Shown: piece after piece, positions 1 through 64,000 of the stretch
Layout: every line of letters starts with the position of its first letter
How positions within the stretch are numbered: the first letter of the stretch is position 1
Assembly (NCBI GenBank): GCA_029959195.1
Contig: CP114120.1
Location: 1,240,001 to 1,304,000, forward strand
Origin: Dictyophora rubrovolvata
Taxonomy: Eukaryota > Basidiomycota > Agaricomycetes > Phallales > Phallaceae
DNA length: 64,000 nt
Reading direction: 5' to 3'
Notes under the pieces: generated by a model
What the model was told of the DNA's origin: nothing
Seen by the model: the letters and a program-made list of their open reading frames with translations, nothing else
The model's database searches: none
Made by a program: the position numbers and the translations under genes

Positions 1-162
1 CACAGAGAAATGCCAGGTCAGGATGAACGACAAATGCTGACTCTGAAATTTACACCGCGTAACGGATGGGGAGGAAAAGGAATGTTGGGGTATGCTTTTC
101 GCAAGTTCTGCTTGAAACTAAGCTAACTGATATCTAGATGTCATATTGTTCCATATCCTTGA
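1..162 (+). CDS. Nas2/PSMD9-like proteasome assembly chaperone, C-terminal end (partial)
   Basis: Only the 3' end of the gene is in the window. Position 1 is a codon start, and the exon runs to 89 and includes the stretch LTLKFTPRNGWGGKGMLG. An intron at 90-137 (GTATGC...CTAG) joins it in phase to a short last exon that gives GCHIVPYP and a TGA at 160-162. The pattern of a W-G-G-(K/R)-G-(M/L)-L-G-C-x-I/V-P ending is the C-terminal edge of the PDZ domain in the Nas2/p27/PSMD9 family. These proteins bind the C-terminus of an Rpt subunit and help to assemble the 26S proteasome base. The assignment rests on about 37 residues, so it is good for the family but says nothing about the missing N-terminal helical part. 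Confidence 0.72.
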
Positions 163-763
163 GTTTCATTGATGAGTAAAACCTATGTTCCCTCTTGTTC
201 GGGTATTATAGTGTAATTGTATCCGGTATGTTATTGCTAATTATTTGTAGTATCGGCTGACACGAACTTTAGGTTTTCAACTGTACATACCATGCTCTGT
301 TCAATAAGAAATCTCCATCGTGTCCCTTTCTGATATTCCCTTGGCGACGTTCCCATAGATTCCATTTCATTAAATCTGAGGTTGTGATGGTAGGTGTCGA
401 GCTGTGTTGAGCTGAAGGGGGCTGATGGAAACCCGCACTATCTAATCTGATGATATTTACGCGGTCGATGTCTTTGTTTTGTTATGGACCTAAAGACCCC
501 GCTTTTGATCGACGTGTGAGCCTGACGTAAGTGAAACTTTAAAGTTCAAGGCAACGCATGTGTTGAAATAGACTAAACCTTCTTTCTTGGCTCAGGTTTG
601 CTCGAAAAAGCAATCACTTTTCACTTTACTGACATGCGGCCATTGTTCATTGTTTTACGTTCTTAGCAATCAACTGCTGATTATCTTTATAAAATGCTAA
701 CAACTCCCGCCTCACATTGTGCTCATTTTCCATTTTCTTCTCCAACGCATCCAGAATTATACC
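163..763. other. Intergenic region between Nas2-like gene and dynamin-like gene
   Basis: This tandem-gene spacer should hold the 3' UTR of the left gene and the promoter of the dynamin-like gene. Apart from a TATA-like box near its right end I see no gene, repeat or RNA. Confidence 0.6.
688..694 (+). promoter_or_regulatory. TATA-like box of the dynamin-like gene
   Basis: TATAAAA lies about 70 nt upstream of the ATG at 764, a sensible distance for a basidiomycete core promoter with a short 5' leader. This is inferred from sequence and position only. Confidence 0.45.
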
Positions 764-3502
764 ATGTCTACTGGCACTACCTCAAATTCAGATGACGATT
801 CCTCCTCGCATTCAAACCCTCCCGATTCTCATACAAGTCAATCCACCGCCAATTCTAAACCAACTGGCTCAGTCGGATTGTCGGATCCCGTTCTATCCGA
901 CTTCCGTAGGAAAAAATTGGATATTGTTAATCGATTGCACAACTTGGGGTCTGTTTGTTTGCACCTGTTTCTTTTGCCCTCATGCTGATAGCTTTCAATT
1001 CGGTTTTGAAGGACTCAACGCGACATAGACTTGCCCTCTCTTATCGTAATCGGCTCTCAGAGTGCCGGAAAGTCGTCCCTGATCGAATCAATTTCTGGTA
1101 TCAATCTACCTCGAGCTAGTGGCACATGTACTCGGGGTGTTTGTTTATGTCTATAATGATTCGTCAAACGTATATCTGGTTCTTACTTCATACTGCAGTT
1201 GTCCCACAGAATGCCGGCTTGTTAGAACAAGTAGCTCGGAACCTTGGCAGTGTATAGTGTCTTTGCGATTTCTGACTGACGAGAATAATCAGCCTTTGGA
1301 TAAAGCGAGAAATATCCAGTTTGGACTAATGATAACAAATCCAAAGGACGTCGAGGAACGTCTCCGCCGGGCTCAGCTCGCCATTCTTAATCCATCGGTA
1401 GATCCGCAAGTTTTTCTGAATAATCATCATCATCAGAGCGCCAATTCTCTCAACTTTTCGAGCAATACAGTTTGCCTCGAAATTAAGGGACCCGAACTCA
1501 CCGATCTTTCGTTCTATGACCTTCCTGGTAAGAGAAACCCATCGATAAAATGCTCCTATTCGTTTTCATACAAGATTAGGTCTTCTCGCTAGTGTTGCTG
1601 ACGGTGGGAGAGATGAAGACATCGAAGAAGTCCGTGAGCTGGTTTCAGCTTATATACAAAAGCCTAGTTGTATAATTCTTTTAACAGTTGCCTGCGAAGG
1701 TATGCTTTCGCATTGGTTCCTTAACCACATAGCTAATACTCGCTGTTTCGAAAGTGGACTTCGAAACGCAGGGTGCTTATCGACTCGCAAAGAAATTTGA
1801 TCCTGAAGGCATTAGAACCATTGGTACGTTAATTTGCATTCGTTATACACATCCACGCCGATGATCTAATTCAGGTGTTCTGACCAAACCGGATCGTATA
1901 CCGGAAGGGGAACACGGGCGCTGGCTGAAATTAATTCGCAATGAAAGTTCACCACTTCAGAATGGGTGGTTCTGCGTTAAGCAGCTCAGCTCGGCCGAAA
2001 TGGGGGGGAACTATTCTTTCGAAGATTCTCGCCTAGTATGTGAAAACTTTTTCAAAAGAGAACCATGGAGTAGCCTTGATCCAGGTTGTCAAAAACGATT
2101 GGGCACAAAAGCAGTTACCGCTAAATTGAACGAGTTTCTTATGGACGTCATATCTAAGAGGTATGTCCTCTATTACCGCGTTCATGTTTATTTAATGTCG
2201 AGTGCTTCAAAAATTTAAGGATTCCCGAAATCATGCAGGAAATCCAACTGATGATCAAAAAACCAGGGATGAGATGGAAGCCCTCCCTCCCCCACCATCG
2301 TCCGACCCAGTTCTTGAACTTATGCACCTTGTCAATGAGTTCTGCGATGCAGCATATTATCAATCTGAAGGCATCTATCTAAAGGATAGCGACAGCAAAT
2401 CTGTGGTTTCGTCTGACAATCAATTCGAAGGCATACGCATGCAGCAAAAAATTTTAGGACACTTATTCAGGCGACAGCTCCTAGGTTTGAGCCATATGCT
2501 CATGGCGCGTACGTAGATTATCCTAGATCGTTTTACAACATGTCGATAGTGGTGATACAGGGTATTGCGTCCTCAAGAACGTGCTTCAATTGCAATATAT
2601 AGTTCCTTACCGATCAAGGAAGTTTCCGAAAGACCCATGTATTTGGACGACGTCTCAAATATGATAGCAAGGTATATAATCTTCAAACTTTCATGGCGGA
2701 TTATAGTATTGACTGCCGTTGTTTAGAGCGATAACGAGAGAATTGCCCGGTTTTTATCCCTTTCATGTAGTGCAAAGATTGATTACTCTTTACACGGAAA
2801 AATGGAGGCAGCCCGCATTCGACTTTGTGAACGATATATTCCAGATAGTCATTGCCCACCAAACACAACTCGTGCAGCGCCATTTCGGACAACATACCGC
2901 GGAACTATATCCTACTGCCAGGTAATTCGTTAGTATACTTATTTGTCAGTCAATTCAGTATTGATTCGGTGCAGGAATCTTGTTCATGGATATATGCAAA
3001 GCCGGAAGGAGAGTGTAGAGAAGCGGTTAGAGTGGATTTTAAAATTAGAGTCCAGTGCATTCACCCTGAATGATTCTATGTTCTTGAAGTATAAGCAAGA
3101 GTGCTTAGAGAAGTATCAACGGAAGCGCCAGGAATACATAAATGAGGATGAAGGTGTATCTGAGCTGACGGTAATGGCAACAGTCGAAGCGTACTTTGAA
3201 GGTCTTTTCCTTTTCTTAAATTATATCTTTTACTTATCGTCACTCACTCATTGTATGCTGATAGTTGCACATAGGCGATTTATGGATAATATCCCTTTGG
3301 CGATTGATCATGAATTGGTCCGTGTGGACAAAAGATCATTAGAGGAGGTTCTGCGTAAAGGATTGAAGCTGACGGACCCTCACGCCAATGATATCTGCGC
3401 TAGACTCATGGCGGAACCAACGCAAATATCGGACCTTCGTAGAGAGCTTGTTAGCCGGCTTGAGAGGCTGACGGCCGCTCAAAGAGAACTAATAGACGTG
3501 TA
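764..3502 (+). CDS. Dynamin-like large GTPase
   Basis: A multi-exon gene for a protein of roughly 740 residues. The N-terminus is Ser/Thr/Asp rich and probably disordered. The GTPase domain follows, with G1 GSQSAGKSS (about 1056-1082), a switch region RASGTCTR-CPTECRL read across an intron, G3 DLPG (near 1519-1530) and G4 TKPD (near 1885-1896). A middle/stalk region and a C-terminal GTPase effector domain follow; the latter begins around RRFMDNIPLAIDHEL and ends at the TAA. There is no PH domain or proline-rich tail, so it is of the Mx/Vps1-like layout rather than a classical dynamin. Such proteins assemble into GTP-hydrolysing collars on membranes. It is more diverged from Vps1 and Dnm1 than an orthologue should be, so it probably belongs to the expanded dynamin-like set of Agaricomycetes, whose function is unknown. 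Introns are about 50-80 nt. Confidence 0.88.
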
Positions 3503-4345
3503 AGAAACGACATCAAATAAATTATTTGGATAATTGAGACTGTTTAAATTTTTCCAATGTTTCAAAATTGAAATGATACCCACGTAATTTCGTCATATGA
3601 TTCGCCGCTACAAATATATCTCATTGAACCAAAATAGACGATCCGAGTCGCATGAGACACAGGTAAAGCTCAAATTTAAAGATCGAGGGGCACTGCCATA
3701 ATCTAATTTGTTTGTTGCAAACAGTCATTTCACTACATACAGCCCAGTTCAAAGTTTGGGCCAAACCTTTCGTTATGTGATTTCCTTCGATATAAAAGCA
3801 GAGGCAGTGACACAGCCTCATATGAAACACTAATTTTCTTATCCCGGCTGTCAGAGGTAGAGTTATGCTTGGGGAATGCGGATATTGGGGAACAGCAGCG
3901 ATCTCTTGAATAATTTACCTAGACAATTACTTAGACTGCGATTAAGGCCCGGGTTCTTCAGGACGGTTCGGACGGCGCCAAGAATAAACGTAAACTTTGG
4001 GTGAATCGTTCCCTGCAACTTCGCAACTATATCGTCTCACATTGACTTTGACTTCGATAAGAGAAATTGGATAACAGCCTTACACCGTCGCAATTGAACC
4101 TTCATTGGTCGGATCAAAAGCCAGAAACGCTCTTGAAGAAGCGAAAATCCCCCAGGAGAGACTCCTCGAAAGCGACTCCGAAAAGGTATCACGCCAGGAC
4201 CAATGTAATATGAAGCGTACAGACTAAGCATAATATTTAACAAATGAGTAGGTACGAACCCTACCTAAAAATATGGCGCTGCTTGTAACGTGGCATGGAA
4301 TCAAAGAAATACAAGGAAAAAAAGAAAACTCTCGACTTCTGACTT
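3503..4345. other. Convergent intergenic region
   Basis: Lies between the 3' ends of the dynamin-like gene and the Tra2-like gene. It should contain both 3' UTRs. A TATA-like string near 3791 and short open frames are present, but nothing looks like a gene. Confidence 0.5.
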
Positions 4346-5565
4346 TTAATACCTTCTATCATCGTATCTTCTGTCGTAGTCCCTGTAACCTCGATCATAG
4401 TCTTTATCGTAGCCACGATCGTAGTCTCTGTACCCGCGATCGTTATCCCTGTAGCTTCTGTCTCTGTCGTAGTCCCTACGGTCATCATGCCGTGGACGCC
4501 TTCGATCGTCTTCATATCCGCGGTAGCGAGAATCGTAGGGCCGCGGATCATAAGGCCGCTCATCTTTATATACAATGAGGATTTAGCATATCAATATTAA
4601 AAGAGAGTTTTCTCACTCCGCTTGGGAGGTCCAAAGTAACGTCCTGGAGTGGGTGTACGAGCTCGTCCCCGCCTTGCCTAAAAGTGTGGTTAGAAATGGT
4701 AAACTGGTGTCGAATTACATTAATTGACACACTTTTTCGACAGTAATCGTTTTCCCGTGAATTTCTGTACCATTCAAGCCTGCGACAGCTGCATCTGCTT
4801 CTTCAACGGATTCCATAGTCACAAATCCAAAACCACGGGATTCTCGAGAGTGGGGGTCACACATGACAGCAGCTTTTTGAACCTATATGAGACTCAATAA
4901 ATTTCGAGATTCGGATAAAAGGAAAATTTAATTCACCCTGCCGAACTTGCTGAAAGCAATTTCAAGATCTCTGTTATCAATTCTAGACCCAATACCGGAA
5001 ACATGGAGATTGTTCCCTGGATTGTTATTCCCGTCCCGGCTAATAAACATGAGTATTTACGCTCTGCAAAGGCTTTAGCAGATTACCTAGACGCGTCTCT
5101 CGCACGACCGGGACTTTGACTTCTACTCCTGCCACCATTTCTGGTTCGACGGTCGTCACCAGAGGGGCCCCATCCATCGTCACCTCCGTTGCCCATTTGA
5201 ATATCCTGTACAGGAATACCAATCGCAACAGATTGGCCTTGTGCATCATTTTGCCAATTCGATTGTACTGCTTAGATGGAGAGGTCGTCAGGGTTATTAT
5301 GGAGAGACGTTTGAGCGAGAGGACGAGAGTAATTTGTATATGTAAGAGAGTGAGATTATAAGGGTTTTTTTGCCGGCCTCAGGGTCAGGATTTCAAGAAA
5401 AAAAGTACTCTGAAGGCTGATGCCGGCTGAAATAATGAAGAAATAGAGAAGAACATATGGTACGATGACGAAGTCGAGAGACACATATGTACATTAGGGA
5501 GAGTGCACTGATAATGCTGCGGAGGGAGTTGTCGGTGAAGCTGTGAACGTACCGTCGTCCGCCAT
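4346..5565 (-). CDS. Tra2-type SR RNA-binding protein
   Basis: On the minus strand, ATG at 5565 opens a very short first exon (MADD), followed by a long intron of about 280 nt. The next exon begins AVQSNWQNDAQGQ. It holds an RS/RGG-like linker (NGGRSRSQSPGRARDASR). A single RRM follows, with RNP2 LHVSGIG and RNP1 SRGFGFVTM. After the RRM comes ARRGRARTPTPGRYFGPP, close to the TPTPG linker typical of Transformer-2. The tail is a long run of D/R/Y repeats (RDYDRGYDKDYDRGY) ending in RRY and a TAA at 4346-4348. Tra2 proteins bind exonic enhancers and activate splice sites in the nucleus. The gene is divergent from COX subunit Va with only 259 bp between the two start codons. The RRM and linker make the family call firm; the role in this fungus is inferred. 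Confidence 0.82.
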
Positions 5566-5824
5566 TTTCCTAACCGAATAATAATAGGTGGTTTATTTTT
5601 TTTTTCGAGGTTGTCGAAGACTGGAACTACAACGGTTGACCCGGGTTCTTTGGTCGTCGTGGTTGAGGATGAAACAACAGCCGTGAGAGCCCGAGCGGAC
5701 TTTCAAAACAACCAGACGAAGGTCTTTGTCAGCAAGGAACAGACGCCCGGACGGAATCGCTGCACATTCTTTTACATCGCGACCAACAACAGTCACCGCC
5801 GCCGAACGACCACTAGAAAGACCA
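5566..5824. promoter_or_regulatory. Shared divergent promoter of Tra2-like and COX Va genes
   Basis: The two ATGs, at 5565 on the minus strand and 5825 on the plus strand, face away from each other across 259 bp. The interval carries a run of 13 T between 5592 and 5604, a possible nucleosome-excluding tract. A different plus-strand frame is open over much of it but has no recognisable product. Confidence 0.5.
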
Positions 5825-6304
5825 ATGACGTCTGGTATCCTGCCCTCGCTGCTACGTACGGCAACGCGAACTGCTCCGTTCAAAACGGCAGGTCTTATCT
5901 CGACCAGACATGCCTCGTCTAATCACGGTCAAGAATCCTTTGAAGCACTGACTGCACGCTACGTCGCTTTTTTTAACTCGGCTCCTGATTTATTCGAAGT
6001 TCAACGTGGCTTAAATAATTGCTTTGCTCACGACTTGGTTCCTGCTCCAAGCGTCATCGAGGCTGCGATCAAGGCTGCTAGACGTGTCGATGACTATGCA
6101 ACAGCGGTCAGGGTTTTTGAAGGAATCCGAGAAAAGGTCGAAAATAAAGCCCAGTATGATCAATATGTGCAGGAGCTGAAACCGTTGAGAGACGAACTTA
6201 GTGCGTTTGTTTTGTTTCAAGCCTGATACTCGCTTGGACAAAAATCTTATAATTTACCCTCTTGTCTAGGTATTACTCTCAAGGAGGAACTTTATTCGTC
6301 ATAA
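5825..6304 (+). CDS. COX6: Cytochrome c oxidase subunit Va (yeast Cox6 family)
   Basis: A two-exon gene (5825-6200 and 6270-6304) encoding 136 residues. The intron at 6201-6269 restores the family C-terminus SITLKEELYSS; without it the frame ends early at 6226. The first 30 or so residues (MTSGILPSLLRTATR...) are basic and hydroxylated, as a mitochondrial presequence should be. The mature part contains ESFEALTARYVAFFNSAPDL and LNNCFAHDLVPAPSVIEAA, characteristic of the COX5A/Cox6 fold. The product is a nuclear-encoded, matrix-facing subunit of complex IV. An in-frame ATG at 5726 would add 33 residues, but the presequence beginning at 5825 is the better start. Confidence 0.92.
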
Positions 6305-7105
6305 AAAATCATTTCATTAGGTATAGCCTTAGAGCTACGACTTAGCTGTCTAATTAACTCTTATACTATTTTAGATTGTCTGTTTTTTTTAACATAATTC
6401 AATTATCTCTGCAATCTTGTGTTATAACTTTTTGGACGAGCAATAGCGACCCCTACTCCTTTCCCTTGACTTTTGACCCTATACCCCTTGATTTCATTTT
6501 CCATTCTCGAGAAGCCTGGCGAACGTGGTTCAAGTTGGCGATCAGTCTTCCTACTATGTCATAGAAGAGCATAAGCTGGGACATGAGTATTTCAAGCATA
6601 GGTGTCCCATCACTGTTTGTTGAATTCGATGATCAAAATATTCAGAGGGGTGGTGTTATCTTGAAGGTATTCAAATGGCCGTAGCGTTTCCCCCTTTTTT
6701 CCTCCTTACACTTGCTTTCCACTACCCTAAAATTTCGAATTTAGAGCTGTCATAACTTGCCTTTCAGACAAGAAGGACGTCATTTTAGAGTTGTAAATTT
6801 CGTTTGACGATGATTTTGGTTTTATTTTATTCACGAGTAGCCCTCGTATTTGTTGCACCCAGGGAGGAAAGGTTGTTTTGTTCAACATACAGGTATACAG
6901 GTGGACCAAGCTCAATTATCGAGTAATTGTTCCTGATTGATCTCGATAACCGAAATCATCATGCAACATTAATCAATGACCGGCTGGATTTTATGATAAT
7001 CCTATTTTACAACACAAAGATATCTAAACACCTTGAGGATGTACACGTGCGAGATCTGGCGAACATGAGCTGACCGGTAAGATCGTGTCTCGACTAGACT
7101 TACTT
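6305..7105. other. Convergent intergenic region
   Basis: Lies between the 3' ends of COX Va (plus) and the DUF6533 gene (minus). No gene, RNA or repeat recognised. Confidence 0.5.
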
Positions 7106-8630
7106 TTATTTACTCTCAAATGGCAAATAGGAATCATCGACAATCAGTTTAGATCGAGTCACTGTAACCCCGCCGAAATTTTGCTGTTGCTCATGCCGAG
7201 AGTTGAAGGACAATGTCATCGGCGTAAGAGGTGAGACTGGTGAGATTATTTGCATTTCCATCGCATCTTGGTGTTTCCGACTCGGTGCCTCGGAACGTAA
7301 GTTGATGACCAGCCTTGTCCCCTAAAAATCGTGAATCGTCAATGAAATTGGTCGCAACAGAAATAGCAGGCCTTACGGCAAAGGGGAGGGCGGTGAAAAG
7401 CCATCTAAAAGAGTGGAAGTGGAATTAAATTAGGGGATAATGCCATAGCGAGCAAAAAAAAAACGAACGTGATAGCAATATCACCTTTAGCAGGAGCGAT
7501 TTTGTAGGTAATTATGGTCCATACCAGTACTCCTATGTGGAGCATGAGATTGAAGTTACATATATTGAAGATGATTAAGCTACGAACCAAACACCAAGGC
7601 AAAAGCCCAAATACCATCCCGAAGGAATACAACGAGTAGATGAGAGGTGTTGGTTTTCGCAGTAATTTTAGTATGGACGAATTTGATTAAAACAAGCAGA
7701 AAGAATGACGTTTCTGTAACGAGTGCCGGTATTCTGTTAAGCGCGATATCAGTGATTCAACAAAAGAAACCGCGTATAATATCTATCGCTGTCCCGGATA
7801 ACTTACAAGTAGTTTGGGAAATTGGGGTCTGCAGCTAGAACGACGCAGGCTCCGACATGGATGTTGGAGGGGAGTGGGAGAGGGAGTGTAACAAAGTTGG
7901 GTAAGATCTTGACTAAAATTGAAATGCTAGCTCCCTGACCACCAAGGACAATGATGATCAGCAGTGCCAGCATTATCCGACTTTGGCCGTACAGAGCATG
8001 AGCTATCGAAGTCAGCATAATTTTTGGACAATTGATTGAACGTATTTACTTCGCACTGCAAGTAGGAGATCTATACATGAAGCCAGACAATGGCCTACAA
8101 TAACCTCCAATTTTACCCACTTTTGACACGTTTGCACGGAAGGTTTAATCAAACCGGTGAGGTTCCCGTAGAATAGTAATTCGACACTGGGAGTCTGCTC
8201 AGGATATAACTGATTAAATACCCCTTAAATGCTTACACCCGAACAAACAACGCGAGATATCTGATCACGATAAACAGTACAGTTATTGGGCTCCATTTCC
8301 ACCTGTATTGAATACGGCGTCAACCTCGAGAATAACAACCGAAAGTACTTGGCAAGGAATTACCTCCAGATTAAGTCAATCTGAACACATAGTATTTTTG
8401 AGTATTCGTACCGATGAAACATAGTAACGAAAGGAAAATTACTACCTCTTCCGCGAACGTAATACAGTATTCCCAGAAAAAAAAGGCAGAAGCCGCAACT
8501 ACATATAGAGAATTGAAACGGCTTAGGACCGAGCAATAAATTAAGGAAACTCACTTGTGTTATAAATGACCGTATTTTCTGTCTGAAGAAGGTCGAAAAG
8601 AGCGTTGAGTGGAATTGGTGGCAGAGACAT
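7106..8630 (-). CDS. DUF6533-type seven-helix membrane protein
   Basis: ATG at 8630 gives MSLPPIPLNALFDLLQTE. After several introns the frame runs through hydrophobic helices. Recognisable pieces are RWKWSPITVLFIVIRYLALF, then W-x-x-x-E-x-I-V-G with LASCIDLLLAVR, then ALYGQSRIMLALLIIIVLGG, which matches the 'R-x-Y-A-L-Y-G' region of the basidiomycete DUF6533 family. The last exons give WLFTALPFA joined to GTRLVINLR and a hydrophilic cytosolic tail ending at a TAA at 7106-7108. Family members are abundant multi-pass proteins, often compared to GPCR-like receptors, with no known function. Exact exon edges in the middle (7400-8350) are less certain than both ends. Confidence 0.72.
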
Positions 8631-10357
8631 CGGACTGGGGAGAACTCGGGGATCTAAAGGATTTGCGCACGCGGAGACCTATATAAGAAGGGTAATTCCT
8701 TTTCGTTTTGCATATAACTAGGGTTCATAAGGCGTTCATGCCGAGATCTAAATCGCCCAGAGAGGAACGTAGTTGGCAGGCTTCATTATGCTTCACTCAG
8801 TTGTGATAAAAATACATTTATTTCTGGGTCCGCAATTGGTGGCCCTGAAGCCGACGGGCATTCCGAGTCCCAACAGTAAGACATTCGAATGTTCAAACGC
8901 AGATGGTCTGGCGTTTGAGTGGATGGCAACCTATCATGAATGCTGAGTGACTGACTTCTTGGCTAAACGACTTTATTGGAAGACTGTCACTGGATAGATG
9001 CTGACGCAGAGGGTACTTGACGCTTCGTGAAACGTTTGTCTCAAAGAAGAAAATATCCAAAAATGGAAAAAGATGCTCACTGACTGAAAAAGGTAATCGT
9101 GGTTGACCGAGAGCGGTTTCAATGCTTACATATTATTATTTATTGCATGTCCCTGACCGGTCCCACAGCAGATTGTTTGTGGGATCCGATCGCAGTAAGA
9201 TTTTTATGTTCATGGATTCCTTGTTAATGTTTATAGGTGTTGGGTATTACTCGTAAGAACCGCTGTCCTCTTTCTTTCTTTGAGGGTTTTAGTAGGGTAT
9301 GTCAAGCTTTGATGAAATGATGATACCGTTAGTCCGTTCGGAGATCGGTTAGCCAACAGATTTCGGCCTTGATACACCTTCGTTATCTAAAATTTGCAAA
9401 GTTAAGCCGAAAACACTCATAAAAAGATAAGGCACGGCAAGACGACCCTGAAATCATCTGGTGCGGTCCTGAAATTAGGTTCGTTGCGAATGAAAGTTAT
9501 GAAACTCAGTCGGTCACCGTGACTGACTGATTAGTTAAGAAATCCTAAAGACACAAAACGAATTGCATTTTATAACTGGCCGGAAAGACGGGACTTACTT
9601 CACTTTCTTTGCCTATTGAAAGTACCCCGAGGAATAGAATACGGAAGGTGGTGCACACGTGCACAAAATGGACGACGAATCGACGATCATATTCTCCAAG
9701 CAAATACATAGAACGTATGTAATTGAAAAAGATGTACATAAACGAGGGAATGTCCGAAGGACATAAGAGAAATAATGAAATATCCGAGGTGCATAAAGGA
9801 GGGATACCGCGCGGGGTAAATAATGGAGACAACATGAGCCTGTACATAGTGTAGTCTACCATAAGGGACGAGAATGATAAATAATAAATATAAACGCGGT
9901 GATTAACACGTGAATATAACTCGTAGCTCATACCATGTTTTAGCAATAGCGACAACAGACTTAGCAATAGAGAGAAAGGGCGAAGGAGACGAAATTGAGA
10001 GTGAGGTGAACGGGAATATCATTTTCACATCGTGTAAGTATGTTTTGTTTTATCGTTTGTATAACTTTATCTGATTCCTTTGGAATGTCTGCTTATGGGA
10101 ATTGTGTTGCATAGGTATAAATGTATCGTAGGTTGGAACCTTGGAGTCATGTCCTAGGTGTGATGACCTGGCTGCACTGGCCTGAATAGACCTTAATAGA
10201 CCCTAGAAACAACACGATGAGTCTCAGGACCTAATATCGGTCGATGTGGACCGCTGCAGGACAACTGACGCTATGCAAACCTACATCCTGTGTTTGTCAC
10301 TACAAAAGAAGGCGAGATGATAATGTATACTCACCAGGCCCTATTCAGTTGCCGTAA
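8631..10357. other. Intergenic region, 1.7 kb
   Basis: Lies upstream of the DUF6533 gene and downstream of the AAA ATPase gene. TATATAAG at 8680-8687 is about 50 nt upstream of the DUF6533 ATG and may be its core promoter. A 140-codon minus-strand open frame (9545-9967) has biased, hydrophobic composition and no family signature. I do not call a gene here. Confidence 0.5.
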
Positions 10358-12637
10358 CTAGGGCAGGCCTCCCGATACCCTCCCCGGACCCAACCAGCTC
10401 CCTTGTCTGGTCACCATTGCTCCATCGAACAGACTTCCTTGCCTACTCATCAATGGTCCATCATGCAGGCTTCCTCGCTTGGATCCATTCTGACAGGTAC
10501 ACCCACATTCCGCGCAAGCCTGTGGCAGTGTATTCTTACGCATCTCCTTCGCATCCCGTCCAATAAGTCCTTTTCCTTCCTGTGCAACACCTTCGAAACA
10601 CTCGTACACCTGGACAAACATTTTGAAATGTTTCAGAGTGATCTTCGTGCCTTCCTCCCTAGCAAGAGTACGGATGGTATTAATGGCGTTGGAAATCTCC
10701 CTCCCATTCATTTCGACACCGCGAACTAGTTTGAGGGCTTCTGCAGTGCTGAAGTCATATTCCTTGGGGTCCATTCTCTTCATATGAAGGTTCCAGAGAC
10801 TTTCCCGAGTCTTGACATCTGGTGGAGCAAACTGTAAGAATAGGTGAATGCGCGACTTGATGGCTGGGTCAAGCGAAAGGCTTCGATTGGTGGTGAGGAA
10901 AACTATCCCTTGGAAATACTCTAGCTGTCGAAGGAAAACTTCATTGGATGATAGATCAGCTAGATGCACAAACTGAACCAAGGACTATATACGCACCGGC
11001 GACAAGGCTATTCTGTTCAAGGCGGTTCGAGACTTCAGTCATACGGGTCTCCAAGAATACATCTGCTTCATCAATCAACACAATAGCTTTCCACATGGCC
11101 GCATATTGGAGGAAGGCCGTCAAGTTTTGGTCAATCTCCGAAACTTGGGTGCCTAGTTCACCACTGGATATGATCAACAGGGGTCTCTTAGTGTATTCTG
11201 AAACAGACTCAGCCGCAAGGGTTTTTCCTGAAAAGGCAGCGTTAACATTATAGTCGATGATGTTATAGTGTTTGTATCGTACCTGTCCCCGGCGTTCCAT
11301 GAAGAAGGACCACTAGCCCCTTCCCTTTAAGCTCCTGTTGGTCTCTCACACCCTCCTCTGGGTATTGGTGAGCATTGACAAGAGAACGTATAACCTCTTT
11401 GGGTACATCCGGAAGTATGAGGTCCTGAAATCGACTTGGATCCCATCGAGGCTCCCCGATTTGGTCGACATAGAATCTGGACCATTGCTTTAGTGAGGGA
11501 ACAAATCCATGGACATAAGGAGGACATAGTTCTGGGTCGATGCTCTTCCAAAATTCAACGCTGTGAGGTGCTGCCGTGCCCAATATCTCTTCACCTTCAC
11601 TTTCCGGATACACACTTTCTTGATGGTACTCGTTTTCTTCCATAAAAGTTTTTGTATCGATTATGATTCGACCCTCAATCTGGACAATGGTTATTAGTTT
11701 TACATCCTACAAATTTTGTCTTCCTTACAGTATAAGGTGTAAAAGTCCCAGCATAATCACGATTGTTCGCCGAGAAGAAGTTAAATGGAGGTCTCCGGAG
11801 CATTTGGAGACGCCCCTTGTAGCGTTGAACGTGAATGCCTCGCAAAGAAAGATATTTGTTGCCCCGTTGGGTTGATTTCTTGACGATTTGCTCTTGGTCT
11901 TTTGCGAACCGAAGAGGATACATATTCAATCTGGTGATTAAAGAACCTTTCCCTACTGCTGACTCCCTCAAATCTGGGCAAGCATATTGTCGACCTGTGT
12001 CTTCGCCGTCGTAGCCTGTGCAAGCTACACGGAGGTCTAGATACCTTCCTTTATTATCTTCACCGTATTCCACCTCCCTAAGACGCCAAAGACGTTGATG
12101 TTCCCGATCCGTGCGGTCAATAATGAGTTCTCCGGGGCGAAAGATCATCCAGAGGAATCGAAACGAAATGTTGCCCGTCTCAATCAATTGATTCGCCTTC
12201 TTGCTATCTTCTACCATCTCGCGATCCATGAAAGATAGCAAAAAATTGAGATGCATTCGGACTTCGTCATCTTCTGTGCTATCCCTAAAACTTTTTAATT
12301 GGTCCCAATGATGATATAAAATCATATAGGGCGCTTCGACAACCAAGATATTTTGGAACTTTTCCGGGTGTGCTGGAAAATATTTGACTATCTGCGATAG
12401 GACGCCTAGGATCTGCGGGGAGTTGATATCGACCTTGGTCTGTATGAGCTCATGCTTATCGTTGAATATTTTTCTCAGGACCAAAGCATATTCCGTGAAT
12501 TTGTCTTGTTCGCCTTCGGGAGATTGAATAGATGGAATAATGACGAGTTCTCTGTTTTTATTATAGCGTTGATCTAGTGTCATCAGTTCGCAGAGGGCTC
12601 CCACTGGACCTGTGGCCTTTTTTGTGTTGTCTTCCAT
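10358..12637 (-). CDS. AAA+ ATPase with DUF7025 N-terminal region
   Basis: The N-terminal 300 residues match the fungal DUF7025 pattern (ILYHHWDQLKSF, then NISFRFLWMIFRPGELI). A single AAA domain follows. Walker A (GTPGTGKT) is split by an intron between the second G of TG and KT (near 11233-11284). Walker B is IVLIDEAD with downstream FLETR. The sensor/arginine-finger segment is VFLTTNRSLSLDPAIKSRI, and a lid helix region comes after it. The C-terminus is Cys/Gly rich with SRQGSLFDG-like repeats. The architecture is a stand-alone fungal AAA protein of unknown substrate, remotely like the Bcs1/proteasome-type AAA fold. ATG at 12637 is the first in-frame ATG, but an adjacent minus-strand open frame up to about 12810 looks coding, so a 5' exon may be missing. 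It is divergent from the STAND gene at 13236. Confidence 0.8.
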
Positions 12638-13235
12638 TGTGTGAGACCCGGGCCTATGAAACGCAGCAGTGGGAGTACACTTGAGTGTTTTCTTTCAAAC
12701 TGTTCAACGCGATGACGAATCCTTGGGTGCGTCAGAGCCTTGAAGAGAGCCTTGTGATCATCGGGAGGAACACGCTCACGTCTTTTAAAATCCGACGGGT
12801 AATGGCCCAAGTGCTAAAAGTAAACTTTTCGAGTCAGGCTTTTCAAAAGTTTGCCTGTCTACTACGTCGGAAAAAAGCTATCAAAATCCTGATACACGGA
12901 CTAGGTCTTGCGCAATATTCGCTATACATGACTCACTAGCTGTCTATAAATGCTGAATTACGTCCAAATCTATAGCTCCAAAAAAGAAAAGAAGTGCAGG
13001 AGGAGGTGCCAGGAAGCGCCAATTGCCTCGTAAGGTAAGGATTCTGATACGCGTGCTCTCGGAGAGGCAATAAATGCAGTGCCCATTCGCAAACTCTCCA
13101 GTGCCAACCGAAGACGTTGATACCCCACGGTGGCCTCCGTTCAGGCAGAGGTTGAGTTGACCTCGACAACAAGAAAATCACAAATCTGGTGCAGACTTCG
13201 GCTGATCCTCAGTCTACAGGTGTGGAAGTTTCACC
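12638..13235. promoter_or_regulatory. Divergent promoter region of AAA ATPase and STAND genes
   Basis: About 600 bp separate the two start codons. The left 170 bp contain a minus-strand frame that may be a 5' exon of the AAA gene. The remainder has no gene and would carry both promoters. Confidence 0.45.
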
Positions 13236-16200
13236 ATGGCGAACGAGGACTCGACCTGCTGTCCTATTAACGACGACGAATGGAGAAAAGAAAAGTGAGC
13301 CATTCCATGAATGCCTCTTGGTCTCGACATGTTTCACCAACCCTTCTCAAAGGTCTATCAAGTATACCGAGGTTATACAGACCTTCATTGATGATATTCA
13401 AAAGAGAGAAAAGAAGAAGACATCTTTTGCTCAAAGAGCCATGGAAGAGGCTTGTCGTATCAGTGAAGACCAGGATCCTATCAAAAGAAGTCAACACGGT
13501 CTGGAGGAGTTGCGTACAATCGTAAGCCAACTCGATGACACGCACAAGAAAACCGACACAACGAGGAGAGCCAGCCAGTTCCTTCGACCATTTTTTGAAT
13601 CAATGACCCGATATACTGAAGTCATTGAGACCCTCGTATCTAGCAACCCTACGATTGCAGCACTAGTTTGGGGCGGAGTAAAATGCGTCTTGCAGGTACG
13701 TCACGCTGATCAACTACTGAAATCAGGGCTGGACACTAATGTCAGCATTATACAGATCGCTGGCCAATACGTACAGCACTATGATAACCTCACGAACTTA
13801 CTCCAGAAGCTAGAGCCATACTTGTGTAATATTGGTCGGCTATCTGAAATTTTTGACTGGTCCGAATCCCTCTGCAATGTTGTAACGAAATCCTATCAAG
13901 ATATTTTCAACCTTTTAATAGCGGTCGCCGAATCTTATGAACAGTCGGGTGGGTGTCACATTGAATAATAAACGTGAACCAGGATTAAAGTCTTTATGAT
14001 ACGTAGGACTTAAGACACTCTTGAAGGGAGCCATTAAACCCTTTGATAGGAAAACTAAACGGCTTGAAGATCAGATAGAGAAGAACATGAAGGCTCTTTG
14101 GGAATCGGCTATGATAGCGCAAAACGAACTTGCGAAGCAGCAGGCACAAGGTGTGTCACATAGCGCGCATCGAGATATCTTTATTCATATATCTTGGGTT
14201 GAACAGACAACGAGAAGAAGAAGCTTGATCAATGGTTACAAGCCCCAGAATCTGATCCTACATATGGGCGTTGTATTGATCATAAGCATCCTGGAACGTG
14301 CAACTGGTTATACGAAACTTCAGACTATCAACGATGGGAAACGAGCAAGAAAAATGTGCCCAGCGAGTCTGTTCTGTGGATTCATGGACCTCCGGGAATA
14401 GGAAAAACTTTCTTAGCATCGTCTATTGTCGAACGGTTGAAAAGCCAAAATCATGAAGTTCTCTACTACTATTTTCGCGATGAGAATTCGGGCAACCGCA
14501 ATCAACCAGGATGGGGTGAGGCACTGTCAATGCTCAGGAATATCGTCAGGCAATTGCTTGATGTCTTCGTTTACAAACGGAAGCACCGGTTACCAACGGG
14601 ATTTTGGGATATCTATGACAAGAGTGGTGGGAGCTCCTTGACCGATATTGATGCGGCAATAAACGTAATCCAACTTTTACTTAAAGTCCTTCCTCGGATC
14701 ATTATTGTAGTCGATGGTCTGGATGAATGTGTGGATCGACACCGATCTGCAAATGAACATTGTCCAGTTTGGAAATCTGACCATCCGACACTTCTTCCAA
14801 GTATCCTTGCACGCTTGATCCAATGCAACTACCACGGTATTGTCAAATGGTGTTTCACAAGCTGTCCCGAAACCGATATGTCAAACCTATTTAAAGGTAT
14901 AAACGCCATTACAATGGAAATCACTGAAGAGGACGTGAAAGATGATGTTATCAACTTTCTTGTTGATACCTATCAAGACGAACTCGACGTCCGGGTCGTA
15001 TTTAACAACAATAAAGTAAACGAAACTGAAAGCATTAATGAAGAATGGTCTGGCGAGCATGAACGGGGGGAACTTTATTCTTCTCAAGCAGACACAAAAG
15101 ACCCCAGTGTCTTTATACTGGGTTTATTGAGAAACTTGATGTCTGTCAGCTTTCTAGATGCTAGATTAACTCTCGAGCTTCTGAAGGGCAAAGGCGGTGC
15201 CACTACACCCCAAGAGGTGATGAGCTCGGTTCTCTCGTATAAAGATGGATTCAACAAAAGGTATCTACGAGGGATACGATTATTGGCGGAGAAGCCAAAG
15301 AACGAGAGAGAACTCGCAAGGTAGAAGCCCCTTACTGTCAGAATGAACTTTCGCTGACGGTATCATTAGACGTATAATTTCCTTTGTATCCGTGTCAGAG
15401 AGGCCTCTTACTCGAAACGAGCTTTTGGCCGCTCTTGCTGTACAGCCTGACCGCGGATATTCTCCAGCCAATCGGCCTCACTCTTCGAAATTTGACGAAA
15501 TGCTTGCTCCGTTACTCGAGTTGGATCGCTCAACCAGCATCGTTAATCCCACGGTTCGCTTTATTCACCGTACAGCAAAAGAATTTATGATGCAGGAGAT
15601 AGGTGACGTTAAAGATCTCCCTGAAACATGCAAAGATTTTTTGCTTCCGTTGGAAAAAAGACATCTCGAATTTGGAAAAGTCTGTTTGACTTATCTAAGG
15701 CAGCAGGGTCTGCAGTTTGGATCCACCAAAGAGATGGAGGAGCACCTGTGCAGAAACATCGATAGAGAAGAGTTATCATTTCTCAAGTACGCTTCCATAT
15801 TCTGGCACCATCATTTGAATTTACCATCTGGGAGTGAGGATCTCTTCCTTTCAATTTCTGCGTTTATGCACTCCTCAAACTTCATAACTTGTCTCTGGGT
15901 GCAGAGCAAGTATGCCCCGTACCAACTCACTCGATATACCAAGGGAGAAGAGGGACTGAGCTATCACATCCAGAATCCAACCGCGATTTTCACGCCCTCG
16001 GAACCGGAGGTTTTCTACGCGGATCCTTTACCTGGATGGTTATATCGATTTAATCCAGAAGGTAAAAGCCTCGTTCATGCATGTCAACAATTTATTAAGG
16101 AGTATGGCCTGGTTCTTCTTCGACGACGCGGTGGGATCCAAAGCTGTCATGGCTGTTCCCTCGGCCTTTTGAACTTCTTGCCACCTGTAGAGGGGTACGA

Positions 16201-18023
16201 CTGGAAGGCACTTCCGTTACAGGATGCCCAGGTTGTTGCGCCACTCTTTGAAACAAATGTCCACGAACATGCTATTTGCGCTCATTTGACATCATCGAAG
16301 CACATTGTGGCGAGGACGTTAACCCTTTACCGAAATGCCGAATCGCTTGACCTTGGCATCAAAGAATGGCACATCTCCTCTTCAAAAAAGAAGTCGAAAG
16401 CTTTGACATTGAAGAAACAATCAAAAGTATCATTTCCTTCATCTTCGGAGACATCTCCCACCTCAAAACTCAAACTGAAAGTCGATCCTGACGTTTTTGC
16501 ACTCATGGAAGCGGATGATACTGTCCTGTCAACCGGTACGCCTACAGAAGATTTATTCAAGATACCTTTTGAGTCAAGCTCTACTGTGCCCTTGGGCTTT
16601 TGTACTCCTGAAGAGATCATGGCGAAGCACCCAAAGAATTCTGCCAAGGGTAAACCAGATTCGTTTTGGCGAAACTATGCATCCAACAGCAATGCATGCG
16701 TTGTCTCGTATTATTGGCATAGTCAGGAGGTCGCCCCTATACAGGATACGAGATCGACGCGCACAGGTGGTTGCCCAAACCCACGCAATCGCAATCGCAA
16801 CGCAGATATTTCCTCGGCTTCAAGTTCGGATTCCGAGTCGGACTCAGACTCGGACCCGGACTCAGATTCTGAACCTTCTGATTTTGGCTTCAATTCAAGA
16901 AATAAACAGAAATTATCGGATATCGGATACACGTCTAGCACAGGAAGTGCAACTTCAGTGTCCGTCAACACAGAACCCAAGACAGTTTGCTATATTAGTG
17001 TAGCGGTAAAGGAAATCAATCAACTCGACTGCCAACTTTACCATTTTGAGACTCAAGGGATGCCTTTAAGGCAGTCACCTCTGGTTGTGCACCCTACAAA
17101 GCCATTGATTGTTCTTCCTCTGGATGGCCCGAGGACGGTCGTAATTAATTACATGACAGGAAAAAGCAAAATTTTGTACGACGACACCACCAGTCAATGC
17201 ATTAGCAAAGGTCTGTCTTTTGCTCACCGTGTCACCAGATTGCGGACTGAATACACCAACAGTTCTTCATTTTTCGACTAGCGGGAGTGCTGAGCTTTTT
17301 GAGATTGCGACCTCGCGAGATTTTGTGGAGCGATCTCGATGGACGGTTCAGCTCAATTGTTTAAGATTTGAAGGTTCTCCGGATGAGATCGATGCGATCT
17401 CAATTACGCGGTGCGACATGTCCTCTGTTTCCTGGATCTCGCCTTATACCACACCGTATGAGTTGCATGCTCATAATGAACTCCCGTTCAAGGTTACTTG
17501 GTCCAGGGAACATGCCTTCCTGGTGTTTGGAGCATGCGAAGTCTATATCGCCCGTATGCTGCTTGACACCATCGAAAGTCAGACAAGGAGTGTCCAACAT
17601 GGCGATATCTCGCCCTCAGAACATACCAGCAATTCAGGCGGAGAGTCTCCATCAAGCCCAAACAAGGTCCAGACTACCAAGAATCCAGCATTCTTGCCTG
17701 CCTCTACGACGGAGCGAGATTTCTCCTATATCCCACAGAAGGTTGGCGACAGGGAATACGGATGCTTTGTAATTGCAGGGAATTCGACCCTTCCACCAGT
17801 ATTGATTCGACAAGACATTGCTGCTGACTTGGGTGGATGGGTAGACTATGATCCGTCGACACATCTAGGATACGACGGAGTAGATGAGGATGATGACATG
17901 AAAGGGAAGTATTCTTGTAATGCGCTATCCTTCCGTATGCCAATTCGATCTGGGCTGGCGTGGAACAACCGAGTAGAGGTGATCTGTGGCCAAGGCGCAG
18001 TAATTCGGAGAGATTTTATGTGA
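13236..18023 (+). CDS. STAND NTPase: DUF7708-like N-terminus, NACHT, diverged propeller-like C-terminus
   Basis: Six exons with introns at 13295-13352, 13949-14006, 14151-14206, 15321-15369 and 17211-17262 sum to exactly 1,505 codons, which supports the model. ATG at 13236 has a CACCATGG context. Residues about 80-250 (RPFFESMTRYTEVIETLV, ALVWGGVKCVLQ) match the fungal DUF7708 region found in front of NACHT. NACHT Walker A GPPGIGKT is at residues 327-334 and Walker B IIIVVDGLDE near 431-440. FIHRTAKEFMMQE marks the winged-helix/lid end. No ankyrin, TPR or canonical WD40 array follows. Instead there are about 800 residues with a Ser/Asp-rich run near residue 1120, plus segments such as VVHPTKPLIVLPLDG and PFKVTWSREHAFLVFG that resemble worn beta-propeller blades. 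Fungal STAND proteins are NLR-like sensors, some controlling incompatibility and cell death; the ligand here is unknown. Confidence 0.85.
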
Positions 18024-18619
18024 AAAATGTTTTGGAGTTCTTGCAAGCTCGCTGTATCAAAAGTTTCATGTATTTCTTATATTCTTCCAAATACAAATAT
18101 TCATGTAAAAAGTCGCAAATGTTCAGTATTGTCACTCAGGCTACGGTTGCAGGAAAAACAACTTTGCTTTATATCAATACATATTAAACCACAATATCCC
18201 TTCGTTGTGGGGAAAGCACATGCACTCATCATTTTCTCCATTGGTCCATTACACCCCATCAACAATGATATTGATCCTGTCGGGTAGCCGGGGCACTGCG
18301 CATGGTTTTGTGCGGGTACAGGTTCTGTTTACGAAATGAGGCGCTTAAGCAAGCGTTTTCTCCATTGAAGTAATCACAATACACCATCTCCCACCGCTCT
18401 TTGGTTGCTATTTTTTCTCTATCTAATTTTCTAAAATTTTTTACAGGTTTAGTATGCTCAATCCTTCCTATTTTCTTTCCTATCTTCTTATACCTTTCTT
18501 TTTCAATCAAGTCAACACGATCCTTTCAACCAATATTACTAGTCACGGACTCGGCTCCCATCCTCGACCCGTTCGGATTTGCTACACGCTGAATTTTAAC
18601 CGCAATAGTACAAACAATT
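18024..18619. other. Intergenic region with glucan synthase promoter
   Basis: The right half (about 18400-18540) is strongly pyrimidine rich on the plus strand, as is common in highly expressed fungal promoters. No gene recognised. Confidence 0.5.
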
Positions 18620-21600
18620 ATGTCTCATCTAAATGGAGGACCGTTTCAGGACCCTCAGACTCCAACTCAGTTTTACGATAACACCAGCGTTAGCTCGCAT
18701 GACAACAACTTCGACCCTTACGGTGCGGAAATTCTTCCTTGCCTTCTTTACTTTTCACTCAAAAGATTTAATCGTTCACTCTAGGTCCTGGCAATTATCG
18801 AGGCTCAGATCTCGAGTCTGATAGCTTGCGATACACTCCTTCATCAGAAAACTTCATGGGTGCTGGTCCTCCACGAAGTGCTGTCCCCTTGCTTGACCCT
18901 CATGCGTCTGCACAGAGTTTTCCTTCCGAATTTGGAGGGAGCAACGCTCCTGGAAGGAGTCAAGAACCATACCCGGCATGGACAGCTGACCGACAGATAC
19001 CCCTTTCTAAAGAGTAAGTGTCTTTGATGTTCGCGTCCTACCCAAAGAGGTTTTGACAATATCTCCCTTTGTATAGAGAAATAGAGGATATTTTTCTTGA
19101 TCTAACTAACAAATTTGGTTTTCAACGGGACTCTATGAGAAACATGGTAAGACCCTTCTTTGTCATCGACAGGTCAATCGGCAACTGATTGAATACATCT
19201 AACGAATAGTTCGACTTCCTGATGCATCTTTTGGACAGCCGAGCTTCTCGAATGCCGCCTAATCAGGCATTATTAACACTTCACGCCGACTATATTGGAG
19301 GTCAACATGCCAACTATCGCAAGTGGTATTTCGCTGCCCAACTAGACCTTGACGATGCCGTCGGGAATTCCTTAAATCCTGGGCTTAGCAGAGTTGGCAC
19401 CCGGTCGAAATTGGCTCCCAGCAAAGCCAAATCTCTCGACAATGCTCTAAATCGCTGGCGTCAGGCCATGCATAATATGAGCCAGTATGATCGTCTCCGT
19501 CAAATTGCGCTGTTCCTTCTCTGCTGGGGAGAGGCGGCTTCTGTTCGATTCGTCCCCGAATGTCTGTGCTTCATTTTCAAATGCGCGGATGACTACTACC
19601 GTTCCCCGGAGTGTCAAAACAGGGTTGAGCCCGTTCCCGAAGGTTTATATTTACGTGCCGTCATCAAACCCCTCTATCGATTCCTGAGGGATCAGGGCTA
19701 TGAGGTTGTGGATGGCAAGTTTGTTCGTAGAGAAAAGGATCACGATCAGATAATCGGTTATGACGACGTTAATCAGCTTTTCTGGTATCCGGAAGGTATT
19801 TCCCGGATCACTCTCGATGACAAGACGCGTCTAGTAGATATCCCAGCCCCGAAACGGTTCATGAAACTTGAACGGGTTGATTGGAATCGTGCTTTCTTTA
19901 AAAACTACTTCGAGAAGCGTTCCGTTGGCCATCTCATGGTCAATTTTAACAGGGTCTGGGTCGTACACATCGCCTTTTTCTGGTTTTACACCGCCTATAA
20001 TGCTCCAGCAATCTATAGACGTAACGTAGGTAACCCTCCCACACCAACCGCGGCTCTTCCTGCGATGCGGTGGTCCGTGACTGCGTTAGGAGGTGGTGTA
20101 GCCACTCTTATCATGATTATGGCCTGCATTTTTGAATTCACCTATCTCCCGACTACATGGAACACTACTGCTCACCTTTCTCGTCGCCTTATCTTCCTTT
20201 TCATTGTCCTTGCATTAACTGTTGGTCCTACGTTCTATATCGCCACTATCAATGGCAGTCGATTGGAACATCCCCCCAATGAAAACATTGCCTTCATAAT
20301 CGGTCTTGTGCAGTTTTTCATATCCGTCTTTGCTACCCTACTCTTCGCGATTCTACCCAGCGGACGGCTCCTCGGTGATCGGGTCAGTGGAAAATCCAGG
20401 AAATATCTCGCTAGTCAGACATTCACCGCTGCCTATCCTGAATTGGACCGCAAAGCTCGAGCAACTTCCATATTCCTTTGGGTTTTAATTTTTGGATGCA
20501 AATTCAGCGAGTCTTATTTTTTCCTTACGGGTGCTTTCCGCGATCCTGTTAGTGTCATGGTCGGTATGACTGTTCAGCGCTGCAATGACCGATTCATCGG
20601 AAATGTTTTGTGTTCTCATCAAGCAGAATTCACATTAGCCATTATGTTCATAATGGACTTGGTTCTCTTCTTCTTGGATACCTTCCTGTGGTATGTCATT
20701 TGGAGTACCGTACTCAGTGTTGCTCGGTCGTTCGCTTTGGGACTTTCTATCTGGACACCATGGGTGGATATCTATTCCAGGCTGCCTAAGAGAATCTATG
20801 CAAAGTTGTTGGCTACAGGCGACATGCATGTCAAATATAAACCCAAGGTCAGTCATCTTCATATCGAAAGCTAATATTATTCACGAAACTTTCGCTTAAA
20901 ACAGGTCCTCGTGTCCCAGATATGGAATGCAATCATCATATCGATGTATCGAGAGCATCTTCTTTCTATCGACCATGTTCAACGGTTATTGTATCACCAA
21001 GTTGAATCAGAGACCGGCACAAGAATGCTTCGGGCTCCTCCTTTCTTCACGTCTCAAATTCAAAAAGGCGGCCCTAAGATTGAGTTCTTCCCCCGTGGTG
21101 GTGAAGCTGCTCGCCGTATCTCGTTTTTCGCTCAATCCCTTACGACAGCTATTCCGGAACCACTTCCGGTTGAAGCGATGCCCACATTTACTGTCTTGAC
21201 ACCTCATTATTCGGAAAAAATCCTGCTATCCCTTAGGGAAATCATCCGTGAAGAAGATAGGAACACGCGAGTTACACTTCTTGAATACCTGAAGCAACTA
21301 CACCCCGTTGAATGGGATAATTTTGTTAAGGATACCAAAATTTTGGCCGAAGAAACTAGGGAAGCAAACGGCTCTGGCGATGAAAAGACTTCAAAGATCG
21401 ATGATTTACCATTCTATACCGTCGGCTTTAAGAGTTCTTCGCCTGAATATACCCTTCGCACGCGTATTTGGGCTTCGCTTCGCGCGCAAACTTTATACCG
21501 AACAGTCTCTGGAATGATGAACTACGCAAAGGCCATCAAATTACTTTATCGTGTCGAAAACCCGGAAATCATGCAAAACTTCGGAGGAAATACTGATAAG

Positions 21601-24600
21601 CTTGAGCGTGAGCTAGAACGTATGGCGCGACGCAAATTCAAGTTTGTGGTCTCTATGCAGCGGTACTCCAAATTCAACAAAGAAGAACAAGATAACGCTG
21701 AATTCCTTTTGCGAGCATACCCTGATTTGCAAATCGCTTATCTTGACGAAGAACCCGCGCGAAAAGAAGGTGGCGAGCCTAGGATATTCTCAGCTCTTAT
21801 TGATGGACACTCAGAATTTATTCCTGAGACGGGTAAACGACGACCCAAGTTCAGAATTGAGTTGCCTGGCAATCCTATCTTGGGTGACGGAAAGTCTGAC
21901 AATCAAAACCATGCGATCGTTTTCTATCGAGGAGAGTATCTGCAATTGATTGATGCTAACCAAGATAATTATTTGGAAGAGTGCTTGAAAATTCGCAATG
22001 TCTTGGGAGAATTCGAAGAATACAACGTTTCCAACCAAAGCCCGTATGCTCAGTGGGGTCACAAGGAATTCAAGAAAGCGCCGGTAGCAATTCTCGGTGC
22101 TCGTGAATACATCTTCTCGGAAAACATCGGTGTCTTGGGTGATATTGCTGCCGGTAAAGAACAGACTTTCGGCACACTTTCCGCTCGTGCGCTTTCATAT
22201 ATCGGGGGGAAACTGCATTATGGTCATCCCGATTTTCTCAATGCAACTTTCATGAACACTCGTGGCGGTGTTTCCAAAGCGCAGAAAGGGCTTCACTTAA
22301 ACGAAGATATTTTCGCTGGTATGACTGCTTTTGGACGAGGTGGTCGTATAAAACATTCGGAATATTACCAGTGTGGGAAAGGTCGTGACCTCGGTTTTGG
22401 CACCATTCTTAACTTCCAAACAAAAATTGGTACTGGTATGGGAGAACAAATGCTGAGCCGTGAATATTGGTATCTGGGCACTCAACTTCCTGTTGATCGC
22501 TTCTTGACATTCTACTATGGGCATCCCGGTATGTAACATTGCTTTTTTATCTTGTTCAAACGCCTTCAACATCCACCCAGGTTTCCATATTAACAATGTA
22601 AGAAATGAAGGTTACCAATACCGTGTTCAAATGTATTCATCGCATATCTTTTACTTAGATCTTGGTTATTATATCGGTTCAAGTCTTCATGATGACTTGT
22701 GAGTCCCCGCATTGTTTTTGACATACTCCACAACTCAACTATTTGATAAAGTGGTCTTTTTGGGTACCCTTAATAAACAACTCGCCATTTGCCGTTACCC
22801 ATCCGCTGGTGCACCTGGCGTACCGCCAGGTTGCTACAACCTTAGTCCCGTATTCGACTGGATTAGACATTGTATCATTAGCATCTTCCTAGTGTTTTTC
22901 ATAGCGTTTTTGCCATTGTTCCTGCAAGGTTGTATTCTCGTATTTTTCAAAATGTCTCTTCTGACTGGTATCTTTGTTTTTTTAGAGTTGACGGAGCGTG
23001 GAACTGGTCGTGCGCTGATACGGTTGGGTAAACAATTCTTGTCACTCTCGCCTCTTTTTGAAGTGTTTTCCACCCAAATTTACTCTCACTCTATTCTGAG
23101 CAATTTAAGCTTTGGTGGTGCTCGCTATATCGCCACTGGACGCGGCTTCGCCACCACACGTATTTCTTTCAGCATTCTTTACTCGCGCTTCGCCGGAGCA
23201 AGCATTTATTTCGGTATGAGAACCCTTCTCATGCTTCTATTCATTAGCCTGTCCATCTGGTTGCCCTATCTCATATACTTTTGGGCCACTGTCTTGGCAT
23301 TGTGCATCGCGCCTTTCTTCTTCAACCCTCATCAATTCTCTTTTGCGGACTTCATCATCGATTACCGTGAATTCTTGAGATGGATGTCGCGTGGTAATTC
23401 CAGGACTCATTCAAATTCTTGGGTTGGATATTGTCGTTTATCCCGAACTAATATCACTGGATACAAGAAGAAGAAACTCGGTCACCCATCAGAGAAATTA
23501 TCGTCCGATGTTCCTCGTGCTGGGTGGAGAAGTATTATTTTCTCAGAGATTATCAACCCTGTTTGCACCGCAATTCTTTTGTAAGCGTTCCATTAGACTT
23601 TTGGTATGGGTGAAAGCTAATTTATCTGCAGTATCGTCGCTTACGCATTCCTCAAATCTTTCCCCGATCCTGATGGTAGTCAACCACCGAGTGCTTTTGT
23701 TCGTATAGGAATCATTGCGCTTGGGCCTGTCGTTTGGAATGCAGTAGTGTTACTGGTGTTCTTTTTCTTATCTTTGTTCATGGGACCTATGCTGGAAAGT
23801 TGCTGCGTCAAATTCGGATCGGTTATGGCGGCACTCGCACATGTGTTGTCTATGGTCGGCATGATCGCTTTCTTTGAATTCCTTGTAGGAGTATATTTTT
23901 GTTTACTGCTCGCTCAATTGTCTAACCCATATACTAGTGGTTCTTGGAGTCATGGGATGCTTCTCATGCGGTTCTTGGACTAATAGCCGTGATTGCTATC
24001 CAGCGCGCTCTTTACAAGATTTTGATTTCAGTCTTTTTGTCTCGGGAATTCAAGCATGACGAGACCAATCGCGCATGGTGGACCGGTAAATGGCACGGAC
24101 GAGGATTTGGATCGCACGTGATGTCTCAACCTGCACGAGAGTTCATTGTTAAAATTGTCGAGCTGGGCTTGTGGACATCTGATTTCTGTTTAGCGCACTT
24201 TTTACTGTTCATGCTAACACCCCCCCTGCTGATACCCTACTTTGATCGGCTGCATGCAACCAGTAAGTTATCTTTTAAAATAAGGACTAGGTCATCTGAC
24301 TAACTTATTCGCAGTGTTGTGTACGTCTCTGATGATCCCTTGTCCGTTTTTTACTGACCCAGCGAACTTGTAGTCTGGCTACGTCCTTCCAAGCAAATCC
24401 GTGCTCCCCTCTACTCTATGAAACAAACGCGGCAACGTCGGTGGATCGTTGTCAAGTATGGAATTTTATACGTGATCGTTGTTGCTATATTTGTTGCTTT
24501 AATCGCACTACGTAAGTCTCAGTATTTTAAGAAGTTTACTGTCATCTAAACTATCCACAGCCGCCTTGTTCCACCAGGACTTGCGCGTGCATTGTACTTT

Positions 24601-24616
24601 CTGCTCGAATATATAA
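18620..24616 (+). CDS. FKS1: 1,3-beta-glucan synthase catalytic subunit
   Basis: A protein of roughly 1,750 residues in many exons, starting [19 protein letters not shown] with a disordered N-terminus. An FKS1 domain 1 follows ([42 protein letters not shown]). Then come a first membrane cluster, the large cytosolic glucan synthase domain ([55 protein letters not shown]) and a second multi-helix cluster. The enzyme makes cell-wall 1,3-beta-glucan from UDP-glucose at the plasma membrane under Rho1 control. The C-terminal part needs two introns flanking a 6-nt exon at 24315-24320 to give [17 protein letters not shown]. The last exon ends CTFCSNI and TAA at 24614-24616. The region aligned with yeast hot-spot 1 reads FLTGAFRDP. 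Confidence 0.95.
24315..24320 (+). other. FKS1: 6-nt microexon in the glucan synthase gene
   Basis: TGTTGT is bounded by introns 24263-24314 (GTAAGT...GCAG) and 24321-24373 (GTACGT...GTAG). Joined in phase it gives A|TG-TTG-T|TC, that is M-L-F, and restores the conserved block MLFWLRPS. No other joining I tried yields this block. Confidence 0.82.
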
Positions 24617-25458
24617 CGCATCACCCATGGAGCCTTTCACCAAAACGATGCACGAATAAAATAGCCTTCGAGAGTTGTGATATTATATACCTTTTTGTGA
24701 CGCTATTCATCCACCCAAGTTGTGTTCATACGCATAGTTTAACAACTGATTTTTCTCGTATGATTGCATACCTATCTACTTTTGACTTGTCTGAGCCAGA
24801 ACTTGAACCGGGCGCTTCCGAGCCGGACAAGATCTCTGCTAAAGCCCCAGTATATTCAATCTCAATGATATGGAAGGCATTTTTTTCAGCTGCTGATGAC
24901 TGCTGTGCCGATGAATCGCGTGGTTAATGAGGCAATTCTAGTCAATGGCCTATTCTTTTGGCACGCTATTTCCTATAATTTCATTTTGAAGGTGAGTTAT
25001 ACTCGTGGCCGTGTAAAGTAACATCCGAACGTCGCTGATCAAGCACCGACTAGGGCTAGTAATATTAATATGTGCCATGGTTAATTCGATTTCAAACAGA
25101 TGCTTTCGCAATTGCCAGTGCCAATACAGTATAAGTAGCCCCCGCGCCACTCTGGCAAACACTCCTAATCTTCCGTCATTCCAGTTCCAAGCCTGAGACG
25201 GTAAAGTCACTTGAAGTCTTTGTTCAATTCTCTCTAAGCCTTATATAGACTCCTTAAAAATGTTGAACATACAAAAATGGAAATATGAATACACCATTGA
25301 AGAATAGAATGCGAAAATGACGCCATAGTAATCCCTGATCCCATGCCGTGATACCCAATGCCAATGCTCCGAGAGGCTAGAGCTTCGTGAGGGGTGCTAT
25401 ATCTTCACCAATTCTTGTAGTAGTTTGCTATCCCTTAACGCATCCTTCCTTTCTCATT
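24617..25458. other. Intergenic region between glucan synthase and dioxygenase genes
   Basis: Holds the glucan synthase 3' UTR and the promoter of the dioxygenase gene. Short open frames on both strands have no family signature; no gene is called. Confidence 0.5.
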
Positions 25459-26957
25459 ATGCCTGCTCTTGCGATGCCAGTCTTGAACCATTATGAACTG
25501 CCTTCGCCGACTGTTCATACATGTCAGTCTGTCAAATATGTCCAAAAAAATAACTTTCATAATGCAAATCTCTAGTGGAATGGGCCGATTTACAGCTTGT
25601 TGACATGTCTGAAGCTCAGACCGTCGAAGGTCGCCTCAAGTTAGCGCCAGCCATTAGAGATGCAATGGCCAAAACCGGGTTCTTCTATGTTGTCAACCAT
25701 GGCTATACTCCTGAGAAAGTAGGTTATCCTTTTGTTTTAAATTATATTTCATTGATTCTGTTCAGACCTCAAGAATTTTTGACATTGCCAACATTCCTTT
25801 TGATCAAGTTAGTCCTGGAGAGAAGCAGCTTTATGAAGGACAGCCCAAGAAAACTGGGTCATACCAAGGATACAAGCCTCGTGCTTATTGGGTGGGTCCT
25901 TTTTGCGAAAGTACATAATTAAAATTTTTTTTCATTACGCATAGCATGCCGACAACGGTGTCAGAGATCAAATCGAAACTACAACAGTATGTTCTTGCGT
26001 TCTGAATTCGTTTTTATAATATTTTACTCTTTATGGAAAGTTAACAGAGATACGACTAAGCGGAAACATCCTGAAGCTCTACGCCCGCTTTTGCCCGAAA
26101 TCTCCGAGTTTGCAAGATTTAATCATGTAAATGTTTTACATCTCATCCTAAAGTTGTTGATTATTTCTGCGCCATCACAAAATAAGCAGACTAATTCAAT
26201 TGTTCAGGTTACTTGCAATAGGATTAGAACTTCCTGAAGATACATTTGTCAAGCAGCATGGATTTGAAAGCAAAGGTGAAACATACGTGCGATTCATGAA
26301 ATAGTGAGTATATGATTTTAGTAGGCATTATTTCATTCTGAACTTGGTTAGTTATCGAAGATCAAACGATGACGAAGAGAAATCTAAATATATTTGGCTT
26401 AAAGGCCATACAGGTAGGGTTGAGCATAGAGCTTGGGCCATTCTTACGAATTCGATCAGATTTCGGGAGCATAACTATTTTATGGAGTCAGCCTGTTTCA
26501 GCATTGCAAATACTCTGTTCGGATGACAAATGGCGTTGGGTCAAGCATATTGAAAATGCTCTTGTATGCGAATAACACGCTGACCATTACTTACATACTA
26601 AAAGAAGCGTAGGTTATAAATGCAGGCGATTGTCTTGAGTTCCTGTCCGGTGGTTATTACAAGGCAACCATACACCGTGTTATCCGACCACCACCAGATC
26701 AGCGGTCTTATAACAGGCTGGGGGTCTTTTATTTCGCCATACCGGATGATGTCAAACTCAGTCCCTTGGACTCATCTGTATTACAACGTCTCGGAGCCAG
26801 CGACAGATTTAAGCAACAGAATGTCGATGCAATTACTGTCGAAGCCTGGCGGAAGGCCCGTACGGCTGCGTACGGGCAGAGCACGTTGGTAGCAGGAAAC
26901 GAAGACCGTGTGGAGGAAGAAACAATCAACGGAATTGTCGTCAAACATTACAAATAG
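25459..26957 (+). CDS. 2-oxoglutarate/Fe(II)-dependent dioxygenase, isopenicillin-N-synthase-like
   Basis: ATG at 25459 gives MPALAMPVLNHYELPSPTVH. An intron joins it in phase to EWADLQLVDMSEAQ, the first conserved strand. The DIOX_N region contains IRDAMAKTGFFYVVNHGYTPEK. The double-stranded beta-helix core carries the iron ligands H and D of GHTDFGSITILW (an intron falls between HT and DFG) and the distal H of ATIHRV. The oxoglutarate-binding Arg is in YNRLGVFYF, where the usual R-x-S serine is replaced by V. Family members hydroxylate or oxidise small molecules, often in secondary metabolism. There is no biosynthetic cluster around it, so the substrate cannot be inferred. The C-terminus ends HYK and TAG at 26955-26957. 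Confidence 0.87.
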
Positions 26958-27508
26958 GTGATGAGAGACAAGCTTAGTTATACAATGGACTATATATTTG
27001 TCACACAATACGAGTATTCAATGCAACTGCACAGAGTCGCATTTGTTCAAGCCCGAGGACATTTGCATATTTCATCTTCCGGGACATCTGCCAAAACCTT
27101 TTCGAGGTATAAACCTACGTTAAACACTGCAGAAGATGCTTGAATCTTACGGCATCAACATGTTTGCCACACCCCTACAGCAATGACGGTTCAGATAAGG
27201 AATACTCCTTCAGCACTGCAGTCATAGAATGAATAAAATGCATTACCTTCCAAGTCGTTTTGTGACAAGTTTCACAGACGACTTTCATGCAATTATCGAC
27301 GGGATTTGAAGAAATCTGCTTCATTATTGTTGCTGTAGGTTCGAGTTGAAGAATGCAGCTGTCAGCACCGAAATGAGATGCGATGCACTTCGAGATGTGT
27401 GACGATCACATTGGTCACAGATTTGAGTCAGAGATTGTCGCTGGATGCGAAGACTGGTCCAGCAGGTTAGGTATGTAAGAGACATTGTCCATTCCCTAAC
27501 GCGCGTAA
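26958..27508. other. Intergenic region upstream of glycyl-tRNA synthetase
   Basis: No gene, tRNA or repeat recognised in this spacer between two plus-strand genes. Confidence 0.5.
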
Positions 27509-27643
27509 ACTCAAACTGATTTTTCAAATCATAGATCAAACGCTACAAGTCCTCGAATAAATCCCCCGACTAGAAATCATTCAATTTCCACTTGGAAAAC
27601 AAAAAAATTCAAACTCACAATCCCAAGAATACCCGAATTTAAA
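27509..27643 (+). promoter_or_regulatory. GRS1: Stop-free, presequence-like frame upstream of the glycyl-tRNA synthetase AUG
   Basis: Reading in frame upstream of ATG 27644, 45 codons are open back to a TAA at 27506-27508, with no ATG. The encoded composition is rich in Arg, Lys, Ser, Thr and Asn with only one Asp and one Glu (for example HSISTWKTKKFKLTIPRI next to the AUG), as in mitochondrial presequences. The yeast orthologue makes its mitochondrial form from an upstream UUG. Here the available near-cognate codons include ATA at 27557 and ATT at 27584. This is an inference from composition. Confidence 0.35.
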
Positions 27644-30195
27644 ATGTCTTCTTCAGCAGCGATCAACAAAACTACACATCCATTCAACAAGCAGCAGCTG
27701 GAATCAGTCCTGACACAGCGATTTTTCTATGCCCCTGCGTTTGAGATCTATGGAGGTGAGTTAACACGTCACTTTCATTTTTCCTTCCCGTCAAACGCTA
27801 GTTTTATTTTCAACAAGGCGTGGCTGGTCTGTACGATTATGGTCCACCAGGCTCAGCACTACAAGCAAACATCATTGCCGAATGGCGCAAACATTTCATC
27901 ATCGAAGACTCAATGCTTGAGCTGGATACGACCGTTATGACACCCGCTCCAGTTTTTGAAGCTTCCGGGCATGTGGCACGCTTCGCCGACTGGATGGTGA
28001 AGGATGCAAAGACGGGAGAAGTCTTGAGAGCTGATCATTTGGTGAAAAGCGTTCTAGAAGCCAGGCTTGCTGGAGATCGGGAGGCGAGAGGTGAAAAACT
28101 CCCTGGAGAACCACCAGCCGAGGAGGGAGACAAGAAGAAGAAGAAGAAATCAAAAAGTCCTGCTAGTGCTGCTATTAAATTGCCCGATGAAACAGTCCAA
28201 CTGTATGAAACCATCCTCGCTCAGGCATGTTGGGTTTCCTCTGGGTATGTTTATTTATTAATGCTTCCTTTTTTTCTTAGCTAGACAATTATTCCGGACC
28301 TGAGCTTGGAGCACTGTGCAGAGAACATAAGATAACAAATCCGGACACTGGAAACGAAGTAACAGAACCCCAACCGTTCAATCTTATGTTTAGTAGCAGC
28401 ATAGGTCCAACGGGACAACATCCGGGTTATCTGCGGCCCGAAACAGCGCAAGGACACTTTTTGAATTTTTCTCGTCTTCTCGAATTTAATTACAACCGTA
28501 TCCCGTTTGCTTCTGCACAAATCGGACGATCATTCAGGAACGAAATCTCTCCTCGTGCTGGCCTGCTCCGTGTACGTGAGTTCACAATGGCTGAAATAGA
28601 GCACTTTGTAGATCCACTAGACAAAAGACACGATAAATTCTATCTTATCAAAGATGTATCTATCCGTGTTCTTCCACGATCGACACAAGCGGAGGGAAGA
28701 ACCGACCTCACTACAATAACCGTAGGCGAAGCGGTATCAAGACAAATAATAGCAAACGAAACTTTGGGTTACTTTGTCGCACGAATTTATCAATTTCTTC
28801 TCAAAATCGGTATCGATGAGAATCGCCTCCGGTTCCGGCAGCACATGGCGAATGAGATGGCGCACTACGCCACAGATTGTTGGGATGCTGAAATACAAAG
28901 TTCTGTTGGCTGGACCGAATGCGTCGGTTGTGCGGATCGTGCCGCCTATGACTTGACCGTTCACATGCAGAAAACTGGTAAACCGCTTTTAGTCAGACAA
29001 GCTCTCAAAATTCCCATCATTGTGGAAAAGGATGAGGTGGAGTTTAACAACAAAGCTATGGGAAAGACACTTGGGAGAGATTTGAAGCTTGTTACGGAAG
29101 CTGTTCAGGGGATCGAAGCGGATGAATCGCGTCTAGCGCAATTCAAAAACGAGTTGACTCAAGGGTATGTTGAACGATCTGCCTATGCGATTCAATTGTC
29201 ACTGTTGTTGCTTGTAGATCTGCAGTCGTCTCAGCAGACGGTCGACAGTTCAAATTGACGTCAGATATGGTCAGTGTTAAACACACAGTGACTAAACAGA
29301 CCAGTTACGTGATGATAGTTTGGTTTCTCTTCCTCTAATTCTCATATTAATTCCAGCACGTGAATTTACCCCGAACGTGATTGAGCCATCTTTTGGGTTG
29401 GGAAGAATTCTCTATATGCTATTAGAACACAGCTGGTGGACACGCGAGGAAGATCAGCAGCGTGGTGTGAGTTTATCCACCGTGCTTGTCAAATTTATCT
29501 CACCTATTGTCGTCCGTATCTTTATCCGATGTATCGCATCTGTTGTCGTTTAGGTTCTCTCACTTCCGATAGGGGTCGCTCCCATCAAAGTGTTGATTGT
29601 TCCATTGAGTGCAAAGGACGACTTCCAACCGCTTGTACAAGAAGTTTGTAAGTTGTAAAAGAGTTTCATCAGGAATTTTAATTGAACGCGGCTCTTTCTT
29701 CCAAATAGCCTCAAAACTCCGTACCGAAGGCATCTTGTGCCGTGTCGACGACTCTACTGCATCCATCGGTAAACGGTATTCACGAAACGATGAACTTGGA
29801 ACGCCATTTGGAATAACAGTCGACTTCGCGTGTACGTCTATTTTCTCACTCGTCTAGTTTTAATATCAAGCTCTGTTCCTCGAGCTGAGTGGAGTTAATG
29901 GTCTTTTTTCCCACTCCTATTTCCTCTTTCATTATCACCGTCTTGATACTAATCATTATCATCTCAGCAATCAAAAATCGAACTCTCACGCTTCGGTTCG
30001 TCTTCGACTCACAAATGATGACTGTTGCATGCTAACTTTTTTCTTGTTTGTAGAGAACGAGATACAACTCGTCAACTGATTGGTACCGCCGAGGACGTCA
30101 CCTCCACTGTGTGCGCCCTCGTCAAAGGCGACATGACTTGGTTACAGGCGGAAGAGAAGCTAGAGGTCTACGACGGCGTTCAAGCGGTTGATTGA
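27644..30195 (+). CDS. GRS1: Glycyl-tRNA synthetase (class II, alpha2 type)
   Basis: ATG at 27644 begins [20 protein letters not shown]. Eukaryotic GlyRS signatures follow: [35 protein letters not shown], a Lys-rich insertion ([10 protein letters not shown]), motif 2 [21 protein letters not shown], and motif 3 region [16 protein letters not shown]. The anticodon-binding domain (PIGVAPIKV-like block, then [13 protein letters not shown]) and the ending [11 protein letters not shown]...[11 protein letters not shown] complete it. The last part uses short exons, including [10 protein letters not shown] near 29968-29998. It charges tRNA-Gly in the cytosol and, in fungi, usually also in mitochondria from the same gene. 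There is no N-terminal presequence after the AUG, which makes the open frame upstream of it noteworthy. Confidence 0.94.
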
Positions 30196-33099
<2,904 letters not shown>

Positions 33100-33391
33100 A
33101 GGTTGTTCGCTTTCTATTTGCGGCGGGTTTGCTGTCTATGCGGAGGGTAATAAAGACAAGCTTATGACGACAATCTATGCATGTATTCACTACCGAAATA
33201 TGCTCGAATTAAACCATGCACGTCTCCTCTAAAATAAGACGGCGAATAAGATATTTGCTTTGAAGTCTAATTGAAGTTCATGGTCTTTTTCTGCCATATG
33301 CATAAATATAATATTGTGAATAAGAAACCTGTGTTTAGTGACAAGGCCGTGAGCTTCCGTGCCTTTTCAGATTACATAAGACAAAACACGC

Positions 33392-34583
33392 ATGCTTCCT
33401 CAATCTCTTCTCGTCATATTAACAGGTTGTTTACTAGTAATTGCTATAGATGCTGACTGTACAGCTGAAAAAGATGGTTCTTATTATGACCTTACCCCTT
33501 TAAAATCCAAGTGAGCCATATTTGATTCATTCTTCCTGCCTTGTTTACTCAGTACGAGCTTCTGAATTTTAGAACAGATTACGTGGTGCAGACAGCTTCC
33601 AACAGAGAATACAGCTTGAATATCTGTGCGGCTGTCAACCATGAGCTTTGGGAAATAGAAAACCCTCTGGACGTTGGTGCAGTCTACCGCGGCGCCCACC
33701 ACGATATGTCAATCGGGTATGTTCAAAAGTTTTTCACCGACGTCATTTATCCCTCCTCCGCAACTTCAAGCTTAATGCAGTTCCGTGAATACTACAATTA
33801 CTATTGTCGCCGGCCAGCCACTATTGCTGATGACGAATGGCTCGCCATGTCCTGGAGATAGCAATCTTCGCGGTTCCACAGCCATACGTTTCATATGCGA
33901 CAATAACGTGTTTAACACAGGTACGTATATATTGTGCATTCATGGTCTTATCGATATTCAAGATTCTTTTTATCAGGTCAACCACAGTTGATCACTCACT
34001 TCCCTTTAGATGAAGAGTCTGCGTGTGGATTTTTCTTCGAATGGCGCACACACGTAGCCTGTCCAACCGCCAAACCCGGTGGTGGCGTCTTCGCTATCAT
34101 TGTTATCATGTAAAGAACATTTGTTTTCCTCCAAAAAAAGATTTGCATTAAAAGACGCGTTTTAGAATTGTTGTCCTCTTGGTGTTATACGTGGTAGCCG
34201 GGGTTCTATATCGTCGTCTAGTCCTGGGGATGCAAGGGTTAGATCAATTCCCCCGACTGTCGATAATTCCTATGTCAAAAATTGTGGAATTCTTCTCCAA
34301 TATTCCTGACTGGATCAATGACATTCGAGATCACATACGTGGGGGTGCCAGAGACTTATGGCCTCGTTCTCAGTCCACTCGCGGCGGACGTTTTTTCTCA
34401 AGACGGAATGGCGGCTTCTCTCCCCTTGCTCGAGAAGAGGAAGAAGCTATGTATAGAGATCAAGACGGAGCAGAGCGTCGCTTTTCCCTTGAGGAAGATG
34501 ACATTACGAGTCCCCAACAGCTTCACACTCCTGTTTTACCCAACTCGAACGAGAATAAACAGGACGGTACTATACGTCTTTAG
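33392..34583 (+). CDS. Mannose-6-phosphate-receptor-like (MRH domain) type I membrane protein
   Basis: ATG at 33392 opens a signal peptide (MLPQSLLVILTGCLLVIAI) followed by CTAEKDGSYYDLTPLKS. The lumenal domain contains YVVQTASNREYSLNICAAV, then QPLLLMTNGSPCPGDS and CGFFFEWRTHVACP. The spacing of Cys residues and the F-x-W-x-T-x-x-A-C motif mark a mannose-6-phosphate receptor homology fold. One membrane helix (GVFAIIVIIIVVLLVLYVVAG) is followed by RLVLGMQGLDQFPRL and an acidic cytosolic tail ending EEDDITSPQQ...GTIRL. In fungi this matches Mrl1/Atg27-related sorting receptors acting between Golgi and vacuole. Whether it binds sugar is not shown. Exon joins at 33511-33574 and near 33720-33784 were checked by phase. 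Confidence 0.8.
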
Positions 34584-34985
34584 CCTCTTCCTCTTATTAT
34601 TTTTTCATCATCGCTTCGGTTTGTAATTTATATGTTTTTACATACTCGTCTTAACAACAAAACACGTAATAATTTATGAATTGAAAGTAACGCTAGCCTG
34701 AAAGCGTTTTCCCAATGGTGCACACCGTCAAGGCGCTTCTTGAGTCATACATTAATGTTTCCAAAAATCGGAGAGTTCACGAGTTCGCAGGATCTGGTAA
34801 CGCAGCTGAGCGCGCATGCTTGGAGTAGGAGATGACCTCGCACGGGGAAGCCCCCAATTAACAATTGATGAATTCTCGATAAACGTCCATGACGAGGACT
34901 TATACTCAACAAAAATCAGCTCAATTCCTGCTCATTGAAATGAATAACGTTATTCTGTATTCGTTCTCACGAAGCGTACATCCAA
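34584..34985. other. Convergent intergenic region
   Basis: 3' UTRs of the MRH gene (plus) and the TPX2-like gene (minus). Nothing else recognised. Confidence 0.5.
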
Positions 34986-37170
34986 TCATTCTACATACTT
35001 CTGTTTATGTGGAGCCTCTTTATACCACTCAGGAACTTCGTGCGCCCGAGGAATGGTTCTCTTTCTAGATTCCTTATAATCTCTTTCCTCGCGCTCTGCT
35101 CTTTCCCTTTCTCGAATAAGCCGTTGCAGTTCTAGTATCTTTTCCCTTTCCTTTCGTTCATTATCAAATTTTTCTCTTGCTTTCGCACGAATCATCGTGT
35201 TTAAAACTGGCGCGTCTGCCGATAGAGTTGAGTTAGGCTGTTTTTTGCGGCTTAACTCTCCCTCAGGTTTTGACAATACAGGCTGGGCGGAATGGTCGTC
35301 TCTTTTCACGGCTTCCGCCTTGGGCTTTTCATCACCTTCTGCGTGTCTTGTGGCAATTCGTTCCTCAGAGCGAAAAACGAAAGCAGCAGGTATGGTGGGT
35401 CGCAACGTGGGTCGAGCAGGTGGGACCTACAGAATGATGAATTCGAAACAGCCACGAGGAAAAGTGACCACACAATGCTTACGGGCTTAGCGAATTGAAC
35501 TTTAGACTCTCTTTGAGCCTTTTCCAAAGCCAATTGCCGATATACATCACTAGCGAACAAAGGTTGAGAATCCGTCCCCGGTATCGAGTTATTAAGACTC
35601 TTAGACTTAGATGTGATCGCACTTGCGCCCCTTAATGATAAACCAACCGGAGCAGTTCTTCCCGCGCCGAAATCTGTGTCAAATGACTTTGTTTTGTTAT
35701 GTGCTCCGGGGATAATCGCCTTATTGATGCTCCGTGAAGCTCGCAAAGGTTTAGGACGGGAGATGATTCCTTTCAGCGTATTCTCTTTTTGACCCTTGTT
35801 AACGGGCAAGGCCTTTTTATCATCGTCGTCATCATAAGTTGGGATGCGTTTGGGGCGGTAAGCATTGGCATTCTCGTCTTGAAGGCACTTTCTTTTACGT
35901 TCACGTCCTGGAGAGAGCGGTAAAAGCCGTTTCTTGGATGTACGCATAGGAGGAGGTTTGTCAACGCTCGTAACGGTTTCTTCAACATGCTCTTGGGTAG
36001 AATCTATGGTATTCTTATTCAACGGGGACGGGTTCAAATCGGTTTCCATTTTAGAAGGATTCTTTGGTGATGGCGGTGCGTTGTCCATCGGAGGTTCTGC
36101 CACTATACCAGACTGCGTCGGCTCCTCCGGATCCGGAGGTGTATTCGAAGATAATCTTTGATAAGGTCTAAGTACTTAAGTGATCCGAGATATGGCCTAA
36201 CTTACCCCAGTGAATTTCTTATTTTTTCGCCGTATGACATCAATGTATCTATGAGCCCTCCGCCGATGGAAACGAGACTTCCGCTGCTTTTTCTTCGTTC
36301 TAATTCTACTTCTTTAATCTTGTCGTCCGCTTTTGTTGACCCTTGTTTCTTGACCCTTGATATCTTGGCCGTATGTCCCCCCGTCCGTGCTGAAGTGGAA
36401 GAAAAGCTTGATTTGGAAAATCTTGAAATAGACTTGGGTTTTATGAGTTTCGATTCCGCAACGCCGGTATCTTTGGCGACTTCCGGCTGGGCAAAAAAGG
36501 CATGTTAGGAGGGGACGTCATGTAAAGCTAGGAGTGAACATACATTTTTCAAATTAGCAGTTGGTTCTGCAGGCACCACAGAATTCTCCACGACAGGAGG
36601 GTCCGGCTGTGTGGTAACTGCAGACGCAGCAGTGAGCTCAACGGGGGATGATACGGATTGGAATTTTCGGGAGAATGAGAGTTTAGACTGAACAATTGCT
36701 TCGAATTCTTCAGGCGTGATTTTTTTGTCCCTAGTTTTCCACAAACGAGCTGTTGATTTTGATGTCAAGTCAACGCCGATTCGACCGTTGCTGTTACGTT
36801 TACGAATATGAAAAAAGTCATCTGGGACGGGCTGTTCAGAAGTTTGGGGAATAGAAGTATTTAAAACCGGTGTGTGGGAGGGTTGCGCCTCGCTAGTTTG
36901 TTTCTGAGAGAATTTTGGCAGCAATGTTGATTGAGATAGGGTTACGCTGGCAGAAGGAGTTTCCAGATTGTGAGCTTTAGTCCGCTTGTTATTCGAAACA
37001 GAGAATGGGGTTGCAAAAGGATCATTGTGAGGGTTTAATTCGTCGAATGCGTCGTCGAGGTCAAATTCTAAGTCATTCAGTTGACTTTGATCAGCACACA
37101 GCCCAGGATTGATCTGAAAAGAAGTATCAAGAGAGGTATGGTTTTCGCCAGGAAATGAGCGAGAGTCCAT
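34986..37170 (-). CDS. TPX2-like microtubule-associated spindle protein
   Basis: ATG at 37170 has a GCCATGG context and starts MDSRSFPGENHTSLDTSFQI. Most of the protein is charged, low complexity and probably disordered, with Lys/Arg clusters (KKRLLPLSPGRERKRKC). The C-terminal part carries the TPX2 signature: AFVFRSEERIATRHAEGDEK, then a highly charged coiled-coil helix (FDNERKEREKILELQRL), and RKRTIPRAHEVPEWYKEAP. TPX2 proteins nucleate spindle microtubules and activate Aurora kinase. The N-terminal Aurora-binding part is not obvious here. Two or three introns are present (around 35430-35490 and 36140-36220). Family level is clear; orthology to animal TPX2 is not established. Confidence 0.75.
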
Positions 37171-40020
37171 GGCGATAGAAAGTTTCAAGATGCGGAGGTA
37201 TCGCCGTCGTCGCTTGTCATTGTCACAATGGTCGCGACGCGTTTCTCACGTGTTAGTCACGTGCGCAGTTCGAAGTTGGACATGTGACATGTGACACACA
37301 ATTCATGAACAAACGTTTCTGGACCCTATACTAATAATTGGCACTATGTATTGGCACTATATATGTATTGGCACTATATATGTATTGGCACTTCGTAGCC
37401 CATTGCATGCAAGTGGCTGTGCGTGAGTGGTGACAAGATCGCGTATCGTGATTGACCGTTGATATGATTATACATAATCAAATTGCAACTGCCTTTCACT
37501 AATGGGTGGGTGCTATGTCATTGTTTTTATTCTTTCTTCCTTGTGGCGTCGCAGCATCTAATTTTACTTCTCAGGGCCAATGTAACTCGTGATAAAGATG
37601 CCGATGCTGTCGAATCCCATTAAAGAACAATATTCGGCCTTTTTATTGCTGAATAAAGTCAACGTCAACAGGAAGTGTCCTGGCGCTCCGAGTCAAGGCA
37701 TGTGTTATTATCATACCGGTTGCTCCATCGAACATAAGAGATCGCAGCAGTTGCCAATGCATCGGTAAAAATGGTTTACAAATAAAACACTTAATTATTT
37801 TAGCATGTTGGATTTATTAGGACGGTAGTGCCTGAACGTTCTCATCCACATTGATACCGAAAAATGATAGGCTAAAATCCTACTAAACCTCTTACAAACA
37901 CCTCGAGGGCACTTTGTTCACGAAGGTTTGTCGTTTTAACGATATACATAACTCAGTGAATTTGCAACATGTCTGAGCAGGCACTTCCAAAGTCTTCTCC
38001 AGGTGCCCGGAGCTCTTTTCTCTTTGCTTCTTGCAAAACGATATTTTCTTATCGATCTTGACACGAAAGGCGGTATCCGGAGATCCTGAAGATAAGAAAA
38101 ACAATTGCGGTTAAATGTCCAAGACGAGATTTCAGGAGATTCCCTGCTATCGGTCTTTTTCTGTTCATTTCCGTCGGACTCAGTACTAAGCAAGCTGCTT
38201 AGCTGGGGGCTTCTCTACCACATCATACATATATGCTCCCACTGGATTCATCCGCGGCCGGCAAGTATGGACCTAACAGGAAGCTAACCACTCCAAGCCC
38301 TTTCTATTTAGCCACTTCTGTCGGTAGGCGTGGATTTAAGCTCATCAGGTGACCGTGATATCAGAAAAGCCTGTCGCGCAATCCCCTCGTGACATCTTGT
38401 TTAGATCGGGGGAACCCGGTCCGACTGTTCAATGTATGTTATCTTTTTGACTTATTATTGATGAATATATCGAGCAGCAAAACAGAGCAAAAGTTCGCTT
38501 GATTTTTGTTTGTGAGATTATTCCATAATAAGATAGGAGCGACAGCTACGAATTTAGAGGCACGCCAGTCACCGAAGTCATAGCGATAAAAGAAGGAAAT
38601 TTGAGACACAGATCATATATATAAATATATTCATAGAAGTAGACAGTAAACAACGAATAAAACAAGGATATTACAGATCAAAATCAAGATAGCATCTTTA
38701 AGGGAATTGGTAAGGTGAGTCAAATTTGAAGAAGCACGAATGCGACACTCACTATGAGGAAGGCCGGTGATTGACAAAGTTTATGTTAAAGCAGAGCAAA
38801 AACGACAAGAAGCTCAACGTTTCTGGTTCTATACGGGCGAGTAAATATATTGCACGGGAGAATAGGAGAAAAAAATAGCAAACAGGGTTGAAAGGACAGT
38901 CTATGAGAGCTTCATTGAGCAAGGGTATAACAACTTGGTAACAATTGTCAACACGTACTTTCAGCGTGTCCATTACGAACGGAACAGTGAGAACATTGAG
39001 CCGTGCTGTAGTTGATGGGAGTAGATTGAACGGTTTGCATAGTAGTATGTGCAGATGGGTAGGAGTAATAGAAGAGTTGAGAGATGCGGTTGTTCGTCCT
39101 TGGAGAGAAATTGAATGCGAATTTATACGAATATCTGGGGGGCGTCCGTGAGAAAAACGGAATCCTCACGGTACCATTTCTTCATCAATTTGAAAGCCAC
39201 AAGTCATGTAACCAACAACAGGGAGTGATTATTCGAACCTTGTCATGAGGACTGCCCGCGGTGGATGCTCAGACTAATACCAGGGAGTCCACGTCCGAAC
39301 TTTGTTCAGATAAGAAGCGTGCGACCGAAAAGGGTTAGCCTGTTGAAGAAATTTTGAAAAATAAAATAATATTAAATAAACAGCATAATATGAATCCACC
39401 TTGACTGAAAAAAAAAACACATGAATTGATAAGAGATTGATCTCCGACATTCTACTTCGAGTAGTATTATAACTTGTCAGTTGGACAGTGAGAATTGCAA
39501 TATTGTCAAACAATCTGGTAATTATGTCATATCACAAAATCTGTATTACAATACAGATACAAGTAAGCACAGACCTTTCTTTAGGTTAATTTTATCATGC
39601 CAGGGCGGCTGTACAATAGTAATGGTGGTGTGGGGCCCCGGAGCTGCTATTGTTCCTTGTCCTCGTGTCGTGCAAGCAGGTGCCTTGAAACAGGCCAATA
39701 CATATGAATCATCCCGAAGCACAGCTTCAAAAGAAAACTCACCTCAAATCAACGCGCCTGGCTTGCTCTTCAGCCTTCACTACTCAGAAAAGTGTGCCTG
39801 CCAGCTTGTTCTCGGGAGAGAAACTCGACTTTGACAACTTCTTCAAGTTAAAAACATTGCATTGCCAGCTCGCGTCGAAATGCGTGCCGAAACCCGCCGT
39901 CGTCCGACATCGTCCATGCAAAGTAAGTAAGAAAAGGTAGTACATGCCGATCAGGCACGGAGCGACCTACAACGATTGAAATTCATAGCGGCTACTAAAT
40001 ATCCCACCAGTTCACTCACA
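37171..40020. other. Gene-poor divergent intergenic region, 2.85 kb
   Basis: Separates the TPX2-like (minus) and enoyl-CoA hydratase (plus) starts. It holds a 17-bp tandem repeat at 37337-37392. Short open frames (37936-38193, 38945-39151, 39481-39834) lack any family signature. No transposon ends were seen. Confidence 0.5.
37337..37392. repeat. 17-bp tandem repeat
   Basis: Two perfect copies of ATTGGCACTATATATGT (37350-37366, 37367-37383) are flanked by partial copies (37337-37349 and 37384-37392). It lies about 170 bp upstream of the TPX2-like start codon. Confidence 0.9.
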
Positions 40021-41406
40021 ATGCCTGCATCTTTTCACTCTGAACCACCCAAAGTATCATGGCTCAAACTGAACTTCCCAAGTGAACATATTCTTCTGAT
40101 AACCTTAAACAGACCGAAATCTTTGAATGCAGTAAATTTTTTTACTAATTATTATATCTCATGAGCGCATCTTTTTGCCAAATGATTTCTGAATTATTAG
40201 GTATCACTTGAACTATCCGATGATCTGAAAGACTCTCTGTCATGGTTCGATTCTGAGCCCAGTTTATGGCGAGTTTTTTCAAAAAATATTTCAAAATTAT
40301 TGCTCAACATCGTCGTGTTGTAGGGTAGTCATTCTTACCGGTGAAGGTCGCACTTTTTGTGCCGGTGCCGATTTGAAGGCGTGCGTATGCCAATCCCCGG
40401 TGACTCAGTCCTCTGAAACTAAATAGCACATTATTTCTATATCTCTATATTTTAGCTGGGAATCGAACCAAGCTTCTGGGAACAAAAATGAAATTGATAA
40501 CATAGTCAAATCTCCTAACGGTTTCGCCAACATCTCTCGTCGAACTATCTCCTCCAAACCAATGATCGCAGCCGTTAATGGCGGTGCTTATGGTGGGGGT
40601 GTGGAATTATTGCTAAACTGCGATCTCGTCATCGCCAGCGAATTGGCTCAATTCGCCTTGCCTGAGGTTAAGCGGGGCGTAATTGCAGCCCAAGGAGGTG
40701 CTGCCATTATCTCAATTCATATGCTTCTAATCATTATAAAAAAACTAATGTTGGGCTGTTCGGTTTATTTATATTCCAGGCATCCCACGTCTAGCCGCGA
40801 TTTCAGGACATCAAGTAAGTAGCGAAGCTTTGCCTGGTAATTTGTAACACGCACAATCATAGCTTAATTATTGTTCCCCGCTTCGCTCATCAGCTCGCCT
40901 CAGAGATGTTGCTTCTCGGACGCACCGTATCAGCCCAAGAAGCCTACCTAAAATTCGGATTGTAAGTCTTTTTAAGCCCTAATCATACTACATATGCCAA
41001 CCAATAGTTTTGCTCGAACAACTTTTCTCAAGCGTGAACAAAGTCGTCCCACACGACGAGCTCTTGTCTACGGCTATCCAATGGGCTCGGGAAATAACGA
41101 ATAATTCCCCGGATGCCGTCACCGCGACCAAGAGATCTTTACTTTTGGCACGCCAGTTCGGCAATGTCGAAGAAGCTACACTCGCTGCCGCAACAAGTTC
41201 AGAAAGTCGTCGAACTTATGAGGGTGATAATATCAAAGTAGGCACATTACATGTGTAACGCCGCGGTCGCTGACGCTTAAAATTTTTCTAGGAAGGCTTA
41301 CTAGCTTTTTCTGAGGTAAATAAACTATCTTACTTTCGTAGTATTTCACCATGCTCACGCCTAACAGAAACGCAAACCAATATGGGCGAATCCAGCCAAG
41401 TTATGA
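40021..41406 (+). CDS. Enoyl-CoA hydratase/isomerase family protein
   Basis: ATG at 40021 gives MPASFHSEPPKVSWLKL, followed by LITLNRPKSLNAV. Crotonase signatures follow: VVILTGEGRTFCAGADLK (oxyanion hole), MIAAVNGGAYGGGVELLLNC (first catalytic Glu) and FALPEVKRGVIAAQGG (second catalytic Glu). The C-terminal helices contain VNKVVPHDELLSTAIQWA, and the end is KRKPIWANPAKL with TGA at 41404-41406 after a final intron. Both Glu positions are kept, so hydratase activity is plausible. There is no clear presequence and no classical C-terminal SKL, so the compartment is open. The first exon has an internal intron near 40130-40200. Confidence 0.9.
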
Positions 41407-44015
41407 CCTTCTCTCCGTCCGGAGGTCAGCTGCGAATGTCGTAACCTTGAATTCTATAAGGAACAACCGCCGTGCTTCTGCGAAGCTGGTCGTTTTTTTG
41501 GGGTTGATTCTCAAAAGTTTGAGTTCTACTAGTTTCGATTTTCGGCAATATCCATATCTATCTATACGAAGTAACGCCAGGGAAATAAAATCAAGGTTCT
41601 ATAAAGATATCCGGTCAAATCAAAATCTGTTCTCTTCGTTGTCTTCGGCTAGGTTTTTGAATCAGAGATAGATTTACCTTAGTTGAAATTTTGGTAAGTT
41701 GGCCATTCTTTTTCGGCGTCAATTACTGGTCCAAAAAAATTAACGAAAAAAAAAAGAAACTAAATTCCAAAAAAAAGATCGCTAAATTTATGAGTGCGAC
41801 GTGAAACCTCGTAAAACGCTGGGTGCCTTGGCTTTCTTGATAATTTTAGTCTAAAAGACAAGTACTCGACAGGGCAGCCATCTTCACATTAATTTGGAAT
41901 TTGGGCAGTCAATTTGCCAAAGTAGGGCACCAGAATTCTACCTTAAGGATAGAAAGGCTTCGGCATCTTAGACTCTTCACCAGTATATATGCACGTGTTG
42001 ACGGCACCCCCGTCTTCTCCAAGCTAGTCAGGTGTGATTTTTGGGTGAATGTTAGTATGAAACGTGCAATACTGTGAATAACTACATACGCCTTTATGAT
42101 ATAATGCCGCCCAACAATAAGATTTAAGTGAGCTTTTCCTGTGTTGGCTGTTCAATGCCACAACAAGCCTTGTTAGCCAATGTATATAAGCTAAGTGACC
42201 CCGAGTCTGCTGAACAAACGAAAAGATAGTCTCTCAATTTTACCTAAAACCACGCCAGATTTGACGTTTTATATATATTATCATAGCTAGTTGTTACTGC
42301 ACCACGAGGACACCCTTGGTCATTTTGGTCGTCCTGATATTCGGATTTATGGCTGTGCACTTGGCTGTTAGTGTATGGCACTTCAGTGAAAAGATAAATC
42401 AAGATAGTCATTCGATTGAGATAAGAAGACATAACATGGATATGGAGCTTGGTTCATGTATTTAACCGGTACCTCCTTAATCCGCCATTTAGATGCTAGG
42501 CGGACGAATAACCGTAAAGACATTGGTCTCTGACTGCAAGGAAGCGTAAAATTACTGCCCCTTCCCCGCATTCAGAAGCCATGCCCCTTATGGCGAGGGC
42601 ACTTGATAGTCTAAAGAAAAGCTACTTAGTAGCTGGATCGAATTCGGATAAAGGCAGTCGGCCCGAACTTTATCTATCTTCATTTCGAGTAAACTCTGTT
42701 ATCAACGTACATTGCGAGGTGAATTCGAATTGAAAAAAAAGTGAACCTGTTACATAAAAGAGGTCTAAATAATCATGATTAGATACGGGGCAAGAAAATT
42801 CCCGACTCGGAGTCTTAGGAAGTTAATCAAATGCATTGACACATACGACGCGCCAAATTCTTAGAGCACGCAAAGACTGCTAGTCATCAACGTTGTATCA
42901 GCTGTCGTTATATTTAGCAGGAAATAACTTGTTGGCAATATATACTTCAGGGGCATTGAATTCTGACCTCATTAGAATTCCCTTTTTTATAGTCAGGCGT
43001 TTAGTCACAGCGTGCCGTAATGCTATGGCTTGATAAAATTCCTAGTCTCACCATGATGCAATGATTGCGAGAAAAATGGGGTGATTTGTTAACTGGACGT
43101 ACATATGCACGCGTGCACGCGGAATGTAGATGGTACCTACTTGTGATCAACACAAGTGCACAAGTGAAGTTCTGGGTTAACAGCGCTGGCTGAATCTCGA
43201 TAGTACTTTGTCTCAAAAATCGAAGTAATTACCTAAAAGCCTAAAGCCTAAGAATACGAAGCGCTTTGACATCAGCCACGTTGTCTTTAGTACTCCTTGG
43301 GATGAATTTCTTTTGGTGAGCTCGTCACTTCAATGTCAACGACTTTTAAACTTCGTCAGCCAAAGAAGTTGATTATTTTGCATACTTATTTGGTTCGGCT
43401 GCCTGTCCTGCGTGTAGCTTTTGAATGTCTTCAAACAGACTTCATAGTGAACATGCCGACGTCTTGTCTCTGACATTCAATGATATCCAGGCACTGGATT
43501 GGTAATATTTTCCCAAAGGTGAAATGATGTATAAGTGACCTCTACCACCGTCCAAGAGATCGAGACATTTACTGAAGACAATTGAATCCGAGTTCCTCTA
43601 GTTGATGAATTCGAGGTTTGCGTAACGATCGGGGCCAACATGGTGACCAACCCAGAGTTGCTGAGTAATGTTCGGAGCCTCCCGGTCCTAGACTTGTGAC
43701 GGTGGATTGGCCTATGATTTATCTCCAGCGTCTCGGAGCTGTTTGACTTTTTGAGGTATTTTTGTTGTGAAACCTATATCTTATAACTATTCTAATGGCA
43801 ACCAATGGCAGATTGCGGCCAAACGGGATAGAGATTATTTTCAAAATGGCACTGAGGCGACTTCGCCATTAATTCAAGAGTCATCAAAAAGTGCGATTTA
43901 ATGTGAACCATAATACAATCTGCGCTGGCCTATAAGAACATATTGTCACTGGCGCTCTGCACTACGATGAGCTCTCAACTAGGTGTTCTTAGCTTCTCTC
44001 GCAGTGATCACCATC
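41407..44015. other. Gene-poor intergenic region, 2.6 kb
   Basis: Lies between the hydratase and the kinase gene. AT rich, with A/T homopolymer runs near 41740-41780. TATAAG near 43931 may belong to the kinase promoter. No gene recognised. Confidence 0.5.
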
Positions 44016-46263
44016 ATGGCTGCGATAGCATTTAGTGCAGGCATTGCTATTACTATCCCTGGGATTCTTGGCGGGGCATGGACCGTCTTGAAAGCTGCTT
44101 ACGACCTGTATGGCAGCGTCGATTTGCGTAGAAACCAGATTCGAATTCTGCTGGAGAGAGCTAGCGATCTAATCACACAGATCGCACAACATCTATTTCG
44201 TGAAGAGCAAGGACCGCCATCACCTAGAATGCAAGAGAACGTGGATGAGCTCCAAAGGCACGCTCTCTTCAGTCTCTTCTGTTGACTCGACTCAGGATTC
44301 AATCTTCCAGAATCTGCGAAGATCTGAAGGGGCTCCTTGAGAAACTCAAGCTAAAAGGATTTTTATGGTGTATGATGCACACCGATAAGATCGACACAAC
44401 TATTAATGATATTCAGTATCAAATAAAAAATGCATTCGAGATGTTCAACGTATGTGGTGTCGGCTATTCTATCTCTAAAATATTAGATCTCATCTCATGG
44501 AACCAGTTTGCTTGTCATCTCGATAGAGACAACTTCCAGGTCGAAATGCAACAAGCTCAACATAACGATCAATCTGAGCTGATGAAGAAACTCGGCGATT
44601 TATCTTCAAATGACGAAAAAATTCTAAGTGCAATACAAGATCAGGGCGGCGTGCAAAAAAGAATGGAGGAGTTATTAATTGCCGTCCTTAAGGTATATTC
44701 TACCATTCACTAACCAATCATGTGAAATTGATTCTCCGGCAGTGTGTTGAAGGACGTGCTTCAGAAAATTCTCCGGAAATGGAATTTCTCCGAAGCACAA
44801 GGAGCCTTTTACAAAAGAGGTCGAAAAGTAAAATACCGAGAATATCACAAGATTGGATCATAACCAGTTTTGAAGTTGACTTTGATGTAACCGTCTCTGT
44901 TGGCCAGGGCTCTTTCGGGAAAGTATATATCGGTCAGTGGAATGCCGCTGTAAGTGAATCTTGTCCATATTACGAATAGTTTCTAATTGAGAAGAGGGTC
45001 GCTATTAAACAAATGTACGCCGATGATGCACGTACCCTGACGGACAATGATAGGAAGGTGAGGGGGTCCTATCTTGACTACACGGGAATTCAGATTGTAA
45101 AAGAGATTTTTTAGGCAATGTATAAAGAAGTTAGGATATGGTAAACGATCGGCCCATTTTCTGCGCATAACATTGATTTCTTAGCTCTTACGTGCCCTTC
45201 TTCAGGACGAAACTACACCATCCCAACATCCTGAACCTTTATGGAGCTTGCTTAGAAGGGTCGTTGGTGAGCCTTTGTATCTCTTGGTGTCACATTGACA
45301 GTAGAAATACCCCTAAAAGCCTTTTCTTGTCATGCAATACTGTTACTTTGGAAACATTCGCAATTATCTTCAAGCACATCCAGACATGAACAGACTCAAC
45401 TTGGTAACCATTTAACGCCCTCTTCTAAACCATAAACTGATAGGGCTAATTTCAGTGTCATGATATCGTTGCGGGAATGAGTTATCTCCACAACAAAAAT
45501 ATAATCCATGCTGACCTAAAAGGCGTGAGTATAATACTAAATTCCTTCTCTCTCACACACACATATACACTTGACAATTCCTTTAGGCTAATATTCTCGT
45601 GGATAACCAACACAATGCCGTAGTCTCAGACTTTGGACTATCTTCAACTATAGACGGTATTCGTACCCTGTCTGGTTCGTCACGTGCTGCTGGCCCACGA
45701 GGGACATTGCGCTGGATGGCACCAGAGTGCCTCGATGGTTACCAAGCGACTAAAGCTTCGGATGTATATAGTCTTGGTCTTACGATATGGGAGGTGAATT
45801 CTTCGCTCTCTGTGTACAATTTGAAACTGAAATTCTACTTAATAGATATTTAAAGGAGAGAACCCTTTCCCCACAATAACTGATCGGCTTCTCGTGTCTT
45901 ATGTCGTAGATCGTCAACGACGTCCGGATCGCCCACCTCTCTTGATAGAAAATGCTGTCTGGGAGCTTGTACAGAAATGTTGGACTACGACGCCGGATTT
46001 TCGCCCGTCCATGACTTTAGTACAGAGATCGTTGACACCATATTCTACGAGGCTTATCCCAGAAACCAGTAAGAAACTCTGCCTGCGCTTATTTTCCGTG
46101 GATATAATTTACCATTCTCCAATAAGAACCGCCCCCTTCACAACACTTACCCCTCGCTATCAGTAAAACTACCTTGGTACATGACACTTCATTGATATAT
46201 GACACTGCATCGGTACACAACACTTCATTGATACATGACACGTCATTGACACTGCAGGCTTAG
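44016..46263 (+). CDS. MLKL-NTD-like helical domain plus TKL-type protein kinase
   Basis: The likely start is ATG 44016 (MAAIAFSAGIAITIPGI). A helical N-terminal region (GAWTVLKAAYDLYGSVDLRR, then DKIDTTINDIQYQIKNAFEM) resembles the MLKL N-terminal-domain-like module found on many Agaricomycete kinases. The frame changes once between 44200 and 44285, and an intron there is likely but not settled. The kinase domain has the glycine loop GQGSFGKVY, VAIK, HHPNILNLYG, IIHADLKGANIL, SDFGL, RWMAPE, and the C-lobe DVYSLGLTIWE. The catalytic loop reads HAD instead of HRD, so it is a non-RD kinase; Asp, Lys, Asn and DFG are present, so it may still be active. The final exon model uses an intron at 46069-46126 and ends at TAG 46261; unspliced, it would stop at 46166. 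It could also continue into the frame at 46264-46662. Confidence 0.78.
46178..46249 (+). repeat. 18-bp tandem repeat at the 3' end of the kinase gene
   Basis: Four adjacent 18-bp units with consensus TACATGACACTTCATTGA, at 46178, 46196, 46214 and 46232. In the frame reached after the intron at 46069-46126 they encode the hexapeptides HDTSLI, YDTASV, HNTSLI and HDTSLT. Confidence 0.9.
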
Positions 46264-46338
46264 AATGAAAACCGTTTCTTGGAAAATCAAAATGGTTTGA
46301 ATACTCGTTCGGTTGATCCAGCAAAGCAAGAGTCCTCT

Positions 46339-46662
46339 ATGGCAGCGAGAATCGAAGAAAAATGGGACAAATCCCTACGGACACAAGGGCCTTCATGGAC
46401 ACGGGGATCTCCCAGATCATATATCGACTCATTGACTATTCCAAAGCCGCCAAGAGACAAAGTATATCATTACCGAGTTGTCAAGGGTAACACTGATTTG
46501 GGAATCCAACCCGCATATGCTCCTAATCCTGACGGCTCTCAAACCGTCAATCTGCTTGAATATAACAGAGGCTATGGCATTCATGAAGCAACGACTATTG
46601 AGGTGCACGCTGTGGACTCGGATGATAACACACAGGCTCTGGTGGCAAAGTGGGAGAAGTGA
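46339..46662 (+). CDS. Hypothetical 107-residue protein or C-terminal domain of the kinase
   Basis: ATG at 46339 begins MAARIEEKWDKSLRTQGPSW and continues SLTIPKPPRDKVYHYRVVKG ... EATTIEVHAVDSDDN to a TGA at 46660-46662. The composition looks like a folded soluble domain and the codon pattern looks coding, but I recognise no family. The same frame is open back to the TAG at 46261, immediately after the kinase's repeat exon. If an intron with acceptor at that TAG is used (for example 46213-46263, GTACAC...CTTAG), the kinase would read straight into this segment. It is therefore either a small separate gene or the tail of the kinase; transcript data would decide. Confidence 0.5.
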   Translation: MAARIEEKWDKSLRTQGPSWTRGSPRSYIDSLTIPKPPRDKVYHYRVVKGNTDLGIQPAYAPNPDGSQTVNLLEYNRGYGIHEATTIEVHAVDSDDNTQALVAKWEK

Positions 46663-47237
46663 CGGTGCCATGGATAATGATGACTAAAAGTCAGAAGAAT
46701 TTGTATTGATACAATTACCAGATTCTTATACAAATTGATAACTCAAACAAGTGATTTCCTCAAGCCCAAGACTATTGGTGTATACTCCAAACGTCTAGGA
46801 ATTCCTCTTATTATCTTCATTACGTCTTGTACAAGGCAGAGGGTCGAAAAATTTCCCATTCCACGATGGTGATAATCGACATTGCTTCAACAAATAAATC
46901 TATGACCTTTTAAAGACTTGTTATCCTGATTCAATCATTGCAGTCCTGTGGGGTACAAATACTTGAAATGGTGTTTTCGCTGAGATCACGCGCATCTCGT
47001 CTGACAACATATGCATGGTATAACACCTGACCCACAAGCCTAGTAAGATGTCGCCCGTTACACAATCATTTTGGAAATCTTACGTTCGCGCTTGATTCGC
47101 CCGACGAGTCCGACTCACTGTTGCGTCAGCAGCCCGATATCTTATCAATAATTCTGATAACATCAGCATTACGCCATTGTGATCTAACCGTGCGGAGTCT
47201 AAAAGCCCACCTTTCGTGTGCAGCAGGGCCAGTATAA
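46663..47237. other. Intergenic region upstream of the glutaredoxin gene
   Basis: No gene recognised. AGTATAAATG directly precedes the first glutaredoxin ATG. Confidence 0.5.
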
Positions 47238-47958
47238 ATGGGTGCAAGTATGCTGCGGTTACTCAGACCTTCCAGAACCCCTTTACTAATTACCACGTCT
47301 TTTCGCACACGCTACTTTGCAGAATCTTCGACCGCTCGATCTCATTCATCGTCAACTTCAGGAACAATGTCTGTCCAACAAAGCGTAGATGTAAGCGAAA
47401 TTGTCTCTTAAACAAAGTCATTGAAATGTATAATAAACACTCGCGGTTTCTTTAGACACTGATTGACAGTAACAAGGTCATAATTTTCTCAAAGTCTTGG
47501 TGTCCTTATTGCAAGTATGTGGGAATCGTTTACTCCATTTTTTTTTGGATTGACTATGGTACATCTAGGAAAGCAAAAGCTCTCCTCAAGGAACTTACTC
47601 CGGAAGAGAGTCTTAAGATCGTAGAGTACGTTATTTTTTCCGTTCGCTGAATGATAAAACTTTAATTGTTTTTTTTTCCAGATTGGACTCGGAATCTAAT
47701 GGTGACGAAATCCAAGCATACTTGCAAAAGAAAACAGGCCAAGGTACCGTTCCGAACATCTTCATCAGTGCGTTTACTTCATCCTTGGATTTTATGATTT
47801 AACAAATGCTTATTATCGTGCATAGACAAAGAACATATTGGTGGTATGTTCAACTTTCAAACCCCGTCAAATGATAATAGTAATTCTTCTTTCTAGGCAA
47901 TGATGTATTGCAAGCTAAGCACCAGAAGGGTCAAATTGCTCCCCTGATTGCTACGTGA
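47238..47958 (+). CDS. Dithiol glutaredoxin with two in-frame starts
   Basis: The first ATG, at 47238, encodes a 43-residue basic, Ser/Thr-rich extension ([27 protein letters not shown]) typical of a mitochondrial presequence. A second in-frame ATG at 47367 starts [19 protein letters not shown], the normal beginning of a cytosolic glutaredoxin. The core holds the CPYC active site (SWCPYCKKAKALL), GTVPNIFI with the cis-proline (TVP), and [13 protein letters not shown] at the glutathione site. Very short exons are used, including one of about ten codons near 47826-47843. The enzyme reduces protein disulphides and glutathione-mixed disulphides. The two starts mirror yeast Grx2, where one gene serves the mitochondrion and cytosol. 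Convergent with the complex I gene, 210 bp away. Confidence 0.93.
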
Positions 47959-48168
47959 GCGAGTTAATCCCAGTTGTAATTATAAGAGTTGGGTAAGTAG
48001 ACGTCCTAACGTCTAGGATTCCCACCACGAAACTGTAGTATTGTTTTGTTTTGGATTTGTCCCTGTTTGTCAGTTATCTTAAGAGAAATTTTGAATATCG
48101 TCAATAATTTTCTCAAAAGAACGATTGGAATGAACATTGATAATTGTGTATATGTACATGAAAGCGAC

Positions 48169-50397
<2,229 letters not shown>

Positions 50398-51099
50398 GTC
50401 TGTTAAACGGTTTTGCGAAAGCTAAATGCCGCACCACCGTTTGGAAAAGCTCGTGAACTTGTGGGCGCTCATGGACGCAAGCAATAAGGAACGGAACCCG
50501 CCTGCGCTGCACAGTGCATTGGCATACGAAAACAAACTATTGCAATTAATTGTTTCATTAAGACAGTTAACAAAAGGTCTTTTGTTAATGGTATGTTTTT
50601 ATTTTGGTTGTAGCCGAAAGTAAGACAATTTTCACTGATAGTAATCTGAGCACGACCTGACATCATGGTCATTTGGCAATTATTTTCACTTCAAAGAGGC
50701 CTTGTGCTTGTACGAAAGTAGTGTGCTGATGTCGGAGGTCGGAGGACTGTCATTTTCGAATAAACGGTGAAAGAAACTAAGTCATGGTCCAATGGTTTAT
50801 ACTATTTCAGACGACCTTCCTTGACTTGAGGGGAGCTGCACCTCTACCGATGGAGCTGAAGACCTAACTTTGAGTTACCCTCAGTTAGAGGCATGACTAG
50901 CATAAATACCATCCCTTTGACATATGAATAGGCACACGGAGAGCGACGAGAAACCTCAGCTTCAACATTCTAAATGGAAATTTGTTCAGCTTCAACAGTT
51001 CAAATAATCATGCGGCCCAGGAAATTTTTTTCACGCCGTATATTTTAAAGCATGTGCAGCATGTGCGAGCATAGTGTTTTCACACGGGAAAAGTAAGGC
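50398..51099. other. Intergenic region upstream of the complex I gene
   Basis: Holds the complex I promoter and the 3' end of the uS10 gene. Several short open frames on both strands between 50426 and 50672 have no recognisable product. Confidence 0.5.
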
Positions 51100-51635
51100 T
51101 TAAGCAATGGTAACCTCGACTTCGACTCCGGGTTCAAGGGAGATGGAAGTCTAAATGAAGTGAGATAAACATGAAAAAAACGAGCCAACGCTATGTAACG
51201 CACGATTTGCTTGACAACTTCACTAGAGGAGTGAAGATCAATGAGACGCTTGTGGATTTTAAGTTCGTAACGATCCCAGGTCTTCGAACCTTCACCACAG
51301 GGCTGGAGGAAAAATGGTGATAAATAAAAGGTGTATTAAATGAACTTCTAAGCTTACAGTTTTACGGGTGGTAATCTTTAAAACCTTGGTTGGCAAACGA
51401 ACGGGACCTTTGACCCGCAATTGCTTGTCTTTAGCACGGTTGATTAAATCACCACAAACTAATTGAACGATTTCAATAAATTAATACATGATATTTCAGA
51501 GGGAAAAAGACGCGTACACTTTTCAAGGTTACGGACATTGCTGCTCGTAAGAGTAATACGGATTTTGTGAACTTTGGCAGTAACGGGTGCACCCGTGGCA
51601 TCATAGTCTTTTTCTCCTTTCGCGACGTAACTCAT
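51100..51635 (-). CDS. 40S ribosomal protein uS10 (S20)
   Basis: ATG at 51635 starts [20 protein letters not shown], followed by [19 protein letters not shown]. Later exons give [60 protein letters not shown] and [12 protein letters not shown] with TAA at 51100-51102. The length of about 118 residues is right for uS10. The protein sits in the head of the small subunit near the mRNA entry. Upstream, a leader intron with acceptor at 51678 (donor probably near 51743) is likely, because the frame 5' of the ATG has no start codon. An 18-bp perfect palindrome lies about 130 bp upstream. Confidence 0.95.
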
Positions 51636-51762
51636 AGTAAGGGAATCAGAGGTGACTGCGATGTCAAGTTTAGGCTTCTACAAAATGTTCACTTCGAAAA
51701 AATATATCTCTTACCGAAAGGTGCTGGTTGTTTTCTGTCTTACTGAGAAAAGGCGCTCGTTT

Positions 51763-51780
51763 AAGAACTGTACAGTTCTT
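51763..51780. promoter_or_regulatory. 18-bp perfect palindrome upstream of uS10
   Basis: AAGAACTGTACAGTTCTT is identical to its reverse complement and lies about 130 bp upstream of the uS10 ATG. It could be a dimeric transcription factor site. Function inferred from symmetry and position only. Confidence 0.45.
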
Positions 51781-51958
51781 CTGCCTTTCGCCGCTTAGTG
51801 AAGATCACGTGGTTTTTTTCATACGCGCACGAGCCATGCGCCTCCGTCACTTTCTTATGGTGAGAGCTTGAACAACCACTGCGACGAGAATCATTTGCCT
51901 TGCGTTGAGAATGCCAAACTGAAGATGAGAGCACTTAAAATTGAAATCCTTCCGCACC

Positions 51959-51977
51959 ATCTCGTGCGGCACGAGAT
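51959..51977. repeat. Inverted repeat, 8-bp arms with 3-nt loop
   Basis: ATCTCGTG-CGG-CACGAGAT forms a perfect short hairpin. No function assigned. Confidence 0.7.
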
Positions 51978-52368
51978 ACGTGAAACAAGTAGTCTATCAT
52001 TCTGCTAGTATATGATACAACAAACATCCGTGATACGAATGTATGGGACGTATATTTCAGATACGTATGAAGATTCTCGATCACACTATTCACAACAACA
52101 ACAAAAGCAACGAGTAGTACGAAAGAGTGGCAAAATGAATGCAGTATGTAACAAAGTCCAACAACTAAGTAGTGATATTATGAATGTAGGTAACTACGTC
52201 GTCCATGAATGGCATAACAAAATGTCAATTAAGAAATGAAAAAAAAGAGTAGCGAAGCTAACAATAGTCCAGAGGAAAAGCGAATATCAGCACGAAGCCG
52301 ATTAGCCCTGGAGACAAGATACCCCCACCCTTCCCTATTCGCCAGGTCTACAACCATTTTCAAAGGAT

Positions 52369-53230
52369 CTAAAGAAAGGCGAAGGCTACACCAACAAGTC
52401 CCAAGGCAACTGAAGCTCGTAGCCCACTAGCACCACTATTGCCGCCGCCAAAGACCGTGTTAGAGGTGGAGGCGGGAGGAGCAGATGAACTGCCAGAGCC
52501 CGTGTTTGAAGGGGACCCAGGTTGAGTAGAGCTCGCAGCAGCTCCGGTCTGAGAAGAAGGACTAAGAGAGGGGAAGGTTACTATATTGAAAATGGAATTA
52601 ATGATTTGAGCAAACTCACAGGGTCGTGAACATGGCGGAGTTAGCGGTCGAACTCGACAAAGCACCAGAAGAAACAGTGGCCGATGACCTAGATGTAGTG
52701 GTCGAATTGACTAGAATCACAACGTTAATACTCCTATATAACGCATCAACCCGAGTTGAATAACTACCATCGTTTTCCGCAATGGTGAACGGTTGGGTTT
52801 GAGCCAGAATATTACTAGTGTTGAAGATACTTATGAGTTGAATAGAGTAGTTGGGACTAATGACGTGCTCGTTAAGATTAAAATCAGAAGGCGTAAAAAT
52901 ATATATATACATACCCTGGTGATAGTTGAGGAGTCTCGAAGATAAACACGCCATTAGAAACGGGGACGTTGGTTCCCACAGCGAACTGGTCGTGAAATAT
53001 CGGGTTGGTTAGTTCAATCGAGATGGTTGCGGGATCGGTATCAGGACTAGTCGACGTAAATTTGACTGTACTAGTCCCATTTCCTACAACGTCGACACTG
53101 TTGATGACCAACTCCGCTTGCGCGACAGCGAAGAAAGACAAGGCAATAGTACTGAGACATACTGGTCAAAAGAGGGAAAAGACAGTAGAATACAACTCAG
53201 TAAGGCTCACCAGACTCGAATAAAGGACAT
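52369..53230 (-). CDS. Kre9/Knh1-like secreted GPI-anchored protein (copy 1)
   Basis: ATG at 53230 starts MSFIRV; an intron leads to CTIALSFFAVAQAELVINSV, completing a signal peptide. The folded part (VDVVGNGTSTVKFTSTSPDT, SIELTNPIFHDQFAVGTNVP, YSIQLISIFNTSNILAQTQP, FTIAENDGS) matches the Kre9/Knh1-like N-terminal domain found in fungal wall proteins: beta strands with S-x-x-P-x-T and FxIxxxD motifs. A Ser/Thr/Ala/Gly-rich linker follows and the end is hydrophobic (SVALGLVGVAFAFL), so a GPI anchor is predicted. It is probably a cell-wall or surface protein related to glucan biology; biochemical function in basidiomycetes is unknown. A related gene lies 2.2 kb away in opposite orientation (55446-56344). 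Confidence 0.82.
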
Positions 53231-53845
53231 TTTAAGATTAGAATGAGGATACGAGCTTCAGTGACGCGGAGGGAAGGCGCGAAGGGAAAGGGAAAGAGGG
53301 AGGGAGAACAGGAAGCAAGGGCAGGCAACTATATAAATCTGCCTATTTTTAATCTGATGATCGGAGTTGGAAATATGCCCGCTGTTTCCGAGTCCAGGCG
53401 CCTGGTTCTGGAGGTCAGCCTGTTTTGTCACTTTCCAACGCTGTCTCGATGAGGCACGCATCTTCTTACATGACACAACATGGCATGCTGATACTGGGCT
53501 GGAACAATAGATCACTCCTCCGGTTCGCAAAGGGCGGTGACTCGGGTCAGGTGCTGCCTGATTTGGTATTCGAGCGGGGTCGGAATCACATTTAATTTCC
53601 TATATTTGTATTGGAATTCGTCTGCATAATGCATAATACGAAACTCAAGTATATAGAGCCCAAGCCCGTCAAAATATATGCGCAAAAGTAGAGAAGAGAA
53701 TGGGCATCGGTTGTACGCGCTGGGTTTCAAGCAAGTTCAATCAATATGTCTACTAGTTAGACTTTCAGACAACATTACCGAACACTCGAAACATTCCTGA
53801 TCGTCACTGGCAAAAGATGTCCTACACGCCAGTGAAGTACGTGAC
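53231..53845. other. Intergenic region with polypurine tract
   Basis: About 53268-53325 is strongly purine rich on the plus strand (pyrimidine rich in the direction of the Kre9-like gene), probably its promoter or leader. Nothing else recognised. Confidence 0.5.
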
Positions 53846-54034
53846 TTAGCGACTTGATAATCGAAATGACAAAACAGACCAGCTCACTATGATTCCAGTA
53901 CATTTCCTATGGCCATCCTCGGATCTGGGGATTGGAGCCTCGACGCCGCTAATTTCATGACCGGAATTGAGAGGAATGCTCAAGGAGGAGGACGCATAAA
54001 GGGCGACAAGAAAGAATAGTTTAGAAAAATGCAT
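53846..54034 (-). CDS. Small secreted protein candidate
   Basis: ATG at 54034 encodes about 62 residues. A convincing signal peptide (MHFSKLFFLVALYASSSLS) is followed by IPLNSGHEISGVEAPIPRSE and one Cys (HRKCTGII). TTATAAAAA on the minus strand (54112-54120) lies about 80 bp upstream. An intron starting after CTGII (GTGAGC) is possible and would replace the last dozen residues, so the 3' end is uncertain. No family recognised. The length and single Cys fit neither a hydrophobin nor a CaaX pheromone. Confidence 0.45.
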   Translation of the reverse strand: MHFSKLFFLVALYASSSLSIPLNSGHEISGVEAPIPRSEDGHRKCTGIIVSWSVLSFRLSSR

Positions 54035-55445
54035 GGCAGTTGGAAGCAATACTAATGATAGCTTTGAAGTGGAGCCTTGAAGCTTGAAGCATTGAGTGAG
54101 CAGACGACGTGTTTTTATAAGGCTGTCTTTTCAATTAATAATGAATACAACGCATCGCTGGCTAATGAAGATAATGAAGAAGCTCGATAACGAGACCTTG
54201 ACCGAGCCGGTCACGGTTTAAGAAAAACCTTACCTGGTGCATGTTTGCCCAATCTCAGGCTGGTTGTAATGATCATCCAGAAGTTGAGTTCATGGATCGA
54301 GAAAATGATTAAAGACTTACCAAAAAATGTTATGCAGTTTCCGAGTCCTTTCTATATGACATGACGTTGCAGTTGATTAACCCAAGCAAGGGAGCTCTAG
54401 AAGGCTCTAGAACGGCAAAGGGACTCGTATAAGTAGTCTTTCCCGGTTTTAGGCAAGAGCTTGAGTCACACACCTCAACCTTGAGTCCAAAAGTCTCATG
54501 CTGTCATGACGCTTATTTATCGGGAGAAGACAAAAGTCTGATATCATCATCATCTGCCAAGCTAACGACCTACCTTTCTTTCTATAGGGCCCCATTTCTT
54601 GGGAGGGTGGTAATTGGAAGCTTCCATGAATGAATAATCTGGAAGTGCACGGCGAATACTTCTCACAAGCACCATTCCTTGAAAAGTATCAAGTTGTCTT
54701 GAACCAGCTACAGCTTGGCTGGACTCTAAAATTATGACTTTGTCAGACAGTGTTTATGAAGGCCAATCAGTAAACTTTACGTATCAATACGCACGTGTGG
54801 TGACACTGAAAGCCATGCGTTTCTCCATCCGAGTCGGCACTGTAGTCGATGTTTGTCTCGCCATATTCCTATCCTATCACGCCTTCCGCCCACCAACATT
54901 TTACTTAATTGCCAACAGCCGCAAATAAGTTGACTGAGTATTGAAGCTTGAAGCGGCGGGGGAACAAGCATTCGTGTCGTAATGGTGATTTCTATGATCT
55001 TCATCGGTTCGCTACGGTGGTTCTCGCTTTGCTGTCCTGTGTCGTTTTGTAAACCATCAGCAACATCAATTTTCAATCAACTCTAACACCCATATGGATG
55101 AGACGAGATCCTCGGAGAGTTTCCAGCTCTCAGCCCACAGCGGGAATGTACCAATTTCTCGGAGACATATGAAACGCCTTGCATGATATTGGTATTGAAT
55201 CGGTACGCTTCTTTCAATTGTTAGGGCTTGAATTGTGAAGCCAACTATAGAGAAAGAAAAAGATTGTCGTTAAATTTCGGTGACATAAAGGCTCTCACGC
55301 CTCTATCGTGTCGGCAAGGGTCGGTTGATTGATACCAAGAAAAAAAAATTTTTTTTTGACACTTCCTTTGGTCTTTTTCCTCCACGTCGGTGAAGGTTGT
55401 AATAATTTGTACTCCCAACACAAGTCTCTCTTTTAGAATCCAACT
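54035..55445. other. Intergenic region between two Kre9-like genes
   Basis: Contains the promoter of the small secreted protein, a 9-bp direct repeat GCTCTAGAA at 54394 and 54404, and an A9T9 palindromic tract (55340-55357) just upstream of the second Kre9-like gene. No further gene recognised. Confidence 0.5.
55340..55357. promoter_or_regulatory. A9T9 tract upstream of the Kre9-like gene
   Basis: Nine A followed by nine T, about 90 bp before the ATG at 55446. Such poly(dA:dT) tracts exclude nucleosomes in fungal promoters; that role is inferred. Confidence 0.45.
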
Positions 55446-56344
55446 ATGTCGTCCTTCCTGAAATCTCTGTAACTATCTCATTTTTTTCTCAGTTTTTGGG
55501 TTATTTTTGGCTAACGCCTAAACTACGTGATATGTAGGTCGGTCCTTACCCTCGTTGTTGCATTCACTCGCGCAACAATCACGATACAAACCCAAAATCT
55601 GATAGGAAATACTACGGACACTATTCACTGGACTTCCAGTGATTTGGATAGCGATCCCGATAGCTTTTCTGTCGAATTGAATCACCCAGAATTTCGTGAC
55701 AATCTTGCGCTTGCAAATAATGTCCCTACAGCAAATATGGCAATTACTTTCGAAATGCCTGATGTAGACCCTGGGTCCGTTGTACCCCCTTATTCTCCTC
55801 TTCTTTTAATCGTAATCACTTCTCATAGACCCGAATACTCCATTCTATTTGTCGAAAATGGCAATATCACAAACGTTATCGCGAGAACCGGGCAATTCTT
55901 TGTTATCGAAAACGATAGTATGACTCTTTACTACTTCTCCCTTACTGTCAAATAATATTTGGCCTTCAGTCAGTGGACCGCATACCGGTCTTGTTTCTCC
56001 GACGCTTCCTCCCCCAACTCCGTCGACTTCCTCATCCTTAGCAACCAATACTTCCGTACCCAGTACTGCTACAAGTTCGCCCGTTTCGTCTGCCGTATTT
56101 ACTACACCTGTTAGGTATATTCCCGCCTGTTCCTTTTTTTTAAATGTCGCGAGTTCTAATGATTTTTTTTAGTACCAGTTCAGGCCCGGCTACGACACCA
56201 GTAGTTGTAGTACCCAACCCGGGTTCTACCCCTTCATCAGACAATTCGACAGTGCTTAATGGCAATAATCCCATCAGTGGTGCAAAAGCTGTCAGTATCC
56301 CACTCGCCGCAACCCTTTTGACCTTAGTCACCTGGGTGCTTTAA
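55446..56344 (+). CDS. Kre9/Knh1-like secreted GPI-anchored protein (copy 2)
   Basis: ATG at 55446; an intron at 55469-55537 joins the first exon to complete the signal peptide MSSFLKSLSVLTLVVAF. The domain reads ATITIQTQNLIGNTTDTIHW, FSVELNHPEFRDNLALANNV, then EYSILFVENGNITNVIARTG and QFFVIEND. It is the same fold and motif order as the gene at 52369-53230 but clearly diverged. A Ser/Thr/Pro-rich linker is followed by GAKAVSIPLAATLLTLVTWV and stop, the hydrophobic tail expected of a GPI signal. The two genes are likely old duplicates in inverted orientation. Position supports a wall-protein neighbourhood that includes the FAS1 gene just downstream. Confidence 0.83.
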
Positions 56345-56520
56345 ATGGAACAATTTTTGTAGTTAAAACCACTCTTTTGAACTTTCAACTTCAATTTTCT
56401 TGTCATTCCCATAGTTAATATATGGAGGATATCTTTTATATCATCGATTGTGATTCTACTATGACATACGTGTAGTTACATAATCGTGGTGTCATAACCC
56501 CTCTTATTATTCCCTTGACA

Positions 56521-57364
56521 ATGTGGTCAAAACAGTTGATCTCAGCCCTTGTGTCGTTTCATATAGCCTTAGTATCCTGTACGACATTCACCGGTCAAAC
56601 CATAATGAAGAGCGATGAAGACTCTTTTATACGCCCTCAAGGGGTATTGCCAAATCTTGCCGATTTGCTGACACTACAAACACAGTCGTCTATTTATTAT
56701 TCTTATGCGCGGGACACCGACATTAGCAAACGATTCACTGAGCATGACTCAGGTGGGATAACTCTGTTTGTACCTACAAACAAGGCTGTTCAAGCTCTGG
56801 CAAGGAAACCGTACGTTCTCGTCGTACGAGCCACTAAAGGGAATACGCTGAAGCTGATGTTCCTTTCATAGGAATGACGATCCACATGCAGATATTTCAC
56901 AGCTGTCAGGTGAAGAGTATTATGAACGATTGAGCGATCGAGTCAAACAGTGGGTTGGTGCACACATTGTTCCTGTAAGTTCTCCGAGTCGTTCCAGTTT
57001 TTCTGTGAATGGACTTTAACGACTTCCTGTCTTTTTCACCATAGATAAGCCCCATTGACTTCACATCCACTACTCCTTACGATACCTTGACACCTGGGAT
57101 TTCAGTGGCTTTTAAACCCGCTCAAGGGCAGTCCCGCACCCCTGTTGGAGGCGGCTTCGAAACCCAAGATGGTCTGCCAGATCTGGACAGCGATGGACCT
57201 ATATGGAAGAAGTATGTCCTCAACGATAGGATTAAGATTCTGGATGAGAAAGTTGTGAGTACATAATATTTAACTTCAAAATGTAATTATTGATTTGTTC
57301 ACCGTGAAATCAGGCTGCTAACGGTATAATATATATAATTGATGGTACTGTCGAGATCGACTGA
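56521..57364 (+). CDS. Secreted fasciclin (FAS1) domain protein
   Basis: ATG at 56521 starts MWSKQLISALVSFHIALVSC, a signal peptide. A single FAS1 domain follows, with LPNLADLLTLQTQSSIYYSY, the H1 box ITLFVPTNKAVQALARKP, WVGAHIVP and, after two more exons, ILDEKV joined to AANGIIYIIDGTVEI, the H2-type ending YxIDxV. It stops at 57362-57364. There is no GPI tail and only one FAS1 repeat, so the product is probably soluble or bound non-covalently to the wall or membrane. Fungal FAS1 proteins act in adhesion or development. Introns of about 60-75 nt. Confidence 0.85.
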
Positions 57365-57795
57365 GGTCTTTACTTGTCCCGTTTGTATTTCTAATACACT
57401 GTAATTTGCGTATTGATAGTTTACTCATATTTATTATGTGTACGATTTTCCATGAGGGGTGATCGGGCCGGAGAACGACACCCGACCCGGAGTGAATTCC
57501 GAACTTTTCCTCGAAGTACTTGGACTCGCTCTGGTAGTTCTCCTGTAAAAACTGCCACCCATGTAACAAACTTTGAATTTCTTTCTGAAAAGTATGCAAG
57601 GGATTCAAAAGCTGATCTGATTTGGGAAAAAGTTTGTGAAGAAATTGCCCACGTCGCGTGACAATCTTTCGAGGTTTCTCCGAGTCCCGACCCAGAAGTC
57701 TCATTTTCTCACTGATTTTTTCCATCATACAAAAAGAGGAAAAATGCACAAGTCGGCTGTCTTTCACTTTTCACAGTCCCCGTTCTTCTACAGCC
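57365..57795. other. Intergenic region upstream of the aldo-keto reductase gene
   Basis: Overlapping open frames exist on both strands (57413-57661 plus; 57318-57767 minus) but neither shows a family or a reasonable start context. I treat the region as promoter and 3' UTR. Confidence 0.45.
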
Positions 57796-59615
57796 ATGTC
57801 GATTCCAGAATTTGATCAAAAGAACATGCCTTTTAGGCGGTTAGGTCCTTCTGGACTTCGTGTTCCCGTGTTCAGCGTTGGTGGATGTATGGATGAATAA
57901 ACAAAATTTTATTTTCATGAGCTAAAGTTTACACTAAACAGGGCTTACACTCGGTGGTACTGTCGTCGGCGATCCTGTGAAAGAAATTATTAAAACAGCC
58001 TACGAAGCTGGTGTTAACATGTGGGTTCAAAACCGTGAAGCTCTGTCAAGCATACTTCCGATTAGTGACATTGATTGATGTTATAGGTTCGATACCGCGG
58101 AGAGTTATGCCGAAGGAAATTCTGAAATCGAAATGTATAACCCCGTCCTTTCTTTTTCATACACACTGAAGAACTGCTTTAACGTTTTTATCCGCACCAC
58201 AACAGGGGCCGTGCTATTAAGGAGCTTGGCTACCGTCGTAGCGACTTGGTAATCATCACTAAAATCTACTGGGGTGTGCGCTCAGGTCCCAATGCGCAAG
58301 GTTTAAGTCGCAAGCAGTGAGTCATCAATGACATGTAACACCTGAAATATTTGTAGCCCATTGACACTACTATCCACAGCATCATTGAAGGGACAAAAGA
58401 GTCCTTACAACGCCTTCAAATGGACTATGTTGATGTCATGTTCGCTCATCGATGTGATGTTACCGTGCCCATGGTATCAGTAGATCCTGTGTTAATATGC
58501 ACTTTCACTAACCATCCCTAGGAGGAAATTGTTCGAGCATTCAACTTCATCATTGACCAAGGCTGGGTTCGTCTCAATGTACCTTAATTCTGTCTTCATA
58601 GCCAGACTGAGGTCATATCACCTAGGCTTTCTACTGGGGAACTTCTGAATGGACCGCGCAGCAAATTGAAGAAGCCCATCACGTCGCATCGAGACTGAAC
58701 CTCATTCCTCCAATTGCTGAGCAATGCCAACACAAGTTCGTTTTTTTCCACCTGCAACTTACCAGGTCACGACAACAAGCTCATTAAACCTTTTTGCTAG
58801 TTTACTCCACCGAGATCGTCCGGAGCTCGAATATGCGTATGTTTTTTTTTTATTGATTTTATTTTTTAGCTTTGGGGACGCTAATATATTTATCACAGGC
58901 CCATCTACCGCAATTACGGTACAAAAACGACTGTGTTCTCGGCTCTGGCAGCTGGATTGCTCACTGGAAAGGTTAGTATATGAGACTCCCAAAAACAAGA
59001 AGATCAACATTACTCACCGTACGCTCGTATCGACGCAGTATAACGACGGTATCCCAACTGGATCCCGTTTCGACGTGCATAGCGACGAATTCCAACGCCG
59101 ACTCAAAGAGCTTCAGACTCCAGAGTAAGTGAGGTAGATATGTCTTCATTAGTATAGCTTATTATCCACCCATCCTTTTCAGGGGCCAGGCCAAGATTCA
59201 AAAGATCAGGGAATTAACGGTTCTTGCAACAGGTATGTCGAAAAGGAGTCTACCTATGTAGCATCGCAGCCCAGGTAATAACTACTTGTCAAAGAGCTTG
59301 GAACTACCGTTACCGCTTTGTCTCTTGCTTGGGTCGCTGCACAGCCTAGTGTACGTCCCCCCCCCACTAAGCGAAGATCCAGATTTGACGCGTGATTCAC
59401 AGACTGCCACCGTCATTTTAGGAGTAACAACTCCTGATCAGCTTAAAGAGAACTTAACTGCTGTGCCATTGTTGGCTAAGCTAACCCCTGACGTTCTGCA
59501 AAAAGTTGAGGATATAGTTGGTAACAAGCCCCGGCTTGAGGTGAGGCTGTTGTGTTTTTCGGGTTATGATGATCGTTTACATCTTCGTTAGGCCGAATTC
59601 CGTCGTAGATTGTAA
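57796..59615 (+). CDS. Aldo-keto reductase, voltage-gated K+ channel beta-subunit type
   Basis: ATG at 57796 gives [20 protein letters not shown]. The AKR core follows: [13 protein letters not shown] (catalytic Asp and Tyr), [20 protein letters not shown] (catalytic Lys), [12 protein letters not shown] (catalytic His) and [14 protein letters not shown]. The NADPH-binding C-terminus is [15 protein letters not shown]. The FYWGTSEW and HRxD motifs place it in the Kv-beta/AKR6-like subfamily rather than with sugar reductases. The last exon is only eight codons including stop (AEFRRRL), after an intron ending at 59591. All four catalytic residues are present. Probably a cytosolic NADPH-dependent oxidoreductase; the fungal substrate is unknown. 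Many short exons. Confidence 0.9.
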
Positions 59616-59918
59616 AAGTTGTGTAGTACTGACTTGACTATAGCCTTGTATAGAACATAGATATGAATATGATTATATTTTACATCTTCAACTTTTTGTG
59701 AATAATTAATGTTGATCAATGGTTATATGGATACATGATTGTGTATTGCGGGGGTAAAATATGTAAGAAATGAGTTGAAAGCGAAACAAAGGCAACGTTG
59801 TGGTGTGGAGGTGAGAAATTGGGATGAAATGCGATGTAGGAAGGCTATATATATATATGAGTATAATTTACTGTTTCCAGACTTTTCGGGTTGTAATAAA
59901 TAACGATTTTTGTCACGG
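59616..59918. other. Convergent intergenic region
   Basis: 3' UTRs of the aldo-keto reductase (plus) and lipase (minus) genes; a short TA repeat near 59848. Nothing else recognised. Confidence 0.5.
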
Positions 59919-62050
59919 TCACCATGAATCGGCCCATTCACAGTTTCCGATCTTGACCTCGTTTAGAGTTATCCAGTAGCTTGCTGTCCCATGCGCTACT
60001 ATGCGACCGATGATTGGCCACCTTCCAAATCCACGAATAGTTTGTTGAAGTTTGCGAGCTGCTGGATCTTTTTTCAGAACCGACACATTAGTCATGAAAG
60101 CACTGTCAATTCTGACATGCGAACCCGGAGTAATGTGTGTTTCTCCGGATACGAGACTAGAACATGGTCCTGGCCGGATTTGGATTTCAGTACCAATATG
60201 TGCACTGCCAGAAAATATTTCAGAAAAGAGTAAACGAAAGGATTGATAATTGAACACATACAAGGAAAAGAGATTATAAGGGGAAATGTTCCACTCTGAG
60301 TAGTCACCAGAGTGAGGAAGACTACGGGCGACACAGTCGAGTCCATTGGTGATGCGCCACATGGTTCTGGGATGATCATAATCATGGTTCATACGATTGT
60401 TGAAAGCTATAAACAATCGAGAAGGGGAAGAATTAGCATTTTCTGGAAAAAGAAAGACAACAGCGAAAATTTGAACATACCATTCATCGATTCAACGTCA
60501 CAAAGAATGGGTGCTCCGAACAAATAGGCGTCTCTGACTGTAACATTAGGCCCTAACTCTCTAGGCTCGTTGATTTGACGAGCGTAGACTAAAGATGCCA
60601 AAGCGCATCCAAGTGAATGCCCGGTAGTCCATACATTGATCTCTGTGTCCGGAGGTTTGTTGACAAGTAGATGTGCAGATACTGTTCTGATTGCTTCACG
60701 AATAGTATCGTAAGGCAGGCGTGCTCCGCGCTTGATCCTTTTTGGAAAGATTTTGTCTACGAAACCTCCATGAGCGCGACGCCAGCCTCGAATCCAATGC
60801 CCGACATCTCGTGGATTGAATGAGAAATCGGTTGTCCATTCGACAAACTCTGTAGGTGTTGTCCCTTTGAAAGCCAATACAATCCATGTACTCTCGGGAT
60901 CCCAAAACATGCCGCAAAAAGCGCTTCCCTGGCTGTTCAATTCTGATACGGTGTTATAGCGGATTCCTAATCGGGAGGCAAAAGCAGCGAGAACGTCCTC
61001 CTGAGCGTTGGTGTGTAGATGGCTATTGACCTCATTGGCCACATCTTCGCCAAGCGTGGCGGTTAAAAGTGCTCCGGGTTTGCTAGAAGTAACGTTGTTG
61101 GGATGACGACCGTGGCGATGGGTTAGTCGCTTCGATACGTCCAACGCATGGTGCAACGGTGTTGATGTTCGTTCGTACATCAGAGCGGAGCATTGTAATC
61201 TGATAAGAAACTCAGAATGGAAGAAATCTTCGAGGAGGGAAAAATACAAGCTCACAAAAACTTGGCGACCTAATAGTAATGAGTTAGTGAAAGGGCAATT
61301 ACGAATACAAAAACATTGATTACTTACATCCAGGTTAAACACTCGCCTTGTGGAGGTGTTTGGACTGCCTCGTAGCGGTCTACCTAAAGCAGCTTTCGCA
61401 GCTTGAAATTGCTCTTGGGTATATTCTTCGAACATACTAGGATAGGCTAACGGAAATGATGGTGAGCAGCGTTTACGAGACAAATGGAATTGCAACAAGC
61501 CAAATACTAACCAGCGTTGATGAGGGTCATACCGTTGGCCTTCTGTTTGGACCATTGGTTGAAGGCTTTGATAAACCAAGGATGGTTTGCAACAAGACAC
61601 CAGATCAATAAGAAGAAGACTATCCAGGAGGACACGAGGGAGAAAGCCGCGATAGAAAGTCGATCGAAGTAGGCTTGAAGGCGACGTCAAAAAAAAAAAC
61701 ATGAAAAGAATAGGTGGAAGCTTACTAGTGGGGAAGAAAATAGTGCTCCAAAGGGCTCTGGACCAAACTTCCCAAAGGAAACTAATGTATGTTTTTGTGG
61801 TGTGAAGAAAGAGATACATGTAGCTGTCTTCCACTGCTTTGGGAACATGGTGCCGCCTCCATTGTTGGGATAGATATGCTATTTCGTCAGCGTGCAATGC
61901 CTGAAGTTGTGATTTCAAGTCGTCTCCAGTTAAGGCGTGTAGAGAGTGTCGTGGATAGGGAGAGGAGACAGCACGTTTTGCCCTTGTTAGGGGGGGCATT
62001 ATTGGGTAATTGCGATAATAATGTGCGTGGGGTTTGTGGTAAGAGGACAT
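59919..62050 (-). CDS. Class 3 lipase with N-terminal membrane segment
   Basis: ATG at 62050 (alternative ATG 61999) gives a basic N-terminus (SPYPRHSLHALTGDDLKSQL). After introns one exon reads LSIAAFSLVSSWIVFFLLIW, a strong membrane segment. The lipase domain follows with STWIVLAFKGTTPTEFVEW and the nucleophile elbow VWTTGHSLGCALASL (Ser in G-H-S-L-G). The catalytic Asp/His region lies towards the C-terminus (RITNGLDCVARSLPHSGDYS). The last exons give HITPGSHVRIDSAFMTNVSV and end CEWADSW. This matches fungal membrane-anchored triacylglycerol lipases of the Lipase_3 family, probably acting on intracellular lipid. Exon edges around 60180-60480 and 61200-61330 are approximate. Confidence 0.83.
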
Positions 62051-63076
62051 ATTATAGGGAGGAGGACAAAATGCTGTCCCAGCGAACTCATCTCAAAAAA
62101 GACTCTTTGGCAAAGGGTCCAGCCGGATCCAGTTGGCCATCAGCGGCGTTTGAATGTACGTCAGAAAATAATTATAAGGCGAACATTGCCATCAAAGGAA
62201 AATCGCGGAAAATAACCCACGCGGAAAATACCAGAATTGGCGCGAGGCAAAAGCGCAAAGGGACGAGCAGGGACTGGCGCATTCGCCCTTGGCACAGGTA
62301 GCCTCCTGTAGCCTCAGCAATGTCCGGGGAGGAAAGGCATTTCCAGGAGTAGTTAGCCTCGGCGATCCCGGTTGAAGTCGATACATATGAGTGTGGTCGC
62401 TTCGAGCAAGTAGCGTCTGAGCACATTGTCATCTTGCGGACGCGGCGCAATTACCCAAGGGAGATTCGTAAGCCCGTTCCAATTCAAGCAACACTGAGCA
62501 AAACACCCGAGTTTGGGTTACTGGGATCAAAAGCATCATCAGACCTGCACACCGAAGGATGAAAACCCCATAAACATATGTAGTACATTATATACTGGTA
62601 TAGACTTTCAGGCACATGAGTTCATGTAGATAGACTCTAATAAAGGCTACGATTTCCTCTTACACTGTGTACGCGGTAGGGCAACGGTAGCATTGTATTC
62701 GTTCGTATTCGTTCGTATTCGTTGCATTCACAGCTTTTTGCAGACGCCAGCTGCCATCTGAGTTCGGCAGCCAGTGAAAATCAGCTACCAGCGACGGTCA
62801 ACGGTCGTGTGCCAGTAATTTGGCAGGCTGGTTTGAAACTGGCTAGCAAGGCCATCATTGGCGTGAGATGGCATATCAAGTCCGAAATTTGCCTGGCTAT
62901 GTATATTCGCCCCAGTACACAATGCCCAACGTGTTCGATGTCAAGCACGTAAGAGCAAAGCCATGTGGAAATGCTGTACAACCGATGAGGCTATCGCAAA
63001 CTATTCATTAACTTATGACTCGTGTCTCATTGTCGGTCTATACGGTCAAAATAAATAGTAATTTCCGTTAAATACA
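62051..63076. other. Intergenic region, 1.0 kb
   Basis: Upstream of the lipase gene and downstream of the beta-COP gene. It holds a short tandem repeat (62696-62724). A 92-codon minus-strand frame at 62172-62450 lacks any signature. Confidence 0.5.
62696..62724. repeat. 10-bp tandem repeat
   Basis: Two full copies of TATTCGTTCG and a third, nearly complete copy in tandem. Confidence 0.85.
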
Positions 63077-64000
63077 TCAATTAGTACTCTTAGTAGATCC
63101 CTTTTGTGCTGCAAACGTTATAGGTTAATAATAATCGGCTGATATCAGCATGATCGTGACTCACCCAGCGTAATCTTGTCCCCTAGGGACAAGGCAATGC
63201 CTTGTGTTTTACTCCTGATCCGTACATGGCCAACAATGACTCCTTCTGATTTCTCAATACTCAAATTAGCCAAAGCATCTTCACCTGAATACCAGTGTCA
63301 GATGAGCTCCAGTTTGTTAACATAGCCTTACCGAATAAACTACGAGCATACATGTTTGCGGACAAGAAATCACACTCGCCAGACATAGCAGTCTCAGGTG
63401 TCAAACAGGACATGTTGGTTGATTTCATGATATGCTGTAGATATTCTCTCAGATCCCTGTTACAAGAATGAAGGTTAGCATCAAAATCAAGATTTTCCAA
63501 AGTTTTGGGGTTTGATACGTACGTTATTGTTGTATTTACATTGACCCTATTCTCCCATTCGAACTCGGTCCACATGCTCCGGAACTACGACGACGTTAAA
63601 TGTAACGGAACTAGTGGGGAAAAAAAGGTTCATACCTGGGATTCATTGCAATAGGCAGGCTTGATGTAATCCATTATATCAATATGGACATCGCTGAGAA
63701 CAACACAGCTCTCAGTTGTGCCGGACTCCCAGATGATATTGCCAAATATAACACCAGTCTCGGTGGAAGCCACCTGAAGTTGAAGAATCGATCAGTGAAT
63801 CTGCCCAAAAAAAGACTAATATCTATTCGAACCTTAATTGTAGCCTTAATACTATGGAACCCATGAGGACCCAGAGTATACGTCGATGGCTTTTCGACTA
63901 ATTTCAAGTCGCCCAAGGTCGCAAACTCTATACATAAGTTTTGCAGAGTATCAGATGTTTGGTTGACGATCAATACATCTAAATGCCAGTTCATCAATAT
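63077..64000 (-). CDS. SEC26: Coatomer subunit beta (beta-COP), C-terminal part (partial)
   Basis: The gene continues beyond the right edge. Visible exons encode the appendage region: [110 protein letters not shown] and [20 protein letters not shown] final intron joins LGDKITL to [10 protein letters not shown] and TGA at 63077-63079. These blocks are diagnostic for beta-COP, part of the COPI coat that returns proteins from Golgi to ER. An intron near 63485-63522 is also seen in phase. About a quarter of the expected protein lies in the window. Confidence 0.95.

Follow-up and report, generated by a model that had tools for sequence, protein, structure and literature searches.

A predicted 6-nt spliceosomal microexon at the same codon of two FKS-type 1,3-beta-glucan synthase genes

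The 6-nt segment TGTTGT, which lies between two short canonical introns near the 3′ end of a 1,3-beta-glucan synthase gene, is very probably a constitutively included spliceosomal microexon that owes its retention to codons lying in a conserved region of the enzyme; its inclusion is deduced from homology. The gene lies within a 64,000-nt stretch of DNA that was analysed as a whole (the window). What is new is that the same TGTTGT exon, with the same codon and phase, is present in both FKS genes of one genome.

The TGTTGT segment and its protein context

The 1,3-beta-glucan synthase gene of the window was delineated with a homology-guided model and Pfam searches (Table 1). Three domains scored above cut-off, PF14288 (116.3 bits), PF23605 (209.3 bits) and PF02364 (1323.6 bits), which bears out the original assignment of the gene to the 1,3-beta-glucan synthases, and the presence of FKS1_dom1, FKS1_dom2 and Glucan_synthase in a single protein places it among the FKS-type enzymes. 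The 13 introns of the model are 49-63 nt long, with a median of 53 nt.

Positions 24263-24373 comprise 111 nt that read as two introns of 52 and 53 nt around TGTTGT, in agreement, in coordinates and lengths, with the original prediction; both have canonical GT/AG ends. Exon 11 ends in A, and the join A|TG TTG T|TC yields Met-Leu-Phe within a stretch of 20 residues. TGTTGT thus completes Met1691, encodes Leu1692 and supplies the first base of Phe1693. Retention of intron 1 alone introduces a stop on translation, as does retention of intron 2 alone. TGTTGT has the sequence properties of a spliceosomal microexon: it is very short, is flanked by GT/AG introns with branch-like motifs, and encodes conserved residues in frame.

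Table 1. Positions of the two FKS genes and of selected exons and introns (window coordinates unless a locus is given)
Feature	Position	Strand	Length	Basis and remarks
1,3-beta-glucan synthase gene	18620..24616	+	14 exons, 13 introns, 1756 aa	homology-guided model and Pfam
FKS exon 6	22581..22597	+	17 nt	second very short exon; gene model; flanking introns of 52 and 61 nt
Exon following exon 6	22659-22698	+	40 nt	common to the paralog by later spliced alignment
FKS exon 11	23938..24262	+	325 nt	gene model; equal length in the paralog
Upstream intron (intron 1)	24263..24314	+	52 nt	GTAAGT...TTCGCAG; branch-like CTGAC and CTAAC 15 and 11 nt before the 3′ end
Microexon TGTTGT, exon 12 of 14	24315..24320	+	6 nt	phase 1 on both sides; splice signals, frame and paralog
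Downstream intron (intron 2)	24321..24373	+	53 nt	GTACGT...CTTGTAG; branch-like CTGAC 16 nt before the 3′ end
FKS exon 13	24374..24511	+	138 nt	starts with the remainder of the Phe codon
Second FKS gene of the genome, contig C6	L004:2377-8341			spliced alignment with the window protein
Paralog microexon TGTTGT	L004:8032-8037		6 nt	codon and phases identical to the window exon

The translation that includes the exon matched six distinct PDB sequences at 123.2-135.7 bits, all of them named FKS1 or GSC2 (the latter a yeast name). Its best-scoring alignment (135.7 bits) runs without a gap along FKS1 residues 1692-1815, and the M-L-F of the window protein corresponds to residues 1770-1772 of yeast FKS1. 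MLFWL was identical in each of the five alignments listed of the six sequences matched. The original prediction that the exon restores a conserved C-terminal block is therefore upheld. With the exon skipped, scores against the same six sequences fell to 110.8-123.2 bits, the best being 12.5 bits lower, and a 2-residue gap appeared at the exon position in the one alignment listed.

Residues 1663-1684 and 1714-1746 form the two hydrophobic stretches nearest the C-terminus of the window protein, and M-L-F (1691-1693) lies between them. By hydropathy, the M-L-F block, whose role is putative, would lie in or near a loop that precedes the last membrane helix. The available text of the review PMC12715860 gives 1876 residues for Fks1 of S. 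cerevisiae and places one Rho1 contact in the TM15-HH1 loop.

Candidate internal exons, defined by AG before, GT after and introns of at least 40 nt on each side, were enumerated in the 111-nt gap and in the corresponding gap of the paralog. This enumeration is independent of the spliced alignment of the paralog. Four internal exons were possible in the window gap, and TGTTGT was the only one to keep the frame. The paralog gap offered six, two of which keep the frame; the one other than TGTTGT (9 nt) introduces a stop. When each gap was subjected to 20,000 dinucleotide shuffles, a 6-nt exon that restores M-L-F turned up 14 times for the window gap and 31 times for the paralog gap. A single such exon is thus unlikely to arise by chance, and a coincidence of two at one codon is very unlikely.

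The exon in the second FKS gene

A search of the genome (28.2 Mb, 11 contigs) with PF02364 returned at least three matches, of which the window gene accounts for two and a gene on contig C6 for one. The exon of this paralog was located by a spliced alignment that was not blind, since the window protein guiding it already contained M-L-F. The introns around the paralog TGTTGT measure 55 nt (GTAAGT...TTTTAG) and 57 nt (GTAAGT...CCACAG). In all four introns (two of the window gene, two of the paralog), one or more branch-point-like motifs lie 10-16 nt upstream of the 3′ end, branch points being scored as motif matches only.

The proteins of the two genes are identical in 1302 of 1760 columns of the spliced alignment (74%), with the poorly aligned N-terminus included. 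Across the 77 codons upstream of the exon, the two genes agree at 74%, 94% and 47% of codon positions 1, 2 and 3, respectively, and the same codon is used for 25 of the 62 identical residues; at this rate a TTG codon common to both copies is unremarkable. The inner part of intron 1 is no more similar between the genes than are shuffles, 76.8% of 500 of which reach its score, and for intron 2 the similarity is borderline, its score being reached by 6% of 500 shuffles. This leaves a small chance that the duplication is younger or that gene conversion acted on intron 2.

Both gene models rest on homology. Of the 13 introns in the window gene, nine, both microexon introns included, have a paralog counterpart in place and phase. 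The four without one follow residues 34, 680, 1221 and 1738, the first in the divergent N-terminus, and introns found only in the paralog follow window positions 339 and 1717. Two further, doubtful introns at the start of the paralog (91 and 56 nt) fall in the poorly scoring, divergent N-terminus; the comparison omits them, and the length list of the paralog covers 11 of its 13 introns.

Taken together, the identity of exon, codon and phase, the low similarity of the intron sequences and the 74% protein identity argue that the 6-nt exon and both of its flanking introns probably predate the FKS duplication. Most likely, both microexon introns outlived other intron changes in the two copies.

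Relatives were also sought outside this genome. Among viral contigs, neither the FKS C-terminal region nor an 801-residue central FKS region found a relative (one unconfirmed pattern match each). Among genome contigs, the C-terminal query matched the pattern in 29 stretches, one of which was kept; this match, 14 residues long and from a bacterial metagenome bin (L005:5001-5042), was taken as chance.

Mechanism and alternative readings

Under intron definition, the mode proposed for the short introns of fungi, splice sites are paired across the intron. On this view, each of the 52-57-nt introns could be recognised as a separate unit, the size of the exon would be of little consequence and inclusion would occur by default. 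A near-consensus donor, a branch-like motif and a usual length would allow each intron to be removed independently, with 6 nt left over. The exon itself could have originated when two introns were inserted 6 nt apart before the FKS duplication, leaving the intervening piece as an exon that both copies would then have retained while other introns were gained or lost.

A microexon whose inclusion varies with growth state, giving full-length and 2-residue-shorter enzymes, was also considered. The exon length is a multiple of three and skipping keeps the frame, so a minor skipped form may exist, and a glucose-dependent microexon has been reported in Trichoderma Xlr2 (PMC11121469, available text). 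Against such variation, the residues at stake are identical in all five FKS1/GSC2 alignments listed of the six matched, the splice signals are near consensus, no regulatory element was noticed in passing and the flanking introns are little conserved between the paralogs. We consider regulated inclusion very improbable, and equally so the more specific proposal that both FKS genes keep the exon as a switch, in which skipping would take out two residues just ahead of the final hydrophobic segment and so change how active the enzyme is, or how it is regulated, in one growth state or another.

Alternatively, the 111 nt could form a single intron, TGTTGT being no exon at all and Ile replacing Met-Leu-Phe. 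In favour of this, both outer splice sites have canonical ends and joining them leaves an open frame. Such an intron would be an outlier, however, as it is longer than all 13 of the window model. It would also drop two residues that are found in the solved FKS1/GSC2 sequences, and the paralog would have to have undergone the same loss, each gene carrying a decoy TGTTGT framed by good splice sites. We regard this reading as slightly less probable still, and very unlikely.

Recursive-type splicing, in which intron 1 leaves first and the 6-nt piece is a mere step that is later removed with intron 2, would suit the arrangement of two short introns almost side by side. Here, however, 6 nt separate them in place of a zero-length AG|GT junction, and the conserved protein block requires the codons of this spacer. 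We regard this as the least probable of the alternatives.

Known fungal microexons and other features of the gene

Microexons have been defined as exons of 3-30 or up to 36 nt (PMC11121469, in the part available). The original prediction placed a 6-nt exon close to the smallest size that the spliceosome can recognise. The literature does not support this: fungal exons of 6 bp, of 2-3 nt and of 1 nt have been published (PMC1184071, PMC6540522 and PMC12940212, each from the available text). A close parallel is in the P450 genes of Phanerochaete chrysosporium, where the shortest exon is 6 bp (2 aa), introns are often 45-55 bp and a role in alternative splicing was suggested by the authors (PMC1184071). 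These exons resemble TGTTGT in coming from a basidiomycete, in being coding and 6 bp long and in having similar short introns, whereas they belong to P450 and not to glucan synthase genes. In Phlebia radiata, very short exons, down to two or three nucleotides, are described as typical of the gene models; these exons differ in being predictions, and the available text of that paper yielded no glucan synthase example (PMC6540522).

For the 1-nt exon of Fusarium CYP621A, the argument was that the intron would otherwise appear to exceed twice its usual length, and transcript reads were reported in support (PMC12940212). Like TGTTGT, it was found through a conserved motif, the reading frame and an over-long apparent intron; unlike TGTTGT, it is 1 nt long, lies in a P450 gene and has reported transcript support. 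The Trichoderma Xlr2 exon is likewise a fungal microexon, but its switch is reported to be regulated by glucose whereas the FKS exon is read as constitutive; according to the available text of the same paper, functional microexons in filamentous fungi had not previously been described (PMC11121469). No paper on a fungal glucan synthase microexon was present among the matches listed, as judged by title and start of abstract; in the available text of PMC3990503 and PMC4014442, "microexon" appears once each, as a read-mapping setting. That the TGTTGT exon is a further example of the kind of microexon known from other fungi is well supported.

The gene offers a test case for annotation, as the correct C-terminal part of a cell-wall enzyme hinges on a 6-nt exon. 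The original prediction had expected a missed exon to leave a truncated or misjoined C-terminus. The merged 111-nt intron is in frame and replaces M-L-F by I, so the likely error is a silent loss of two residues and not a visible truncation. The presence of the exon in both paralogs also allows a microexon to be dated by gene duplication, and makes the persistence of introns 6 nt apart a question that can be addressed.

The intron 5′ of the 17-nt exon 6 has no counterpart in the paralog, so that this exon was made by intron gain in the window gene or by intron loss in the paralog. The split into exons of 17 and 40 nt was set by the open frame of the paralog and by letters of yeast FKS1; a single exon in place of the pair was rejected, as its reading frame ran into stops.

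Intron 8 (22929-22985) has an unusual donor, GTTGTA, that by eye is weaker than the microexon donors; its position is common to the paralog, where the donor is GTAAAA. Downstream of the FKS gene, at approximately 25500-26480, lies a gene that by eye, from a motif, we presume to be 2-oxoglutarate/iron oxygenase-like.
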